Below, one piece after another: positions 1 to 64,000 of a stretch of 64,000 nt of DNA (position 1 is its first letter; every line of letters begins with the position of its first letter). Source of the stretch: Ruminococcus sp. (GTDB lineage: Bacteria; Bacillota; Clostridia; Lachnospirales; Lachnospiraceae); assembly GCA_013911065.1 (NCBI GenBank), contig JACERV010000007.1, positions 62,001 through 126,000 on the forward strand, in the 5' to 3' direction. A program made the translations under genes and the position numbers. The notes under the pieces were generated by a model. It was not told the origin of the DNA, did no database searches, and was given only the letters and a program-made list of their open reading frames with translations.

Positions 1-2417
1 TTTCTGGGTTTCGTACCTTCTTCAGGACCTACCACACCTGACTGTGCAAGCTGGTCCATGATACGGGCAGCTCTGTTAAACCCAATTTTAAACATACGCT
101 GCAGCATACCGATAGATGCCTTTTCTTTATCAATAATTAATTTTCCGGCTTCTATAAAGTAGGTATCTCTGGAATCTCCCTCCCCGGAAGCCTCCTGAGA
201 TGCGCCAAATGCACCTCCTCCAATATTAGAGCTGACGTGCTCCTCCACTTCCTCACTGTAGGAAGCATCCCCGTTATGTTTGATTAAATAATCCACCACC
301 TGCTGGACCTCTTTATCTGAAACGAAAGAGCCCTGCACTCTTACGGGTTTTGGATATCCTGTAGGATAGAACAGCATATCACCTTTACCAAGAAGCTTTT
401 CCGCTCCATTCATATCAATAATGGTGCGTGAGTCTACCCCGGAAGATACGGAAAATGCAATTCTCGAAGGCATATTTGCTTTAATCAGACCTGTTATAAC
501 ATTTACAGACGGCCTCTGGGTCGCCAGTATCAGATGCAGCCCTGCTGCTCTCGCCAACTGTGCCAGACGGCAGATTGCTCCTTCCACCTCTCCGGGTGCC
601 ACCATCATCAGGTCTGCCAGCTCGTCCACAATAATTACAATCTGAGGCATTCTTTTGGGAATATCCTCTCCGGCCCCAAGCCGGCTCACCTTTTCATTAA
701 ATCCTTTTAAATCCCTTACATTATATTCTGCAAACAGTTTGTACCGCTTTTCCATTTCCGCTACAGCCCAGTTTAATGCTCCCGCCGCTTTCTTGGGGTC
801 TGTAACCACGGGAATCAGAAGGTGAGGAATTCCATTGTAAACACTGAGCTCTACCACCTTAGGGTCCACCATAATCAGCTTCACATCTTCCGGGGAAGCC
901 TTGTATAGAATGCTCATAATCAGTGTATTAATGCAGACAGACTTTCCTGAGCCCGTAGCTCCCGCAACAAGAAGATGAGGCATCTTGGCAATATCAGCCA
1001 CCACGACTTTCCCAGAAATATCTTTTCCTACGGCAAAGGCTATACCTGACTTACTGTTTTTAAATTCTCCGGCTTCCAAAAGATCTCTGAGCATCACCGC
1101 AGTATTTTCATTATTTGGAACCTCAATTCCTACAGCGGCTTTTCCCGGGATAGGTGCTTCAATCCTCAAATCAGTCACAGCCAGATTCAGTTTAATGTCA
1201 TCCGCCAATCCTACAATTCTGCTCACTTTTACGCCCTGTTCCGGCTGAATCTCATACCGGGTTACAGAAGGGCCGCAGCTTGCATTGGTTACATGCACCT
1301 GTACTCCAAAATTCTGAAGCGTCTGCTCCAGCTTCAGAGCCGTGGCGCGAAGCTGCGCATCCGAATCCCCGCCTGCTTTTTTGCCCCTGTTTAACAAAGA
1401 CATGGGGGGCATTTTGTATGTCTTGACAGGCTGCTCTTCCTGAATCTTTATGGACTCTTCTACAGATGCAGTTTCTGCCGCAATTACCTGGGCACTTTCC
1501 TTTGCCTTGGATCGTTTTGCAGATTCATCAGCTCTTCCTGTCATCTCTTCCGGTATAATTTCTTCAACAGCATCCCGCACAGGTTCCGCCCTGTTAATCA
1601 CCAAATCTTCGAAAGGAGACGGTATAGGAGACGGTTGTATCTCCTCACCGGATACCGTCAATTCTTTCAAGTCAGGTGACTTTCTGCCCGATGTCTTATT
1701 TGCCTCTTTCCCCGTCAGGGTGGTGGCAAAAGAAACGCCTGATACCTTCTTGTCCAGTCTTCTCGCTTTGACATCTGCCTTTTTATTTTCTTTTTCAACC
1801 TGTCTGTCGGCACGTCTCTGCGCTAATACTTGTTTTCTTTTTTTCGCATCCTCATAAGCTGCCTTGCTTTTGTGGCTCAATGGGGAGAGAAGGGATTTCT
1901 CTGTAACCAGGATCCCGCAGATAATCATCAGGATTACGATGACCACATAGGTTCCTACCCTTCCAATCAACGGGCACAAAAGCATTACAATAGAGCCGCC
2001 CATAAGACCTCCGGCATTTCTGTGCCGGCTTGCAAATTCATAATAAGACAATAGACCGGCCCCGGAATCGTATGGTTTCATAACCAATTCCAAAAATGCT
2101 GTAAGGAGCAAAGTTAAAACAAAGACTGCTCCTGATTTTATGTACGCGTGTGTATTGCCCTTATTAGAAATAAGAAAGGCAATCACACCAAATAGGATAA
2201 AGGGCAAAACATATGCCACCAATCCAAATAATCCAAACATCACGGATGAAACTGCCTCCCCCGCAATTCCTCCCAGACCAAAGTTGCTGATTACCAGCAG
2301 GATACATACTGCCAATACTGCAAGTATCAGGATTTCTTCCCTCAAAGCAGTGTTTTCGGCAGGTTTCTTTGGTCTGCCCCTTGTACTTTTTTTCTTCTTT
2401 GTTGACTTTTCAGCCAT
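1..2417 (-). CDS. ftsK: DNA translocase FtsK/SpoIIIE family (3' end beyond window)
   Basis: The gene encodes the hexameric, membrane-anchored ATPase that pumps chromosomal DNA through the closing division or sporulation septum. About 805 residues are visible and only the last few are cut off by the left edge. A basic start (KKKKSTRGRPKK) is followed by roughly four hydrophobic segments in the first 170 residues, a charged low-complexity linker, and the motor with Walker A GATGSGKS at about residues 486-493. The last visible part, with FNRAARIMDQLAQSGVVG, is the winged-helix gamma domain that reads the DNA orientation sequences. ATG at 2417 follows a GGGGGAAG ribosome site; the ORF track omitted the gene because its stop is outside. 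It lies behind tepA, the same order as tepA-spoIIIE in Bacillus subtilis. Sequence alone does not tell FtsK from SpoIIIE. Confidence 0.95.
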   Translation of the reverse strand, partial: MAEKSTKKKKSTRGRPKKPAENTALREEILILAVLAVCILLVISNFGLGGIAGEAVSSVMFGLFGLVAYVLPFILFGVIAFLISNKGNTHAYIKSGAVFVLTLLLTAFLELVMKPYDSGAGLLSYYEFASRHRNAGGLMGGSIVMLLCPLIGRVGTYVVIVILMIICGILVTEKSLLSPLSHKSKAAYEDAKKRKQVLAQRRADRQVEKENKKADVKARRLDKKVSGVSFATTLTGKEANKTSGRKSPDLKELTVSGEEIQPSPIPSPFEDLVINRAEPVRDAVEEIIPEEMTGRADESAKRSKAKESAQVIAAETASVEESIKIQEEQPVKTYKMPPMSLLNRGKKAGGDSDAQLRATALKLEQTLQNFGVQVHVTNASCGPSVTRYEIQPEQGVKVSRIVGLADDIKLNLAVTDLRIEAPIPGKAAVGIEVPNNENTAVMLRDLLEAGEFKNSKSGIAFAVGKDISGKVVVADIAKMPHLLVAGATGSGKSVCINTLIMSILYKASPEDVKLIMVDPKVVELSVYNGIPHLLIPVVTDPKKAAGALNWAVAEMEKRYKLFAEYNVRDLKGFNEKVSRLGAGEDIPKRMPQIVIIVDELADLMMVAPGEVEGAICRLAQLARAAGLHLILATQRPSVNVITGLIKANMPSRIAFSVSSGVDSRTIIDMNGAEKLLGKGDMLFYPTGYPKPVRVQGSFVSDKEVQQVVDYLIKHNGDASYSEEVEEHVSSNIGGGAFGASQEASGEGDSRDTYFIEAGKLIIDKEKASIGMLQRMFKIGFNRAARIMDQLAQSGVVGPEEGTKPR

Positions 2418-2494
2418 AATACTTCCCCCTTGGTATTTACACATACTTATTTTAGTATACCATTCTTTGAAAAACCTGTCATTACTAATTTTTT

Positions 2495-2568
2495 GTTACA
2501 GTTCAGCCATGCAAATGTTCCGGAATGGATGCAGCTATTCCTGAATATTTATTTGGCTGAACTGTAAC
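2495..2568. repeat. Palindromic intergenic repeat, GTTACAGTTCAGCC family (copy 1)
   Basis: A 74-bp element in the tepA-ftsK gap begins with GTTACAGTTCAGCCA and ends with its exact reverse complement, giving 15-bp perfect terminal inverted repeats around a 44-bp centre. The first 21 bases after the G recur almost unchanged at 10589, and the right arm recurs alone at 27080. It could form a long hairpin in the tepA-ftsK transcript. No coding capacity and no T run are seen. It looks like a small non-autonomous palindromic repeat. Confidence 0.7.
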
Positions 2569-2577
2569 GAGCTATAG

Positions 2578-3291
2578 CTATCTCCCCCGCTCCATATCTA
2601 TCATCTCATGCAGCTTGCGAAGGGCGTGGCTGATACCGCCCACCTCATTTATAATCCCTTCTCTGACAGCCTCCTCTCCCTCTAAAAGGGTACCCACATC
2701 TTTCACAAGCTGGGTGGAATCCAGCATCAGCTTCTCCAGACGTTCCTGGGTAATGTCAGAATGATCCGCTATAAATTTCGTAATTCTGTCCTGGGTCTTC
2801 TCCATATTGCGGTAGCTTTGGATTACCCCAATAAACATTCCTGCACTGCGCACCGGATGTACAATCATTGTGCCGCTGGGAACGATAAATGAATAATCTG
2901 CTGAAACGGCAAGGGGGCCTCCTATGGAATGGCTCCCGCCTAATACAAGTGAAACTGTAGGTTTACTCAGTGACGCTATCATTTCGGCAATAGCAAGACC
3001 GGCCTCTACATCTCCCCCGAGTGTATTCAGCAAGATTAAAATTCCCTCCACCTCATCATTGTCCTCAGCCTCCGCCAGACGGGGAATTAAATGTTCATAC
3101 TTCGTAGCTTTTGTATTACCGGAAGCGGCCTCATGTCCTTCTATCTCCCCAATAATTGTGATAAGCTGAATGTTATGTTTGTTTCCTTCTTTCCCAAGCC
3201 GCAAGGTTCCCGTATCTTTTATTTCTTCATTTTCCGCCGCCTGCTTTTCCTGAATCTCTTCTTCTTTATTGTTATCCATATTATGTTCCAT
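2578..3291 (-). CDS. tepA: ClpP-like serine protease, TepA family
   Basis: A 237-residue ClpP-fold protein. After a charged, glutamate-rich N-terminus of about 40 residues it has the ClpP/crotonase core: a GGDVEAG segment near residue 93, GGSHSIGGP near 118-126 with Ser122 the likely nucleophile, and MIVHP with His145 as the likely base. The HSIGG form and the position directly before ftsK/spoIIIE match Bacillus TepA (YmfB), which was named translocation-enhancing protein and whose substrates are poorly known. It is shorter than SppA and lacks a signal peptide, so it is probably cytoplasmic. ATG at 3291 has an AAAGGCAGG site; ATG at 3279 is a possible alternative. The leader contains copy A of the two-hairpin repeat. 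Confidence 0.85.
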   Translation of the reverse strand: MEHNMDNNKEEEIQEKQAAENEEIKDTGTLRLGKEGNKHNIQLITIIGEIEGHEAASGNTKATKYEHLIPRLAEAEDNDEVEGILILLNTLGGDVEAGLAIAEMIASLSKPTVSLVLGGSHSIGGPLAVSADYSFIVPSGTMIVHPVRSAGMFIGVIQSYRNMEKTQDRITKFIADHSDITQERLEKLMLDSTQLVKDVGTLLEGEEAVREGIINEVGGISHALRKLHEMIDMERGR

Positions 3292-3309
3292 CTTTATCCT
3301 GCCTTTCTG

Positions 3310-3482
3310 CTTATGTAACTAGGACTTGGTCTTTTCAAGTCCTAGTTACATAGTACATCCTGTCGACTTGCTTATACTACTTAGTAAGGTCTTTTCGAAC
3401 TTAGTAGTAAAGCACAACCTGCTGGCTTAGTGAGGTTTTCTCGAACTTAGCAGCATGGTTGTCTCCTTAGCGACATGGATGC
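3310..3482. repeat. Two-hairpin intergenic repeat, copy A (composite, nested)
   Basis: On the plus strand the element opens with cttatg and a perfect 17-bp stem (TATGTAACTAGGACTTG, 3312-3328, against 3336-3352) with a 7-base loop. It continues with the left arm ACATCCTGTCGACTT of a second hairpin whose right arm, TTAGCGACATGGATG, appears only about 100 bp later. The intervening 3371-3465 is a second complete unit (cttatactac... to ...catggttgtctc) with its own two hairpins. Related single units lie at 4898, 12765 and 32041 in the same orientation. On the minus strand the element ends just before the tepA ribosome site, so it forms most of the tepA leader. Confidence 0.85.
3371..3465. repeat. 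Inner unit nested in the second hairpin of repeat copy A
   Basis: This 95-bp unit has the same order of parts as the single copies: a first stem (TACTACT against AGTAGTA), the spacer AAAGCACAACC, and a second stem (ACAACCTGCTG against CAGCATGGTTGT). It matches copy D (32041) closely in its second half. It replaces the apical loop of the outer second hairpin, so the outer arms still pair around it. Confidence 0.75.
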
Positions 3483-3532
3483 TTCATTTTAAATGTCACT
3501 ATTTTTACATAGTGTTTGAAAGAAAAGCCGGA

Positions 3533-3538
3533 ATTATA
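3533..3538 (-). promoter_or_regulatory. Possible -10 box for tepA-ftsK
   Basis: TATAAT on the minus strand, upstream of repeat copy A. No convincing -35 box is found at 16-18 bp, so this is only a weak promoter candidate. With the repeat and the metY terminator it accounts for the 316-bp gene-free stretch 3292-3607. Confidence 0.3.
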
Positions 3539-3563
3539 CCTCTCCAATCGGAACAACGAAAGC

Positions 3564-3600
3564 AAAAATGGTATGAATGCAAATTGTATACATCCATACC
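3564..3600 (-). terminator. Rho-independent terminator of metY
   Basis: Starting eight bases after the metY stop codon on the minus strand, GGTATGGATG pairs with CATTCATACC (one mismatch, 10-base loop) and is followed by ATTTTTGCTTT. This is a standard intrinsic terminator separating metY from tepA-ftsK. Confidence 0.8.
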
Positions 3601-3607
3601 ATCTATT

Positions 3608-4882
3608 TTATAGCAGCGCCTGCCTGATATCCGCAATAATATCTTCTGCATTTTCAATTCCCACACTGAGTCTGATTAAATCTGGCTGAACTCCAGCTTC
3701 AGCCAACTCCTGATCATTCATCTGACGGTGTGTGTGGCTTGCAGGATGAAGCACACAGCTGCGGGCATCTGCAACATGTGTCACAATTGCCACCAACTTC
3801 AGTTTATCCATCATTTCAACTGCTGCGCCCCTTCCTTCTTTTAAGCCAAAGGTCAAAACACCGCAGGTCCCTTTAGGCATATATTTCTGCGCCAAATCGT
3901 AATACCTGTCTCCTGGAAGAGACGGGCAGGATACCCATGCCACTTTTTCATGACTCTGCAAATACTGTGCAACAGCAAGCGCGTTCTCACAATGGCGGGG
4001 AACACGCAAATGCAGGGTTTCAAGTCCTATATTCAAAAGAAAAGCATTCTGAGGAGACTGTATAGAACCCAAATCTCTCATAAGCTGTGCCGTAGCCTTC
4101 GTGATGTATGCACCCTTGCCAAACTTCTGGGTATATACAATCCCATGATAAGTCTCGTCCGGTGTAGTCAGTCCGGGAAATTTATCTGCATAAGCTTCCC
4201 AGTCAAAATTACCACTGTCTACAATTGCTCCACCTACACAGGCTGCATGTCCGTCCATATATTTTGTAGTGGAATGAGTCACAATATCTGCTCCCCATTC
4301 AAAAGGACGGCAATTAATTGGTGTTGCAAAGGTATTGTCCACAATAAACGGTACGCCATGTGCATGTGCAGCTTTGGCAAACTTCTCAAGATCCAGGACA
4401 ACCAAAGCCGGATTCGCAATTGTCTCTCCGAAAACTACTTTTGTATTCTCCCGAAAAACAGCATCCAGTTCCTCGGGTGTACAGTCAGGATCAACAAATG
4501 TAGCATCTACACCCATTTTTTTAATTGTGTGGGCATATAAATTGTATGTACCGCCATAAAGCGCGGACGCACAGACAATATGGTCCCCCGCTTCCACAAT
4601 ATTCATAATCGCATAGAAATTTGCTGCTTGTCCGGAAGAAGTAAGCATCGCAGCCGCTCCGCCTTCCAAGTCACAAATCTTTGCAGCAACCGCGTCATTT
4701 GTGGGATTCTGCAGACGGGTATAAAAATAGCCGGCCTCCTCCAGGTCAAACAGACGCCCCATTTGTTCACTGCTTGTGTATCGAAAAGTAGTACTCTGAT
4801 AAATCGGAAGGATCCTGGGCTCTCCGTTTCCCGGCTCATAGCCGGACTGTATGCACTTCGTTTCAATATTGTAACCGCTCAT
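3608..4882 (-). CDS. metY: O-acetylhomoserine sulfhydrylase (aminocarboxypropyltransferase)
   Basis: A 424-residue PLP enzyme of the Cys/Met metabolism family, cytoplasmic. MetY makes homocysteine from O-acetylhomoserine and sulfide, the direct sulfhydrylation route to methionine. The sequence shows the family start (IETKCIQSGYEP), LQNPTNDA, TSSGQAAN and the PLP-binding lysine in STTKYMDGHA (about Lys207). The length of about 425 and the long insertions fit MetY rather than the roughly 390-residue MetB/MetC enzymes. The ORF track starts at 4906, but AAGGAGG lies between that codon and ATG 4882, so 4882 is the start. The gene has its own terminator, and its whole upstream gap is repeat copy B. 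No SAM riboswitch or T-box is visible. Confidence 0.92.
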   Translation of the reverse strand: MSGYNIETKCIQSGYEPGNGEPRILPIYQSTTFRYTSSEQMGRLFDLEEAGYFYTRLQNPTNDAVAAKICDLEGGAAAMLTSSGQAANFYAIMNIVEAGDHIVCASALYGGTYNLYAHTIKKMGVDATFVDPDCTPEELDAVFRENTKVVFGETIANPALVVLDLEKFAKAAHAHGVPFIVDNTFATPINCRPFEWGADIVTHSTTKYMDGHAACVGGAIVDSGNFDWEAYADKFPGLTTPDETYHGIVYTQKFGKGAYITKATAQLMRDLGSIQSPQNAFLLNIGLETLHLRVPRHCENALAVAQYLQSHEKVAWVSCPSLPGDRYYDLAQKYMPKGTCGVLTFGLKEGRGAAVEMMDKLKLVAIVTHVADARSCVLHPASHTHRQMNDQELAEAGVQPDLIRLSVGIENAEDIIADIRQALL

Positions 4883-4897
4883 TTTCGTTCCTCCTTG

Positions 4898-5000
4898 CTT
4901 ATGCAACTTAGGCTTTGTATTTTAAAGCCTTATGTTGCAAAGTACATCCTGTTGACTTAGGCATGGTCTTTTCATGCCTTAGTAACATGGATGTTTCCTT
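4898..5000. repeat. Two-hairpin intergenic repeat, copy B
   Basis: A complete single unit. The first hairpin pairs TGCAAC...GGCTTT with AAAGCC...GTTGCA; the second pairs ACATCCTGTTGACTTAGGCATG with CATGCCTTAGTAACATGGATGT around GTCTTTT. Compared with copies A and C the stem bases change in pairs (GTAAC/GTTAC becomes GCAAC/GTTGC; GTC/GAC becomes GTT/AAC). It fills the whole space between the upstream gene stop (4999) and the metY ribosome site, so it forms the metY 5' leader if the two genes are co-transcribed. Confidence 0.85.
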
Positions 5001-5757
5001 ATGAGTATAAGTATTTCTTTTCCAGGCTGCGGACCATATCTTTGTATAGTTCCCTGCATTCTTCCTTTTTTTCTTCTTCAATCAAACGTATACACGGACT
5101 CAAATAATCCTGCCAGATTCCGGCGTATATATCCGATGAACATTCTTCCCTGTCTATTCTTTTTACAATCGTCGGTGCAATATTATAGTATTCCTTTACC
5201 ATATCGGTGCCTGCATCAGAATTCAGAAGATATTCGTCTCTATAGTCACGAAGAATTGTCAGCTCATAACAATCATCCGGTTTGTCCAGACTTCTGCAGA
5301 CTGCCGTAGTAATATAGCAGAACAACCCTTTTTTGAATCCTCCCTGGATATGCTCACGGGTGGAATGTCCAATCTTACCGTCCGGCATCTCTTTATTCCA
5401 AAGTTCTACAATCTTCTCTGTAAAAGTTCTCGTCTTCACACTGATAATCTCTCCCATCAGAGGAACAAAATAAGATACCATATTCATGTTATTGTCCAAA
5501 CAGGCCAAATCTCTCTTCCTCTTGGAAGATATTTCGGCAAGCTGTCCTGCCACATAAGCAGGTATATAGGATGCAACCTCCTCCAGAATTTCATCAGACT
5601 CCTCGATTGCGTCCTTTATGTCCTCTAAAAGACGGCTGTGCTTGCTTTTCAGAGTTTCCATATCAGGTTCATAGTTCTTTTTATGAAACTTCCCTGCATA
5701 TTCCGCAGTTTCGGTAAACAGAGCAATCATCTCTGCCTGTAAATTCTTCTCATTCAT
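4999..5757 (-). CDS. CFI-box-like domain protein of unknown function
   Basis: A 252-residue cytoplasmic protein without signal peptide or membrane segment. The first 100 residues are charged and helical. Around residues 140-205 it carries a pattern known from small cysteine-containing C-terminal modules in many bacteria: CYITTAVCRSL, then LRDYRDEYLL, then GTDMVKEYYNIAPTIVKRID. The function of that module is not known to me. The track start at 5781 overlaps the yebC stop; ATG 5757 with GAGGAG just upstream is better. It follows yebC by 11 bp and is probably co-transcribed with it. I infer no function. Confidence 0.75.
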   Translation of the reverse strand: MNEKNLQAEMIALFTETAEYAGKFHKKNYEPDMETLKSKHSRLLEDIKDAIEESDEILEEVASYIPAYVAGQLAEISSKRKRDLACLDNNMNMVSYFVPLMGEIISVKTRTFTEKIVELWNKEMPDGKIGHSTREHIQGGFKKGLFCYITTAVCRSLDKPDDCYELTILRDYRDEYLLNSDAGTDMVKEYYNIAPTIVKRIDREECSSDIYAGIWQDYLSPCIRLIEEEKKEECRELYKDMVRSLEKKYLYS

Positions 5758-5768
5758 AATTATCTCCT

Positions 5769-6500
5769 CTATTCGTCCCAATTATGGTAGACATCCTGTA
5801 CATCATCATCTTCATCCAGTAAATCCAGTGTCTTCTGAATGTTCTTGATATCTTCTTCACTTGTCAGGTCCACGTAAGTCTGCGGAATCATAGTCACTTC
5901 AGCATTCGCCATCGTAATGCCTGCTTCCTCCAAATTAAGACGGACTGCACTGAAATCTTCCGGCGCCGTAAGAATTTCATAGCTGTCTTCATGGTCTACA
6001 AAGTCTTCCGCACCAGAGTCCAAAGCCAGCATCATCAGCTCGTCTGCATCCATGCTGCACTCTTCCTTATCTACCAGGATCTGTCCCTTCTCATCAAACA
6101 TAAAGGAAACACATCCTGGAGTTCCCACATTTCCGCTCCCTTTCGTGAACGCATTTTTTACATTGGAAGCGGTACGGTTCTTATTGTCTGTCAGCGTCTT
6201 TACAATAATTGCCGTACCGTTAGGTCCATACCCTTCATATGTAATATGTTCGTAGTTATCCCCGGAACCTTCGCCTGCTGCCTTTTTGATGTTCCTTTCA
6301 ATGGTGTCATTGGGCATATTGTTGGACTTAGCCTTTGCAATCACATCACGCAGTCTGCTGTTATTATTCGGGTCCGGACCTCCCCCCTCTTTTACCGCAA
6401 CGGCAAGCTCACGTCCCATCTTCGTGAAAATCTTGCCCTTTGCAGCATCATTTTTCTCTTTTTTATGTTTAATATTTGCAAATTTAGAATGTCCTGACAT
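5769..6500 (-). CDS. yebC: YebC/PmpR (TACO1) family protein
   Basis: A 243-residue member of a near-universal family, shown by the start [18 protein letters not shown], the [16 protein letters not shown] segment and [14 protein letters not shown]. It was first described as a DNA-binding regulator and more recently as a translation factor that helps ribosomes through stalling sequences; the sequence does not decide between these. The length is typical (about 240-250). It is preceded by its own sigma-A promoter at 6564-6592 and followed closely by the CFI-box gene. Confidence 0.95.
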
Positions 6501-6563
6501 CTCTAATATCCCCTTTGTATTTTCTTAACGTACTCTATTCATCTGAGATGAACTTGCCATACA

Positions 6564-6592
6564 ATTTTACCATTCTTTTCCCGACATTTCAA
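6564..6592 (-). promoter_or_regulatory. Sigma-A promoter of yebC
   Basis: On the minus strand TTGAAA (6592-6587), a 17-bp spacer and TAAAAT (6569-6564), about 65 bp upstream of the yebC start codon. Confidence 0.65.
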
Positions 6593-6634
6593 TTCTTTCT
6601 TCACAGTTTGCCTTCATTCAGCAAATTAGTATAC

Positions 6635-6982
6635 TTATGTAGGAAGTTCAAGGCTAATCCGAATGGCGTCGTTTACTTTCTTCATCATCGAATTGTCCAC
6701 ATGGCAGACAAATTCTTTCAGCCTCTGTTTATCAATGGTACGTATTTGTTCCAGCAGTATTACCGAATTTTTTATAATATTATATTTCTGGGCACTGATT
6801 TCAATATGGGTGGGAAGCTTTGCTTTATTCATCCGTGATGTAATAGCCGCACAAATAACTGTAGGACTGTGCTTATTTCCCACATCATTCTGAATAATCA
6901 GCACCGGGCGGATGCCGCCCTGCTCTGAGCCGACAACCGGGCTCAAATCTGCATAGTATATATCTCCTCTTTTAATTACCAA
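6635..6982 (-). CDS. ndoA: MazF/PemK-family endoribonuclease toxin (NdoA-like)
   Basis: A 115-residue sequence-specific mRNA interferase. It closely resembles Bacillus EndoA/Maz[21 protein letters not shown], then [23 protein letters not shown] and [14 protein letters not shown]. The catalytic arginine and threonine match Arg25 and Thr48. The start is TTG at 6982, because no ATG precedes the conserved VIKRGD; GGAG lies 11 bp upstream. As in Bacillus it follows alr, but the 90-bp gap from alr holds no antitoxin gene and none is seen downstream. It may be controlled by an antitoxin elsewhere or be a housekeeping RNase. Confidence 0.93.
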
Positions 6983-7072
6983 ACTGTCTCACACTCCGAT
7001 TCTAAACTTTAACAACTCTGTTACTACACTTGAGTATTCCCGCTTTTTTCGGATGTATGCAGGCATAATTTC

Positions 7073-8239
7073 CTAAGATAGATACTCTACCTGTTCCACA
7101 ACTTTTCCATTCTCTATATAAACTCTGGGAATCCGTTTTCCAAGGCAGCATACAAACTCATAATGAAAACGTCCGCATAAGCTGCTTAGCTCTTCCACCG
7201 GAATGTGTTCCTCCCCATCAAAGCCGATAAGTACGGCCTGATCCATATATTTTGCCTCTGGTATATGGGTGACATCAACCATAAACTGATCCATACAGAC
7301 ACGCCCTAATACTCTGGCCCGCTTCCCATGTATCAATACATCGGCTTTGTTAGAAAGCCCCCGTGAATAACCGTCACCATAACCTACAGGTATCGTTGCC
7401 ACCCTCATTTTTTCCTGCGCAACGAAGGTGCCGCCATAGCTTATGGGCATCCCCGCCTCAACCTCTTTCACAAAAGTGATATGGCTGATTAACTCAAGTG
7501 AGGACTTCAAATTCACTGCATCTTTGCACACCTCATCAGAAGGATATATTCCATATATGGAAATCCCTGCCCTCACCAGATTATGTTTCATATCCGGGAA
7601 ATTAATAATTCCCGCACTGTTGTCACAGTGATAATATGTAATATTAAGCCCCTCATTTTTCAGGGCTTCCTCCATCCAGACAAATTTTTCATGCTGCTCT
7701 ACTGTATATTCTTTCTCCTTCTCATCAGCCTTTGCAAAATGTGTATATACGCCTTCCAGCCTCACATTCGCAAGCCTGCTGATTTCCACGATATCCTGTA
7801 CCCCTGCGGCATTGGGTAAAAAGCCAAGCCTTCCCATTCCTGTATCCACTTTCATGTGAAAGTATGCCGTCCTGCCAAGCCGGACTGCGGCCTCAGACAT
7901 TGCCAGTGCCATCTCTTTCATATAGACCGTTGCACGGATTTCCTGACGCAGCATTTCTTCATACTGTTCCGGGAAAATGCAGCCTAACACTAAAATGGGT
8001 TTTTTAACACCCGCATTTCTGAGAGATACTGCTTCCTCAAAACTTGCGGTGGCATATCCCCATATATAATCCTTTTCTTCAAATATTCTGGCAATTGGAC
8101 TAGCTCCATGCCCGTATCCGTCCATCTTAAGAACAGCAATAATCTGCGCACCGTCTCCGATATGTTCCTTTATCTGTTCCATATTATAGGCTACTGCATC
8201 CAGGTCTATCCTTGCATAAACTCTACTGTATTGCTTCAT
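7073..8239 (-). CDS. alr: Alanine racemase
   Basis: A 388-residue fold-III PLP enzyme that interconverts L- and D-alanine for peptidoglycan synthesis. The PLP lysine lies in AVLKMDGYGHG (Lys38); RAGISIYGIYPS, ISYGGTF and VCMDQFMVDV are typical alr motifs. The track ORF starts 132 bp earlier inside nnr; the real start is ATG 8239, which shares the ATGA with the nnr stop, a sign of translational coupling. The length equals the family norm. It is followed by the mazF-like gene, a conserved Bacillota neighbourhood. Confidence 0.96.
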   Translation of the reverse strand: MKQYSRVYARIDLDAVAYNMEQIKEHIGDGAQIIAVLKMDGYGHGASPIARIFEEKDYIWGYATASFEEAVSLRNAGVKKPILVLGCIFPEQYEEMLRQEIRATVYMKEMALAMSEAAVRLGRTAYFHMKVDTGMGRLGFLPNAAGVQDIVEISRLANVRLEGVYTHFAKADEKEKEYTVEQHEKFVWMEEALKNEGLNITYYHCDNSAGIINFPDMKHNLVRAGISIYGIYPSDEVCKDAVNLKSSLELISHITFVKEVEAGMPISYGGTFVAQEKMRVATIPVGYGDGYSRGLSNKADVLIHGKRARVLGRVCMDQFMVDVTHIPEAKYMDQAVLIGFDGEEHIPVEELSSLCGRFHYEFVCCLGKRIPRVYIENGKVVEQVEYLS

Positions 8240-9741
8240 CCTACCATATTCTCCTCTGTCTTTTTTAAACAGGTTCCAACTCCTGTAATCAAATCTTCTG
8301 CCAATGTACTGTAAGAGCCTTTCGCCTCCTTGGCCTCGTCTCCGCCGCATGCATGCAGATACACACCGCACACTGCTGCCTCGTAAGGCATAATTCCCTG
8401 AGATAACAGGCCTGCAATCACACCCGCGAGTACATCCCCGGAACCGGCTTTTGCCATAGAGCTGTTCCCGGCAGTATTGACAAATATCTGCCTATCCCAT
8501 TTTGCTACCAGGGTGCGTACATCCTTCATGGCACATACAACACCATATCTATCGGTAAATTCCCTTGCTTTTTCAAAACGCTTTTCTACAAGCTCCGGTA
8601 TTGTGCAGTCCAAGAGTTCGGACATTTCCTTCATATGAGGGGTCAGAATAAAAGGACGCTCCCGCCCTCCCAAAAGCTCCAGGTGAGTGCTTAGTATATT
8701 CAGTCCGTCTGCATCGATTACACAGGGAAGCTTTACTGTTCTCAGCACCTCCACAACAAGGCTTTCTGCAATATTGCTTCTGCCCAGACCGCACCCGATA
8801 CACACCACATCTGCCCATTCAAGAAGTTTCTGCAAAGTCTCCTCATCATATTCCGTATAAGTAGAAATAATAGCTTCCGGTAAAAGCTGCTGTAAAATAA
8901 TCCGGTTTTCCTCCGCTGTATAAATCTGTATAAGTCCTGCCCCTGTGATATACGCTGCTTTTGCACTCAGGTAGGCGGCACCTGACATTCCTTTACTTCC
9001 GGTAATCATCAGCACTTTTCCATAAGTACCTTTGTGGGAATTCGGCTTTCTTGCCGGAATCAGTTCCGGCAGATCTTGTTTATCAAAAGTATAGCAGACG
9101 GAAGGTTCCTTTCGGAAAGGCTTTCTGCTGATACCGATATCTATAGTAATTCGTTTTCCTGCATACACATGTCCGGGATACAGAATACACCCCAGCTTCT
9201 CACATCCAAAAGTCACTGTCAAGTCAGCTGAAAAGGATACTCCTAATACTTTCCCGGTGGCGGAACAAATTCCTGAAGGAATATCTACTGCTATTTTCTG
9301 TCCGGGCAGGCTATTCATCTTTTCAATAGTATCCTGGTAAGTCCCTGTAACATCCCGGTTCAGACCAACTCCAAAAACTGCATCCACTACACTAGTATAT
9401 TCCTGCCTATTTATTGATGTTACTATGGACACACCGCATTTTTCAGCGATTTTCAACTGATGTCTGCAGTCCAGGCTCATGGAAGCCTCTCTGCCGATAA
9501 ATGCCGCAGTCACTTCATATCCTTTTTCCTTCAGAAGACGGGCAATGGCAAACCCATCGCCTCCGTTATTTCCCGAACCACAGACCACAAGTGTTCTGCT
9601 TAAATTTATTCTTTCCTTCTCCATAACCTCAACGGTCCCAAGTGCTGCCCGTTCCATCAACACCATAGACGGGATACCAATTTCTTTGATTGTATACTCG
9701 TCGGCCTTTTGCATCCATTCTCCCGTAGGCAGATATCTCAT
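8236..9741 (-). CDS. nnr: Bifunctional NAD(P)HX epimerase / dehydratase
   Basis: A 501-residue repair enzyme that recycles hydrated NADH and NADPH. The N-terminal YjeF-type epimerase domain (about 1-215) shows GSGNNGGDGFAIAR; the C-terminal ribokinase-fold dehydratase (about 225-495) shows TPHMKEMSELL and NSSMAKAGSGDVLAGVIAG. ATG 9741 follows AGGAGG. It overlaps alr by four bases and probably leads the nnr-alr-mazF transcript. Confidence 0.95.
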   Translation of the reverse strand: MRYLPTGEWMQKADEYTIKEIGIPSMVLMERAALGTVEVMEKERINLSRTLVVCGSGNNGGDGFAIARLLKEKGYEVTAAFIGREASMSLDCRHQLKIAEKCGVSIVTSINRQEYTSVVDAVFGVGLNRDVTGTYQDTIEKMNSLPGQKIAVDIPSGICSATGKVLGVSFSADLTVTFGCEKLGCILYPGHVYAGKRITIDIGISRKPFRKEPSVCYTFDKQDLPELIPARKPNSHKGTYGKVLMITGSKGMSGAAYLSAKAAYITGAGLIQIYTAEENRIILQQLLPEAIISTYTEYDEETLQKLLEWADVVCIGCGLGRSNIAESLVVEVLRTVKLPCVIDADGLNILSTHLELLGGRERPFILTPHMKEMSELLDCTIPELVEKRFEKAREFTDRYGVVCAMKDVRTLVAKWDRQIFVNTAGNSSMAKAGSGDVLAGVIAGLLSQGIMPYEAAVCGVYLHACGGDEAKEAKGSYSTLAEDLITGVGTCLKKTEENMVG

Positions 9742-9828
9742 GTCTTCATCCTCCTGAGTAAAAATATTGGTAACTGTTCAATACAGGACTGTGCATTTGC
9801 TGCACAATCCGTATAAAAACATTGAAAT

Positions 9829-9864
9829 GACGTGTAGAAAGGCAGGGCTGCCCTTATACACGTC
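9829..9864 (-). terminator. Probable rex terminator hairpin
   Basis: GACGTGTA pairs with TACACGTC around an inner AAGGCAG/CTGCCCTT stem, 12 bp after the rex stop. The T-rich tail (ATTTCAATGTTTTT) starts a few bases late, so termination strength is uncertain. Confidence 0.55.
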
Positions 9865-9875
9865 CTGGTTGTCAG

Positions 9876-10520
9876 TTATTTTTCACTTTCATGGTTATAA
9901 CTGCTGATATTATAAGAGAGCTTCAATAAACTATCAGCCAAATGCACACTCTCTACGATTACATTCTCCGGCAAAATCAAATCCGTATGCGCAAAATTCC
10001 AAATCCCCTGAATACCGCCTTCCACCAGTATGTCGGCCACTTCTACTGCCTTTGACTTTGGAATCGTCAGGGCGGCAATCTCTATCTCATGATGCCTGAT
10101 GAATGATCTCAGCTCATCCATTCTCCTGATGGGTATCCCGCGTATGGTAACACCCTCCAGCCTTGGATTCACATCAAAAATTCCTTTCAATATAAAACCG
10201 CTCTTTTCAAATCCTCCATAGTTAGCAAGAGCTTGTCCAAGATTTCCTGCCCCAATAATGATAATATTATGTGTATGGCTCAATCCTAAAATCTTTCCAA
10301 TCTCTGTATGAAGGTATTTTACATTATATCCATATCCTTGCTGTCCAAAACCACCAAAGTTATTTAAATCCTGACGAATCTGAGACGCTGTAACATGCAT
10401 CTTCTTACTCAGATCACTTGACGAGATGCGCTCTACTCCTTCGTCCAACAATTCTCCCAAATATCTATAATACCTTGGAAGCCTCCCGATTACCGCACGT
10501 GATATTTCTCTATCTTCCAC
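9876..10520 (-). CDS. rex: Redox-sensing transcriptional repressor Rex
   Basis: A 214-residue dimeric repressor that senses the NADH/NAD ratio and controls fermentative dehydrogenases. It has an N-terminal winged helix (ISSSDLSKKMHVTASQIRQDL, about 32-52), the conserved FGGFGQQGYGYNV link, and a Rossmann domain with GAGNLGQAL at about 90-98. The start is GTG 10520 with GGAGG nine bases upstream. It is monocistronic: a strong sigma-A promoter lies at 10553-10581 and a hairpin follows the stop. No obvious Rex operator is seen in its own promoter. Confidence 0.97.
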   Translation of the reverse strand: MEDREISRAVIGRLPRYYRYLGELLDEGVERISSSDLSKKMHVTASQIRQDLNNFGGFGQQGYGYNVKYLHTEIGKILGLSHTHNIIIIGAGNLGQALANYGGFEKSGFILKGIFDVNPRLEGVTIRGIPIRRMDELRSFIRHHEIEIAALTIPKSKAVEVADILVEGGIQGIWNFAHTDLILPENVIVESVHLADSLLKLSYNISSYNHESEK

Positions 10521-10552
10521 TGCTTTTGTCCTCCAAACTTAGTCTACTCCCC

Positions 10553-10581
10553 ATTATATAGAATAGTGCCCATAAAGTCAA
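10553..10581 (-). promoter_or_regulatory. Sigma-A promoter of rex
   Basis: Minus strand TTGACT (10581-10576), 17-bp spacer, TATAAT (10558-10553), about 33 bp upstream of the GTG start. Near-consensus boxes. Confidence 0.8.
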
Positions 10582-10588
10582 ATTTTAC

Positions 10589-10659
10589 TTACAGTTCAGC
10601 CATGCAAATTTTCAATGATGTTATTAAAGCAATGCGTAATCAAGCTTATAGCTGACCTG
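10589..10659. repeat. Palindromic intergenic repeat, GTTACAGTTCAGCC family (copy 2)
   Basis: The left end TTACAGTTCAGCCATGCAAA equals the left end of copy 1 (2495). The right end AATCAAGCTTATAGCTGACC matches, as reverse complement with one change, the left arm of copy 3 (25071). So this copy joins two end types seen separately elsewhere. It sits between the divergent rex and ABC-F promoters. Confidence 0.6.
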
Positions 10660-10674
10660 CAGCAAATTTTCCGG

Positions 10675-10702
10675 TTGTATTTTATCTTATTTTCGTTATA
10701 AT
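10675..10702 (+). promoter_or_regulatory. Promoter of the ABC-F gene
   Basis: TTGTAT (10675-10680), 16-bp spacer, TATAAT (10697-10702), 48 bp before the ATG. The -10 box is perfect and the -35 box moderate. Confidence 0.55.
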
Positions 10703-10750
10703 GAAATAAGTATGTAAATTTTTAGGTACTTAGGATAACAGGAGGATCGT

Positions 10751-12682
10751 ATGATACTTGCATGTCATAATCTTAATAAATCTTTCGGCGAACAACTTAT
10801 TGTACGGGACGGCTCTTTTCATATAGAAGACAGGGAGAAAGCCGCACTGGTCGGTGTGAACGGAGCCGGAAAGTCTACAATATTAAAAATGATTGTAAAA
10901 GAAGAGCCTTCGGACAGCGGTGAAATCGTACTGACGAAAGGTAAAACTCTGGGCTATCTTGCCCAGCAGCAAAATCTGGAAGATAAACGTTCTATCTACG
11001 AAGAGGTGAAAACTGCAAAAGCCGGTATTATCGCGCTGGAGCAGCAGATTCGGACCATTGAAAAAGAATTGAAATCTTTGGAGGGAGAGGTTCTGCAAAG
11101 CAGACTGGATACTTACCACCGCCTGGTGTCACAGTTCGAGGCACAAAACGGCTATGCTTATGAAAGTGAACTGGTAGGGGTTCTGAAAGGACTTGGATTC
11201 CAGGAGGAGGAATTTGATAAACAGACAGACACCTTGTCCGGAGGTCAAAAAACAAGAGTTTCTCTTGGCAAGCTGCTTCTCACAAAACCCGATATACTGC
11301 TTTTAGATGAGCCTACAAACCACCTTGATTTGAATTCCATCACGTGGCTGGAAACTTATTTGATGAACTATCCGGGTGCTGTGCTCATTGTATCCCATGA
11401 CAGGTTTTTCCTGAACCGGGTAGTGAGCAAAGTAATCGAGATAGAAAATGGTACAATGCATATGTATGCAGGTAATTATAAGGCCTATGCCGATAAAAAA
11501 CAACAGCGCCGGGATGCGATGATGAAAGAATACCTGAATCAGCAGAGGGAAATTAAGCATCAGGAAGCGGTCATTGAAAAACTGCGTCAGTTCAACCGGG
11601 AAAAGTCTATCCGGCGTGCAGAGAGCCGCGAGAAAATGCTGGACAAGATGACATTGGTAGAAAAGCCCCAGGAAGCAGCGCGAGAAATCCACTTTTCCCT
11701 GGAGCCGTCCTGTATCAGCGGCAACGACGTATTGAGTGTTGGGGAGCTTTCAAAAAGTTTTGATAATCAGACTCTGTTCCAGAACGTCAGCTTTGAAATT
11801 AAGCGCGGTGAACATGTGGCTGTAATCGGTGACAACGGAACGGGAAAAACAACCCTGCTGAAAATTTTGAATCAGGTCCACCTGCCGGACACCGGTGCTT
11901 TCACACTTGGCTCAAAGGTAAAGATCGGCTATTATGACCAGGAGCACCATGTTCTGCATGACCATAAAAATATATTTGATGAAATTTCCGACGACTATCC
12001 CATGCTGACTAACACCCAGATTCGAAGTACACTGGCTGCATTTCAGTTCACCGGGGAGGATGTATACAAACGGATTGCAGACTTAAGCGGCGGTGAAAAA
12101 GGCCGGGTATCTCTTGCAAAACTTATGCTTTCTGAAGCGAATTTCCTGATTCTGGATGAGCCCACAAACCATCTGGATATCACCTCCAAGGAAATCCTGG
12201 AAAGGGCCCTGAACGACTATACCGGCACTGTTCTTTATGTATCCCATGACCGTTACTTCATCAATCAGACAGCTACCCGGATTTTGGAGCTTGTGAATCA
12301 GACTTTTGTGAATTATATAGGCAACTATGATTATTACCTGGAAAAGAAAGAAGAACTGACCGCGGTTTACGCTTCCGCCCCAACCGAATCTCTTTCTCAA
12401 AAACCCGGGGACACCGGTCAGACAGAAACCGTCTCTGAAGGAAAATTAAGCTGGCAGCAGCAAAAAGAATTACAGGCAAAAGAACGCAAACGCCAGAATG
12501 AATTAAAGAAAACTGAGGAACGCATTACTCTTTTGGAAGATAGAAATACAGAAATTGATGAACTTATGACCCATGAGGATGTCTACTCCAATTCTGTGAA
12601 ATGTCAGGAACTGGCTTTAGAAAAAGCAGAAAATACAAAAGAGCTGGAAAATCTCTACGAACTTTGGGGTGAACTGGCATAG
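10751..12682 (+). CDS. ABC-F family ATP-binding protein
   Basis: A 643-residue soluble protein with two ABC ATPase domains and no membrane segments. The first domain has GVNGAGKST (about 35-43), LSGGQKTRV and LLLDEPTNHLD; the second has GDNGTGKTT, LSGGEKGRVSLA and LILDEPTNHLD. The region between them holds the charged linker (about residues 240-320) that reaches into the ribosome in this family, and a coiled coil ends the protein. ABC-F proteins act on translating ribosomes. This one looks like the YdiF/Uup type found in Bacillota; a role in antibiotic protection cannot be inferred. It is a single-gene unit with AGGAGG before ATG, its own promoter and a strong terminator. Confidence 0.93.
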   Translation: MILACHNLNKSFGEQLIVRDGSFHIEDREKAALVGVNGAGKSTILKMIVKEEPSDSGEIVLTKGKTLGYLAQQQNLEDKRSIYEEVKTAKAGIIALEQQIRTIEKELKSLEGEVLQSRLDTYHRLVSQFEAQNGYAYESELVGVLKGLGFQEEEFDKQTDTLSGGQKTRVSLGKLLLTKPDILLLDEPTNHLDLNSITWLETYLMNYPGAVLIVSHDRFFLNRVVSKVIEIENGTMHMYAGNYKAYADKKQQRRDAMMKEYLNQQREIKHQEAVIEKLRQFNREKSIRRAESREKMLDKMTLVEKPQEAAREIHFSLEPSCISGNDVLSVGELSKSFDNQTLFQNVSFEIKRGEHVAVIGDNGTGKTTLLKILNQVHLPDTGAFTLGSKVKIGYYDQEHHVLHDHKNIFDEISDDYPMLTNTQIRSTLAAFQFTGEDVYKRIADLSGGEKGRVSLAKLMLSEANFLILDEPTNHLDITSKEILERALNDYTGTVLYVSHDRYFINQTATRILELVNQTFVNYIGNYDYYLEKKEELTAVYASAPTESLSQKPGDTGQTETVSEGKLSWQQQKELQAKERKRQNELKKTEERITLLEDRNTEIDELMTHEDVYSNSVKCQELALEKAENTKELENLYELWGELA

Positions 12683-12706
12683 TCAGCAGATTGAATTCAG
12701 TAAATC

Positions 12707-12757
12707 AGCGGGGCTGCCGCCTAATAACTAAAGTGTTTATTAGGCGGCAGCCCCGCT
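12707..12757 (+). terminator. Terminator of the ABC-F gene
   Basis: A perfect 21-bp stem (AGCGGGGCTGCCGCCTAATAA and its complement) with a 9-base loop, 24 bp after the stop. The following CTCTCTTTA is only moderately T-rich, but the stem is very stable. It also insulates the convergent icd operon. Confidence 0.7.
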
Positions 12758-12764
12758 CTCTTTA

Positions 12765-12868
12765 CTTATGTAACTAGGACTTGGTCTTCTCAAGTCCTAG
12801 TTACAAAGTACATCCTGTCGACTTGGGTGGGGTTCTTTCCCACCTTAGTGACATGGATGTCTCCTTAT
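12765..12868. repeat. Two-hairpin intergenic repeat, copy C
   Basis: The first hairpin is a perfect GTAACTAGGACTTG stem with a 7-base loop, nearly identical to copy A. The second pairs ACATCCTGTCGACT with AGTGACATGGATGT around an apical GGGTGGG/CCCACC stem that is unique to this copy. It sits between convergent genes, immediately after the ABC-F terminator, so here it cannot be a leader of either gene. Confidence 0.85.
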
Positions 12869-12907
12869 TATTATATTTATAAATATACTTCTTAGTAAAC
12901 GTTCCGC

Positions 12908-14104
12908 TTACAATCTCTCCGCAACCGCTTTGATAAATCCTTCGCTGGAAAGTACTGTTGGATTAGGAATCGTTGTAATCAATGCCAGGTCTTTTGTCAT
13001 ACTTCCTGATTCAATGGTATCCAGGGTGGCTTTTTCAAGCCTGTCCGCAAATTCCATGAGAGCTTCATTTCCATCAAGTTCGCCACGTTTCCTCAACGCT
13101 CCGCTCCATGCAAAAATCGTTGCCACAGAGTTTGTGGAAGTCTGCTCTCCCTTTAAGTGGTTGTAATAATGACGCTGAACAGTGCCGTGTGCTGCCTCAT
13201 ACTCATAATATCCATCCGGGGATACCAATACTGAAGTCATCATTGCAAGAGAACCAAATGCAGAAGATATCATATCACTCATAACATCTCCGTCATAGTT
13301 TTTACATGCCCAGATATATCCGCCCTCTGACTTCATAACACGTGCAACCGCATCATCAATCAAAGTATAGAAATACTCGATTCCTGCCTCTTTAAACTTG
13401 TCATCATATTCTGCATCATAGATATCCTGGAAAATGTCTTTAAATGTATGGTCATACTTTTTGGAGATTGTATCTTTTGTGGCAAACCACAGGTCCTGTT
13501 TTATATCCAGTGCATAATTAAAACAGCTTCTTGCAAAGCTTTCAATAGACCGGCTTACATTATGCATTCCCTGCACAATTCCTTCTCCTGTAAAGTTATG
13601 CACCAGCTCTTTTGTCTGTGTTCCATCTTCGCCAGTGTAAACAAGTTCCACTTTTCCCGGCCCGGGTATTTTCATCTCGGCACCTTTATACACATCACCA
13701 TATGCATGTCTTGCAATCGTAATTGGCTTCTTCCAGTTTTTCACACATGGCTCAATTCCCTTCACAACAATAGGCGCCCGGAAAACTGTTCCATCTAAAA
13801 TCGCACGGATAGTTCCGTTAGGGCTTTTCCACATTTCTTTCAAGTCATATTCGTCCATGCGGGCTGCGTTAGGTGTGATAGTTGCACATTTAACAGCCAC
13901 TTTATATTTCTTTGTAGCATTGGCGGAATCGACTGTAATCTGGTCATCGGTTTCATTTCTCTTCTCCAGACCCAAATCATAATATTCCGTATTCAATTCA
14001 ATATGTGGCTCAAGAAGATGATCTTTAATCATCTGCCAGAGAATTCTTGTCATTTCATCCCCGTCCATCTCAACAATAGGGGTACTCATTTTAATCTTTT
14101 CCAT
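12908..14104 (-). CDS. icd: NADP-dependent isocitrate dehydrogenase (type II)
   Basis: A 398-residue enzyme converting isocitrate to 2-oxoglutarate with NADPH formation. The start ([17 protein letters not shown]), [13 protein letters not shown] and [16 protein letters not shown] are typical of the homodimeric type II group shared by Thermotoga, clostridia and eukaryotes, not the E. coli type. The ORF track start overlaps more of the regulator gene; ATG 14104 with GGAGGAG right upstream is preferred and overlaps the GntR stop by 14 bp. It is last in the operon with the Re-citrate-synthase-like gene, which suggests production of 2-oxoglutarate for glutamate. No aconitase gene is in the window. 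Confidence 0.94.
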
Positions 14105-14777
14105 TTTCTCCTCCAGTCTGCTCATATCCTTGTTTTTTTAGGTTTTGTATGACTTGCATAATGTGCTCATTGGCGAGCTGCTCTGCAAGATCCGTATCTT
14201 TTTCCCGGATCGCACGTAATATCTGCTTGTGCTCGCGTATGGATTTTCTGGCACGTTCCTCTGAAACTACAGAGGTCTTCCGCGCCATCTGGACATATTT
14301 ATGGAAGTCTGTCAGTACATGTCCAAGAATCTTACTGTTCGAAGCTTCGTACAAAATTGAATGAAACTTTCCATCCAGCTCGGTAACCTGATCCGCGCTG
14401 ACACCTCCCTCTTTCTTTATGTGAAATTCAGAAAGCAGTATGATTTCATCCAGTTCATCCAACTGCGCCGCTGTGATATTTTCTGTAGCCCACCTGGCGC
14501 ACAGACCTTCCAGCATGGAGCGGATGATATAAATATCATCCACATCCTTTGAAGAAATGCCTGTCACATAGGCGCCTTTGTTGGGGACAATCGAAACCAG
14601 CCCTTCCAACTCCAGCTGCCTGAGCGCTTCCCGCACAGGGGTACGGCTCACTCCCAGTTCCTTTCCAATTGTGTTTTCTCTTAATTCGTCGTGTTCTTTA
14701 TATTTTCCGTTTAAAATATTTTCCCGGATTTTTTGAAAAACGCGGCCGCTCAGAGAATGGTCCTGATATTCTTCCAT
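14091..14777 (-). CDS. GntR family regulator, FadR/FCD type
   Basis: A 228-residue repressor-type protein. The N-terminal winged helix (about 8-75) has the GntR signature [21 protein letters not shown]; the C-terminal FCD helical domain (about 85-215) has the expected acidic and histidine positions for a metal and carboxylate ligand ([21 protein letters not shown]). It lies between the citrate-synthase-like gene and icd in one transcript, so its natural target is that operon. The perfect palindrome over the operon promoter (16287-16310) resembles sites of FCD regulators. The ligand is unknown; a TCA acid is a reasonable guess. Confidence 0.9.
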
Positions 14778-14799
14778 GTTATCTTAATTTCCTCCAAAA

Positions 14800-16188
14800 T
14801 CAAAGAGTGATATTCAGTTCACTGCATACGCTTTCTATTTTAACAATTAATTCGCTATCTGTCAAAACTGTAACGCGGCCATCCTCATATTCTTTATCCA
14901 CCCAGTTTTTTATATCCTGAACAAGCTGGGAGTTTTTATCTACCTGCTTTTCCGCGGAAAGCTTATAGTATGCATTAATCCAATAAGCGATTCCCGCAAC
15001 CCCAGATGTATTAGACACAGAAACAAGCGCCGGGCGGTTCAGGAATTTATCTGTATCAAATATATTATAAATCTCTTCATTTTTCAACATACCATCTGCG
15101 TGGATACCTGCCCTGGTCACATTAAAGTTCCTTCCTACAAAAGGTGTTCTGGAAGGAATATGGTAGCCGATTTCCTTTTCATAGTATTCTGCAAGTTCTG
15201 TAATCACAGTTGTATCCATCCCGTCCAAGGTACCTCGGAGCTGTACATATTCAAATACCATAGCCTCCAGAGGTGTGTTACCTGTACGCTCTCCAATTCC
15301 AAACAAAGAGCAGTTTACGCCGGAAGCACCGTACAGCCATGCCGTAGTGGAATTGTTTACTGCCTTATAGAAATCATTGTGTCCGTGGAATTCCATCAGC
15401 TCACTGGGAACCCCTGCGTGTGTCATGAGACCATAAATAATGCCCGGAATTGACCTTGGAATCACCGCCCCGGGGAAATTCACTCCATATCCCATTGTAT
15501 CACAGACACGGATTTTTACTGGAATCTGATACTCTTCCATCAGCTTCATCAATTCTAAACAGAAAGGAATTACAAATCCATATATATCAGACCTTGTAAT
15601 ATCTTCCAAATGGCATCTCGGTCTCACACCAGTATCCAAACACTCTCTTATAACAGACAAGTAATGGTTTAGCGCCTCTTTCCTTGTCATTTTCAGTTTA
15701 TAAAAAATGTGGTAATCAGAGCAGCTTACAAGAATCCCCGTCTCTTTCAAGCCAATTTCCTTTACCATTTCAAAGTCTTTTTTATTTGCCCGTATCCAGC
15801 TTGTAACCTCAGGAAATTCATAACCTCTCTCCAGACATTTGTAAACAGCATCTCTGTCCTTTTTGCTGTATAAGAAAAATTCACTCTGTCTGACTTTACC
15901 CTGGGGCCCGCCTAATTTATGTAGATAGTCATATATCGTTACAATCTGCTCCGTTGTGTATGGAGCACGTGACTGCTGTCCGTCGCGGAATGTTGTATCT
16001 GTAATCCAAATTTCATCCGGCATATTATGAGGTACAATCCTGTCATTAAAGGCAATTTTAGGGACCTCGTCATAGCGGAATAAGTTTCTAAATACATTGG
16101 GTGCATCCACATCCACAAGCTGGTACATATGCTCTTCCAGCTCTAATAAGTTTGTATGCTTGTTTAAAAAGACTTTTCTGTTTTCCAT
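14800..16188 (-). CDS. Probable Re-citrate synthase (HMGL-like / isopropylmalate synthase family)
   Basis: A 462-residue TIM-barrel Claisen-condensing enzyme. DTTFRDGQQSRAPYT near residue 65, the metal-ligand motif EFHGHNDF, and GIGERTGNTPLEAM are family signatures. It would be called 2-isopropylmalate synthase by many pipelines. However, it lacks the roughly 130-residue C-terminal leucine-regulatory domain, has an unusual long N-terminus (residues 1-60), and is in an operon with isocitrate dehydrogenase, not with leuBCD. Those points fit the Re-face citrate synthase known from Clostridium kluyveri and related anaerobes, which makes citrate from oxaloacetate and acetyl-CoA. Homocitrate or citramalate synthase remain alternatives. 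ATG 16188 has AGGAGG upstream. Confidence 0.75.
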   Translation of the reverse strand: MENRKVFLNKHTNLLELEEHMYQLVDVDAPNVFRNLFRYDEVPKIAFNDRIVPHNMPDEIWITDTTFRDGQQSRAPYTTEQIVTIYDYLHKLGGPQGKVRQSEFFLYSKKDRDAVYKCLERGYEFPEVTSWIRANKKDFEMVKEIGLKETGILVSCSDYHIFYKLKMTRKEALNHYLSVIRECLDTGVRPRCHLEDITRSDIYGFVIPFCLELMKLMEEYQIPVKIRVCDTMGYGVNFPGAVIPRSIPGIIYGLMTHAGVPSELMEFHGHNDFYKAVNNSTTAWLYGASGVNCSLFGIGERTGNTPLEAMVFEYVQLRGTLDGMDTTVITELAEYYEKEIGYHIPSRTPFVGRNFNVTRAGIHADGMLKNEEIYNIFDTDKFLNRPALVSVSNTSGVAGIAYWINAYYKLSAEKQVDKNSQLVQDIKNWVDKEYEDGRVTVLTDSELIVKIESVCSELNITL

Positions 16189-16219
16189 TTTTTTCTTTAC
16201 CTCCTGTATGAAAGCACAC

Positions 16220-16246
16220 CTTATTGAACGTTAGTAGTTCAATAAG
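16220..16246 (-). repeat. Leader hairpin CTTATTGAAC, shared with the parA leader
   Basis: A perfect 10-bp stem (CTTATTGAAC / GTTCAATAAG, 7-base loop) lies in the leader between the promoter and the ribosome site of the citrate-synthase-like gene. A related hairpin with the same ends occurs at 63089-63115 in front of parA. It has no T run, so it is not an ordinary terminator. Confidence 0.5.
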
Positions 16247-16286
16247 TATAAGATAACCGCATTTGCAGTTCCGCGCTTTGTATCCG

Positions 16287-16321
16287 TGTATAATTGTATA
16301 CAATTATACACTTTCTGTCAA
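16287..16321 (-). promoter_or_regulatory. Sigma-A promoter with overlapping 24-bp palindromic operator
   Basis: Minus strand TTGACA (16321-16316), exact 17-bp spacer, TACAAT (16298-16293). A perfect 24-bp palindrome with half-site TGTATAATTGTA covers 16287-16310, which is the -10 box and most of the spacer. A protein bound there would block RNA polymerase. The core TTGTATACAA matches operators of Bacillus GntR-type regulators, and the GntR-FCD gene of this operon is the obvious candidate ligand-responsive repressor. Confidence 0.75.
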
Positions 16322-16385
16322 TACGTTAATTCAAGAAAAAGCTTGCTTGCAGGATTCTCCGCTTGGATGCAGTTTCCCATTATAT

Positions 16386-16427
16386 AAAAAAGCGAAACAA
16401 ATACTAATCCATCTGTTTCGCTTTTTA
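16386..16427 (-). terminator. Terminator of the leuB-ilv-ser operon
   Basis: AAAAAGCGAAACA pairs with TGTTTCGCTTTTT across a 13-base loop, 17 bp after the serA stop on the minus strand, and ends in TTTTTT. It is A-rich on the other side as well, so it may work in both directions. Confidence 0.85.
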
Positions 16428-16443
16428 AATATTTATATAGGTC

Positions 16444-17604
16444 CTATAGGATAATTCTTACTTTAAGCACACCTTCTATTTTGGCAATTGCATCCTCTGC
16501 CCCTTCGGCTGCTCCTTCCACATCAATCATGGTATAAGCATATTCCTTCTTGCTCTTGTTTGCCATAAGAGAAATGTTCATGCCTGCCTTTGCAAAAAAA
16601 GCGGTAAACTGCCCCAGCATATTCGGAATGTTGCGGTGCAGTATCGTGATTCTGGCACCCTCTCCCTTTACTCCCATATCACAGTCGGGGTAGTTTACAG
16701 AATTTATAATATTGCCGTTTTTCAGATAATCAATAGCTTCCCTGACAGCCATTTTTGCACAATTATCTTCCGACTCTTCTGTGGATGCTCCAAGATGAGG
16801 AATCACAATTGCCCCTCTGACTCCGGCGATCTCATGGGTTGGAAAATCTGTGACATAGCATTTTACCCTCCCGGACACAAGTGCATCTACCATATCTTCC
16901 CCATTTACCAGAATGTCTCTTGCAAAATTCAGAATAACCACATTTTTTTTCATCAGGCTGATGCTGTCCTTGTTAATCATCCCTTTTGTGTCCTCTAACG
17001 CCGGAACGTGGATTGTAATGTAATCACATTCTTTATAAATTTCATCTACTGTTTTTGCATGATGGATACATCCTGAAAGTCTCCATGCTGAGTCTACAGA
17101 AACATAAGGGTCATATCCATATACCTCCATCCCCAGATGTGTTGCAGTATTTGCCACCATAACACCGATGGCTCCCAGGCCAATTACTCCAAGTTTTTTG
17201 CCTTCCAGCTCTGTACCCGCAAAAACCTTTTTCTTTTTCTCCGTTATTTTTGCAATATCCCCGTCTTCCTCGTTTTCCTGCACCCAGTTAATTCCGCCGA
17301 TAATATCCCGGGCCGCAAGAAGCATTCCTGCAATAACAAGCTCTTTTACACCATTGGCATTTGCTCCTGGTGTGTTAAATACCACAATTCCCTGTTCAGC
17401 ACATTTCTCCAGGGGGATATTGTTGACTCCTGCACCTGCACGGGCAATCACTTTCAGATTACTGCTAAATTCCATATCGTGCATCCCAGCACTTCTTACC
17501 AGAATTGCATCCGCCTCCCCAATATTTTCTGTCTTTACAAAGTTCTCGTCAAATTTTTCCAATCCTATCTGGGCAATTGGATTCAGGCAATTATACTTAT
17601 ACAT
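16444..17604 (-). CDS. serA: D-3-phosphoglycerate dehydrogenase
   Basis: A 386-residue NAD-dependent enzyme for the first step of serine synthesis. The Rossmann motif GVIGLGAIGVMVANTA lies near residue 145; the catalytic histidine is in IPHLGASTEESEDNC near 270; an ACT domain (about 315-386, ITILHRNIPNMLGQF) closes the protein, so serine feedback is possible. It is a short form without the extra ASB domain. The track ORF begins 7 codons early inside serC; ATG 17604 is one base after the serC stop and uses GAGGAG within serC. It is the last gene of the operon. Confidence 0.94.
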   Translation of the reverse strand: MYKYNCLNPIAQIGLEKFDENFVKTENIGEADAILVRSAGMHDMEFSSNLKVIARAGAGVNNIPLEKCAEQGIVVFNTPGANANGVKELVIAGMLLAARDIIGGINWVQENEEDGDIAKITEKKKKVFAGTELEGKKLGVIGLGAIGVMVANTATHLGMEVYGYDPYVSVDSAWRLSGCIHHAKTVDEIYKECDYITIHVPALEDTKGMINKDSISLMKKNVVILNFARDILVNGEDMVDALVSGRVKCYVTDFPTHEIAGVRGAIVIPHLGASTEESEDNCAKMAVREAIDYLKNGNIINSVNYPDCDMGVKGEGARITILHRNIPNMLGQFTAFFAKAGMNISLMANKSKKEYAYTMIDVEGAAEGAEDAIAKIEGVLKVRIIL

Positions 17605-17605
17605 T

Positions 17606-18688
17606 TTACAAGTTCTCCTCTTCAAACTTCTTCATGAATGCAACAAGTGCCTCCACACCTTCATAAGGCATGGCATTATAAATGCTTGCGCGCATACCGC
17701 CTACACTTCTATGCCCTTTCAGGTTCTCAAGTCTGGCTGCTTTTGCCTCCTTCACAAACTTCTCATCCAATTCCGCATTTCCTGTGACAAATGGTACATT
17801 CATAAGAGAGCGGTCTTTAGGCTCAACTGTGCCTTTAAACAACTTACTCTGATCCAGAAAATCATACAGAAGCTTCGCTTTGTTTTCATTACGGGCCTTC
17901 ATAGCCTCCAGGCCGCCCATATTTTTCAGCCACTTGAACACCTTGCCACAGATATAGATTCCATAAGAAGGCGGTGTATTATAAAGAGAGTTTTCATCTG
18001 CATGTGTCTTGTACATAAGCATGGTCGGTGTACCAGGCAGGACATCCTCCGTAATTAAATCCTCACGGATGATAACAATAACCACTCCGGCTGGCCCTAT
18101 GTTTTTCTGTACCCCTCCATAAATCACACCATACTTGCTCACATCAACAGGTTCTGATAAAAAGCAGGACGATACATCCGCCACGAGAATTTTCCCCTTC
18201 GTGTTTGGCAGCTCTTTAAACTTTGTGCCATAAATTGTGTTGTTTTCACAAATATAAACATAGTCCGCGTCTTCGGAAATCGGGAGGTCCGAGCAGTCCG
18301 GAATATAGGAAAATATCTTATCTTCTGAAGAAGCAATCTTATTTACTTTCCCGTATTTTCCGGCTTCAGCGGCTGCCTTTTTTGCCCACTGGCCTGTAAC
18401 AATATAATCTGCAACCTTATTTTTCATCAGATTCATTGGAATCATTGCAAATTGCTGGGAAGCCCCTCCCTGTAAAAATAAAACCTTATAGTTATCGGGA
18501 ATATTCATCAGTTCACGCAAATCAGCTTCCGCCGTCTCAATGATTTCCTCAAAAACCTTCCCCCGGTGGCTCATTTCCATGACTGACATTCCGGACCCGT
18601 TATAATCCAACATTTCTTCTGCTGCTGATTTCAGCACTTCCTCCGGCAGTACTGCCGGCCCTGCTGAAAAATTGTACACTCTACTCAT
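17606..18688 (-). CDS. serC: Phosphoserine aminotransferase
   Basis: A 360-residue class V PLP aminotransferase converting 3-phosphohydroxypyruvate to phosphoserine. Start YNFSAGPAVLPEEVL, FLQGGASQQFAMIPMNL, and the PLP lysine in GGVQKNIGPAG are diagnostic. The ATG follows GGAGG and is only two bases after the ilvB stop. With serA it supplies serine; serB is not in the window. Confidence 0.96.
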   Translation of the reverse strand: MSRVYNFSAGPAVLPEEVLKSAAEEMLDYNGSGMSVMEMSHRGKVFEEIIETAEADLRELMNIPDNYKVLFLQGGASQQFAMIPMNLMKNKVADYIVTGQWAKKAAAEAGKYGKVNKIASSEDKIFSYIPDCSDLPISEDADYVYICENNTIYGTKFKELPNTKGKILVADVSSCFLSEPVDVSKYGVIYGGVQKNIGPAGVVIVIIREDLITEDVLPGTPTMLMYKTHADENSLYNTPPSYGIYICGKVFKWLKNMGGLEAMKARNENKAKLLYDFLDQSKLFKGTVEPKDRSLMNVPFVTGNAELDEKFVKEAKAARLENLKGHRSVGGMRASIYNAMPYEGVEALVAFMKKFEEENL

Positions 18689-18690
18689 CT

Positions 18691-20367
18691 TTATTCCTCC
18701 ATGTCACTTTCATCAAATACTTCGCTGATTGCCGCACCCGGAGCTACCATAGGCCATACCTTCTCATCACTGTCGATTTGACAATCAATGACTACCGGTT
18801 TATTCAGTTTAAGAGCACTTGCAAATGCATCTCTGAATTCCTCCCGTGTAGTAGCACGGATTCCCACTGCTCCCATAGCTTCTGCCAATTTCACAAAATC
18901 AACGGCATCATCCAATATGGTTGCGGAATACCTTTTTTCGTAGAACAAATTCTGCCATTGGCGCACCATTCCAAGCACGTGATTATTAATCACTACCTGA
19001 ATGACTGGTATCTGATGTCTGACAGCCGTTGCAATCTCATTCATATTCATGCGGAAACAGCCATCCCCTGCAATATTTACTACCAGTTTTTCAGGACACC
19101 CTGTCTTCGCGCCAAGAGCCGCTCCAAGGCCATACCCCATCGTACCTAAGCCGCCCGATGTAAGGAATGTACGGGGCTTTGTATACTGGTAAAACTGGGC
19201 CGCCCACATTTGATGCTGGCCTACCTCTGTGACAATAAGTGCATCTCCATTTGTCTGTCTGTAAATTTCTTCTACAACAAAGGGGCCGGCTAATACATCC
19301 ATATGATAACGCAGCGGATATTTTTCCTTGTATTCTAAAATTCGCTCCATCCATTCCAAATGAGACTGCTGCTCCAGCTTTTCATTGACTCTTTTAAGTA
19401 CCTCCTTGATGTCACCAGCAATTCCTTCCGTAATAATTATGTTTTTATTCATCTCGGCTTCATCAACATCAAATTGCAGTATTTTTGCATGCTTTGCAAA
19501 TCGTTTTGTATTTCCGGTTACCCGGTCACTGAACCGCGCACCAATGACAATCAGAAGGTCACACTCACTGACTCCAAAATTGGATGTTTTGGTCCCATGC
19601 ATTCCCAACATTCCGGTATATCTTTTATCCGTACCTGGAAACGCTCCTTTTCCCATCAAAGTATCTGTAACAGGTGCATCCACCTTATTCACAAATTCCA
19701 TCAGCTCATCACTGGCACCTGAGAGGACAGCACCGCCTCCCACAAATATGTACGGACGTTTGGCCTTACTTATCATAGAGACTGCTGTGTCTACATCCCT
19801 TTCAGAGATGCTTGAAACATCCGGCACTACAGGCTCTATTTTGGCAGGCTTATATTCTGTTTTTTCTGCCGTTATATCCTTGGGTATATCAATCAGAACG
19901 GGACCCGGACGGCCCGTCTGTGCAATACGGAACGCTCCCCGGATTATTTCTGCCAAATCTGCGGCATCCTTTACAATATAGTTATGTTTCGTGATAGGCA
20001 TTGTAATTCCTGCAATATCAATTTCCTGGAAACTGTCCTTTCCCAGAAGGGGAGCCGCTACATTACAGGTAATTGCCACAACCGGGATAGAATCCATGTA
20101 TGCCGTAGCAATTCCAGTCACCAGATTTGTTGCTCCCGGACCGCTGGTAGCAAAGCAGACGCCCACCTTGCCCGTTGCTCTTGCATACCCGTCTGCCGCA
20201 TGGGCCGCCCCCTGTTCGTGGGAGGTCAGGATATGCCTGATTTCATCACTGTGTTTATATAAAGCATCATATACATTTAGGATTGCACCGCCTGGAAAGC
20301 CGAAAACTGTATCCACCCCCTGCTCTTTCAGACACTCAATGACAATCTCTGCTCCAGATATATGCAT
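18691..20367 (-). CDS. ilvB: Acetolactate synthase, catalytic subunit
   Basis: A 558-residue thiamine-diphosphate enzyme condensing pyruvate units for valine and leucine, or pyruvate with 2-oxobutyrate for isoleucine. FGFPGGAILNVYDAL, the catalytic glutamate in TSHEQGAAHAADGYARA, and the ThDP motif GDGCFRMNMNEIATA with NNHVLGMVRQWQ are present. Length and context fit the anabolic enzyme. The regulatory small subunit ilvN and the reductoisomerase ilvC are not next to it. AGGAGG precedes the ATG. Confidence 0.95.
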   Translation of the reverse strand: MHISGAEIVIECLKEQGVDTVFGFPGGAILNVYDALYKHSDEIRHILTSHEQGAAHAADGYARATGKVGVCFATSGPGATNLVTGIATAYMDSIPVVAITCNVAAPLLGKDSFQEIDIAGITMPITKHNYIVKDAADLAEIIRGAFRIAQTGRPGPVLIDIPKDITAEKTEYKPAKIEPVVPDVSSISERDVDTAVSMISKAKRPYIFVGGGAVLSGASDELMEFVNKVDAPVTDTLMGKGAFPGTDKRYTGMLGMHGTKTSNFGVSECDLLIVIGARFSDRVTGNTKRFAKHAKILQFDVDEAEMNKNIIITEGIAGDIKEVLKRVNEKLEQQSHLEWMERILEYKEKYPLRYHMDVLAGPFVVEEIYRQTNGDALIVTEVGQHQMWAAQFYQYTKPRTFLTSGGLGTMGYGLGAALGAKTGCPEKLVVNIAGDGCFRMNMNEIATAVRHQIPVIQVVINNHVLGMVRQWQNLFYEKRYSATILDDAVDFVKLAEAMGAVGIRATTREEFRDAFASALKLNKPVVIDCQIDSDEKVWPMVAPGAAISEVFDESDMEE

Positions 20368-20379
20368 AATAAAAACCTC

Positions 20380-22056
20380 CTAATTCTTCTTTGGAACTTC
20401 CAGTATGGCACCTCTGTTCCCTGACGTAACCATAGATGCATATCTTGCCAGATATCCAATTGTAATCTCAGGCTCTCTTGGCTGCCATTTTTCTCTTCTT
20501 GCCGCAAGCTCTTCCTCAGAAAGATCTACATCCAGCTTTAATTCCGGTATATTGATTTTGATGATATCCCCTTCTTCTACCAGTGCTATAGGGCCGCCTA
20601 CCGCAGCCTCCGGAGAAACATGACCAATGGATGCCCCTCTGGATGCACCGCTGAAACGTCCGTCTGTAATCAACGCCACAGATTCACCAAGACCATATCC
20701 TGCAATTGCAGAGGTAGGATTCAGCATTTCCCGCATACCGGGACCCCCTTTTGGGCCTTCATAGCGGATGACAATTACATCCCCCGGGTTAATTTCCCCA
20801 GTCTTAATTGCCTCTGTAGCTGCCTCGTCACTTTCAAAAATTCTTGCAGGACCTTCATGTACCAGCATTTCAGGAACTACTGCAGAACGCTTTACAACAC
20901 TGCCGTCAGGAGCAAGATTTCCTTTCAGTACGGCGATACCTCCCGTCTCACTGTAAGGATTCTCAATTGGACGGATTACTTCCGAATCGGTATTGATACA
21001 GCCTTCAATATTCTCACCTATTGTCTTTCCGGTAACTGTCATACATTCTGTGTGGAGCAATCCTTTTTTATTCAGCTCATTCATGACTGCATACACACCC
21101 CCGGCCTCATTCAAATCCTCAATGTAGGTGTGGCCTGCCGGAGCCAGATGACACAGGTTCGGAGTTTTCTCGCTAATCGGGTTCGCAAAATCAATTTCAA
21201 AATCCATTCCAATCTCATGCGCGATTGCAGGAATGTGCAGCATACTATTTGTGGAACATCCCAGAGCCATATCCACAGTCAGCGCATTTAAAATAGCTTC
21301 TTTTGTCATAATGTCTCTTGGCCGGATATTATTTCTAACCAGTTCCATAACTTGCATACCTGCATGTTTTGCAAGCTGTATTCTTGCGGAATAAACCGCT
21401 GGAATTGTACCATTGCCTCTAAGTCCCATACCCAGTGCTTCTGTAAGGCAGTTCATACTGTTGGCAGTATACATTCCTGAACAAGAACCACAGGTTGGAC
21501 ATGCTTTATTTTCAAATTCATATAACTCTTCTTCCGAAATCGTGCCTGCAGCGTAAGAGCCTACCGCCTCGAACATACTGGAAAGGCTTGTTTTTCCGCC
21601 TTTTACACGTCCGGCAAGCATGGGGCCTCCGCTGACAAAAATTGTAGGCACATTAATTCTGGCAGCCGCCATTAAAAGTCCGGGCACATTCTTGTCACAG
21701 TTCGGAATCATAACCAGTGCATCAAACTGATGCGCCATGGCAAGAGCTTCTGTTGAATCTGCAACCAAATCTCTCGTCACCAGGGAATACTTCATTCCCA
21801 CATGGCCCATTGCAATTCCATCACAAACAGCAATTGCAGGAACCATTACAGGAGTTCCCCCTGCCATAGCAACACCCATTTTTACAGCTTCTGTAATTTT
21901 ATCTAAATTGATATGCCCAGGCACAATTTCATTATAGGAACTGACAACACCTACAAGCGGTCTGTCCAGTTCTTCCTGTGTCATTCCCAATGCGTTAAAC
22001 AAGGAACGATGCGGTGCCTGCTGCGCTCCTTTTGTCACTCTATCACTTCTCATCAT
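20380..22056 (-). CDS. ilvD: Dihydroxy-acid dehydratase
   Basis: A 558-residue iron-sulfur enzyme forming the 2-oxo acids of valine and isoleucine synthesis. [25 protein letters not shown] and [19 protein letters not shown] supply the cluster cysteines; [19 protein letters not shown] is the conserved C-terminal block. The start is the first of two adjacent ATGs, six bases after AGGAGG. It lies 12 bp before ilvB. Confidence 0.96.
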
Positions 22057-22135
22057 TAAGAACCTCCTTTTTTCTTATGCCTTAAGGATTTTTTTTAACC
22101 ATTTCTGTTTTTTCATCCCTAAGAGCGTATTCTCT

Positions 22136-23224
22136 CTATGCGTGGATGTAAGAGCAGATCTTATCTCCCATCTCACTTGTTCCAATTTGTATGTTTCCTC
22201 CGGACATGATATCACTTGTCCGGTATCCTTCTTTTAGTACCTGGGATACTGCAAGTTCAATTGCTTCTGCTTCCTTGTCTAAATCAAATGAAAAACGAAG
22301 CATCATTGCGGCCGACAAAATGGTAGCAATCGGATTTGCAATCCCTTTTCCGGCAATGTCCGGTGCGGAACCGCCGCTTGGCTCGTAAAGGCCAAACTTT
22401 GTGTCATTCAGGCTTGCAGAAGCAAGCATTCCGATAGATCCGGTCACCATACTGGCCTCATCTGATAAGATATCGCCAAACATGTTTTCTGTCAGGATCA
22501 CATCAAACTGGGCAGGATCCTTCACCAACTGCATTGCACAGTTATCAACCAGCATATGCTCCAGTACAACCTCCGGGTAGTCCGCTGCCACTTCTTCAAC
22601 GACTTTCCGCCAAAGCCTGGAGGAATCCAGTACATTGGCCTTGTCAACACTCGTCACCTTTTTCCGGCGCTTCATGGCAATATCAAATCCTCTTTTCGCA
22701 ATACGGCGGATTTCATTTTCATTGTATGTAAGTTCATCGTAAGCCGTCATTACGCCATCCACTTCAATCGTCTTCCTCTCCCCGAAGTAGAGGCCTCCTG
22801 TCAGCTCCCGCATAATCATCATATCAAAACCGTCTGCTATGATTTCCTCTTTCAGAGGGCAGGCATCCTTTAATTCACTATACAGAATTGCCGGGCGTAA
22901 ATTAGCAAACAGATTCAGTTCCTTCCGAATCTTTAACAGTCCTGCCTCCGGCCTCTTTGAAGGCTCAAGCTGATACCAGGGTGAGACCCGGGCATCCCCT
23001 CCGATAGAACCCATCAATACTGCATCACTGGCTTTTGCAAGCCGGATTGTCTCGTCTGTAAGAGGCACCCCGTTCACATCAATCGAAGCTCCTCCCATCA
23101 GAAGCTGTGTATAGCAGCACTGATGTCCAAATACTTCACTTGTTTTATCGAGAACTTTCATCGCTTCCGTTACAATCTCCGGACCAATACCGTCCCCTTT
23201 AATTACTCCAATATTTAGTTTCAT
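22136..23224 (-). CDS. leuB: 3-Isopropylmalate dehydrogenase
   Basis: A 362-residue NAD-dependent beta-decarboxylating dehydrogenase of leucine synthesis. [29 protein letters not shown] and the ribose-binding [14 protein letters not shown] are typical. It is first in the operon with ilvD, ilvB, serC and serA, read from the promoter at 23273-23301. The leader is about 45 nt, too short for a T-box or a leader peptide attenuator. leuA, leuC and leuD are not here. Confidence 0.95.
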
Positions 23225-23272
23225 ATGGATTACTTCCTTCCAAGAATAATAGAATTAAAAATGCTAACTTTT

Positions 23273-23301
23273 ATAATACCGTATTTTCAGCCACGTTTCA
23301 A
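23273..23301 (-). promoter_or_regulatory. Sigma-A promoter of the leuB-ilv-ser operon
   Basis: Minus strand TTGAAA (23301-23296), 17-bp spacer, TATTAT (23278-23273), about 50 bp from the leuB ATG. Confidence 0.7.
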
Positions 23302-23357
23302 CCCTTTAATTCGTAAAAGCGTGAATGGAGAATTCAAAAGATTTTTTCCATTTATGT

Positions 23358-23410
23358 GAAAAAAAGGCATCCCGAAAGTCATAAAATGACTTAACGGATA
23401 CCCTTTTTTG
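23358..23410 (-). terminator. Terminator after yajC
   Basis: AAAAAAGGGTATCCG pairs with CGGGATGCCTTTTTT (small mismatches) with an inner AAGTCA/TGACTT stem; an eight-base T run follows on the minus strand. It ends the tgt-yajC transcript before leuB. Confidence 0.85.
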
Positions 23411-23427
23411 TTATTAGCAAATTCCCT

Positions 23428-23733
23428 CTACTCCGCGTTTGGCTTTTCTATCTGCGCAATTGCGGATTTTTGCATTGGAATTCTGCAATTCTTATTATTT
23501 CCAAACTCTACGATTACATCAGTGTCTGTAATGTCAATGATAACTCCATAAAAACCGCTTGTTGTCAGAGCGGTATCGCCTACTTCCATTGTAGAAAGCA
23601 TTGCCTGGACTCTCTTTTGCTCTTTCTTCTGAGGACGCATCAGCAAAAACCACATACCGCCAATAATTACAACATAAATCAGGACAATACCACCTGTTCC
23701 TGCAAATCCGCCTGCAGCTAATAAACCATTCAT
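23428..23733 (-). CDS. yajC: Preprotein translocase subunit YajC
   Basis: A 101-residue single-pass membrane protein associated with SecDF. The transmembrane helix is at about 15-35, followed by FLLMRPQKKEQKRVQAML and the VGDTALTTSGFYGVI beta domain. AAGGAGG precedes the ATG. The tgt-yajC order is widely conserved. The 187 bp between it and tgt hold nothing I can identify. Confidence 0.95.
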   Translation of the reverse strand: MNGLLAAGGFAGTGGIVLIYVVIIGGMWFLLMRPQKKEQKRVQAMLSTMEVGDTALTTSGFYGVIIDITDTDVIVEFGNNKNCRIPMQKSAIAQIEKPNAE

Positions 23734-23920
23734 TTTATTTCCTCCTACTTCTTACTCTTTACATTCAAGTGCACCTCTGCAATCCGCCGAGGCCTATCTT
23801 TTACGTAGATAAATTAACTATACACAAAATCGGACAATTCTTCAAGTATCTTTTCACATTTTAGGGAAATTAAGGCAACTTTCGAAATCCGGCTTATGAC
23901 TAAACTGCAGCTGACTTTGA

Positions 23921-25048
23921 TTACAGTCCGGCCATGCCGTCCAGTTTTCTCTTTTTATAAGATTTATATTCTCCTGCTTCAATTGCAGCACGTATTTCTT
24001 CCATCATGGTGTTATAGAAATAAAGGTTATGGAGAACACAAAGACGCATCCCCAACATCTCTTTTGCTTTCAGCAGATGCCGGATATAAGCCCGGCTGTA
24101 GCTTCTGCAGGCAGGACACTGGCACCCTTCCTCTATGGGCTGGCCATCCAGCTCATACTTAGCATTGAAAAGATTTAGCTTCCCATGATTTGTATACACA
24201 TGCCCATGCCTTCCATTTCTGGTAGGATATACACAATCAAAAAAGTCCACTCCCCTCTCCACACCTTCCAGTATATTGGCAGGGGTCCCTACCCCCATCA
24301 GGTAAGTCGGCTTTTCAATAGGAAGATGAGGCACTACCGCATCCAAAATCCGGTACATTTCTTCATGGCTCTCCCCCACCGCAAGTCCGCCGATTGCATA
24401 TCCCTCCATGTCAAGCTCTGCAATCTGCTTTGCATGTTCAACGCGGATATCTTCGTATACTCCGCCCTGATTGATTCCAAAAAGCATCTGCTCCTTATTA
24501 ATGGTATCCGGCAGCGCGTTCAGACGTTCCATCTCTGTCTGGCAGCGTTTAAGCCACCTGGTTGTCCTGGCTACGGAATCTCTCATATATTCCCTGTCTG
24601 CCACGCTGGAAGGACATTCGTCAAAGGCCATGGCAATAGTGGATGCCAGATTAGATTGAATCTGCATACTCTCCTCCGGCCCCATAAAAATCTTCCGACC
24701 GTCCACATGGGAATGGAAATGGACGCCCTCCTCTTTTATCTTTCTTAAATCCGAAAGGGAAAACACCTGAAACCCGCCTGAATCCGTCAGTATTGGCTTG
24801 TCCCACTTCATGAACCTGTGAAGGCCGCCCAGTTTTTTTACAACTTCATCTCCCGGACGCACGTGAAGATGATAAGTATTAGACAGCTCTACCTGGGTCT
24901 TAATCGTGTTCAAATCATCTGTGGATACTGCCCCCTTGATAGCCGCCGCAGTTCCTACATTCATAAAAACAGGAGTCTCAATGACTCCATGTACCGTATG
25001 AAGACGGCCCCGCTTTGCAAGACCGTCCCGCTTCAGTAATTCGTACAT
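23921..25048 (-). CDS. tgt: tRNA-guanine (queuine) transglycosylase
   Basis: A 375-residue TIM-barrel enzyme that exchanges guanine 34 of certain tRNAs for a queuosine precursor. DSGGFQVFSL, GVGTPANILEGVERGVDFFDC and TRNGRHGHVYT carry the active-site aspartates, and CQCPACRSY followed by LHNLYFY gives the zinc site. The track ORF begins at a GTG; ATG 25048, two bases after AGAGGTGG, is preferred. Confidence 0.97.
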   Translation of the reverse strand: MYELLKRDGLAKRGRLHTVHGVIETPVFMNVGTAAAIKGAVSTDDLNTIKTQVELSNTYHLHVRPGDEVVKKLGGLHRFMKWDKPILTDSGGFQVFSLSDLRKIKEEGVHFHSHVDGRKIFMGPEESMQIQSNLASTIAMAFDECPSSVADREYMRDSVARTTRWLKRCQTEMERLNALPDTINKEQMLFGINQGGVYEDIRVEHAKQIAELDMEGYAIGGLAVGESHEEMYRILDAVVPHLPIEKPTYLMGVGTPANILEGVERGVDFFDCVYPTRNGRHGHVYTNHGKLNLFNAKYELDGQPIEEGCQCPACRSYSRAYIRHLLKAKEMLGMRLCVLHNLYFYNTMMEEIRAAIEAGEYKSYKKRKLDGMAGL

Positions 25049-25070
25049 AACCACCTCTTAATGTTAGTTT

Positions 25071-25108
25071 CAGTTCAGCTATAAGCTTGATTTCTCATAG
25101 CTGAACTG
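25071..25108. repeat. Palindromic intergenic repeat, GTTACAGTTCAGCC family (copy 3)
   Basis: CAGTTCAGCTAT pairs exactly with ATAGCTGAACTG across a 14-base loop. The left arm plus AAGCTTGATT recurs, inverted, at the right end of copy 2. It occupies most of the gap between the transpeptidase stop and the tgt ribosome site and has no T run. Confidence 0.6.
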
Positions 25109-25111
25109 TAA

Positions 25112-26980
25112 TTAATAATGCACAATGACCGGTGTTCCTACCGCCAGCATGCTAAATAAGGCTTCCGCCTTATCGTAAGGCATATTGATACAGCCGTGGG
25201 AACCTATACCAGCAACTTGGTTTAAGGAACCTCCGAATGCGCCCTGCCATGTAGCATCATGGAATCCAATTCCGGTCCACGTAATCCGCATCCAGAAATT
25301 GACGGGTGTCTCATATTCCGGCTTTCCAGTCTCAGGTTCAATCTCTCCTACAAGTGTCTTATTTCTCTGGCTTTCTAAAACACTGAATACACCCGGGGGA
25401 GTTATCTTTTCCGGAATAGGCTCTCCAGTAACTACATCGGATTCCAGAACAACTGCACCATCTACAATATACCACATATACTGGGCGGATAAATCCACCT
25501 CTGCATAAGTACTGCCCCAGTCGGCTGCCGCGTGTGCCGCCGCTGTCTGATAGTAAGCCGGTTCCTTTGACACTGTCTCTCCGTTTTTAATACTGTTTGT
25601 CAGTGCTTCAAATTCTGCATCTTCATCAATAGACCACCCATAGGTACCGCCGGAAACTTCCGCCACCTTTCCTGTAGGCGTGGTAATCGTTCTTGCTGTT
25701 CCTACCGTATCATACTTATCTCCAAATTCGGTAAGCCATGCTCTGACTGCATCTTCCTTAAATATCACATTCATACTGTCATCCACAGAAAGCCATGTAG
25801 AAATCAGTGCCTTATCTATAACTTCCGTCTCCGTCATTGTGTATGTAATACTTGCCTTACTGTAGTTGTTCATAATATCACATGCCTTTTTTACTTCCTC
25901 AGATTCAGAAGTATATTTCGGCAGTGCATAGCATTTTTCCTTTTCCATATCCAGTTTTGTTTTAAATTCCGCAATGTACTGATGTACTTTCTCATTCAAT
26001 ACATCCATATCCACCGCGGTGCCAATCACTTCCGGCTCAATTACGTATTTTTCCCCGTTAAATTTAGGATATGCAGACTTTGCAGCTATCTGCTCTGCAG
26101 TAACCGCCTGAAGGCTCTGAATCTTATTGTCCAGCGCAGACTGGTCATAAGATACCTCAATGGTTACGTCCGAAGAATTTTCAGAAAAAAAGGATGCCGG
26201 CCATAAAAATCCATTCTGTTTCTCAAGTGCCTTCACTATACTGTCATTTTCTTTGTACGCCAGGGATATATCGCTGCCCTCAATTGTGTCAGATTTATCA
26301 TCCTTTTCCAAAATAGTCAGCTTATAACCTTTCACCTGGTCTTTCAAAAATGCCTCCACATCGGCGGCTGTTTTACCTGAAAAGTCGTGACCGTTTATCT
26401 TCGTATTCAGTAAAAAATGGCTATTAAAAAATACGGAGACCCCGATATATGCGAGGACAAGAACAGCCACAGTGCATCCAAGAATAATCCAGAGTTTTTT
26501 CATATTTCTGCCTCGCTTATGCCTGGTTTTCTTATTTTTCTTCCTTGGTTCTTCCTCTTCAAAAGCAGCTTCAAGGTCATCCTCTTCCTCAAAAACAACT
26601 TCAAAATCTTCGTCAAAAATATCATCCAGGTCGGATTCTTCTTCCTCTGCTGCAGATAAAACCTTTTTTTCTACTTCAGGATCATTCCCGGTCTCGTCTG
26701 CGGCCACATCCTCCGCCTGTACTTCCGGCTCTTCCACTTCGTCATCATCAAGGAAATAATCTTCGTCCTGCTCATCTATTATGTCATCAAGGAAGTACTC
26801 TTCGTCCTGCTCATCTATTGGGTCATCAAAGAAGTACTCTTCATCCCGCTCATCTATTACATCATCATCAAGATAATCATCTTCGGCAGCTTCATCTATA
26901 TCATCCAGATAGTAATCTTCATCTATCTCTTTCTCTTTTGAGTTAAAATCGTCTGGCTCTTTTATGTTCCTTTCGCTCAT
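25112..26980 (-). CDS. Membrane-anchored L,D-transpeptidase (YkuD) with acidic cytoplasmic tail
   Basis: A 622-residue cell-wall cross-linking enzyme. Residues 1-150 are extremely acidic and contain three 13-residue repeats of the type IDEQDEEYFLDD. A basic stretch (KKNKKTRHKRGR) precedes one transmembrane helix at about 163-185, placing the acidic part inside the cell. Outside come a VanW-type peptidoglycan-binding region (about 195-470) and the YkuD domain, with the active-site motif SHGCINMP near 592-600. This layout is known from other clostridial YkuD enzymes; the acidic repeat tail is unusual. GGGAG lies upstream of the ATG. Confidence 0.92.
   Translation of the reverse strand: MSERNIKEPDDFNSKEKEIDEDYYLDDIDEAAEDDYLDDDVIDERDEEYFFDDPIDEQDEEYFLDDIIDEQDEDYFLDDDEVEEPEVQAEDVAADETGNDPEVEKKVLSAAEEEESDLDDIFDEDFEVVFEEEDDLEAAFEEEEPRKKNKKTRHKRGRNMKKLWIILGCTVAVLVLAYIGVSVFFNSHFLLNTKINGHDFSGKTAADVEAFLKDQVKGYKLTILEKDDKSDTIEGSDISLAYKENDSIVKALEKQNGFLWPASFFSENSSDVTIEVSYDQSALDNKIQSLQAVTAEQIAAKSAYPKFNGEKYVIEPEVIGTAVDMDVLNEKVHQYIAEFKTKLDMEKEKCYALPKYTSESEEVKKACDIMNNYSKASITYTMTETEVIDKALISTWLSVDDSMNVIFKEDAVRAWLTEFGDKYDTVGTARTITTPTGKVAEVSGGTYGWSIDEDAEFEALTNSIKNGETVSKEPAYYQTAAAHAAADWGSTYAEVDLSAQYMWYIVDGAVVLESDVVTGEPIPEKITPPGVFSVLESQRNKTLVGEIEPETGKPEYETPVNFWMRITWTGIGFHDATWQGAFGGSLNQVAGIGSHGCINMPYDKAEALFSMLAVGTPVIVHY
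26745..26861. repeat. Tandem 39-bp coding repeat, three units
   Basis: Three consecutive 39-bp units (26745, 26784, 26823) inside the transpeptidase gene, each beginning TCATCAA on the plus strand and encoding the 13-residue acidic repeat. They differ by a few substitutions. Being in frame, copy number can change without breaking the gene. Confidence 0.85.
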
Positions 26981-27079
26981 TTAGTGTTACTCCCTCTTTT
27001 TTTCTCAATATCTAGCCCACATTATATTACGAAATAAGAAAAATGTACAGTGAAATGCATGAATTTTAAGAAATTGTTA

Positions 27080-27094
27080 TGGCTGAACTGTAAC
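27080..27094. repeat. Half-site of the GTTACAGTTCAGCC repeat family
   Basis: TGGCTGAACTGTAAC is identical to the right arm of copy 1 (2554-2568). No matching left arm is found nearby, so this is a remnant or a partial copy, just upstream of the aroC promoter. Confidence 0.45.
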
Positions 27095-27107
27095 GGTAAA
27101 TTAATGA

Positions 27108-27136
27108 TTGCACCTTTATATAACTTCTTATATAAT
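27108..27136 (+). promoter_or_regulatory. Sigma-A promoter of aroC-potABCD
   Basis: TTGCAC (27108-27113), 17-bp spacer, TATAAT (27131-27136), 32 bp before the aroC ATG. Confidence 0.75.
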
Positions 27137-27168
27137 AAGTCTATGTGTAAAAAGAAAGGAGTATTTCT

Positions 27169-28284
27169 ATGAGCGGCTCAACATTTGGTAAATTATTTCG
27201 TGTAACAACATGGGGGGAATCCCATGGTTTAGCTATAGGTGCTGTTGTGGACGGCTGTCCCGCCGGTCTTCCTCTCTGTGAAGATGATATACAGAATTTT
27301 TTAAACCGGAGAAAACCGGGTCAAAGTAAATATACAACAATGAGAAAAGAAACGGATCAGGTAGAGATTTTATCTGGTGTATTTGAAGGGAAGACTACAG
27401 GAGCACCAATTTCTCTTATAGTCCGCAATCTGGACCAGCGTCCCAAAGATTATGGAAATCTGGTAAATACTTACCGTCCCGGACATGCAGACTTCACTTT
27501 TACAAAAAAATACGGTATCCGGGACTACCGCGGAGGCGGCCGTTCTTCCGGCCGGGAGACTATCGGGCGTGTGGCTGGGGGAGCTATTGCTTCCTTATTG
27601 TTAAATGAAATGGGAATTAAGCTTACGGCGTACACAAAGTCCGTAGGGCCGGTAGTAATTTCTCCGGAAGATTACCATTTTTCAGAGATTATGGAAAACA
27701 GTCTGTATATGCCCAACAATGAGGCGGCTGCAAAAGCGGCTTCCCACCTGAATACCTTAATTAAAAGCCTGGATTCCTCCGGCGGTACGGTAGAATGCAT
27801 AGTAACCGGTCTTCCTGTGGGCCTTGGAGAGCCTGTATTCGATAAGCTGGATGCAAACCTTGCAAAAGCTGTTATGTCTGTAGGCGCTGTAAAAGCTGTG
27901 GAAATCGGGGATGGTACCAGTGTTGTTACATCCACCGGCAGTAAAAACAATGATCCTTTCTGCATTGCAGACGGCAAGATCACAAAAAAGACAAACCACT
28001 CCGGCGGTACACTGGGCGGGATGAGTGACGGCTCCACCCTTTTACTACGCGCTTCTGTGAAACCTACCTCTTCTATTGCCCAGATGCAGAATACGGTAAC
28101 AGAATCTGGGGAGGAAGTAGAGCTTTCCGTTCACGGACGCCATGACCCTATCATCGTACCCCGCGCAGTTGTTGTGGTAGAATCTATGACGGCCCTCACA
28201 CTGACAGATCTTCTTCTGGAAAATATGACCAGCCGTCTGGATAATGTAAAGTCTTTTTATACGGAGGAAAAGAATGTCCAATAA
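27169..28284 (+). CDS. aroC: Chorismate synthase
   Basis: A 371-residue FMN-dependent lyase converting EPSP to chorismate at the end of the shikimate pathway. [44 protein letters not shown] and [11 protein letters not shown] are signature motifs. AAAGGAG lies before the ATG. Its last 11 bp overlap potA, so it shares a transcript with a polyamine transporter, an uncommon pairing. Confidence 0.97.
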
Positions 28285-29347
28285 GTTAATTGATATTGTA
28301 AACATCACAAAATCATTTGATGAAAATGTAGTTTTGGATCAGCTGAATCTCTATATTCGTGAAAATGAATTTCTTACGCTTCTGGGTCCAAGCGGCTGCG
28401 GAAAAACTACTCTTCTTAGAATTTTGGGCGGCTTTGAGCTTCCGGATTCCGGAGATATTATTTTTGACGGCAGAAACATCAACAGCCTGCCGCCGAACCG
28501 CAGGCAGTTGAACACCGTATTTCAGAAATATGCCCTCTTTTCCCATATGTCTATCGCAGATAATATTGCGTTCGGCCTGAAAATTAAGGGGAAAACAAAA
28601 GGCTATATCCAGGATAAAATCCGGTATGCTTTAAAACTCGTGAATCTGGAAGGCTATGAAAACCGTACTCCAGATTCTTTAAGCGGCGGTCAGCAACAAC
28701 GTATTGCTATCGCCCGCGCCATTGTCAATGAGCCAAAGGTTCTCCTTTTGGACGAGCCCCTTGGCGCCCTGGATTTAAAGCTGCGTCAGGACATGCAGTA
28801 TGAGCTGATACGTTTAAAAAATGAACTGGGTATTACTTTCGTCTATGTCACCCATGATCAGGAGGAGGCTCTGACAATGTCTGATACAATTGTGGTTATG
28901 AATCAGGGATACATCCAGCAGATTGGGACCCCGGAAGACATCTATAATGAACCTCAGAATGCCTTTGTTGCAGATTTCATCGGTGACAGCAATATTCTGC
29001 CCGCTACTATGGTGGAGGATAAGGTGGTAAAAATGCTGGGAGCAGTATGGCAGTGCGTAGATGTAGGATTTGGCAAGAACAAACCGGTAGATGCGGTCAT
29101 CCGTCCCGAAGACATTGATCTGGTCAAGCCGGAAGAAGGAATTATTGAGGGTGTGGTTACCCACCTGATTTTCAAAGGAGTGCACTATGAAATGGAAGTT
29201 CTGGCAAACAACTATGAACTTCTGGTACACAGCACCGATATGTTCCCTGTAGGAACCGAAGTTGGGATTAAAGTAGACCCCTTTGACATTCAGATTATGC
29301 AAAAACCAGAATCTGAAGACGAGGAGGCAGCCGGAGTTGAAGAGTAG
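28274..29347 (+). CDS. potA: Spermidine/putrescine ABC transporter, ATP-binding protein
   Basis: A 357-residue importer ATPase. [16 protein letters not shown] (Walker A, about 38-53), [26 protein letters not shown] and the H-loop THDQEEAL are intact; a C-terminal TOBE domain (about 280-345) follows. GGAGG lies inside the end of aroC, six bases before the ATG. It is followed by the two permease genes, which defines it as PotA. Confidence 0.93.
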
Positions 29348-30152
29348 AAAATTATTGACCGGCCCTTATTTGTTCTGGGCGGCGTCCTTTATTATCATTC
29401 CCCTTCTCATGATTGTCTACTATGGATTGACAAACAAAGAAAGAAATTTCACACTGCAGAATCTTGCACAGATTACAACTCCTGAGAACTTAAAAGCTCT
29501 GGGGCTGGCTCTTCTGCTCTCTTTTATCAGTACCCTGATCTGTCTCATACTTGCATATCCTCTGGCTATGATTCTTTCCGAAAAAAATGTAAACCAGAGC
29601 AGTTTTATTGTGCTGATTTTTATTCTGCCTATGTGGATGAATTCCCTTCTGCGTACCCTGGCCTGGCAGAACCTTCTGGAGAAAAATGGAGTGATTAATC
29701 TGATTCTGGGATTTTTCCACCTCCCCGCACAGACTTTAATAAATACGCCTTATGCGATTATTCTAGGCATGGTATATAACTTTCTGCCTTTTATGGTGCT
29801 GCCTATTTATAATGTGCTTTCTAAGATTGACAAAGATGTTATCTTTGCTGCCCGTGATTTAGGTGCCAGCAATTTACAGACTTTCCTGAGAATTATTATG
29901 CCTCTCAGCATTCCGGGAATCATCAGTGGAATTACGATGGTATTTGTACCTTCACTGACTACCTTTGTAATCTCAGATTTGCTGGGCGGAAGTAAAATAC
30001 TTTTAATTGGAAATGTCATCGAGCAGGAATTTAAACAGGGAAGCAACTGGAATGTGGGTTCCGGTCTTTCTCTAGTTCTTATGATATTTATTATTGCAAG
30101 TATGGCATTGATTGCGAAATACGATAAAGATGGGGAGGGAACTGCATTTTGA
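29337..30152 (+). CDS. potB: Spermidine/putrescine ABC transporter, permease
   Basis: A 271-residue inner permease with six predicted membrane helices and the EAA-loop sequence [24 protein letters not shown]. The track ORF starts at 29283, deep inside potA; TTG 29337, nine bases after GAGGAGG, gives the usual PotB length and an 11-bp overlap with potA. Confidence 0.9.
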
Positions 30153-32032
30153 TTAAGAACACTGCAAAACGTTTTTATCTGACACTGATATTTATTCTGC
30201 TTTATGCCCCCATTGTCACTTTGGTTGTTTTATCCTTTAACAGCTCCAAAACCCGCGCAAAATGGGGCGGCTTTACAGGGAAGTGGTATATCACCCTTTT
30301 CCAGGACCAGTATATCATGAATGCCCTGTATACTACACTGATTATTGCTCTGGTTTCGGCTTTAATTGCAACAATCATTGGAACGGCTGCTGCCATCGGC
30401 ATTCAGGCAATGAAACCCAAGTTCCGCACCTTCACCCTGGGGGTTACCAACATTCCCATGCTGAATGCGGATATCGTCACAGGAATATCCCTGATGCTCT
30501 TATTTATTGCATTCCAATTTTCTCTGGGATTTAAAACAATTTTATTGGCACACATTACCTTTAACATTCCTTATGTTATTTTAAGTGTCATGCCCAAACT
30601 TAAACAGACAAGCAAAAGTACCTTCGAAGCTGCGCTGGATTTAGGTGCCTCACCAGTCTACGCTTTTTTTAAGGTTGTGTTCCCGGATATCCTTCCAGGT
30701 GTCTTTTCAGGATTTTTACTTGCTTTCACTATGTCTCTGGACGATTTTGTCATTACGCACTTTACCAAGGGGCCGGGAGTGGATACGCTTTCTACCAAGA
30801 TATACAGCGAAGTAAGAAAGGGAATCCGTCCGGAAATGTATGCCCTTTCCACCATCATGTTTATTACAATGCTGGTATTGCTCATGCTTGTGAATGCGGC
30901 TCCGGAAAAGAAAGAAGCCCTCTCTGCCAAACGTCTGGAAATCAGAAGAAAGCATAAGGTTTCCCGGTTTATTGTCCGGAAGCTGGTTCCTGCCGCAATT
31001 GTGGTTGTCATTATTGCAGGAGGTTTCTTCTATGGTTCTCAAAGCAGCACAGCAGGAAGCAACCAGGTCATCGTTTATAACTGGGGAGAATATATAAATC
31101 CGGAAGTGCTTACTGTGTTTGAAGAGGAAACAGGCATTCATGTAATTTATGAGGAGTATGAGACAAACGAGATTATGTATCCGAAAATTCAGTCGGGGGC
31201 TATTGCATATGACGTGGTCTGCCCGTCGGACTATATGATACAGCGTATGATTGAAAATGATTTGCTGGCAGAAATAAATTTTGATAATCTACCAAATATC
31301 AAATACATTGATAGTACCTATCTGAACCAGGCTCGGCAGTTCGACCCCGAAAACAAATATTCCGTCCCCTACTTGTTCGGCACGGTGGGAATTTTGTACA
31401 ATAAAACGATGGTGGACGAACCTGTAGACAGTTGGAGTATTCTTTGGGATGAAAAGTACACTGGCGATATTCTGATGCAGGACAGTGTTCGCGATGCTTT
31501 CGGTATTACACTTAAATATTTGGGATACTCATTGAACTCTACTGATTTGGATGAATTGGAAGCCGCGAAACAGATGCTCATAAAACAAAAGCCTCTTGTA
31601 CAGGCTTATGTCATTGATCAGGTACGTGACAAAATGATAGGAGGCGAAGCGGCACTTGGTGTAATTTATTCCGGAGAAGCACTTTATACACAGACAGAAA
31701 ATTCAGACCTGGAATATGTCATTCCCAAAGAAGGTTCCAATCTCTGGATTGATTCATGGGCTATTCCCAAAAATGCGGAGCATAAGGAAAATGCGGAAGC
31801 ATTTATTAACTTCCTCTGCCGCCCGGATATTGCAAAAATGAATTATGATTATACTACCTATTCGATTCCTAATTCTGAGGGAAGAAAGCTCATAGAAGAT
31901 GAGCGGCTGCGAAACAGTCAGATTACATTTCCCAGCCCGGAAGAGCTGATTAACTGTGAGACATTCCAGTTCCTGGGAGATGATAACGATGCATTATATA
32001 ACCGTCTTTGGAGAGAAGTAAAGTCAAAATAA
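30149..32032 (+). CDS. potCD: Polyamine transporter permease fused to its substrate-binding protein (PotC-PotD)
   Basis: A 627-residue fusion. Residues 1-260 are a PotC-like permease with the EAA loop ALDLGASPVYAFFKVVFPDILPGV. A basic linker is followed by an extra transmembrane helix (about 277-294, PAAIVVVIIAGGFFYG). Residues 305-627 are a PotD-type binding domain starting VIVYNWGEYINPEVL. The extra helix would place the binding domain outside the cell and keep it attached, replacing the usual lipoprotein. The start is TTG 30149, sharing TTGA with the potB stop, after GGGGAGGG. PotC-PotD fusions are known in some Bacillota. No frameshift is visible at the junction. Confidence 0.92.
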   Translation: MIKNTAKRFYLTLIFILLYAPIVTLVVLSFNSSKTRAKWGGFTGKWYITLFQDQYIMNALYTTLIIALVSALIATIIGTAAAIGIQAMKPKFRTFTLGVTNIPMLNADIVTGISLMLLFIAFQFSLGFKTILLAHITFNIPYVILSVMPKLKQTSKSTFEAALDLGASPVYAFFKVVFPDILPGVFSGFLLAFTMSLDDFVITHFTKGPGVDTLSTKIYSEVRKGIRPEMYALSTIMFITMLVLLMLVNAAPEKKEALSAKRLEIRRKHKVSRFIVRKLVPAAIVVVIIAGGFFYGSQSSTAGSNQVIVYNWGEYINPEVLTVFEEETGIHVIYEEYETNEIMYPKIQSGAIAYDVVCPSDYMIQRMIENDLLAEINFDNLPNIKYIDSTYLNQARQFDPENKYSVPYLFGTVGILYNKTMVDEPVDSWSILWDEKYTGDILMQDSVRDAFGITLKYLGYSLNSTDLDELEAAKQMLIKQKPLVQAYVIDQVRDKMIGGEAALGVIYSGEALYTQTENSDLEYVIPKEGSNLWIDSWAIPKNAEHKENAEAFINFLCRPDIAKMNYDYTTYSIPNSEGRKLIEDERLRNSQITFPSPEELINCETFQFLGDDNDALYNRLWREVKSK

Positions 32033-32040
32033 ACACTCTG

Positions 32041-32139
32041 CTTATGCAGCTTAGGCTTTGTATTTCAAAGCCTTATGCTGCAAAGCACAACCTGCTGGCT
32101 TAGTGAGGTTCTTTCGAACTTAGCAGCATGGTTGTTTCC
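32041..32139. repeat. Two-hairpin intergenic repeat, copy D
   Basis: The first hairpin pairs TGCAGC...GGCTTTG with CAAAGCC...GCTGCA; the second pairs ACAACCTGCTG with CAGCATGGTTGT. Both outer stems differ from copies A-C by paired changes (ACATCC/GGATGT becomes ACAACC/GGTTGT). It lies between the convergent potCD and nucleoside kinase genes, 8 bp after the potCD stop. Confidence 0.85.
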
Positions 32140-32182
32140 ATTGTCCTTTGAACTGTAACATATTTTTTATCCATACTTTCTA

Positions 32183-33853
32183 TTACACATTAAAACATCC
32201 GCCTCCGATAAATTCCCTTAATAGTGAATTGGTAGGCACCGGCTCGCTTCCAATCCCCACAAAATAATCGAAAAATTTCAACAGCCGCTTTGCTTCTGCA
32301 TATTCGGGACAGTCCTTTCCCATTCCAAACAGAAGGGGCTCTACATATTGCTTTAATACTGCCAGTTCATAGAGCAGTGAAGAATTAAACATCACATCAG
32401 CTTCCTCCTGATAAGGAAAGATATTCTGCTCCTCCCCTCTTCTGACAGACGGCCACATGGCAATGGTGTTTCGTGCCGAGGTTCCCCGTGTTCTTGCATC
32501 CCTTACAATACGGCGTATCAACCTTCCGTCTGTAGAAGGAATCCTGTTATGCTCGTCAATATTAAGCTGAGTCAGGGCACTGATATAAATTTTAAACTGG
32601 CTGTCAGAATCCAAAGATTCCGTCAATCCGGGATTCAGACAGTGAATTCCCTCAATCACGAGAATATCCTGCTCGCCCAGCTTCTTCGGATTTGCATCAT
32701 ACTCCCTTTTTCCTGTCTTAAAATTAAATATAGGCAGATGAACTTCTTTTCCGGCCAAAAGGTCCTGCATATCTTCATTAAACTTATGGACATCAATTGC
32801 CTCCAGGCATTCAAAGTTGTAGTTTCCGTTTTCATCTCTTGGAGTCAGCTCTCTTTCCACGAAATAATTATCCACCGCTATGGGATGGGGACTCATACCA
32901 TTTACTCTGAGCTGGACAGATAAACGATGGGAAAATGTGGTCTTTCCTGAAGATGACGGACCTGCAACAAGAACAAATTTTATATCCGGTTTTTCGGCGA
33001 TTTGTTTGGCTATCTCACTAATCTGCCGTTCCTGATATGCTTCCTGCACCAGTACTACTTCGCTCATATTCTGTCTGGTCACCATATCATTCAGGGCACC
33101 AACGGTGTCAATCCCCTGTAAATCTCCCCACTGGATTGATTTTTTTAATACCTGGAAGAGTTTCGGTCTTGCTTCAAAGGGCCCCACCGTCTCTGGTGCT
33201 TTCAGAGTAGGCATTTGAATAATAAATCCTCCGTCATATAAGTGAAGAGAATAGTATTTCAGATATCCGGCATCGGGTACCATATACCCGTAATAATAAT
33301 CCTCAAATTCATTCATGCTGTATATATTCACTTTCGATACACGCCTGTATTCAAAGAGCCGCTCCTTATCATACATGCGGTGCTTCCTGAAAAGCTCTAC
33401 CGCTTCACTTGTATGAACAGAACGTTTTTGAATGGGGATTCTTTCCTCTGACAGTTTCCTCATACGTGCGTCCACCAATTCCAGAAAATCCTGGTCCAGT
33501 TTCACGTCTCCTTCCACTGTACAATAATAACCTTTACTCAGGGAAAAGTGAATTCTGACTCTCTCTACTTTGTCATGTCCACCTACATCATGTACTGCTT
33601 TCACAAGCATAAAACAGAGACTCCGCTTATAAGTCTCATACCCAATTGCGTCTCCGGTCGTAATAAATTGTATTTCGCAGTCCGTTTCCAGCGTTTTATC
33701 CAATTCCTGTAACTGAAATTGATTCACAAAAACCAGCACAATCTGATGTGCATATTTTTCCTGAAAATCTTCTGCTATTTTATGATAAGTAACCCCGGCC
33801 GCATATTCTTTTGTTTCATTTCCAATCTGCACTGTGCAAGTTCTTGTTTCCAT
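32183..33853 (-). CDS. Nucleoside (uridine-like) kinase with TGS/ThrRS-like N-terminus
   Basis: A 556-residue protein. The first 60 residues resemble a TGS domain (CTVQIGNETKEYAAGVTYHKIA), and residues about 70-220 resemble the second additional domain of threonyl-tRNA synthetase. The C-terminal half is a P-loop uridine kinase/phosphoribulokinase domain with GPSSSGKTTF near 293-302 and a lid/base region (VDNYFVERELTPRDENG). This architecture is common in clostridia and Thermotoga, where it is annotated as a nucleoside kinase; the exact substrate is not settled by sequence. AAGGAAGG precedes the ATG. Confidence 0.88.
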   Translation of the reverse strand: METRTCTVQIGNETKEYAAGVTYHKIAEDFQEKYAHQIVLVFVNQFQLQELDKTLETDCEIQFITTGDAIGYETYKRSLCFMLVKAVHDVGGHDKVERVRIHFSLSKGYYCTVEGDVKLDQDFLELVDARMRKLSEERIPIQKRSVHTSEAVELFRKHRMYDKERLFEYRRVSKVNIYSMNEFEDYYYGYMVPDAGYLKYYSLHLYDGGFIIQMPTLKAPETVGPFEARPKLFQVLKKSIQWGDLQGIDTVGALNDMVTRQNMSEVVLVQEAYQERQISEIAKQIAEKPDIKFVLVAGPSSSGKTTFSHRLSVQLRVNGMSPHPIAVDNYFVERELTPRDENGNYNFECLEAIDVHKFNEDMQDLLAGKEVHLPIFNFKTGKREYDANPKKLGEQDILVIEGIHCLNPGLTESLDSDSQFKIYISALTQLNIDEHNRIPSTDGRLIRRIVRDARTRGTSARNTIAMWPSVRRGEEQNIFPYQEEADVMFNSSLLYELAVLKQYVEPLLFGMGKDCPEYAEAKRLLKFFDYFVGIGSEPVPTNSLLREFIGGGCFNV

Positions 33854-33890
33854 AAACCTTCCTTGTAACTGAACTGTTACTTTTCCTTTC

Positions 33891-34673
33891 TTAAACTATT
33901 TGAAATGGATGCAAAACCGGAGCCGTTACTACACGCAGGTCCGGAAGCCTTTTCTGCAGGAATGCTTTCATATCTTCCATGAAAATATATTCTGTTCCAT
34001 AATGTCCTGCATCAATCACTGAAAGCCCCTGTTCCACCGCATCCAGTCCATCGTGATGTCCAATATCTCCTGTGACCAGCACATCTGCCCCTTTTCTCAG
34101 TGCCGGGGCAATGGCACTCTTCCCGGAGCCAGGGGAAACGGCCAGTCTGCGGACTCTTTTATCCGGACTTCCAAATACTTTCACTGAATCTAATTTTAGT
34201 TTATTCTTCACATACACACAACATTCCTCAAGAGTCATGTCCCCTTTCAGGGACCCTGCACGTCCAATTCCCTGCCAAACTCCATCTTCTTCTAAAGTGG
34301 CATCTAAAACTTCAGTTTCTTCCAGTTCCAGGATTCTTCCGGAAAGTTCCGCCATGCCGAGGACATCATAGTTCGTATGCATTGCATAATAAGAAATATC
34401 GCTTTGAATCAACTTTACAATTCTCCTGCCTATAAAATCTTCATCCGTTATACTTTTCAGGGGCGAAAAGATCAGCGGATGATGGGTAATCAGCATATCT
34501 GCGCCTGCTGCTTCCGCCTGGCGAATCACCTCTTTTGTGACATCCAGCGCCAGATATACACAGCTAACCTCTTTTTCACTTCTTCCCGCCAGCAGGCCCA
34601 CATTATCGAAATCTAATGCCGCCGACTTTGGATAAGCTGCCTCTATCACTTTTACAATTTCCTTACAAAGCAT
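33891..34673 (-). CDS. Nif3-like dinuclear metal protein (DUF34)
   Basis: A 260-residue member of the Nif3/YbgI/YqfO family, hexameric proteins with a two-metal site. Metal-ligand motifs are visible: ITHHPLIFSP near 65-74, MHTNYD near 103 and HYGTE near the C-terminus. It is the short form without the inserted PII-like domain of Bacillus YqfO. Its function is unsettled; the name GTP cyclohydrolase I type 2 is misleading. The track start is 22 codons too early; ATG 34673 overlaps the trmK end by 11 bp. The trmK-nif3 pairing downstream of rpoD is conserved in Bacillota. Confidence 0.9.
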   Translation of the reverse strand: MLCKEIVKVIEAAYPKSAALDFDNVGLLAGRSEKEVSCVYLALDVTKEVIRQAEAAGADMLITHHPLIFSPLKSITDEDFIGRRIVKLIQSDISYYAMHTNYDVLGMAELSGRILELEETEVLDATLEEDGVWQGIGRAGSLKGDMTLEECCVYVKNKLKLDSVKVFGSPDKRVRRLAVSPGSGKSAIAPALRKGADVLVTGDIGHHDGLDAVEQGLSVIDAGHYGTEYIFMEDMKAFLQKRLPDLRVVTAPVLHPFQIV

Positions 34674-35421
34674 AATATTCCAACCCCTTTTCCGTATCCG
34701 CCAATTCCTGCTCCAATTCTTCCATGCGCCGCTTTGCATGAATGCTGTTCTGCATCCTTAAACTTTCCAGTATCCCAGTTTTCAATGCCTTTTCCCTTTC
34801 CAAAAACTGCTTCAGCACAGGATTTTTCCCCCGGAGCAGGTATTTTCCATATTTTATTTCTGTTTCTGTCCAAATGTCTTCCGAGTACTGTCCGGAATCC
34901 TCTACTTCCGTGGGGATTCCTGTTTTTGTATTATGTATCCTTGTCCGGGGGGGCTTTACCTTCATCATAGGATAAAACTTCCCTTCATCAAAGACCATAT
35001 CCTCCTCTATAAACAAAAAACCTTCCTGTAAAAGAAAGGCCCTGACTTTTGCAATTTCAGACTGCGGCTGCAAAATACATTCTCTCAGGCTCACTGTCAC
35101 ATTCCAGTCTTTTTTCAAAATTTTTATAATGAGTGTGCCGCCCATCCCGGCAATAACTGCCGAATCAGCCTCCCCGGGGAAAAGCTCTGCAAATCCATTG
35201 GAAAGCCGCAGTTCAACCTTATCTGACAGCCCGCTTTCCAAAACATGTTCTTGGGCACGCATCAGCGGCCCTTCATTAATATCCATTGCAACAGCTTGAG
35301 GAATCCGTCCTTCTTCTATAAGGCATATGGGGATATAGGCATGGTCTGTGCCTATATCCGCCATTTTATATCCGGCGCTCACCATATTGGCGACTGCCTG
35401 CATTCTTTTTGTCAGTTCCAT
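34663..35421 (-). CDS. trmK: tRNA (adenine22-N1)-methyltransferase
   Basis: A 252-residue SAM-dependent enzyme forming m1A22 in tRNA. MADIGTDHAYIPI is the SAM-binding motif, with AMDINEGPL and VIAGMGGTLI following; the last 60 residues form the helical C-terminal extension. It sits 10 bp after rpoD, as in many Bacillota. Confidence 0.93.
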   Translation of the reverse strand: MELTKRMQAVANMVSAGYKMADIGTDHAYIPICLIEEGRIPQAVAMDINEGPLMRAQEHVLESGLSDKVELRLSNGFAELFPGEADSAVIAGMGGTLIIKILKKDWNVTVSLRECILQPQSEIAKVRAFLLQEGFLFIEEDMVFDEGKFYPMMKVKPPRTRIHNTKTGIPTEVEDSGQYSEDIWTETEIKYGKYLLRGKNPVLKQFLEREKALKTGILESLRMQNSIHAKRRMEELEQELADTEKGLEYYAL

Positions 35422-35431
35422 CTCACTCTAC

Positions 35432-36541
35432 CTAGTCCAGATAATCTCTCAGCTTACGGCTGCGGCTTGGGTGACGCAGTTTTCTGAGTGCCTTGGCTTC
35501 AATCTGCCGGATACGTTCACGGGTGACATCAAATTCCTTGCCAACCTCTTCCAGCGTTCTTGCCCTTCCGTCATTCATACCGAAACGCAGGCGCAGCACC
35601 TTCTGCTCTCTTTCTGTCAGCGTATCCAGCACCTCGTCAAGCTGTTCTTTCAGCAATGTCTGTGCTGCTGCTTCCGCCGGAACGGGTACATTATCGTCCT
35701 GTATAAAGTCCCCCAGATGGCTGTCTTCCTCTTCACCAATGGGAGTCTCCAAAGAAACCGGTTCCTGGGAAATCTTGAGAATTTCACGCACACGGTCTAC
35801 AGGCATGTCCAGCTCTTTCGCAATCTCCTCCGGCGTGGGTTCCCGTCCTAACTCCTGCAAAAGCTGTCTGGACACACGGATCAGCTTGTTAATCGTCTCT
35901 ACCATGTGCACCGGTATACGGATTGTTCTGGCCTGATCTGCAATGGCTCTTGTTATAGCCTGACGAATCCACCAGGTTGCATACGTACTGAACTTATATC
36001 CTTTGTGGTAATCAAACTTTTCCACCGCTTTAATCAGTCCCAGATTTCCCTCCTGAATCAGGTCCAGAAACAGCATTCCACGGCCTACATAACGCTTTGC
36101 AATACTTACCACAAGACGAAGGTTGGCTTCTGCCAGCTCCTTCTTCGCATCCTCATCACCATTTTCCATCCGCTGTGCCAGTTCAATCTCTCTTTCTGCA
36201 CTCAGAAGAGGAACCTTACCAATTTCTTTCAGGTACATACGCACTGGATCTTCGATACTGACTCCATCCGGCACAGTCAGATCAATATTCTCCATATCCA
36301 CTTCGTCTTCATCAGAAATAATGACTTCCACATCCACATCATCCTCATCACCGCTGATGCGAAGTACGTCTATATTATTTGACTCCAGATGGTCAAACAC
36401 CTTTTCCATCTGTTCTGCGTCTAATTCCATGTCATTGAAAAAGTCATTGATTTCCTGAAGCTCCAAAATACTCTTCTTTTTCTTTCCCAATGCAACAAGT
36501 TCTTTCAGCCTCTCGTCAAATTTCTGTATGTTTTCTTCCAT
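35432..36541 (-). CDS. rpoD: Primary sigma factor (sigma-A / RpoD)
   Basis: A 369-residue housekeeping sigma factor. Region 1.1 (about 1-80) is acidic; region 1.2 begins at [17 protein letters not shown]; region 2 has [19 protein letters not shown] and [17 protein letters not shown]; region 4 ends with [20 protein letters not shown]. It lies downstream of dnaG in the classic macromolecular-synthesis order. ATG 36541 with GGAAGG upstream is preferred over the track start at 36568. Confidence 0.97.
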
Positions 36542-36598
36542 GTGTCCATCCTTCCTTTGCCTGCACACAGTACAGGGCTATCTTGTTTTATTTTATCC

Positions 36599-38374
36599 TT
36601 ATTCAATAGAAATATGCAGGTTCTTTATATCATCCAGCATACGCTTCTCTCCCATCAGTCTTTGCAGGCCCCCAAAATCAGTAGGTTCCAGATGCATCAT
36701 TTGGTAATCAATGCTGTTTGCCTTGACACGGAATATCGTTTCCTTCAAAGCCTGTTCCTGTTCCTCTTTCGTAGAAAGCTCTTTGATTTTTGTATGGAAT
36801 AAAGAAGCGGCTTCCCGGTGTTCTTCCTCTTCTGTAAAATGATTCAGTATCTTCGCCGGATTCAGTTCTCCTGAAGCATACTGTCCGTAAAGCAGTTCAG
36901 CCACGGTTTTGTACAGTTCTTTTGTAAAATCCTCAGGACTAATGTACTTTTGTATAAGGCCCAGAAGTCTCTCCTCTTCAATCATCCACGTCAGCAGAAC
37001 CTTCTGAGATACAAGAATCCCATCCTCTTTTGGCTTCTCCCTGCCTGCTGCCGTTTTAGGGCGTGCAGCTGGTTTTGCCATTCCTTCACTGATTGCAGTT
37101 TTTATTACTAATTTTTTGAGGCTCTCCTCACTGACCCGGTATTCCTTTGCTGCTGCTTCAATATAGTTGTTTCTCTCCAATTCGTCCTCAAACCCGGTAA
37201 GTCTTCTGGCGGTTTCCTGAAAAAAGGCAGTCTTTCCCTCAGGAGAGTCCATATCATAATCCTTGGAAAGAATCTCAAGGCTAAAAAGAAATCCATTTCT
37301 TGCCTTTCCGATTCTCTTTTCAAATTCTTCCGCCCCCAGATTCTGTATAAACTCATCTGGATCCTTATAAGGGTCCATACGAATCACCTTTGCAGAAATT
37401 CCGGCCTCTTTGAGAATTGGAACTGCTCTGAGCGCAGCCCGCGTTCCCGCATCATCACTGTCGTAAGTCAAATACACCTCCTGTACATAACGTTTCATCA
37501 GAGAAGCATGTCCCGCTGTCAGTGCCGTTCCCAGAGATGCGACTGCATTGGTAAAGCCGGCCTGATGCAGTGATATCACATCCATATAACCTTCGCACAG
37601 TAAAAAATAAGGCTTCCGCGAAGTACGTGCCCGGTTTAAACCATACAAATTACGGCTTTTATCAAAAACAGCAGTTTCCGGGGAGTTCAGGTATTTTGGT
37701 TTCCCGTCCCCCATGACACGCCCTCCGAAGCCAATGACCCGGTTATTCACATCCATAATCGGAAACATTACCCTGTTCCAGAACTTATCATAGATACCGT
37801 TCTTTTCATCTGTATTTACGAGACCTGCCTGACGTATTAAATCTTCGCTGTAGCCTTTGTTTCTCAGATATTGGAACAAATCATTATTGTATTTGTTGGA
37901 ATATCCGACTCCGAAAGCTTTTATCATGTCATCAGAAAGTTTTCGATTTTTTAGATATGTATATGCAGCCTTTCCCTGCTCTGATTTGAGCTGTACATAA
38001 AAGTACTGGGCGGCAGCCTTATTGATTTCTAAAAGTACGCTGCGTAAGTCTGCTTTTTCCTTTGCCTCCTTTGAATACTCCATCTCAGGAAGATCCACTC
38101 CCGCTCTGTCGGCAAGAACCTTTACAGCTTCCACAAAAGAAAAGTTTTCATACTCCATCAAAAATGTAAATACATTGCCCCCTGCACCGCAGCCGAAGCA
38201 ATAGTACATTTGCTTGCCTCTGCTCACAGAAAAGGAAGGGGACTTTTCATTATGAAACGGGCAGAGTCCAAAATGGGAGCTGCCCTTCTTTTGCAGCCTC
38301 ACATAGCCGGAAATCACATCTACAATGTCACTTTTTGCTCTTACTTCTTCTATCAGTTCCTCTGGGTAATACAT
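36599..38374 (-). CDS. dnaG: DNA primase
   Basis: A 591-residue primase. The N-terminal CHC2 zinc finger has CPFHNEKSPSFSVS and YYCFGCGAGG (about 36-65); the catalytic core has FGGRVMGDGKPKYLNS and the Toprim motifs LLCEGYMDVI and TYDSDDAG; the C-terminal 130 residues form the helicase-binding domain. ATG 38374 (MYYPEELIEE) after GTGGAGG is preferred over the track start four codons earlier. Confidence 0.97.
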   Translation of the reverse strand: MYYPEELIEEVRAKSDIVDVISGYVRLQKKGSSHFGLCPFHNEKSPSFSVSRGKQMYYCFGCGAGGNVFTFLMEYENFSFVEAVKVLADRAGVDLPEMEYSKEAKEKADLRSVLLEINKAAAQYFYVQLKSEQGKAAYTYLKNRKLSDDMIKAFGVGYSNKYNNDLFQYLRNKGYSEDLIRQAGLVNTDEKNGIYDKFWNRVMFPIMDVNNRVIGFGGRVMGDGKPKYLNSPETAVFDKSRNLYGLNRARTSRKPYFLLCEGYMDVISLHQAGFTNAVASLGTALTAGHASLMKRYVQEVYLTYDSDDAGTRAALRAVPILKEAGISAKVIRMDPYKDPDEFIQNLGAEEFEKRIGKARNGFLFSLEILSKDYDMDSPEGKTAFFQETARRLTGFEDELERNNYIEAAAKEYRVSEESLKKLVIKTAISEGMAKPAARPKTAAGREKPKEDGILVSQKVLLTWMIEEERLLGLIQKYISPEDFTKELYKTVAELLYGQYASGELNPAKILNHFTEEEEHREAASLFHTKIKELSTKEEQEQALKETIFRVKANSIDYQMMHLEPTDFGGLQRLMGEKRMLDDIKNLHISIE

Positions 38375-38447
38375 ATAAGCCTCCACATATTAATGCCACA
38401 CTATATATATTCGACAAAACATTCTAATTTCCTTTAAATAAAGTAAT

Positions 38448-39449
38448 TTAATTTTTCCACGCTTCCGGAACGAAAAATTCTTCATACTTTTTAACAGCAT
38501 AGTTGTCCGTCATACCCGCTATATAATCGCAGACTGCCTGCTCCTTGCAAGTTCCCATTTTATCCATGGAATCCAGATACTGCCCGGGAAGCTGTCCCAA
38601 ATGCCTGATATAATACTCATATAATTGCTCAATTAAATGGACGGCTTTATCTTCTTCCCCTTTTGCACCGGGGTTCATGTACACATTTTCAAACATAAAT
38701 TTCCGAAGCCCTATCATAGCATCACGGACTTCATCAGACATAATAATAGCAGATCTGTCCATACTGTGTGTAATGACATCATGGACCATTGTATTTAAAC
38801 GTTCTCTGCTGGAGCTTCCCAGGACCTTGCGGTATTGGGGTGGAATATCTTTCTCCACAAGGATGCCTCCCCGGATTGCATCATCAATATCATGATTGAT
38901 ATACGCAATCTTATCTGAAAGCCTCAGTACCTGTCCTTCCAGCGTATTGGGATTGCCCGATGTCTGATGGTTCAGTATACCATCACGCACCTCCCATGTG
39001 AGGTTAAGTCCCATTCCCTGCTTCTCTATACATTCAACAACCCGTATGCTCTGCTCATTGTGGGAAAAACGATATACTCTGTTCAGCGCACGTTCTCCCG
39101 CATGTCCAAAAGGTGTATGCCCCAGGTCGTGTCCCAGAGCAATGGCTTCTACTAAATCTTCATTCAGCCTGAGAGCTTTCGCGATAGTCCTCGCATTCTG
39201 CGAGACCTCCAGGGTGTGGGTAAGCCTTGTTCTGTAATGGTCCCCCTTAGGCAGTAAAAACACCTGGGTTTTTTGCTTGAGGCGCCGGAAAGCCTTACAG
39301 TGTAAAATACGGTCCCTGTCCCGCTGAAATACGGGGCGTATATCACACTGTGCTTCTGTTCTTTCTCTGCCTTTTGAATTCCTGCTGAACGTGGCATGGG
39401 GACTTAAATATTCCAATTCCCGCTCTTCAAGCTGTTCCCTGATTGTCAT
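38448..39449 (-). CDS. dgt: dGTPase-like deoxynucleotide triphosphohydrolase
   Basis: A 333-residue HD-superfamily phosphohydrolase. The metal site is seen in RLTHTLEVSQNARTIA and IALGHDLGHTPFGHAGERAL; FRRLKQKTQVF is typical of the family. It removes triphosphate from dNTPs. It lies upstream of dnaG and rpoD, its usual Bacillota context. GAGGGAG precedes the ATG. Confidence 0.94.
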   Translation of the reverse strand: MTIREQLEERELEYLSPHATFSRNSKGRERTEAQCDIRPVFQRDRDRILHCKAFRRLKQKTQVFLLPKGDHYRTRLTHTLEVSQNARTIAKALRLNEDLVEAIALGHDLGHTPFGHAGERALNRVYRFSHNEQSIRVVECIEKQGMGLNLTWEVRDGILNHQTSGNPNTLEGQVLRLSDKIAYINHDIDDAIRGGILVEKDIPPQYRKVLGSSSRERLNTMVHDVITHSMDRSAIIMSDEVRDAMIGLRKFMFENVYMNPGAKGEEDKAVHLIEQLYEYYIRHLGQLPGQYLDSMDKMGTCKEQAVCDYIAGMTDNYAVKKYEEFFVPEAWKN

Positions 39450-39524
39450 AAGCTCTCCCTCAAAATGAATCCTAATATATACGATAAATGCATCCTGATA
39501 TATATTATATTCTGTGTCCCCGGG

Positions 39525-41111
39525 CTATTTCCTTTTTATTGTACTCCTGTGTGCCTTTTCACTGCCTGCTGCCTTCCCGTCAATATGTTCTTCAATTGCC
39601 TGCACAACAGATTGAATCACTTTAATACGTGCATAATATTTATCATTGCCCTCCACGACAATCCATGGAGCATATTCCGTTGAAGTCCGGATCAACATTT
39701 CATCCACAGCTTCCTTATATTGATCCCATTTTTCTCTGTTCCTCCAGTCCTCCTCCGTAATCTTCCATTGTTTTTCCGGATTTTCCTGACGCGCGGTGAA
39801 ACGCCGTTCTTGTTCCTCCTGGTCTATCTGCATCCAAAATTTCAGCACAACAGCGCCTTCATCTGAAAGGTCCTTTTCCATATCATTGATTTCCTTGTAT
39901 GCCCTCTGCCATTCCTGTTTTGTACAAAATCCTTCAATGCGCTCTACCATCACACGCCCGTACCACGTTCTATCAAATATGGCAATATGTCCGTCCTTGG
40001 GCATTGCCCGCCAAAACCGCCAGAGATAGTGGTGGGCCTTTTCAATATCATTGGGTGATGCGGTGGGATTCACAACAAAACCCCGGGGATCCATCTTCTC
40101 TGTCAGCCGCTTAATTGCACCGCCTTTTCCCCCGGCGTCCCATCCCTCAAAACAAAGTACTACCGGAATCCGTCTTCTATAAACTTCACCATGCAGCACT
40201 TTTATTCTTTTTTGCAGCTTCTTTAATTGTTCCTCATATTCTTCCCTGCTCAGACTCAAAGTCAGATCCATCTTGTCAAGTACAGACTCCTGCAGTCCTT
40301 CCCCTGTCGTTTCCTGCTTATTCGGCTCCAAAACAGAGGATTCCTCCGATGACATCTCTGCAATCGCTTCCGCAGCTTTCTCCTTTGCCTTCTCTTTTTT
40401 TAACTGCTCCAGCCGTTCTTCCAATGCCTTGATTACAACTGTGTAAACCTTAACAGTAGCAAAACGGCGGTCCATAGCCGGAATAATGGTCCACGGTGCA
40501 TAATCTGTATCCGTTATCTGCAGCATTTCTTCCATCATCTGAGCATATTCCTCGTATCTGGCATTGCGCTCCAAATCACCCTTTGTAACACGCCATGCAG
40601 TTTCTTTTGAACATTTTAATTTTTCGAACCTCTTTTTCTGCTCTTTCTGGTCAATATCAAGCAGAAGCTTTATCATAACACATCCATCATCCGTCAACTG
40701 CTTCTCAAAAGAACAGATGGATTGGTAAGCTTCTGTTATTTCTTTTTTTCTGGTTTTCTTGTCGAAGCGGTCAATCAGCACCCGTCTGTACCAGCTTCCG
40801 TCAAAAACCGCAATTCTGCCCCGCTCCGGAGTTTTATTCCAAAACCGCCATAAAAAAGGATGCATCTGTTCTTCTTCTGTTTCTCCCTTGACAGCATGTA
40901 CCTGGAATCCTCTGGGATCCAGACTTTGAATAACCTTTCCTATCTGTAATCCCTTTCCCGATGCCCCAAAGCCCTCAAATACAATAATTACCGGTATATT
41001 CTGTGACTTACACTGCCGCTGCAATTCTCCGAGCCTTGCTTTGAGTCCCGGCATTTTTGCCTTATACTCCGTCTTATCCATTGATTTTGTAAGATCGACC
41101 TTCTCTAACAT
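39525..41111 (-). CDS. pap: Polyphosphate:AMP phosphotransferase, tandem PPK2 domains
   Basis: A 528-residue cytoplasmic enzyme made of two PPK2-type P-loop domains (about 1-245 and 275-528) joined by a charged linker. The second has the full motifs GWDAGGKGGAIKRLTEKMDPRG and FDRTWYGRVMVERI. The first deviates at key positions: GFGASGKG for GWDAGGKG and FDGSWYRR for FDRSWYNR, so it may be structural. Two-domain PPK2 proteins of this length (class II) phosphorylate AMP to ADP with polyphosphate. GGAGGAG lies before the ATG. Its neighbours give no further clue. Confidence 0.88.
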   Translation of the reverse strand: MLEKVDLTKSMDKTEYKAKMPGLKARLGELQRQCKSQNIPVIIVFEGFGASGKGLQIGKVIQSLDPRGFQVHAVKGETEEEQMHPFLWRFWNKTPERGRIAVFDGSWYRRVLIDRFDKKTRKKEITEAYQSICSFEKQLTDDGCVMIKLLLDIDQKEQKKRFEKLKCSKETAWRVTKGDLERNARYEEYAQMMEEMLQITDTDYAPWTIIPAMDRRFATVKVYTVVIKALEERLEQLKKEKAKEKAAEAIAEMSSEESSVLEPNKQETTGEGLQESVLDKMDLTLSLSREEYEEQLKKLQKRIKVLHGEVYRRRIPVVLCFEGWDAGGKGGAIKRLTEKMDPRGFVVNPTASPNDIEKAHHYLWRFWRAMPKDGHIAIFDRTWYGRVMVERIEGFCTKQEWQRAYKEINDMEKDLSDEGAVVLKFWMQIDQEEQERRFTARQENPEKQWKITEEDWRNREKWDQYKEAVDEMLIRTSTEYAPWIVVEGNDKYYARIKVIQSVVQAIEEHIDGKAAGSEKAHRSTIKRK

Positions 41112-41217
41112 ACTCTCTCCTCCCGACCTCGCACTGCTTTTAATATTTACATCTTTACATCTTTCAATACATAATCCGCACTTATTCTCTCGTTATATAC
41201 ATTTTAACAGGATATTT

Positions 41218-44200
41218 TCATTTTTGCACAAAAAATGGAAACTTTTCTAAAAATTTGTCCAATGCCCCTTCCTCCTGACTGTTTCCAATTCCATAAATAT
41301 TTATGTATTCCTTTACTTTCTGTACATCTTCATAGGAAAAACGCCATACCTTATCCGGTGCCTTCTCTTCACTCCACATAGATGAGATAAGCGACCTATA
41401 ACTGGGATTTTGATACCACTTGGAATCTACATTTAATCCACCGTTTTGATTCAAACTTTCCTTTTCAGCGCTGTCTATGTCCTCCGTTTCTATACCCGCA
41501 TTTTTTTCATAATTTTCTTTATTAATGAAACGGACATACTTTGCAGGCTCCGGTTTTATAATTTCTCCATCCTCAACTACATGCACAGTAGCCTGGAATA
41601 AAGTTTCTTTCCCTTCGCCCTCTGGACCCATGCTGTCCTGTACCACGTAAGTGAGTACGATATATCCTGACTCCTTGAACGCTGTGAACTCCCCGGGATG
41701 GAAGTCTGTCAGCTTCACCTTCTGCAGGATACTTCCCGGATACAATACGTCATCTTCCTGATCTTCTACTTTTAACCTGCCGCTCTCCAAAGCATTTTTT
41801 ACAAGTACCTCCTCCGTAATAACACCATTTTGCGCCTCCTCCAAAGTAAAGTACCAGTCTGCCGCTTCTATAACAGGGAACTCATTATACTTTATTTTTA
41901 CTTCCCACTCTAATGTGGTTTCAGTGCCTGCACTATCCGTAACTGCATACGTAATTTTATGCACGGCGGGAGACTCTTCTTTATCTAACTGCAGGAACCA
42001 GGTATCCAATTTGTATTCTTCCGGCATATCCTTTTCCCAGACATCAACGGTCCCCTTTCTTTTCCCACCGTCCAGACGTCTGCCGTCAGCATATTTTATA
42101 CGGATGATACGAATATTTTTGGTGCTATCGCCATCCTCTTTATCAAAAGCCTTTATATTAGACAAAAGCATCTCTTTTGTAACTTCTGTACCTTCATAAA
42201 ATTCCAAATTATCATCTGCCGAGATCTTGGGCGCTTCATCCCATATACTGTACAGCTCTGCCTCAGGAATGGCAGATTCACTGGCAGTATTCTTTTGCTG
42301 TTCTTTCGCTGTCTGATATAATTCTTCAAAAGTTATTTTGTTTTCCCGATTTTCCGGGTATCTTACATCTTCTATATTTGTTTTCCACTTATTGTTTCCC
42401 CACCCGGCAAAAGCGTATCCTCTTCTTGAAAAATTAGTATAGCCTGTATTTTTCTTTATTTGGTATCCATTATTTTCCCTGCATTGCTTTAGGGTTACAT
42501 ATTCTGTTCTGGGATGTCCTGAATCCGAATCATTTCCTATATAGGCTACCTTTATTTCCGTTTTCCAGACTGCATAAAGAGTTATTGCCTTATTATTAGC
42601 AGCATGAATTGTATCCCCAGGCTGATACTTTGCTTCCTTCGCATCTGGGTTCACAGCCCATCCTTTGAACTCTATAGAACCAAAAGATGGTATTTGGCCA
42701 GATATCCTTGCACTTTCAAACCAAAACTTATTTGAATCTTTGGGGACCTGAATCGTATCATCGTCATAGTTCTTTTTATAATATATGGGATAATCCCGGC
42801 TGATTACAACATCCGTATCCGCTGTACCCCCTCCTTCCGACTGGTAATCTCCAGGGCGCAGCAAATAAGGGGGATTGGGTGTTAACGCAAACTTCTGATA
42901 AATCTCACTGCCTTTTGCGCCCTTATAAGCTGCCCTTACGCACGTACGTCCTAATATGTAACTGGAGGGAGTTATAAAAGCTGCTTCCCTGCCAGATGTG
43001 AGAGGACCAGTCACTGTAACAATATTACCGGTTTCCGGCAGATAAATATCGTTACTGCCGTCAATCCATGCCCCTCCGCTCATATTCATTATACCGCCTT
43101 GATATATACCTCTTCCCAACCTGCTGCTGTTTCTGGAAATACCTCCTCCAGTAACACTTAATGTACCTAAATTGTAAATACCGCCTCCAAAAACTGCGCG
43201 ATTGGAATAAACCTCCCCTCCTGATAAGGTAAGAATTCCCGAATTGTATATTCCTCCTCCATTCTGTTCGGTTTTATTAGAATGTATGGCTCCTCCTGAT
43301 ATGGTGAATGATCTTGACGTGCGGATACCGCCGGCCCGGTTTTCATAAACCACTCCTCCTGATAAGGTAGTAGCTGTCTCGGTAACGATTCCTATTTCAT
43401 TTTTAAAGATATGAAAATCATTAGAAAGGATTAGTGTTCCGGACGGGGCCGCAGACCTTACTCCTGCCGAATTGTTTGAATAAATTTCTCCCCCGGAAAT
43501 ATTGGTTGTGCATACTCCATTTGCTGCATATGCTGTCACGCCGTCCACGGCGTTGCTGTAAATGGAACCGCCTGTAATGGTAATTGCGGTGTTACTAACC
43601 GCACCCTGTGCCTCTATTCCTACGTAGCCGTTATGGTGCACCTCACCGCCTGACATATAGACGGTGCGTCCTCTCACTCCTGTAATGGAATTACTATGAA
43701 TATCTCCGCCATATACATTTACCGTGCCACCCCATGTCGTTATTCCTGCATGGCGGTTACTGTAAATCATAACGTCATCGTATACGTTCGTAGTCCCCCA
43801 TCCATTCCATATACCATTTGCTATGCCATTTCTCAGCCGCACTCCGCTTTTTAAATTCATGGTTATTTTACAGGAAGAAGCAAGAATCCCTGAAGAACAT
43901 TTTCCGTTTCCGTCAATGGTAAGGGTATAGCCATCTATGCCCGATAGAGTCCACGTGCCAGTCTTATCTTCAGGTGTGCTCTGAGGAGCCGCAATGATTC
44001 CTGCCGGTTCTTCCCCCAGATTGGAATTAGCAGTTACAATAACATTTTGCTCTTCCGGATATATGGTGAAGGATTTTGTTGTGACGTTATGTCCCGCGAT
44101 ACAATTTCGGATCACATACATGGTACCCCCATCCGGCACAGCAGAAAAAGCCCCGTCAAATGTAGTATAATAGGTGCTTCCCACCCGGGCCACAGCATCC

Positions 44201-45429
44201 GTCTGCAAAGAATTGGAAGTAGGCCCCGGAGCCGGTAAACCGGCAGGAACAACTACAACCTGAAACGCATACATTGCTTTCGAAAAGCGCGCAGTTCCCG
44301 CTGTCTGTCCGTTCTTAGCCCACCCAAGCCATCCATAGCCTTCACAATATGCCCTGTAATACAAGTCATAACCTGCTGTGTTTGCTCCTGTTAATTTTGC
44401 ACGGAATGCTTCCAGCCGTAAGCCCTGCCCTGTTGTACCTGATGTCCCGCCGTCATTCGCCCAGTTCATCCAGCCTTTCCCCTGTACATATGCCTGGTAA
44501 GTAATTCCAATGCCATTGCCACCTGTTACTTTTATCTGCAATGCTTCAATACGTTTTCTCTCACCTGAGGAGCCTGCTTCTACACCACCGCTCACCCAGT
44601 CCTTCCAGCCATGAGCCTGACAGTAGGGTTTGTAAACAGCCTGGACCTCTGCTGCAGCCATCGTCATGATTCCAGGTATGTTTTTCCCATACTCTTCCTG
44701 GGCATCTTCTGTGACTTCTTCCTCTTTTATACTCCCTTTCTCGTTTGTAGTTTCTTTCTTTTCTGTATTTTTTCCTGCTACAATTTCAAATCCATAAAGA
44801 TTATAAATATATTTTTTCACTTCTTCTGATGCCCTTGTCCTATCCTCTTCGTTTGAGGCGCCTTCTATCCCGTCCAGCAAGCTCAGAAGTTCCTTCACAT
44901 CAAACTCTGCCATGGTTTGCAGGTATTCTACATAAGACTGAAATCCCTTGTCAGGATTATCTTCTTCCCATACCCGAAACTGGTCTTCCGCTTGTTCTTT
45001 TTCCGTCACGTTCTTCTCGCTATGCCACAACACCAGCATCTCGTAACATTTTAAGGCTTCATCCAGTTCTTCCGCTGTATTCCATTCTTCCTTGCCATTT
45101 ATACTAGCTGAGAGCAGGGTATATTTATAAAATAAAGTGAATTTAAATTGATTGTCCTGTCCAATCTTATCGTAAAAATCCTTTTGCACCCCTTTCTCTA
45201 AATTTTGAAGTGCTTTCACCGTTCCTTTTTCCTTGTACAGCATTTCTATAACTGTCTCGAACGTGCAGACTGTATCTGCAAACAGCTCTTCCAAACTCAT
45301 CTCAACCTGATTTTCCTGCTCTGCACAAATCTTATCCTGCTCCTCCTCTGCCTTACTCTCCACAGGGACACAGACAGCCAAAAATAACGATGCTGTCAAT
45401 AGTACAAATGCTCTTTTACACCTTTTCAT
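41218..45429 (-). CDS. Large secreted protein with ChW repeats, beta-helix and InlB-like domains
   Basis: A 1403-residue surface or secreted protein. The order is: signal peptide (1 to about 28, MKRCKRAFVLLTASLFLAV); a helical acidic region to about 255; three ChW (clostridial hydrophobic, Trp) repeats at about 262-400, with cores like GWKDWVSGG, GWMNWANDGG and GWLGWAKNG; a parallel beta-helix at about 450-830 built of repeats such as SGGEIYSNNSAGV; an InlB/Flg_new-like region (about 880-1020, ITLYAVW, YAFAGWG); and Ig or cadherin-like domains. There is no LPXTG or C-terminal anchor. The track start is 46 codons too early and lies in the promoter; ATG 45429 follows AGGAGG. Role unknown; carbohydrate or host binding is a guess. 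Confidence 0.88.
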   Translation of the reverse strand: MKRCKRAFVLLTASLFLAVCVPVESKAEEEQDKICAEQENQVEMSLEELFADTVCTFETVIEMLYKEKGTVKALQNLEKGVQKDFYDKIGQDNQFKFTLFYKYTLLSASINGKEEWNTAEELDEALKCYEMLVLWHSEKNVTEKEQAEDQFRVWEEDNPDKGFQSYVEYLQTMAEFDVKELLSLLDGIEGASNEEDRTRASEEVKKYIYNLYGFEIVAGKNTEKKETTNEKGSIKEEEVTEDAQEEYGKNIPGIMTMAAAEVQAVYKPYCQAHGWKDWVSGGVEAGSSGERKRIEALQIKVTGGNGIGITYQAYVQGKGWMNWANDGGTSGTTGQGLRLEAFRAKLTGANTAGYDLYYRAYCEGYGWLGWAKNGQTAGTARFSKAMYAFQVVVVPAGLPAPGPTSNSLQTDAVARVGSTYYTTFDGAFSAVPDGGTMYVIRNCIAGHNVTTKSFTIYPEEQNVIVTANSNLGEEPAGIIAAPQSTPEDKTGTWTLSGIDGYTLTIDGNGKCSSGILASSCKITMNLKSGVRLRNGIANGIWNGWGTTNVYDDVMIYSNRHAGITTWGGTVNVYGGDIHSNSITGVRGRTVYMSGGEVHHNGYVGIEAQGAVSNTAITITGGSIYSNAVDGVTAYAANGVCTTNISGGEIYSNNSAGVRSAAPSGTLILSNDFHIFKNEIGIVTETATTLSGGVVYENRAGGIRTSRSFTISGGAIHSNKTEQNGGGIYNSGILTLSGGEVYSNRAVFGGGIYNLGTLSVTGGGISRNSSRLGRGIYQGGIMNMSGGAWIDGSNDIYLPETGNIVTVTGPLTSGREAAFITPSSYILGRTCVRAAYKGAKGSEIYQKFALTPNPPYLLRPGDYQSEGGGTADTDVVISRDYPIYYKKNYDDDTIQVPKDSNKFWFESARISGQIPSFGSIEFKGWAVNPDAKEAKYQPGDTIHAANNKAITLYAVWKTEIKVAYIGNDSDSGHPRTEYVTLKQCRENNGYQIKKNTGYTNFSRRGYAFAGWGNNKWKTNIEDVRYPENRENKITFEELYQTAKEQQKNTASESAIPEAELYSIWDEAPKISADDNLEFYEGTEVTKEMLLSNIKAFDKEDGDSTKNIRIIRIKYADGRRLDGGKRKGTVDVWEKDMPEEYKLDTWFLQLDKEESPAVHKITYAVTDSAGTETTLEWEVKIKYNEFPVIEAADWYFTLEEAQNGVITEEVLVKNALESGRLKVEDQEDDVLYPGSILQKVKLTDFHPGEFTAFKESGYIVLTYVVQDSMGPEGEGKETLFQATVHVVEDGEIIKPEPAKYVRFINKENYEKNAGIETEDIDSAEKESLNQNGGLNVDSKWYQNPSYRSLISSMWSEEKAPDKVWRFSYEDVQKVKEYINIYGIGNSQEEGALDKFLEKFPFFVQK

Positions 45430-45538
45430 AGTTCCTCCTATTCTGTTGTTGTCTTCATTAAAAAATAATAGTTGAAATTTTCGACTGAATTGTCGCTTAG
45501 AAATGGAAAATGAATATTTTCCAGATTCTTTGTGAAGG

Positions 45539-45567
45539 ATTATATCACAGCATCTTAAAAAGTACAA
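45539..45567 (-). promoter_or_regulatory. Sigma-A promoter of the ChW protein gene
   Basis: Minus strand TTGTAC (45567-45562), 17-bp spacer, TATAAT (45544-45539). The leader is about 105 nt. This supports ATG 45429 over the longer ORF. Confidence 0.75.
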
Positions 45568-45614
45568 GCGGTTACGAACTGATTACAGAGAATTCCCCGT
45601 TATATAAAATTACC

Positions 45615-45651
45615 CCGGAACAAACAATGACTTTGTTTCATTGTCTGCCGG
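45615..45651 (-). terminator. Possible terminator after the GGDEF/HD-GYP gene
   Basis: CCGG..CA.ACAATGA pairs with TCATTGT.TG..CCGG, starting 14 bp after the stop on the minus strand, followed by GGTAATTTTATA. The stem is good but the tail is weak. Confidence 0.45.
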
Positions 45652-45665
45652 AGGATTTTATTCTC

Positions 45666-47219
45666 TTATTCCTGGCTTTCGTCTTCCTGGAACATATTTA
45701 TAAATATTTCTGCAATGTAAGGATCGAATTGAGTCCCTGCACAGCTCCGTATTTCTTCCAATGCCTCGTTGTGGCTTTTTGCTCTTGAATCATCTATGGT
45801 ATTCGTCATACGGTCATAAGCTTCTACCACAGTTATGATACGTGCTTTCAACGGAATCTCTTCTTTACAAAGCCCTTTTGGATAGCCTGAGCCATCCCAC
45901 CTTTCATGATGAGCCAGAACAATTCCTGCCAGCCCTACTGTAGTGTCAAAATAGCTTAGTATCCTGTATCCTACGGCCGGATGCAGTTTCACATCACTTA
46001 TTTCCACAGTATTAAAAGTGCCGTCATTTTGCAGAACATCAGATCCTACCACTGCTTTTCCAATGTCATGCAGGTATGCCGCACTCTTCAGCTTGCTTAT
46101 ATCAGACTGGGACATCTTCATAACCTGCCCAAGCCTCCCGCACATATCTCTTGCCCTTACAGCATGCTGTTTTTCCCAGTCACTTTTCGCAAACAATGCA
46201 TCAAGCATCATTTTTAATTCAAGGCTCTGGGTGTCATTGCGCTCCACAGACTTTATGTTATACATTTTCACTTCCGCATTGCGCAATACCTCAGCGATAT
46301 CTCCGTCACTCTCTGTTTTTGTTGCATGTCCTATGGAAATACTGCACCGGACAGAATGAATCTTTTGTGTGGATAGTTCGCCTTTAATTCTCTTTGCAAT
46401 CTGTTCTGCTTCTTCCCCATCTGTTTTTGGCAGAAGCAGTACAAATTCATCCCCGCCCCACCGTGCAATAATATCACCGTCACGGCTTACCTTCCGCATA
46501 GCCTCAGAAGCCTTTTTCAGCAGCATGTCACCTGAAGCATGTCCGAAAATGTCATTGGCCAGCTTTAAACTGTTCACATCCCCCATAAGAATTGAAATCG
46601 GCAGATGCGCCTTTGTATCCATGTGGTGCATTTTTTCCTCGAAAAAACATCTGTTATAAAGACCAGTCAGGGAATCATGAGAACTGATATATTCAATTTC
46701 CCTCTGACGTTTCTTTTTTCCCGTAACATCCCGGAAAACGAGTACAACACCACCTACTCGCCCTGCGTCGTCCAAAATGGCTGCCCCATTATCTTCCAGA
46801 TGATACTTTTCACCGCCTTTGGAAATCAAAACAACATTGTCCCCAGTTTCCCTTGCCTTTCCCGTTGCAAATATTTTTTCAATGGTATCAGTAACGGTAT
46901 GGCCTTCCTCCTCATGAGATAAAATAAAAACTTCCTTATAATTCATTCCTGCCGCTTCTTCCAGTGTCCATCCAGTCAGTCTGCACGCCACAGGATTCAT
47001 AAACTCAATATCCCTGCCGCTGCCAATCACCATAACCCCGTCCCCTATAGATAAAAGAGTCTGATAATATTTATTACGCTCATAAGTCAGGGTATGTATT
47101 CTTTTCGTTCTATCTGCCAGCAAAAACAACGAAACAATCAAAATACAGGAGATTACAACAATTGTAGAAAACAACATAACATGAAAAGTTTCCATTCCTA
47201 TTGTAATGTTCTTTGCCAT
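45666..47219 (-). CDS. Membrane PAS-GGDEF-HD-GYP cyclic di-GMP protein
   Basis: A 517-residue signalling protein: one transmembrane helix (about 14-36), a PAS domain (about 45-165, MVIGSGRDIEFMNPVACRLTGW), a GGDEF domain (about 175-330) with intact RWGGDEFVLLLP, and an HD-GYP domain (about 340-510) with HDIGK, HHERWDGSGYPKG and YDRMT. By motif it could both make and degrade cyclic di-GMP. The GGDEF lacks an obvious upstream RxxD inhibitory site. It is the last gene of an operon with an MCP and CheR (26-bp gap), which links it to taxis. GGAGGAG precedes ATG. Confidence 0.93.
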   Translation of the reverse strand: MAKNITIGMETFHVMLFSTIVVISCILIVSLFLLADRTKRIHTLTYERNKYYQTLLSIGDGVMVIGSGRDIEFMNPVACRLTGWTLEEAAGMNYKEVFILSHEEEGHTVTDTIEKIFATGKARETGDNVVLISKGGEKYHLEDNGAAILDDAGRVGGVVLVFRDVTGKKKRQREIEYISSHDSLTGLYNRCFFEEKMHHMDTKAHLPISILMGDVNSLKLANDIFGHASGDMLLKKASEAMRKVSRDGDIIARWGGDEFVLLLPKTDGEEAEQIAKRIKGELSTQKIHSVRCSISIGHATKTESDGDIAEVLRNAEVKMYNIKSVERNDTQSLELKMMLDALFAKSDWEKQHAVRARDMCGRLGQVMKMSQSDISKLKSAAYLHDIGKAVVGSDVLQNDGTFNTVEISDVKLHPAVGYRILSYFDTTVGLAGIVLAHHERWDGSGYPKGLCKEEIPLKARIITVVEAYDRMTNTIDDSRAKSHNEALEEIRSCAGTQFDPYIAEIFINMFQEDESQE

Positions 47220-47245
47220 AATCTCCTCCTGCCTGCTGTTGTATT

Positions 47246-48928
47246 TTATTTTGAGTATAATGTAAATTTGCTTACTTCTTCCCGCAGTATATCCGCCTGG
47301 GCAGACATTTCTTCACTTGTGGCCGAGTTTTCCTCCGCAGTAGCAGCATTTGTCTGCACAACCGCAGCCACCTGTATCAGGCCAAACTGAATCTCCTCAA
47401 TTGCTGCGGACTGCTCTGAAGATGCCTTCTCTATATTTACAAAGCTTTCCGACACCTTTTTCATATTTGCCCCGACTTCCTGCAAGATTTGTGCTGTCTG
47501 CGCTGTGATAGCAGTTCCCTTAGACACAGTTGCAACGGAATTCTGAATCAGTTCCGAGGTTTGTTTTGCAGCCTCTGCGGACTTTCCGGCAAGGTTGCGG
47601 ACTTCATCAGCTACAACCGCAAAGCCTTTTCCAGCCTCTCCGGCACGGGCGGCCTCAATACTTGCGTTTAATGAAAGAATATTCGTCTGAAATGCAATAT
47701 CCTCAATTACTTTTGTAATATGAACAATTTGATTTGAAGCAGCATCAATTTCGCCCATAGCTTCTGTAAGGTTCTGCATGTAGTCATTGCCGGTGTGAAT
47801 CTCAATCCCAACCTCTTCCACATACCTGGTCGCTTCCTGAACATTAGAAGCATTCTCCTCCGCCTGTCCTGCAACTCTTTCTACCGAAAGAGTAAGCTCA
47901 TCAATGGATGATGCCTGCTCTGTAGAGCCTGCTGCCAGAGCCTGTGCTCCGCTGGACACCTGAGACGCACCGGTACTCACTTGTTCAGCAGCAACATTTA
48001 TCTGGTTTAAGGTATGATTCAGTGAATGAAGAATAACCTCAAGTGCCTTCTGAATCGGATAAAACTCCCCGGTATACTCCATATCGTTCTTCAGATTCAG
48101 ATTCCCGTCTGACATTTGCGTAAGCTTGCTGGAAATATCGCCGATATACTTCTGAAGTGTACTGCGGGTACTATGGATGGAATGTGCCAGCATCCCAATT
48201 TCAGACGTATCTGCTTCCAGAGAGAAATCAGAGGACAGGTTTCCCTGTGAAATCTCTCCCATCTCCCGCTCAACCGCAGCAATCGGAAAAAATACCTTTT
48301 TGCGTGTAATCAGCACAATACCCGTCTGTAATATCGCCACTGCCACAATTACAAAAAATATAATTGTCTGAAAAATCAAATTCCTTGCATTAAGCTCTGT
48401 AATTGCACTCTCTGTCCGCTCATCGAGCATCTTTAAAAATTCTGACTTTAACTCATCGATTTTTAAAATAGAAGTATTATACTCATTACCGTACACATAT
48501 TCCACAGCCTGCTTCGTGCGGTTTTCCGACGCTTTTTTTATAGCGTCTTGTTCCAGCGGCACAAGATTTGCGGAAATCCCTGACATTTCATCAATCTTCT
48601 GCTGCTCCGCCTCTGTAATGCCGATTTTTTTCATATTATCCAGACCGGTGTCACGCCTTTTTAAGTTATTCAATTCATTCTCATAATTATCAGCATGTAC
48701 CTGTTCCCCAGTCACTGCATATGCGCGTACCTCAGCTGTCAGATAAGCGGAACCGCTCATAAAAAGACTGGCATTCTCCGTCAAATCAAACCGCTCCTTA
48801 TTTGCTTCGGAAATCGTTATGTTCATGCGATATAAGAAGAAAAAGCAAACTGCAATACAAATTAACAATGCCAGGGATACTGAATTCAAAATATAAATAA
48901 GAGTGGATTGCTTCATCTTTTTTTTCAT
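47246..48928 (-). CDS. Methyl-accepting chemotaxis protein
   Basis: A 560-residue receptor. Transmembrane helices at about 10-32 and 186-207 enclose a four-helix-bundle sensor domain; HAMP follows, then the signalling domain with the highly conserved hairpin tip NILSLNASIEAARAGEAGKGFAVVADEVR. No C-terminal NWETF-type tether is present. It lies 15 bp after cheR, so receptor and methyltransferase are made together. The ligand is unknown. Confidence 0.95.
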   Translation of the reverse strand: MKKKMKQSTLIYILNSVSLALLICIAVCFFFLYRMNITISEANKERFDLTENASLFMSGSAYLTAEVRAYAVTGEQVHADNYENELNNLKRRDTGLDNMKKIGITEAEQQKIDEMSGISANLVPLEQDAIKKASENRTKQAVEYVYGNEYNTSILKIDELKSEFLKMLDERTESAITELNARNLIFQTIIFFVIVAVAILQTGIVLITRKKVFFPIAAVEREMGEISQGNLSSDFSLEADTSEIGMLAHSIHSTRSTLQKYIGDISSKLTQMSDGNLNLKNDMEYTGEFYPIQKALEVILHSLNHTLNQINVAAEQVSTGASQVSSGAQALAAGSTEQASSIDELTLSVERVAGQAEENASNVQEATRYVEEVGIEIHTGNDYMQNLTEAMGEIDAASNQIVHITKVIEDIAFQTNILSLNASIEAARAGEAGKGFAVVADEVRNLAGKSAEAAKQTSELIQNSVATVSKGTAITAQTAQILQEVGANMKKVSESFVNIEKASSEQSAAIEEIQFGLIQVAAVVQTNAATAEENSATSEEMSAQADILREEVSKFTLYSK

Positions 48929-48943
48929 AGTGTACTTTCTCCC

Positions 48944-49759
48944 TTATTCTTTTCTGTAAATGGCCGGCCTGATGTACCTGTAGCGTGTAGTCTCACGATT
49001 CAGTCCCTCTGAATGGCCAATAAACAAAAACCCACCTGGTTCGGTAATATCATATAACCTTTGAATCAGACGCTCCTTGGTCGGACCATCAAAATAAATC
49101 ATAACGTTACGACAGAATATAACATCCATTTTCTTTTTAAATGGCAAAACAGTGTCCATCAAGTTTATATTTCCAAAAATCACTTCTTTTTTTATCTTGT
49201 CAGCAACAATGCTCTGCTGGCTGTCATATGCTTTGAAATATTTTTTCTGCCAGCTCTGAGGGAGATCTGCTATCTTTTCATTAGAATAGATGCCCGCCTT
49301 TGCAGTGGAGAGAACTCCCTGGGAAATATCTGTAGCCAGTATTTTCGTATCCCACCCGGCTTTATTGGGTCCAAAGTATTCATCTATCAGCATTGCAAGG
49401 GTATAAGGCTCTTCTCCGGTAGAACAAGCAGCGCTCCAGATTCGCAAATCCTTGTTTTTCACCGTATTTGCCAGATATGGCAGGACTGTACTTTTAAAGT
49501 AATTAAAATGCTCCGGCTCTCTCATGAAAAAGGTATAATTTGTTGTAATCTTATCCAGCATCACAGACGCCGCCTTGCCGGTTTTATCCGCTTTTACATA
49601 ATCCAGATATTCTGCCAGGCTGCTCATATTCATACTTGTAAGTAAATTGCCGAGCCTTCCCTCAATCAGGGTCTTTTTCTCATCCTTAAAATGAATTCCG
49701 TAATTCATTCTGATATAGTTGGCAAATTGCTTAAATTCCTGTTCTTGTATGACAATCAT
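48944..49759 (-). CDS. cheR: Chemotaxis protein methyltransferase CheR
   Basis: A 271-residue enzyme that methylates MCP glutamates with SAM. The helical N-domain (1-75) is followed by the SAM domain with WSAACSTGEEPYTLAML, DVIFCRNVMIYFD and GGFLFIGHSEGLN. It is first in the cheR-mcp-GGDEF/HD-GYP operon. AAGGGGG precedes the ATG. Confidence 0.95.
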   Translation of the reverse strand: MIVIQEQEFKQFANYIRMNYGIHFKDEKKTLIEGRLGNLLTSMNMSSLAEYLDYVKADKTGKAASVMLDKITTNYTFFMREPEHFNYFKSTVLPYLANTVKNKDLRIWSAACSTGEEPYTLAMLIDEYFGPNKAGWDTKILATDISQGVLSTAKAGIYSNEKIADLPQSWQKKYFKAYDSQQSIVADKIKKEVIFGNINLMDTVLPFKKKMDVIFCRNVMIYFDGPTKERLIQRLYDITEPGGFLFIGHSEGLNRETTRYRYIRPAIYRKE

Positions 49760-49774
49760 TAATATCCCCCTTAG

Positions 49775-49814
49775 AAGCGGATAAATAAACTGAGATTTTT
49801 CTCCGCTTTTTTAT
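49775..49814 (+). terminator. Terminator-like hairpin in the cheR leader, plus-strand orientation
   Basis: AAGCGGA pairs with TCCGCTT and is followed by TTTTAT on the plus strand. In the minus-strand cheR leader the T run would come before the stem, so it is not a cheR attenuator. No plus-strand gene precedes it; it could end antisense transcription. Confidence 0.35.
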
Positions 49815-49829
49815 CATATATGTATGCTC

Positions 49830-49896
49830 AAAAAATCCCCCTTTGTTTTTAACATGCCTGAAAAGCTATGTTTCACATCATAAAGGAGGATTTTTA
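49830..49896 (-). terminator. Probable dfx terminator, long loop
   Basis: On the minus strand AAATCCTCCTTT pairs with AAAGGGGGATTT (one G-T pair) across a loop of about 38 nt and is followed by TTTT. It starts about 34 bp after the desulfoferrodoxin stop. The long loop lowers confidence. Confidence 0.5.
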
Positions 49897-49929
49897 TCAT
49901 ATTTAATTGTCAACCTTTTTTAACATTCC

Positions 49930-50307
49930 TTATTTGGATTTCCACAGGCTATGTAGGTTGCAGTATGCAAGTGCACCGATAACTTCATCTCCATCTGTAA
50001 GAGCAAATTCTGCCTTAGGTTCATCCCCAGGATTCAATTCTTTACGCTGCATTCCTTCTTTCGTACTGAGAACAATCCATTCAATATAATGCTCTTCTGC
50101 CATAGGATGTGGTACGGAACCTACTTCCACAGTAACTATATTTCCGTCTACACTGACTACAGGAACATGCTTCTCTGCTGCTGCATCTACACTTCCAGGT
50201 ACAATCTCTTTCATAGGTTGTCCGCAGCATATTGTCGGTACTCCAGTATCTTTTACCATAGCAATTATTTTTCCGCAAATCTCACAGCTATAAAATTTTA
50301 ATTCCAT
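49930..50307 (-). CDS. dfx: Desulfoferrodoxin (superoxide reductase, 2Fe type)
   Basis: A 125-residue non-haem iron protein of anaerobes that reduces superoxide to peroxide. The N-terminal desulforedoxin centre has Cys8, Cys11, Cys27 and Cys28 (CEIC, CC). The catalytic centre uses EKHVPV (Glu45, His47), HPM...HYIEW (His67, His73) and AYCNLH (Cys116, His119). All ligands are present. ATG 50307 after AAAGGAG is preferred over the track start. It follows csrA but has its own promoter overlapping the csrA stop. Confidence 0.95.
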   Translation of the reverse strand: MELKFYSCEICGKIIAMVKDTGVPTICCGQPMKEIVPGSVDAAAEKHVPVVSVDGNIVTVEVGSVPHPMAEEHYIEWIVLSTKEGMQRKELNPGDEPKAEFALTDGDEVIGALAYCNLHSLWKSK

Positions 50308-50344
50308 AAACTTACACTCCTTTGCCATATTTTAGTTTTAAGTT

Positions 50345-50373
50345 ATTATACCACATTCTGCATTGCTAATCAA
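50345..50373 (-). promoter_or_regulatory. Sigma-A promoter of dfx
   Basis: Minus strand TTGATT (50373-50368), 17-bp spacer, TATAAT (50350-50345). The -35 box overlaps the csrA stop codon, so dfx can be expressed apart from the flagellar operon. Confidence 0.75.
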
Positions 50374-50600
50374 CGAATATCCCTATGTATGATATGTTTT
50401 ATATCGGCAATATGCGCTTTGTCCATAACCGACTCCTGATTAACCATTATGGCCTCTTCCAGTTCTCCCCGCAATATTCTGACTTCTTTTGGGGCTTCAA
50501 TGGCAAGTTTCACTGCATCCGCTCCAACTTCCATCACAGAAATCCGGATATTGTCTCCTATTAAAAGTGTTTCTCCCTTTTTGCGCTGCAGTACAAGCAT
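50370..50600 (-). CDS. csrA: Carbon storage regulator CsrA
   Basis: A 76-residue dimeric RNA-binding repressor that blocks translation of mRNAs with GGA sites; in Bacillus it represses flagellin. [18 protein letters not shown] and [15 protein letters not shown] are diagnostic. It follows fliW by 3 bp, matching the FliW-CsrA partner switch. GGGGG precedes the ATG. The flagellin gene is not in the window. Confidence 0.97.
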
Positions 50601-50603
50601 ATC

Positions 50604-51041
50604 TTAATCCCCCTTCTTCTGGAATTCGCTCAGAGCATGACGCATACGGTATTCCTCAGATGCAAGTATTACCTGCACTGCCTGCCTGCTCTCTGTATTA
50701 ACTACAATGGGGCATTTCAAATTCACTGTGCTTTTTTCCGATAATGTCCCAATAACACAGATTACATAAAATGAGAGCACTCCGGCATCCTCAGTCCCCA
50801 AATTCTTATAGTCTGCCAAAGATAATTCAGGTCGATAATCTTCCTTCAAGTAAAAGGGATTCATGATAATAAATGACAAATCAGTATTCTCAGTACTTTG
50901 AAGGCAGAGGACAGCATCACTATCCTCCTCAACAGGAAGAGGAAGAAATGTCTTATATTCCTCAAACCCAAACAGCCCCTCCTGGAAATGGATTAGTTCC
51001 TCTTCCATAAACAGACTGGAATTTATCACTTCTTTTTTCAT
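50604..51041 (-). CDS. fliW: Flagellar assembly factor FliW
   Basis: A 145-residue protein that binds flagellin and, when free, sequesters CsrA, so that flagellin synthesis follows export. The start and HFQEGLFGFEEYKTFLPLP, then FIIMNPFYLKEDY and NLKCPIVVN, are family blocks. It is placed directly before csrA, as in Bacillus. CCGGAGG precedes the ATG. Confidence 0.96.
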   Translation of the reverse strand: MKKEVINSSLFMEEELIHFQEGLFGFEEYKTFLPLPVEEDSDAVLCLQSTENTDLSFIIMNPFYLKEDYRPELSLADYKNLGTEDAGVLSFYVICVIGTLSEKSTVNLKCPIVVNTESRQAVQVILASEEYRMRHALSEFQKKGD

Positions 51042-51064
51042 AATTTCCTCCGGTTCTAACCTTC

Positions 51065-51682
51065 CTATGCCATAACGTCAATGTTCTCTCCCGTAAATCT
51101 TGCACCGGCACTCGGGGGTACATAGATAGGACTGCCTATATATTCAATAGACACATCCGGATACTGTAAAATTGACAGCTCAATGCTTCCAGGTATAAAC
51201 TCTACCTTTCCCCAGTCTATTTTGGCATCAAAATTTAATCTATCCATCTGATAATTAATCGATATAGACGGAGGATCCCATTCAATATTTGCTCCCGTCT
51301 TGGGTATAAATCCCAGCTCAAATTCACCGGTGGCCGGAGCATTTCTCTGATCAAATATATATTGAAGGGCTTCTGCACCCTGCCCTATTTTTGCTTTCAA
51401 TAAAAGCTGTCCCTCCTTGGCAAATTGAGCTGTCGCCTCATACGTAGCCTGTGTTCCCTTCTGCGCTGCCTGATAAATTGCATTCTTCGTAGTAGGAACT
51501 ACAGAGTTTCTGGCCTCGTATGTATCCAGCCTGAGACGGATGGGACTGCTCTTAATTCTCAGTCCTCCTTCATCACGGCTGATTTCCAGTCTTGCTATAC
51601 CACCTCTGCGCTCCAGACGGGCATTATTTACTTTTAGCTGATACTCAATAGGTACATTTGTTATTTTAAGTAGTTGTTCCAT
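51065..51682 (-). CDS. DUF6470 / YviE-like protein
   Basis: A 205-residue protein related to Bacillus YviE, found between flgL and fliW there as here. It begins LLKITNVPIEYQLKVNNARLE and contains IKSSPIRLRLDTYEARNS and INYQMDRLNFDAKIDWGKVEFIPG. No signal peptide or membrane helix. Function is unknown; conserved position suggests a link with hook-filament junction assembly or FliW-CsrA control. Confidence 0.82.
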   Translation of the reverse strand: MEQLLKITNVPIEYQLKVNNARLERRGGIARLEISRDEGGLRIKSSPIRLRLDTYEARNSVVPTTKNAIYQAAQKGTQATYEATAQFAKEGQLLLKAKIGQGAEALQYIFDQRNAPATGEFELGFIPKTGANIEWDPPSISINYQMDRLNFDAKIDWGKVEFIPGSIELSILQYPDVSIEYIGSPIYVPPSAGARFTGENIDVMA

Positions 51683-51716
51683 TATTGCTCACCTTTTCTT
51701 TTTTATAATTATCATG

Positions 51717-52712
51717 CTACCTCATAAAATCCAAAAGAGATTGGGAAAAAATACTTGTTCCTATTTTCAGTGCTACATTGTACACATATTGTGCCCACGA
51801 AAAATTCGTAATAGCCTCTGCTTCATCAATATTCACATCATTCTTGTATTGTTCTGTGATGTTTAATTTCTCGTTTTCCAGTCTGTTCAGTGTGGAATCA
51901 AGGAGCTGGGTTTTCGTTCCCAGTCCTGTCAATTGGTTCCTCATGTCATCACTGCCTTTATTAAACTGGGTCCACAGCTTCTCATAAGCTGCCGAATCAA
52001 AATGATCTTTCTCAAGCAAATCTGCCATCTGTCCCGCCAGAACAATGAGATTCTTGCTTGTTCCGTCAGCCGTCTGACCATATCCTACCGCATTAACTCC
52101 AGGAAAAGCTGCATCGAAAGCACTGGAAGGAACGACCTCTCCGCCCGAGAATGTAAATCCATATCCCAGATCCACATAGGAGTGTTCCTGTGACAGCTCC
52201 TTCATTACGGCCTCATTGGCTGGGTCATTTACATCCAGCCCTCTATATAGAACTTTTCCATCCTGGGATAATTCAAAAGGTGCATTGGAGCCATCATTTC
52301 CTGCCATCACATAAGTATTGCCATATTTTGCATTTAGAGTAATGATCATAGATTGCTGTAATGATCTTAAATTCTGTGCATATGCACTTCTTCCTGTATC
52401 TCCGGCGGAATCACTCATAGCTGCCGTTGAATAGTTTTTATCGATTTCCTTTGCCATGGAACTCAGCTGTGTAATCGAGTCCTCCTGTGTATCCTGCCAT
52501 TTTTGTACTGTCTTCACAGTATTGGTATAATCTGCATTTCTGGCATACCGTGTCTCCAGCACCGAACCTCTGGCGGCTGCGGACGGATCCTCATATGAAT
52601 GAGCAAAACGGCGGCCCGTCTCCACCTGCCTGCGGGCCTGCTCCAGGCCGCTCATAGTGGAATTCAGATTATTCTGATAATTTCTTCGAATCATATTTGT
52701 TGTAATCCGCAT
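51717..52712 (-). CDS. flgL: Flagellar hook-associated protein 3
   Basis: A 331-residue flagellin-like junction protein between hook and filament. The conserved N-terminal RITTNMIRRNYQNNLNSTMSGLEQARRQVETGRR and the C-terminal helix with EAITNFSWAQYVYNVALKIG form the coiled-coil core. AGGAG precedes the ATG. It is 11 bp after flgK. Confidence 0.95.
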   Translation of the reverse strand: MRITTNMIRRNYQNNLNSTMSGLEQARRQVETGRRFAHSYEDPSAAARGSVLETRYARNADYTNTVKTVQKWQDTQEDSITQLSSMAKEIDKNYSTAAMSDSAGDTGRSAYAQNLRSLQQSMIITLNAKYGNTYVMAGNDGSNAPFELSQDGKVLYRGLDVNDPANEAVMKELSQEHSYVDLGYGFTFSGGEVVPSSAFDAAFPGVNAVGYGQTADGTSKNLIVLAGQMADLLEKDHFDSAAYEKLWTQFNKGSDDMRNQLTGLGTKTQLLDSTLNRLENEKLNITEQYKNDVNIDEAEAITNFSWAQYVYNVALKIGTSIFSQSLLDFMR

Positions 52713-52723
52713 ACTTACATCTC

Positions 52724-54289
52724 CTACCTGCCGACAACGCCGGTTTCATTAATTAATTTGTCCAATAGCTGGTCCAAAGTGGTCATCAGTCTTGATGCTG
52801 CATTATAAGACTGCTGGTACCGCATCAGATCCATTACTTCTTCATCCAGATTGACACCGGATATCGCATCCTTGGAGTCGGATATCTGATTCAGCACAGC
52901 AAGATGACTCGTTAAAATAGAGGAAGAAGCTTTGCGCTCAATAGCCTGGGTGTTCTGGATATTATCAAACCCGGCCATTAACGTCCCCTTGAACACAGTA
53001 AAATCATGCTCTTTGTTGCTCAATTCATCTACCATCTTTAATATATTACTGTAAGCCGAAGTATTATCTGTCCCTCCCGCGCCCGGAGTTTGTGTCCTGG
53101 TCAGATTTATGGTGCCATCCATCCATCCATCGGAAATCTTGATATTCTCAGCGGTAAACGTGGCGGAGCCATCGCTTGTCGAAAATAAATCCTGTGGAAT
53201 GGTGTTGCCGGCTCCATCAACCGTCGCATTCAGATCATTCATCAATGTAGCAAAGGTACTCACAAACTTATCGAACATAGAACTGTAGTACCCAATTCCT
53301 TTGATATCCGAACCATCAAATACCTCAGACTTGTTGAGCATGTCTATCTTTCCTTTGAGAACCCCATTCTGCATCAAATCTGCAATATCAATGTTATTGA
53401 TATTGGTAGGATCAAGGGGGTCTTCCGGCGTTAGCGCGTCCTTAATCTTCAGGGAAACCGGTAAGCTCCCAGCCGATGTTCCAAGCTGGAATTCCCCGCC
53501 TTTGTCATCAGAAATCAGATTGTGGACATTTCCATCCTTATCTTTAAATGTAACCTTGAGAGTGTCTACAGCACTGTCACCTGTACCATGTGTTTCATAT
53601 GTAACCTGGATAGGCAGGTATGTAGCAAGGTCATCCAGAAGCTGGTTTCTCTGGTCTAAAAGCTCCAGAGCAGGATTCCCCATCACCTGGGTATTTTTGA
53701 TCGTCTTATTCAGCTCTACAATCTGCTGAAGACATGAATTTATATTCTTAATATCTGAGTTTTGAAGCTCGTCAACCGTATCACTTATCACATTGGAAAT
53801 TGATGTAGCATTCTGATGTATTGCATTCAGAAGAACAGTACAGGCAGAACGAACCAATGCGTCTGAGCTGCGTTCACCTGATTCTGACGGAATTGCCATA
53901 TTTTTAAGCTGTGAAATCACATCATTCAGGGCAGTCCGGATGGCAGCCGTGTCTGTCTCATCAAAAATGTTCCCAATCTTCTCCAGAATCTTGTCTGTGG
54001 CGTCAGCAGTTCCCACCTTTGCAATCTGATTTCTATATTGGATATCCAGATACGGGTCCCTGATCTGGATAATTCCCTTCATCATAACCCCCTGGCCCAC
54101 TTTATTATCGAAACTTGAACTTCCATAGCTCGCCCCCACAGGATTGATGCTTGCAAGGTCCAGTCTTTGTCTTGTATAGCCTGCCGTATTCACATTGGAA
54201 AGGTTCTGTCCCGCTACGTCAATTGCTCTCTGACTTGCACTCAGTGCATGCTGCGCCATTGTAAATCCGGCAAATGTAGAACGAATCAT
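52724..54289 (-). CDS. flgK: Flagellar hook-associated protein 1
   Basis: A 521-residue hook-filament junction protein. It starts with the rod/hook family signature LSASQRAIDVAGQNLSNVNTAGYTRQR and ends with LDEEVMDLMRYQQSYNAASRLMTTLDQLLDKL. The middle part is variable. GGAGG lies before the ATG. It follows the flgN-like gene by about 19 bp. Confidence 0.96.
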   Translation of the reverse strand: MIRSTFAGFTMAQHALSASQRAIDVAGQNLSNVNTAGYTRQRLDLASINPVGASYGSSSFDNKVGQGVMMKGIIQIRDPYLDIQYRNQIAKVGTADATDKILEKIGNIFDETDTAAIRTALNDVISQLKNMAIPSESGERSSDALVRSACTVLLNAIHQNATSISNVISDTVDELQNSDIKNINSCLQQIVELNKTIKNTQVMGNPALELLDQRNQLLDDLATYLPIQVTYETHGTGDSAVDTLKVTFKDKDGNVHNLISDDKGGEFQLGTSAGSLPVSLKIKDALTPEDPLDPTNINNIDIADLMQNGVLKGKIDMLNKSEVFDGSDIKGIGYYSSMFDKFVSTFATLMNDLNATVDGAGNTIPQDLFSTSDGSATFTAENIKISDGWMDGTINLTRTQTPGAGGTDNTSAYSNILKMVDELSNKEHDFTVFKGTLMAGFDNIQNTQAIERKASSSILTSHLAVLNQISDSKDAISGVNLDEEVMDLMRYQQSYNAASRLMTTLDQLLDKLINETGVVGR

Positions 54290-54308
54290 TGTATTCCTCC
54301 TCTCTTAA

Positions 54309-54758
54309 TCAAACTCTTCGGTTAGTCATATTTTTCAGGCCGGCAGAATCTGCTCTGCTCTCTGCATAAACCTGGCCTTTTGCATCATCAATCTTTTTAT
54401 TGACCTGACGAAGATTTACTTCCATAATTACAGTCAGATCCTCATGAACTTCCTGAAACATCTGCATTGTTCTGCTCATTTCATCAAACAAGGGGAGAAA
54501 ACGTGCTTTCTCTTCTCCGTCCAGCACCTCCAGTATTTCATGAAAGCTCATCCCTGCATATCCGGCCTCCGCCTGTATCCTGTCTTTTTCTTTCTCCAGG
54601 CCCCTTAACTGCATAATAGATGCCTGTTCCTTTATCATGTGGCCCTCAAGTACTGCAATCTGCTGTTCCCTGGCCGCATTTAACATCTTACTCTCAAGAG
54701 TAGTTAATTCCCGGAACAGAAGAATCATCTTTTGAATTACTTCATGGAACTCATTCAT
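54309..54758 (-). CDS. flgN: FlgN-like flagellar export chaperone
   Basis: A 149-residue, almost wholly helical protein between flgM and flgK, the position of FlgN (YvyG) in Bacillus. FlgN binds FlgK and FlgL before export. Sequence conservation in this family is low; the helical heptads, length and position are the evidence. Its start overlaps the flgM stop by 8 bp. Confidence 0.8.
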   Translation of the reverse strand: MNEFHEVIQKMILLFRELTTLESKMLNAAREQQIAVLEGHMIKEQASIMQLRGLEKEKDRIQAEAGYAGMSFHEILEVLDGEEKARFLPLFDEMSRTMQMFQEVHEDLTVIMEVNLRQVNKKIDDAKGQVYAESRADSAGLKNMTNRRV

Positions 54759-55071
54759 CTGTCTGTTCTCCCTTCTGCAGCAATATCCTGCCTGCCAGCT
54801 TATCTATATCAATCTGATATGTTCCTTCTGCTATACTTTTCTTTAGTTCTTCCACCTTCACTTCCGGTGTAGGGCGGCTGACCTCGGATAAAACACGTTT
54901 TGTCAGGTCCTCCGTCATCTTCTTCTCCTCAACCTGTCGGCTGTTGGATGTAATTAAAATTTCATCAAAGTGTCTGCTTTTCCCACTAACAGAAACATTT
55001 TTATTGTCTGCAGTATTAGCTGCAGTCTGTGCTATATAGCGGTGTCTTGCACCATCAATAGAAATACCCAT
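54751..55071 (-). CDS. flgM: Anti-sigma-28 factor FlgM
   Basis: A 106-residue inhibitor of the flagellar sigma factor. The N-terminal half is likely disordered; the C-terminal VEELKKSIAEGTYQIDIDKLAGRIL is the typical sigma-binding helix pair. GGAGG precedes the ATG. It leads the flgM-flgN-flgK-flgL-yviE-fliW-csrA operon, preceded by a possible sigma-28 promoter. Confidence 0.9.
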   Translation of the reverse strand: MGISIDGARHRYIAQTAANTADNKNVSVSGKSRHFDEILITSNSRQVEEKKMTEDLTKRVLSEVSRPTPEVKVEELKKSIAEGTYQIDIDKLAGRILLQKGEQTDE

Positions 55072-55125
55072 CTTTCATGCCTCCTTCTAAATGACAGCAA
55101 TATAGGTTTACTCTCTTATTACTTA

Positions 55126-55152
55126 ATATCGTCACTTGTCAAACAATGTTAA
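55126..55152 (-). promoter_or_regulatory. Candidate sigma-28 promoter of flgM operon
   Basis: Minus strand TTAA, 15-bp gap, GACGATAT, compared with the TAAA-N15-GCCGATAT flagellar consensus. The -10 differs at one base, the -35 at one. A sigma-A-like TTGACA lies in the same segment but without a well-spaced -10. Confidence 0.45.
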
Positions 55153-55164
55153 GTTTTTATGTCT

Positions 55165-56541
55165 CTATTTTTTCCTGAACAGCTTTTTGAGGTTCTGCCG
55201 GATATTCCCGGCACCTACGCCCTTGCGCTTCAAATTTATTTTCATCCGTTCTATAACCTTTGCTTTTTCTTTATACCATTTTCCTATACTTTCCTTTACC
55301 TGACTGTACCAGGCCCCTACCCTTTCTGCTTTGGGGCTGTACCATCTGAGCGCACGTTCTTTTTTAGGGCCATAAAACCCATGCCAGATTCTCGACATAT
55401 CCTGGCTTTTCTGTATGATCCATAGATTTACCTGCTGTCCCGACATACGTAATATCCGCAGAAACCAACATAAAGGAAGAAGCCATGAGCGTTTTAAAAG
55501 AACCGGAAACATCGTACTCATGTACTCCATCTGCGGGAAGACCCATTCCATCATCTGCTGTCTCCTCTTACGCTTCAAATCCTTTTTATAAAAGTCCGCC
55601 ACTTCCCTCACAAGGGGCAGCAGTTTTTCGCTTTCTTTACGGCACTGGACTCCTTTTGACAAAATGTAGCGCTCCATAGAATCAAAGAGAACATCCTCCT
55701 GTGGAAACAGCATCCCTCCAAACCAAAAGGCTGCCAGTTTAATGATATAGTCTGGAAAATTTCCCAGGTCAAGATAGGCCAGCTCTTTGTAAACAACCGT
55801 CCAGTCCAGACTTTTGTATACACTGATGTAGTAAAACCACATGTCCAGTATAGATTGAATGTCTAAATTGCCCCTTGCATAACTCTCGGCAGCGCAGCCA
55901 ATCATATAAACATAAAATTCCTCCGGCTCAAATCCATGAATATAACGATAGTCCGTCTCTCTCCTATAGTCTTTTACCGGGAGAGAGAAGTACTTTTTGA
56001 TTTTCTTATTTGTAAAGTCCAGAGTACTCTGAAAAATCAGGAGGATTCCCGGTATTTTGTAATACCTTGTCTCTCCTTCTATTCTGGATTCCTGCTTTTC
56101 AAAATCCAGGGATTCCATCGTCTTTCTGATAATATCATCTTTCCCCTTTTCTACAAGGATTCTTACATATTTGGTTGATCTCATATCTAACTGAGGGTAA
56201 AAGTGACGCATACGGTATTCATGAAGTATAATACTATGTACCTTATGCTGCTCCAGAGCCTTCAAAACCTGAGGAACAACAGAAGTAAAGCGTTCCTCCC
56301 CGACCACCGCCTGGTGATAACGCTCTTCAAGTTTCTTTTTCCACGGTTCCAGCTCCTTGCTTTCAAAACCCAGAACGCCATAATAGACCACATTTGCAAC
56401 TCCGTGATAATCCGCTAATTTATAAAGGCTTCCCCAGTTTGGCTGTCTGACCCACCTGGGGATTTCATTCTGGCCTACAAGTGCACTAAGCAGCTCTATT
56501 AAACATTTCACTTCATAACTTCTGATTCTTTTTTCGCTCAT
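55165..56541 (-). CDS. Degenerate nucleotidyltransferase-fold protein (NTP_transf_5-like)
   Basis: A 458-residue cytoplasmic protein. The first 330 residues follow the layout of the PF14907 uncharacterised nucleotidyltransferases: WGSLYKLADYHGVANVVYYG, then SIILHEYRMRHFYPQLDMRS, then ILVEKGKDD. In active members the segment after the conserved arginine reads like GDIDLLV; here it is TKYVRILV, so both catalytic aspartates are missing and activity is unlikely. The last 100 residues are tryptophan- and lysine-rich helices. Its start overlaps the FtsE-like gene by 29 bp, so the two are coupled. It ends 12 bp from the flgM promoter. Role unknown. Confidence 0.65.
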   Translation of the reverse strand: MSEKRIRSYEVKCLIELLSALVGQNEIPRWVRQPNWGSLYKLADYHGVANVVYYGVLGFESKELEPWKKKLEERYHQAVVGEERFTSVVPQVLKALEQHKVHSIILHEYRMRHFYPQLDMRSTKYVRILVEKGKDDIIRKTMESLDFEKQESRIEGETRYYKIPGILLIFQSTLDFTNKKIKKYFSLPVKDYRRETDYRYIHGFEPEEFYVYMIGCAAESYARGNLDIQSILDMWFYYISVYKSLDWTVVYKELAYLDLGNFPDYIIKLAAFWFGGMLFPQEDVLFDSMERYILSKGVQCRKESEKLLPLVREVADFYKKDLKRKRRQQMMEWVFPQMEYMSTMFPVLLKRSWLLPLCWFLRILRMSGQQVNLWIIQKSQDMSRIWHGFYGPKKERALRWYSPKAERVGAWYSQVKESIGKWYKEKAKVIERMKINLKRKGVGAGNIRQNLKKLFRKK

Positions 56542-57262
56542 TCAGCACTCTTTTCTCCTCAAATATATCCATAGCTTTTGAATTATAAATGCCATGCCTT
56601 TCATCCAGCACTTTTACTCCAGACACCAGAGTAATTACACGCTTTTTCATAATTGTCACAAGTTCCCTGGAATGGCTGGCGACAATCATTGTCACACCGA
56701 GGCGGTTCAGGTCATCCAGCAGGCACATCAAATCCCAGGAAGCATCAGGATCCAGGTTTGCAGTCGGTTCATCTACGACCATGACTTTAGGGTTCATGAC
56801 AAGTGCTCTTGCCAGTTTGACCCTCGCAGCCTCTCCTACAGATAATTCATGTGGAAATGCAGACGCACGGTGAGAAATTCCTACTGTGCTCAGCGCCTGG
56901 CTGACCCTCTTTTTAATCAGGCGGTATGGTTGTTCTGTCACATACATGGCAAGGCTGACATTATCAAACGCAGTCCTGTCATTTAAAAGTCCCAGATCCA
57001 TCTCCATAATGCCAAACTGTCTCCGGAAATATGGACGCTTATGATTCGAGAGCTTCCCTGTATCAATTCCGCCTACCCAGATATCACCGGAAGTCGGTGT
57101 GAGCTGGCTGCTCAGAAGTTTCAGCAAGGTACTCTTTCCGGAACCGCTGCGGCCTACTACAAAAACAAATTCACCTTTTTCTATTTCAAAAGATACATTT
57201 TCAAGACCTATAACATCCTCGTTAAATATTTTTGTGACATTCTTAAATTCAATTTCTTTCAT
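56513..57262 (-). CDS. Orphan FtsE-like ABC ATPase
   Basis: A 249-residue ABC ATPase resembling FtsE: GRSGSGKSTLLKLL (Walker A, about 37-50), VMVVDEPTANLD (Walker B, 160-171) and the H-loop VASHS. Two deviations stand out. The Q-loop, normally VVFQDFRLL, reads IMEMDLGLL, so the glutamine is gone; and the signature LSGGE reads LSVGE. No FtsX or other membrane partner is adjacent; the overlapping neighbour is the degenerate nucleotidyltransferase-fold protein. FtsE with FtsX activates septal hydrolases, so this may be a divergent FtsE or a repurposed regulator in the motility island. The ribosome site is weak (AAGGA). Confidence 0.8.
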   Translation of the reverse strand: MKEIEFKNVTKIFNEDVIGLENVSFEIEKGEFVFVVGRSGSGKSTLLKLLSSQLTPTSGDIWVGGIDTGKLSNHKRPYFRRQFGIMEMDLGLLNDRTAFDNVSLAMYVTEQPYRLIKKRVSQALSTVGISHRASAFPHELSVGEAARVKLARALVMNPKVMVVDEPTANLDPDASWDLMCLLDDLNRLGVTMIVASHSRELVTIMKKRVITLVSGVKVLDERHGIYNSKAMDIFEEKRVLNERKKNQKL

Positions 57263-57293
57263 GATACGGTCCTTTTCTTCCTTTTCTGTGTGC

Positions 57294-57320
57294 TTATCTT
57301 TTCTCTTCCTGGTCCGATAA
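57294..57320 (+). promoter_or_regulatory. Candidate sigma-28 promoter of the C39-like gene
   Basis: TTATCTTT, 11-bp gap, TCCGATAA; against the flagellar TAAAGTTT-N11-GCCGATAA the -10 matches 7 of 8 and the -35 5 of 8. It lies 22 bp before the ATG. No sigma-A promoter is evident in the 80-bp divergent gap. Confidence 0.55.
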
Positions 57321-57342
57321 TATTTAAAGGAAGGAGGATACT

Positions 57343-58053
57343 ATGAAATTTATAAAGCGGATTTTTACTATATTTTTTTTCACATTTCTCGGTATACTTA
57401 TTTTCTCCTCTCCGGTCTCCAGGCATGTTCACTCCAAAGAACCGGAAATTCTAAAAGATTCTGTAAAGCTTTCCCGGCAGGAAGATGTGCCTATCGTAAC
57501 TGTGAAAAAAGAGGAGGAACCCAAAGGTCATGCGGTTCCGATTACCATGTACAGCCAGCATGATCCTGCCTGGAGCAGCTACCTGTACGGAGGAATAGAC
57601 CCTATGACTACCCACGGATGCGGACCGACAGCCCTTGCTATGGCCGTCAGTTCACTCTCAGATACAGCCATCACTCCCGTTGATGCGGCCCAGTGGTCTG
57701 CTACAAATGGATGTTACTCTCCAAATAATGGTTCTGTACATGCTTTAATTCCAAACGGTGCCGCAAGCTACGGGCTGCGTGTGGAAAAGCTTTCTCAGCT
57801 TACTCCCGATGCCTTCCGTTCTGCCCTGTCATTTGACAAGCTTCTGGTGCTCCTTATGGGTCCGGGAGACTTTTCCGATTCGGGCCATTTTATTATAGCA
57901 TACGGGTATGATGAAAATGGTTCCATATTAGTTGCCGACCCGGCAAGCGAAGAACGCTCCAGTATGCATTGGTCTGCTGAAGTCCTGATCAGCCAGCTCA
58001 GCACATATGCAAAAAACGGCGGTCCCGTATGGGTATTGTCCAAACCAGAATGA
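57343..58053 (+). CDS. Secreted C39-like cysteine peptidase
   Basis: A 236-residue exported protein. A hydrophobic segment (about 8-25) acts as signal or anchor. From residue 65 it matches the Peptidase_C39_2 fold: VPITMYSQHDPAW, the nucleophile in HGCGPTALAM (Cys93), histidine in SGHFIIAYGYD (His182) and aspartate in VADPAS (Asp199), so the triad is complete. Such proteins process or cleave surface peptides; the substrate is unknown. It is the only plus-strand gene in the motility island, divergent from the FtsE-like gene, with GGAGG before ATG and a shared terminator downstream. Confidence 0.85.
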   Translation: MKFIKRIFTIFFFTFLGILIFSSPVSRHVHSKEPEILKDSVKLSRQEDVPIVTVKKEEEPKGHAVPITMYSQHDPAWSSYLYGGIDPMTTHGCGPTALAMAVSSLSDTAITPVDAAQWSATNGCYSPNNGSVHALIPNGAASYGLRVEKLSQLTPDAFRSALSFDKLLVLLMGPGDFSDSGHFIIAYGYDENGSILVADPASEERSSMHWSAEVLISQLSTYAKNGGPVWVLSKPE

Positions 58054-58153
58054 AGAGTCTGACAAGCCAGACTCGTGCGCCGAAGCGCGGTCGCTTTAGC
58101 AGCCATTTTTTTATGTGCGCTGCGCATCCCCCCGGATGAGTTTCCTATTATAT

Positions 58154-58200
58154 AAAAAGCCTTCGAAATTACGGCGGGCCTGTAATTCCGAAGGTTTTTA
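58154..58200. terminator. Bidirectional terminator between convergent genes
   Basis: GCCTTCGAAATTAC pairs with GTAATTCCGAAGG (one mismatch) and is flanked by A and T runs on both sides, serving the C39-like gene on the plus strand and the fliD operon on the minus strand. The 100 bp before it hold nothing recognisable. Confidence 0.85.
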
Positions 58201-58623
58201 TCATTTACGGTAATAAGATTCACCGCCTGCAAGGCGGCTGCTTAATATTCTGTCTATCTCAACAGTCTGTCCCCAGATACGTTTCGTTGCCTGTACTGTG
58301 TCCGCGATTTGCTTCCACATCACATTCTCATCTTCATCCGGAACATCCGCAGGTACATCTCCTCTCAGAACTGCATGAACTCTCTCTTGTATGTCCTCTG
58401 CCGTATTGGAAAAAAGCCGCTGAATACTTGCATCACAATTACTGATTTTCTCCAGCTCGTTCCCTCTCATCTCAAGGACCATCCGGGTCACCAGTTTGTC
58501 ATCACTGGAAAGACCCTCGCCAAGCTCCTTTGTAAGCCGCTGCACTTCATTCATATAACGGTACTTTTTCTGCACCTCTGTCAGAATCACAGACAGCAGC
58601 TCCTTCATATACCCTTCTCTCAT
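58201..58623 (-). CDS. FliT-like flagellar chaperone candidate
   Basis: A 140-residue helical protein following fliS. ATG 58623 shares ATGA with the fliS stop; ATG 58608 with AGAAGGG is an alternative. Position after fliD-fliS, size and the two long helices (about 1-90) fit FliT-type chaperones that hold FliD, a family with little sequence conservation. I recognise no firm motif, so the call rests on context. Confidence 0.6.
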   Translation of the reverse strand: MREGYMKELLSVILTEVQKKYRYMNEVQRLTKELGEGLSSDDKLVTRMVLEMRGNELEKISNCDASIQRLFSNTAEDIQERVHAVLRGDVPADVPDEDENVMWKQIADTVQATKRIWGQTVEIDRILSSRLAGGESYYRK

Positions 58624-58985
58624 ACTGCCTTCTCCGCCGCCGCAAATGCATCCCGCAAATCCTTCACCAATGGCTGCAGCTCCTGTATGGTTTCTTTTTT
58701 CCTTCCTGCCTGCAGTCTGCTCAGCTCATAAATAAAGAAGTCATACATATTCCCCAGCTCCATACTGATTGTATAATTATGATTCAGCGTATCCTTCAGA
58801 TAATTCACAATCTCCACAGAACGACCCACGGACTGCTCAAACAACTCGTAATTCTCCATCCCCAGTGCAATCTCTGCACGTTTTAACCGTTTCAGCAGCT
58901 CATCATAAAGTAAAAGAAGCAGCTCACCCTGTGTCATAGTCATAACTGACTGCTCTTTATATTGTTGGTATCCATTCCCGTTCAT
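58620..58985 (-). CDS. fliS: Flagellar export chaperone FliS
   Basis: A 121-residue four-helix protein that binds flagellin before export. The start YQQYKEQSVMTMTQGELLLLLYDELLKRLKRAE is diagnostic. It lies 18 bp after fliD. The last 20 residues are a typical alanine-rich tail. Confidence 0.95.
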   Translation of the reverse strand: MNGNGYQQYKEQSVMTMTQGELLLLLYDELLKRLKRAEIALGMENYELFEQSVGRSVEIVNYLKDTLNHNYTISMELGNMYDFFIYELSRLQAGRKKETIQELQPLVKDLRDAFAAAEKAV

Positions 58986-59003
58986 TTTTATCCTACCTTC
59001 TTT

Positions 59004-61436
59004 TTATGAACTAAACATAGACATCAAATAGCTGCTCTGTGAATTCATCTGAGATATCAGCGTCTCTAATGCGGTAAACTGTGAAACATATCTGTCTTGT
59101 TCCATTGCCAGTTTATCTTTCAGTCTGTCAATATAATCATTGATGCCATCTATCTGCTTCTGTATGCCATTTTGCAGCACTGATGTGGGGGCATAAGGAG
59201 AACCTGCACGTTCTACTAATATTCCCTTTGTGGCACCCATCATAGATGCATAGCGGTCCATAATTGTCTTCATAGATGTCATCAGGCCGCCTGGATTGGT
59301 TGTTCCATCTTCATTCTTTGACGAAGCGGCGGTAAATGCATCTTTCACTGCATCCGGATCTTTCTCAAGAGCAGCTTTAAACTCTGTCTCATTAAACACA
59401 AGCTTTCCATTGTCCGCATAGTTTGTAGACACCGTAATCCCCATCTTTTCAAATTCGGTTCTGAGATTACTTGGAATGATAAAACGAAGGCTATCCGCCA
59501 ATCCCCTCACATCTGTATCATTGAAGAGAAGTCCCTTCTTAGCCTCTGTCTCCCATTTTTCAATCTGGCTTTCGGACATTTCTTCCCGCTGTTCATCTGT
59601 AAGCGGACTGTAAGCCCTGTCAGGCTTCTGATTTACTTCACCGTTAATCAGAGCAAGTGTCTCATTGTAAGCATTAACCATTTCCTTGACAATGGCAGCC
59701 GTAGCATCCGTATCCACCTTAGCATCAAATGTGACTGCTTCAGTTCCTGCTACATAGTTACCGGTACTGTCATATCCAAAGGTATTCTTTACGGTGATAT
59801 TCATACCGTCAATTGACACTGTGTTGCTCCCCCGCGTAACTTCCGTTTCCATATCGGAACCGGCATATTTTACACGGATCACTGCATCCTGTCCTTTTAC
59901 TTCCTTACCCGCGATGTCCGCTCCAAATAATACATCGGCCAGCTCACCTGATAAATTAATCGTTCCGCTCGCTCCCTGTTCTGTGGACTGTATCACAAAT
60001 TTATCCGAGTTGGACTGGTAAGAAACTGTGATTCCAAGCTCTTTTGTATTGTTAATGGCACTGAGAATATCACTGATGGAACTATCCCATGACAACGCGT
60101 TGCCTTTTGAATCCTTCAGGGTTATCAAATCTCCGTCTCCATTTTTTATTGTCATCGGCTCTCCGGTATCTAGTACTTTACCTGGATTTAAGCCAGATTC
60201 CGCAATTTTAGCCGAAAGGTTCAAGCGGTTGGATTCTCCGCTCTTAATACCGAATACACTGTTAGATCCCAAAATCCCCCGGTCTGCTGCAGTGATAGCC
60301 ACAGTAGAGCTTCCATCCGGGTTCCCGTCGGGTGTTATAGTAGTGAAATTCAGAGATGCCTTGGACAAATCGCCGTCCGATGAGGGACCAAGCTTTACCG
60401 AAACCCTGTTCTTCCCGAACGCCTCATCCAGCTTTGTCTGAATATCCTTTTGAACAGATTCCAGGGTAGAATACGTCCCAGGATCCTCAGCATACTCTTC
60501 CAGCTTAATCCACTTCGTAGTTCCATTATAAGAAAAACTGATTTCTTTGCCGCTTAACGCTTCTCTAAGTGAAACGCTTTCTGTAAGCTGTGCCTCATTT
60601 TTCGCAGTCCGGCCTTCACTTGTAATTACTGTATCTGCCGCAGGCATATCTCCAAATTTCTCGTCTTTATTTAAAAATCCCAGGTCTGCCAGAAGATCCC
60701 CCGTGCTTCCTGAAAGCAACAATGAGTTTCCTGTTGTCGTATCTTTGTTAACAAATTTTATCTTTCCGCCATCTGTTTCTACATTCATCACATCGGCCAG
60801 CGTCTTGCCTGATCCAATCGACACGTTTGCTAATGCCTTGTTCATAGACTCTGCGGTTTTATCCACATCGCTGTAATCATAGCTGCTGCTCATTGTCACT
60901 GAATAGGTCTTAGTTCCATAGGTGATGAACAGAGACTCACCTGATACAGCGTCTATGTCCACCATTTCTCCTAAATCACTGGCAATATCGCCTGTATTTA
61001 ACTTTTGATCAGAAACCGTACCGCCGGATGATATCTGTGCATTCTTTGCAAGACTCTTCACCCCCAGGACGGAAATAGTATCTGCCGAAACCCCGCTTCC
61101 GCTTACGGACAAATATTTACTGTTCTCTCCAAGTGCCGTTATCAGATTCCTGGAAAACAGCTTACTTGAACTTAGATTTGACGAAGATGAGTAAGACATA
61201 TATTTGTTAGAGAACTCATACAGCTTACTTGTAATATTCTGTATTGCACTCTGCTGCCACTGGAAAGTCTGCAATTTCTGCTTCTGCGCCGCAATCTTGC
61301 TTCTAGTGGCATATGTCATATTCTTAATCAGCTCGTCCCGGTCAAGTCCGCTGGCTAATCCGCCATACCCTCTAATTGAGTTTGCTGAATTCATTCCGGA
61401 TGATGTAGTACCACTTAATCCATTAATCGATGCCAT
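59004..61436 (-). CDS. fliD: Flagellar filament cap protein
   Basis: An 810-residue cap protein that promotes flagellin polymerisation at the tip. The N-terminal GYGGLASGLDRDELIKNMTYATRSKI and the C-terminal coiled coil (QKQIDGINDYIDRLKDKLAMEQDRYVSQFTALETLISQMNSQSSYLMSMF) are typical. It is longer than the 450-700 usual, with an enlarged exposed middle region. The track start is a GTG at 61445 too close to AAGGAG; ATG 61436, eight bases after it, is preferred. A sigma-28 promoter precedes it. Confidence 0.94.
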   Translation of the reverse strand: MASINGLSGTTSSGMNSANSIRGYGGLASGLDRDELIKNMTYATRSKIAAQKQKLQTFQWQQSAIQNITSKLYEFSNKYMSYSSSSNLSSSKLFSRNLITALGENSKYLSVSGSGVSADTISVLGVKSLAKNAQISSGGTVSDQKLNTGDIASDLGEMVDIDAVSGESLFITYGTKTYSVTMSSSYDYSDVDKTAESMNKALANVSIGSGKTLADVMNVETDGGKIKFVNKDTTTGNSLLLSGSTGDLLADLGFLNKDEKFGDMPAADTVITSEGRTAKNEAQLTESVSLREALSGKEISFSYNGTTKWIKLEEYAEDPGTYSTLESVQKDIQTKLDEAFGKNRVSVKLGPSSDGDLSKASLNFTTITPDGNPDGSSTVAITAADRGILGSNSVFGIKSGESNRLNLSAKIAESGLNPGKVLDTGEPMTIKNGDGDLITLKDSKGNALSWDSSISDILSAINNTKELGITVSYQSNSDKFVIQSTEQGASGTINLSGELADVLFGADIAGKEVKGQDAVIRVKYAGSDMETEVTRGSNTVSIDGMNITVKNTFGYDSTGNYVAGTEAVTFDAKVDTDATAAIVKEMVNAYNETLALINGEVNQKPDRAYSPLTDEQREEMSESQIEKWETEAKKGLLFNDTDVRGLADSLRFIIPSNLRTEFEKMGITVSTNYADNGKLVFNETEFKAALEKDPDAVKDAFTAASSKNEDGTTNPGGLMTSMKTIMDRYASMMGATKGILVERAGSPYAPTSVLQNGIQKQIDGINDYIDRLKDKLAMEQDRYVSQFTALETLISQMNSQSSYLMSMFSS

Positions 61437-61484
61437 AGTATCCACTCCTTATTCTATAAAAATTCTTTATTTGCTCATAACTGA

Positions 61485-61511
61485 TTATCGGCGCATCTGC
61501 GGGAAAAATTA
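61485..61511 (-). promoter_or_regulatory. Sigma-28 (FliA/SigD) promoter of fliD-fliS-fliT-like
   Basis: Minus strand TAATTTTT, 11-bp gap, GCCGATAA. The -10 equals the flagellar consensus and the -35 matches 6 of 8. It lies about 48 bp before the fliD ATG. Confidence 0.75.
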
Positions 61512-61522
61512 AGTATCCTCTT

Positions 61523-62275
61523 TTAATCTCTGTTATGGTGCGGAGTTTCGTTCACCCGGATACAGGCTTTTGTAATTTCAACAGTAATCTGGCCTGCATA
61601 TTTATTAGAATAAAAATTAATAAGGGGAGAAACTGTCTCCTTATTTACCACCACATACTTTGACGGAAGCTTTGTGAGTGCCAGTGCCATTACATCTGCT
61701 TTGCAGTGTGAACATGTACACACCCCAAATTGCTCCATATAATTGACTACCTTTTCCGCAACCAGCCGTTCCATGACATTTACAAACGCAAAACTTTCTT
61801 CAAATTCTTCGTTGTCGCACTCTTCCTGAGTTTTTTCTACATCTTTCTGCACAGGCTCTCTCTGAGACTTTCCGGTTTTTTCTTCTTTCTGCTTTTGTCC
61901 GGCTTCCTCCGGTGTTTCCTTGTCCGGCTCCGGCTGGTTCTCCTCTTCCAGTTCTGCCCCGGACATCTCCATTTTGTCTTCTTCCGGTTCTGCCCCGGAC
62001 ATCTCCATTTTGTCTTCTTCCGGTTCCGGCCCGGATTCTTCTGTCTTTTCTTCTTTGGGACTGCCTGCTTCACTCTCCATCTCTGTTTCCAAAGACTTCC
62101 TTATTGTATCAGCCAACTGTGCCTCTTCATCCACCGTATCAATCACGGAAACTGAACTTTCCGGATCCACCGGGGGGTGAGGGCTTGTGTCCTGCACCTT
62201 TTTACTTTCTTTCTTCTCTTCGCTGCCTGACAGCAGATTCAGTACATGATTCGTCTTATTTGTTCTTTTTGCCAT
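61523..62275 (-). CDS. ComFB-domain protein with acidic repeat linker
   Basis: A 250-residue protein. A short basic start is followed by an acidic, probably disordered region (about 20-160) holding a twice-repeated EPEEDKMEMSGA unit. The last 90 residues are a ComFB domain: ERLVAEKVVNYMEQFGVC, CSHCKADVMALALTKLPSKYVV. The CxxC and the DVMALAL helix are the conserved core. ComFB proteins of Bacillus and cyanobacteria have been reported as cyclic dinucleotide receptors, so this may link second messengers to motility. It is 15 bp after parA. GGAGG precedes the ATG. Confidence 0.8.
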   Translation of the reverse strand: MAKRTNKTNHVLNLLSGSEEKKESKKVQDTSPHPPVDPESSVSVIDTVDEEAQLADTIRKSLETEMESEAGSPKEEKTEESGPEPEEDKMEMSGAEPEEDKMEMSGAELEEENQPEPDKETPEEAGQKQKEEKTGKSQREPVQKDVEKTQEECDNEEFEESFAFVNVMERLVAEKVVNYMEQFGVCTCSHCKADVMALALTKLPSKYVVVNKETVSPLINFYSNKYAGQITVEITKACIRVNETPHHNRD

Positions 62276-62290
62276 CTTTGTAGTTCCCTC

Positions 62291-63064
62291 CTACGCACCT
62301 TTACTCATATTCTGAACTGCTTCCTTTACAAATTCCCTGTAATCTATAGTGGGGTTTGCTCTTGGAGCATAATCAAAAATGCTTAGCCCATGCGCCGGTG
62401 CCTCAGCAGCAGCAACTCCATTACGAATCTTTGTATCAAAGACTTTTGTTCCTATTTGGGACGCCACAGTCTCAGCCATCTCCAGCACTTCTCTTGACAG
62501 TTTCGTCCTCTTATTATATTTCGTCATAAGGATACCCAGCACATTCAAGCTTGGGTTCATGGTCGTCTGTACCCCCTCAATGGTCTCTTTAAGCTGAATG
62601 AGTCCTACAAGGCTCAATATCTCAGCCGCCATCGGTATGACAAGATAATCCGCGGCTATGTATCCATTTACAGTTAATATGTTTAATGCAGGAGGAGTAT
62701 CAATAACAATATAGTCATAATCATTGCTGACCTCATGAAGTATATTCTTGAGCTGAACTTGTCTGTCACTGCCTGTAAGAAGCAGCTCTGCTTCACTCAA
62801 CAGAATGTTGGAAGTCAGAATATCCACGTAATCTTCCGTGTGACGGATTGCATCTTTGACTGATATTTCTCCTTTCAGCACCTCATATACCGTATGTCCC
62901 TTTTCAATATCCAGTCCAAGACTAAAACCCAGATTTCCCTGAGAATCTAAATCTACAGCTAAGACTTTATAACCTGCCTGATGCAGACCTACTGCAAGGG
63001 CCGCAGAAGAAGTTGTCTTTCCGACGCCTCCCTTTTGATTTGTCAATACAATTGTTACTGCCAC
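62291..63064 (-). CDS. ParA/Soj-family ATPase, motility-associated
   Basis: A 257-residue deviant Walker ATPase: KGGVGKTTSSAALAVGL (Walker A' with the signature lysine), VDLDSQGNLG, and VIDTPPALNILTVNGY. These proteins position chromosomes, chemoreceptors or flagella. There is no parB beside it and no parS-like site noted; neighbours are EAL-HDOD and ComFB proteins. FlhG/MinD-type regulators lack this overall Soj pattern, so a cargo-positioning role is inferred. The start is GTG 63064, seven bases after GGAGG. Confidence 0.88.
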   Translation of the reverse strand: MAVTIVLTNQKGGVGKTTSSAALAVGLHQAGYKVLAVDLDSQGNLGFSLGLDIEKGHTVYEVLKGEISVKDAIRHTEDYVDILTSNILLSEAELLLTGSDRQVQLKNILHEVSNDYDYIVIDTPPALNILTVNGYIAADYLVIPMAAEILSLVGLIQLKETIEGVQTTMNPSLNVLGILMTKYNKRTKLSREVLEMAETVASQIGTKVFDTKIRNGVAAAEAPAHGLSIFDYAPRANPTIDYREFVKEAVQNMSKGA

Positions 63065-63088
63065 TTTAATACCTCCACATTATCATGC

Positions 63089-63115
63089 CTTATTGAACAT
63101 TCCTCTTTCAATAAG
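63089..63115 (-). repeat. Leader hairpin CTTATTGA, second copy
   Basis: CTTATTGA pairs with TCAATAAG across an 11-base loop between the EAL-HDOD stop and the parA ribosome site. The outer bases match the 16220-16246 hairpin, also just upstream of a ribosome site. Confidence 0.45.
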
Positions 63116-63125
63116 TATACCTTCT

Positions 63126-64000
63126 CTATCTTAATATATCTTCCAAATGCTCTGCACTGTCACTTCTTTCAGAAAACAGAGGTTTTTCCCCTTTTCTTAC
63201 ATATTCTGTCGTCAGAGTATTCCAGATTGAATTTACATTTTCCACGCAGTCAATATAAATCTGTGCAAGAAGATATGTGGGAACCCCCAGTTCCTCCGAT
63301 AAAGATTTACTTTCTTTCCAGTCCGCTTTCTCATAAGCCAGAATCAGCTTATAAACACTTCCTGCAACTCCTTCCCCGCTTATAAGAGCGGCTTTCGCAG
63401 CCGGATTCAATGGAATCCTTTCCAAAATCTCTTCCATTGTAGCTTCTACCATGTATTCTATTGTAGAAAACATTCCCATCATATAGGCTTCATTATTTGT
63501 AACCGGACAGTCCTTCACATAGTTTACAAGCTCAGAAGCAAACTTTGCTCTCAAAAATGAAATCTTCAGAAGCTCCTCTGCAGCCGGGTCTCCTGCGTCC
63601 TGCCTGAAACTCAGCATATATACCCATTGCCTGAGTTGTCCGATTCCCAGTGTAACCAGTGCCTGCCGTATAGAAGATGTCCTTCTCCTAAGTGCAAAAT
63701 ATGCAGAGTTAACCAGCTTTAAAAGAGTGAATGTTAATCCTGCATCCCGACTGATAATCCGCTCTATTTCAGCAATATCAGGCTCTGGTTTTGACACCTC
63801 AACGAGAAGCTGAAAAAAGTTCCCTTTCATGTATGTCACTTGATCTACTTTTGTGACAAGGGTACTCGCTATATAATCCCCTTCCAGGTAATCCACACCC
63901 AAATCAACAGCATAATCATAGATTTCTTTAGAATCAATATTCGTGGCAATACATTTCTTATCAATGCCTTTGGCCATGCTTATGATATTTTTTAAGGTAT
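63126..64000 (-). CDS. EAL-HDOD (YuxH-like) signalling protein, 5' end beyond window
   Basis: The track starts at 63977, but the frame is open to the right edge and the extra codons read TLKNIIS, which continues the fold, so the gene is incomplete. The visible start (KCIATNIDSKEIYDYAVDLGVDYLEG) is the end of an EAL domain, where the usual AENVE is ATNID; loss of that glutamate suggests no phosphodiesterase activity. The HDOD domain (from about LVEVSKPEPDIAEIERIISRD) has ILKLVNSAYF-like and IRQALVTLGIGQLRQWV motifs. The family is a probable cyclic di-GMP sensor or scaffold. It heads the parA-comFB cluster. Confidence 0.85.
   Translation of the reverse strand, partial: TLKNIISMAKGIDKKCIATNIDSKEIYDYAVDLGVDYLEGDYIASTLVTKVDQVTYMKGNFFQLLVEVSKPEPDIAEIERIISRDAGLTFTLLKLVNSAYFALRRRTSSIRQALVTLGIGQLRQWVYMLSFRQDAGDPAAEELLKISFLRAKFASELVNYVKDCPVTNNEAYMMGMFSTIEYMVEATMEEILERIPLNPAAKAALISGEGVAGSVYKLILAYEKADWKESKSLSEELGVPTYLLAQIYIDCVENVNSIWNTLTTEYVRKGEKPLFSERSDSAEHLEDILR

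Follow-up and report, generated by a model that had tools for sequence, protein, structure and literature searches.

ATPases of the ParA/MinD family bind their partners through positively charged, disordered N-termini of the latter (PMC10241942). In the case of ParB, the activity of single peptides falls far short of that of the paired tags in the dimer, and the ParB peptide is held by a loop (L150-L155) of M. xanthus ParA (PMC12462528). Many ParA ATPases have been called orphans, as their partners are unidentified (PMC10241942). ComFB, on the other hand, is an obligate dimer (PMC4381287), and cyanobacterial members of its family bind c-di-AMP and c-di-GMP (PMC12313861, PMC13075795). The locus described here combines a ParA-type ATPase with a ComFB protein.

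The ParA-ComFB gene pair and its flagellar surroundings

The window, which is the whole stretch of 64,000 nucleotides that was analysed, ended within a flagellar and chemotaxis cluster of a Lachnospiraceae-type genome. On the minus strand the order was fliM ... fliP-fliQ-fliR-flhB-flhA-fliA-flgG-flgG-cheC-cheD-cheV-EAL/HDOD-parA-comFB-fliD-fliS, several of these names being assigned by sequence recognition. The best named relative was Faecalicatena contorta, with 95% identity in the EAL-HDOD protein and 93% in ParA. The initial annotation had placed a tandem of three genes here (EAL-HDOD, ParA and ComFB), and all three were found on the minus strand (Table 1). The EAL-HDOD gene was cut by the end of the window; it runs 445 bases further, and the full gene encodes 439 aa (L002:6445-5126). 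From the overlap between the parA stop codon and the ribosome-binding site, translation of parA and comFB is likely to be coupled.

Table 1. Positions of the pair, its parts and its neighbours in the window
Feature	Position	Strand	Remarks
ParA-type ATPase	62291..63064	-	257 aa; GTG start; Pfam AAA_31, 175.7 bits; without N-terminal HTH
Long ComFB protein	61523..62275	-	250 aa; tag at the N-terminus, followed by helix motif, acidic linker and ComFB domain
Proposed ParA-docking tag, residues 1-17 MAKRTNKTNHVLNLLSG	62225..62275	-	Conservation and co-loss with ParA
Second conserved element, residues 42-67 VSVIDTVDEEAQLADTIRKSLETEME	62075..62152	-	Helix predicted for 48-70; also retained in homologues lacking ParA
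Hypervariable acidic linker of the ComFB protein	61796..62074	-	Tandem EEDKMEMSGAE copies
ComFB domain, residues 165-245	61541..61783	-	Pfam ComFB, 64.8 bits; dimer-interface and zinc residues
parA/comFB junction	62276..62293	-	ParA TAG stop runs into GGAGGG ribosome-binding site, TAGGAGGGAACTACAAAG-ATG
Degenerate EAL-HDOD, C-terminal part	63126..64000	-	Loosely associated neighbour, outside the core pair
fliD	59004..61445	-	Invariable neighbour at the opposite flank; shown as context, outside the pair

The genes for FliW (50604-51041) and a PAS-GGDEF-HD protein (45666-47219) lay in the same window. Support for the local control circuit that had been proposed with this GGDEF-HD protein and FliW-CsrA was limited to the shared region. 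A desulfoferrodoxin gene (49930-50328) was located between fliW and the cheR/chemoreceptor genes. A gene for a DUF6470 protein (51065-51682), a family name to which no function is assigned, was located between an FlgL-like gene and fliW.

Synteny was read by BLAST against this flagellar cluster in three sets: 18 regions selected from related genomes for their long ComFB, 14 additional regions, and 80 named loci. In each of the 78 named loci whose flank was long enough, parA directly preceded the long comFB gene in the same orientation; L128 and L155 were left out because their contigs end just upstream. The distance from the parA stop to the comFB start in the related loci was mostly -20 to +50 bases. 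This conservation of order far exceeds chance. The orientation of the pair relative to fliD and to cheV/EAL-HDOD flipped as a block, being co-oriented or divergent depending on the genome. The fliD gene was a constant neighbour in the surveyed loci. Linkage to flagellar genes was conserved, in support of the initial annotation.

In many loci the EAL-HDOD gene lay on the other strand or had no counterpart, and the Enterocloster/symbiosum-like loci showed none between cheV and the pair. Because the pair stayed together while orientations flipped, and EAL-HDOD was inverted or absent, we regarded parA-comFB as the conserved module and EAL-HDOD as a frequent neighbour. The trio was therefore rejected as the unit. 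The EAL domain was degenerate, as annotated. In 46 homologues GYELxFQ, VIQIED, NDFQF and CIATGVN replaced the canonical motifs EAL, EITE, DDFGTG and AEGVE. The EAL-HDOD protein may be an accessory regulator.

The two proteins of the pair

The assignment of the ATPase to the ParA type was borne out by its AAA_31 score and its deviant Walker A motif, KGGVGKT. K11, K16 and D40, which include the signature lysine and the catalytic aspartate, were invariant in 95 ParA sequences, and so were the class-specific residues N128, Y135, M145, I149 and S151. N128 falls in the loop PPALNILTV, which corresponds to the M. xanthus pocket loop (L150-L155) when the two are matched by sequence alignment and offset rather than structurally.

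The nearest solved structures were ParA/Soj proteins, such as Thermus Soj (1wcv). A chromosomal Soj or a mobile-element ParA was rejected as the identity of this ATPase. The nearest paralogue in the genome, located beside a ParB-like gene, was only 40% identical, and a clear gap in score (at least 233 bits versus at most 176 bits) separated the class. A disguised FlhG was also rejected, as the solved relatives were of the Soj type and the N-terminus lacked DQAxxLR.

Surface arginines serve non-specific DNA binding in ParA proteins, namely R189 and R218 in B. subtilis Soj and R238 in M. xanthus. The equivalent of R189 (R186) was kept in 90 of the 95 ParAs. The equivalent of R218 was A, S or T, and a new arginine nearby, R214, was present in 93 of the 95. 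Nucleoid binding is thus uncertain, since one DNA-binding arginine was kept and one replaced, and we consider it plausible.

The long ComFB protein consisted of four regions: the N-terminal peptide, a conserved stretch (residues 42-70), a variable linker and the ComFB domain. Its total length varied among relatives from 154 to 480 aa, and the linker was extremely variable. The domain score was well above the curated Pfam cut-off (PF10719, 25 bits). With the dimer and zinc residues mapped from B. subtilis ComFB, N166, D194 and Y207 of the dimer interface were invariant and E169 was conserved in most. C186, C188, C191 and H247 were invariant at the zinc positions; H247, just past the domain edge, is probably a zinc ligand.

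The AlphaFold model of the protein alone gave pLDDT values of 93-98 for the domain, about 80 for helix 48-70, and about 60 for a helix in the tag (residues 8-15). Foldseek with the domain matched B. subtilis ComFB (4wai, E 2.7e-4) and the Synechocystis c-di-GMP receptor CdgR (8hja, E 1.1e-3), and found no other significant match. The annotated ComFB domain was upheld. A domain search of the protein returned only ComFB, and no ParB, CheW, MCP or chemoreceptor domain.

In the acidic linker (61796-62074) the tandem EEDKMEMSGAE units were near-identical, and the length of the linker is probably prone to change. At L215:7128-8390 the linker of a long ComFB carried repeated MSDDAIAALFAQNSSEQTQ units that resembled multiple copies of the 42-70 helix motif. 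In two FlhF-containing genomes (L051:6964-7632 and L052:6898-7560) ComFB was fused behind a domain that, judged by sequence appearance, resembles a response-regulator receiver. This fusion may be a phosphorylation-coupled ComFB.

The N-terminal tag, ParA and the distribution of FlhF/FlhG

The N-terminal peptide of the ParA-adjacent long ComFBs had the consensus MARKTNKTxHVLNLLSG. In a family survey by the ComFB domain alone, it was present in 19 of 19 ParA-linked first-class long ComFBs, and K7, T8, V11 and L14 of these proteins matched the cysteines of the ComFB domain in their invariance. When 391 genomes of the class were surveyed, only three new long flagellar ComFBs came up, all with ParA and tag. 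Combined, these peptide-blind surveys gave the tag in 22 of 22 proteins with an adjacent ParA of this type. Among ordinary ComFBs (about 90-130 aa), none of the 30 with flanks examined (about 1.5 kb on each side) had this ParA nearby. A peptide pattern scan of 257 Gb of genomes produced 146 matching stretches, of which 128 encoded ComFB relatives. Because the scan itself used tag positions 2-11, part of their conservation in the 80 named loci is built in, and the unbiased evidence is that of the ComFB-domain surveys.

Three genomes (G162, G267 and G293) kept ComFB at the same flagellar site, and both a ParA of this type and the tag were absent. Their ComFBs retained the 42-70 motif and the ComFB domain. 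The best ParA match in these genomes scored at most 172 bits, and every ParA of the pair at least 233. The FliD tree placed them as two separate ParA losses inside the paired lineage. Co-occurrence and co-loss with ParA make a ParA-docking tag the simplest inference for the peptide, and the tag probably binds ParA. The partner of ParA is very probably the adjacent tagged ComFB protein, identified here by the co-lost tag. The 'ParA without ParB' of the initial description thus very probably has a partner, one without a ParB domain.

The layout of the ComFB protein, with a basic/aliphatic disordered N-terminal tag, a linker and a dimeric cargo domain, is the anatomy of a ParA partner. The tag keeps the hydrophobic spacing Vxx(L)(L/I) of the ParB motif (L15, L18 and I19 in M. 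xanthus), and its basic residues lie further upstream than in the canonical motif. Because of this difference in position, homology to the ParB motif is not claimed. An AlphaFold model of ParA and ComFB residues 1-40 in one chain, with the TAG stop read as Gln, contained a single ParA subunit. ParA was well modelled, and the tag (pLDDT 36-41) was not confidently docked. We drew no conclusion from this model, since two ParA subunits are needed to form the binding pocket.

A second ParA-ComFB class was found in G015, G046 and G148, with ParA 47-50% identical. The N-terminal peptide of its ComFB was also conserved but different (KSRxEIDKExMYRKIMPxA). The pair might conceivably be held together by the synteny of one flagellar operon type, with no functional interaction and with the peptide serving something else. 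The lineage is indeed largely one flagellar clade. However, the pair remained intact while flipping relative to both neighbours, the tag and ParA were lost jointly twice, and the second class had its own, equally conserved peptide. We consider this explanation very improbable.

The second-class pair (L057, L058 and L059) adjoined flgM-flgN-flgK-flgL-fliW. Its proximity to the anti-sigma gene flgM would suit a regulatory switch, in which ParA is a nucleotide-dependent regulator of flagellar assembly or expression, in the manner of FleN on FleQ, and ComFB relays a second messenger. In cyanobacteria, transcription factors and the expression of genes are targets of ComFB/CdgR proteins (PMC13075795, PMC12313861). 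But the pair is not accompanied by a DNA-binding domain or a regulator gene, and a layout of tag, linker and dimer is what positioning partners typically show. Such a switch appears quite unlikely.

The distribution of the pair was compared with that of FlhF. Of the 299 family genomes, 156 carried FlhA; the 127 with FlhF were all among these. The pair was present in none of the 127 FlhF-containing genomes versus 22 of the 29 Lachnospiraceae genomes with FlhA and no FlhF. The complementarity was complete, and the Fisher p of 4.7e-21 overstates the independent evidence, as phylogenetic clustering is strong and the pair belongs largely to one flagellar lineage. No FlhF over the cut-off was found in the three further pair genomes from the class survey, and FlhG was absent from all pair genomes examined. 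The seven FlhF-less genomes without the pair were the three with ParA loss, G199 (an incomplete genome with an FlhG fragment), G102 and G174 (with only weak FlhA matches), and G149.

G149 is flagellated without FlhF, FlhG, CheA or the pair. FlhA of the paired lineage (G000:C11:130854-132887) and of other FlhF-less genomes lay at the low end of the scores against the FlhA family model (about 783-815 bits), a hint that the flagellar export proteins here may form a clade of their own.

The chemotaxis genes bear on the cargo. The same ParA and adaptor could position a chemoreceptor array, like PpfA/TlpT and ParC/ParP. The cheC-cheD-cheV genes adjoin the pair, and CheA was present in all 19 first-class pair genomes. 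G162 had lost CheA, the local cheC/D/V, ParA and the tag; this joint loss points to the array and against a flagellar cargo. On the other hand, G267 and G293 kept CheA and lost ParA, and the second-class genomes G015 and G148 hold the pair without CheA. Chemotaxis genes also occur in FlhF-containing relatives that lack the pair (for example genes judged CheA-like by sequence appearance beside flhF-flhG in L179-L182), and neither a CheW nor an MCP domain is present in the ComFB protein. Altogether, an array cargo seems unlikely. The complementarity with FlhF favors the flagellum over the array, as do the position among flagellar genes and the retention of the second-class pair in two genomes that lack CheA.

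Proposed role and comparison with known systems

We propose that ParA and the tagged ComFB form a two-component positioning system, most likely with a flagellar cargo and a role like that of FlhF/FlhG, to which we give a probability of roughly 0.6. ATP-bound ParA dimers would bind a surface, most likely the nucleoid. ComFB would be the adaptor, attached to the cargo by its dimeric C-terminal domain and the 48-70 helix. Its two N-terminal tags, on long flexible linkers, would dock on ParA, where they set off the hydrolysis of ATP and the release of ParA. Such a ParA-driven cycle would give positioning or counting of the cargo. A second messenger might gate cargo binding or tag presentation, a possibility raised by the ComFB fold, which is that of c-di-GMP/c-di-AMP receptors.

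The gene pairing is well supported by these comparisons of sequences, which also establish the joint presence and joint loss of tag and ParA, the ComFB fold and the exclusivity with FlhF; the cargo and the ligand we infer. Taken separately, the chance that the cargo is flagellar is about even, and that of gating of the pair by cyclic dinucleotides is somewhat below that. It is a tentative suggestion that the pair represents a new family of positioning systems, in which the ParA adaptor is a cyclic-dinucleotide receptor, c-di-GMP or c-di-AMP directly sets the placement or number of flagella, and FlhF/FlhG have been replaced in an entire flagellar lineage of gut Clostridia.

The pair would explain how common gut bacteria with flagella (Faecalicatena, Muricomes, Eisenbergiella, Enterocloster and relatives of Dorea) do without FlhF and FlhG. 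If gated by a ligand, it would be a direct chemical link from a second messenger to the spatial organization of a cell machine. The pair is directly testable, and a wider method is suggested, namely to seek N-terminal peptides conserved only beside a ParA.

In the open-licence literature on ParA with ComFB, or on FlhF/FlhG in Lachnospiraceae, we found no description of this flagellar module and no ParA partner built on a ComFB domain. The pair resembles ParAB, McdAB and PomXYZ (PMC10241942) in having a deviant Walker A ParA beside a partner with a basic/aliphatic N-terminal tag, a disordered linker and an oligomeric cargo domain. It differs from them in its partner, whose core is a ComFB domain with the fold of a cyclic-dinucleotide receptor and which contains no ParB domain. 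It is likewise unlike ParABS, as the neighboring partner carries ComFB only.

With FlhF/FlhG the pair shares the flagellar gene cluster, a ParA/MinD-family ATPase and a complementary phyletic distribution. However, there is no FlhF GTPase, and the ATPase is of the ParA type, not the FlhG type, without the DQAxxLR N-terminus. As in PpfA/TlpT and ParC/ParP, a ParA homologue is encoded beside che genes, but the ComFB partner has no chemoreceptor or CheW domain. TipF of Caulobacter is a degenerate EAL protein that binds c-di-GMP and places a flagellum. Unlike this locus, it involves no ParA tag, and the EAL-HDOD protein here is merely a neighbor.

The ComFB/CdgR receptors (PMC12313861; PDB 8hja, 4wai) share the fold, the dimer and the zinc residues. 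Most of these receptors measure about 90-130 aa and lack a neighboring ParA, whereas the protein here has an added N-terminal tag, helix and long linker. By its domains, the pair is a member of the ParA family joined to a member of the ComFB family, distinct from ParABS, FlhF/FlhG and PpfA/TlpT.
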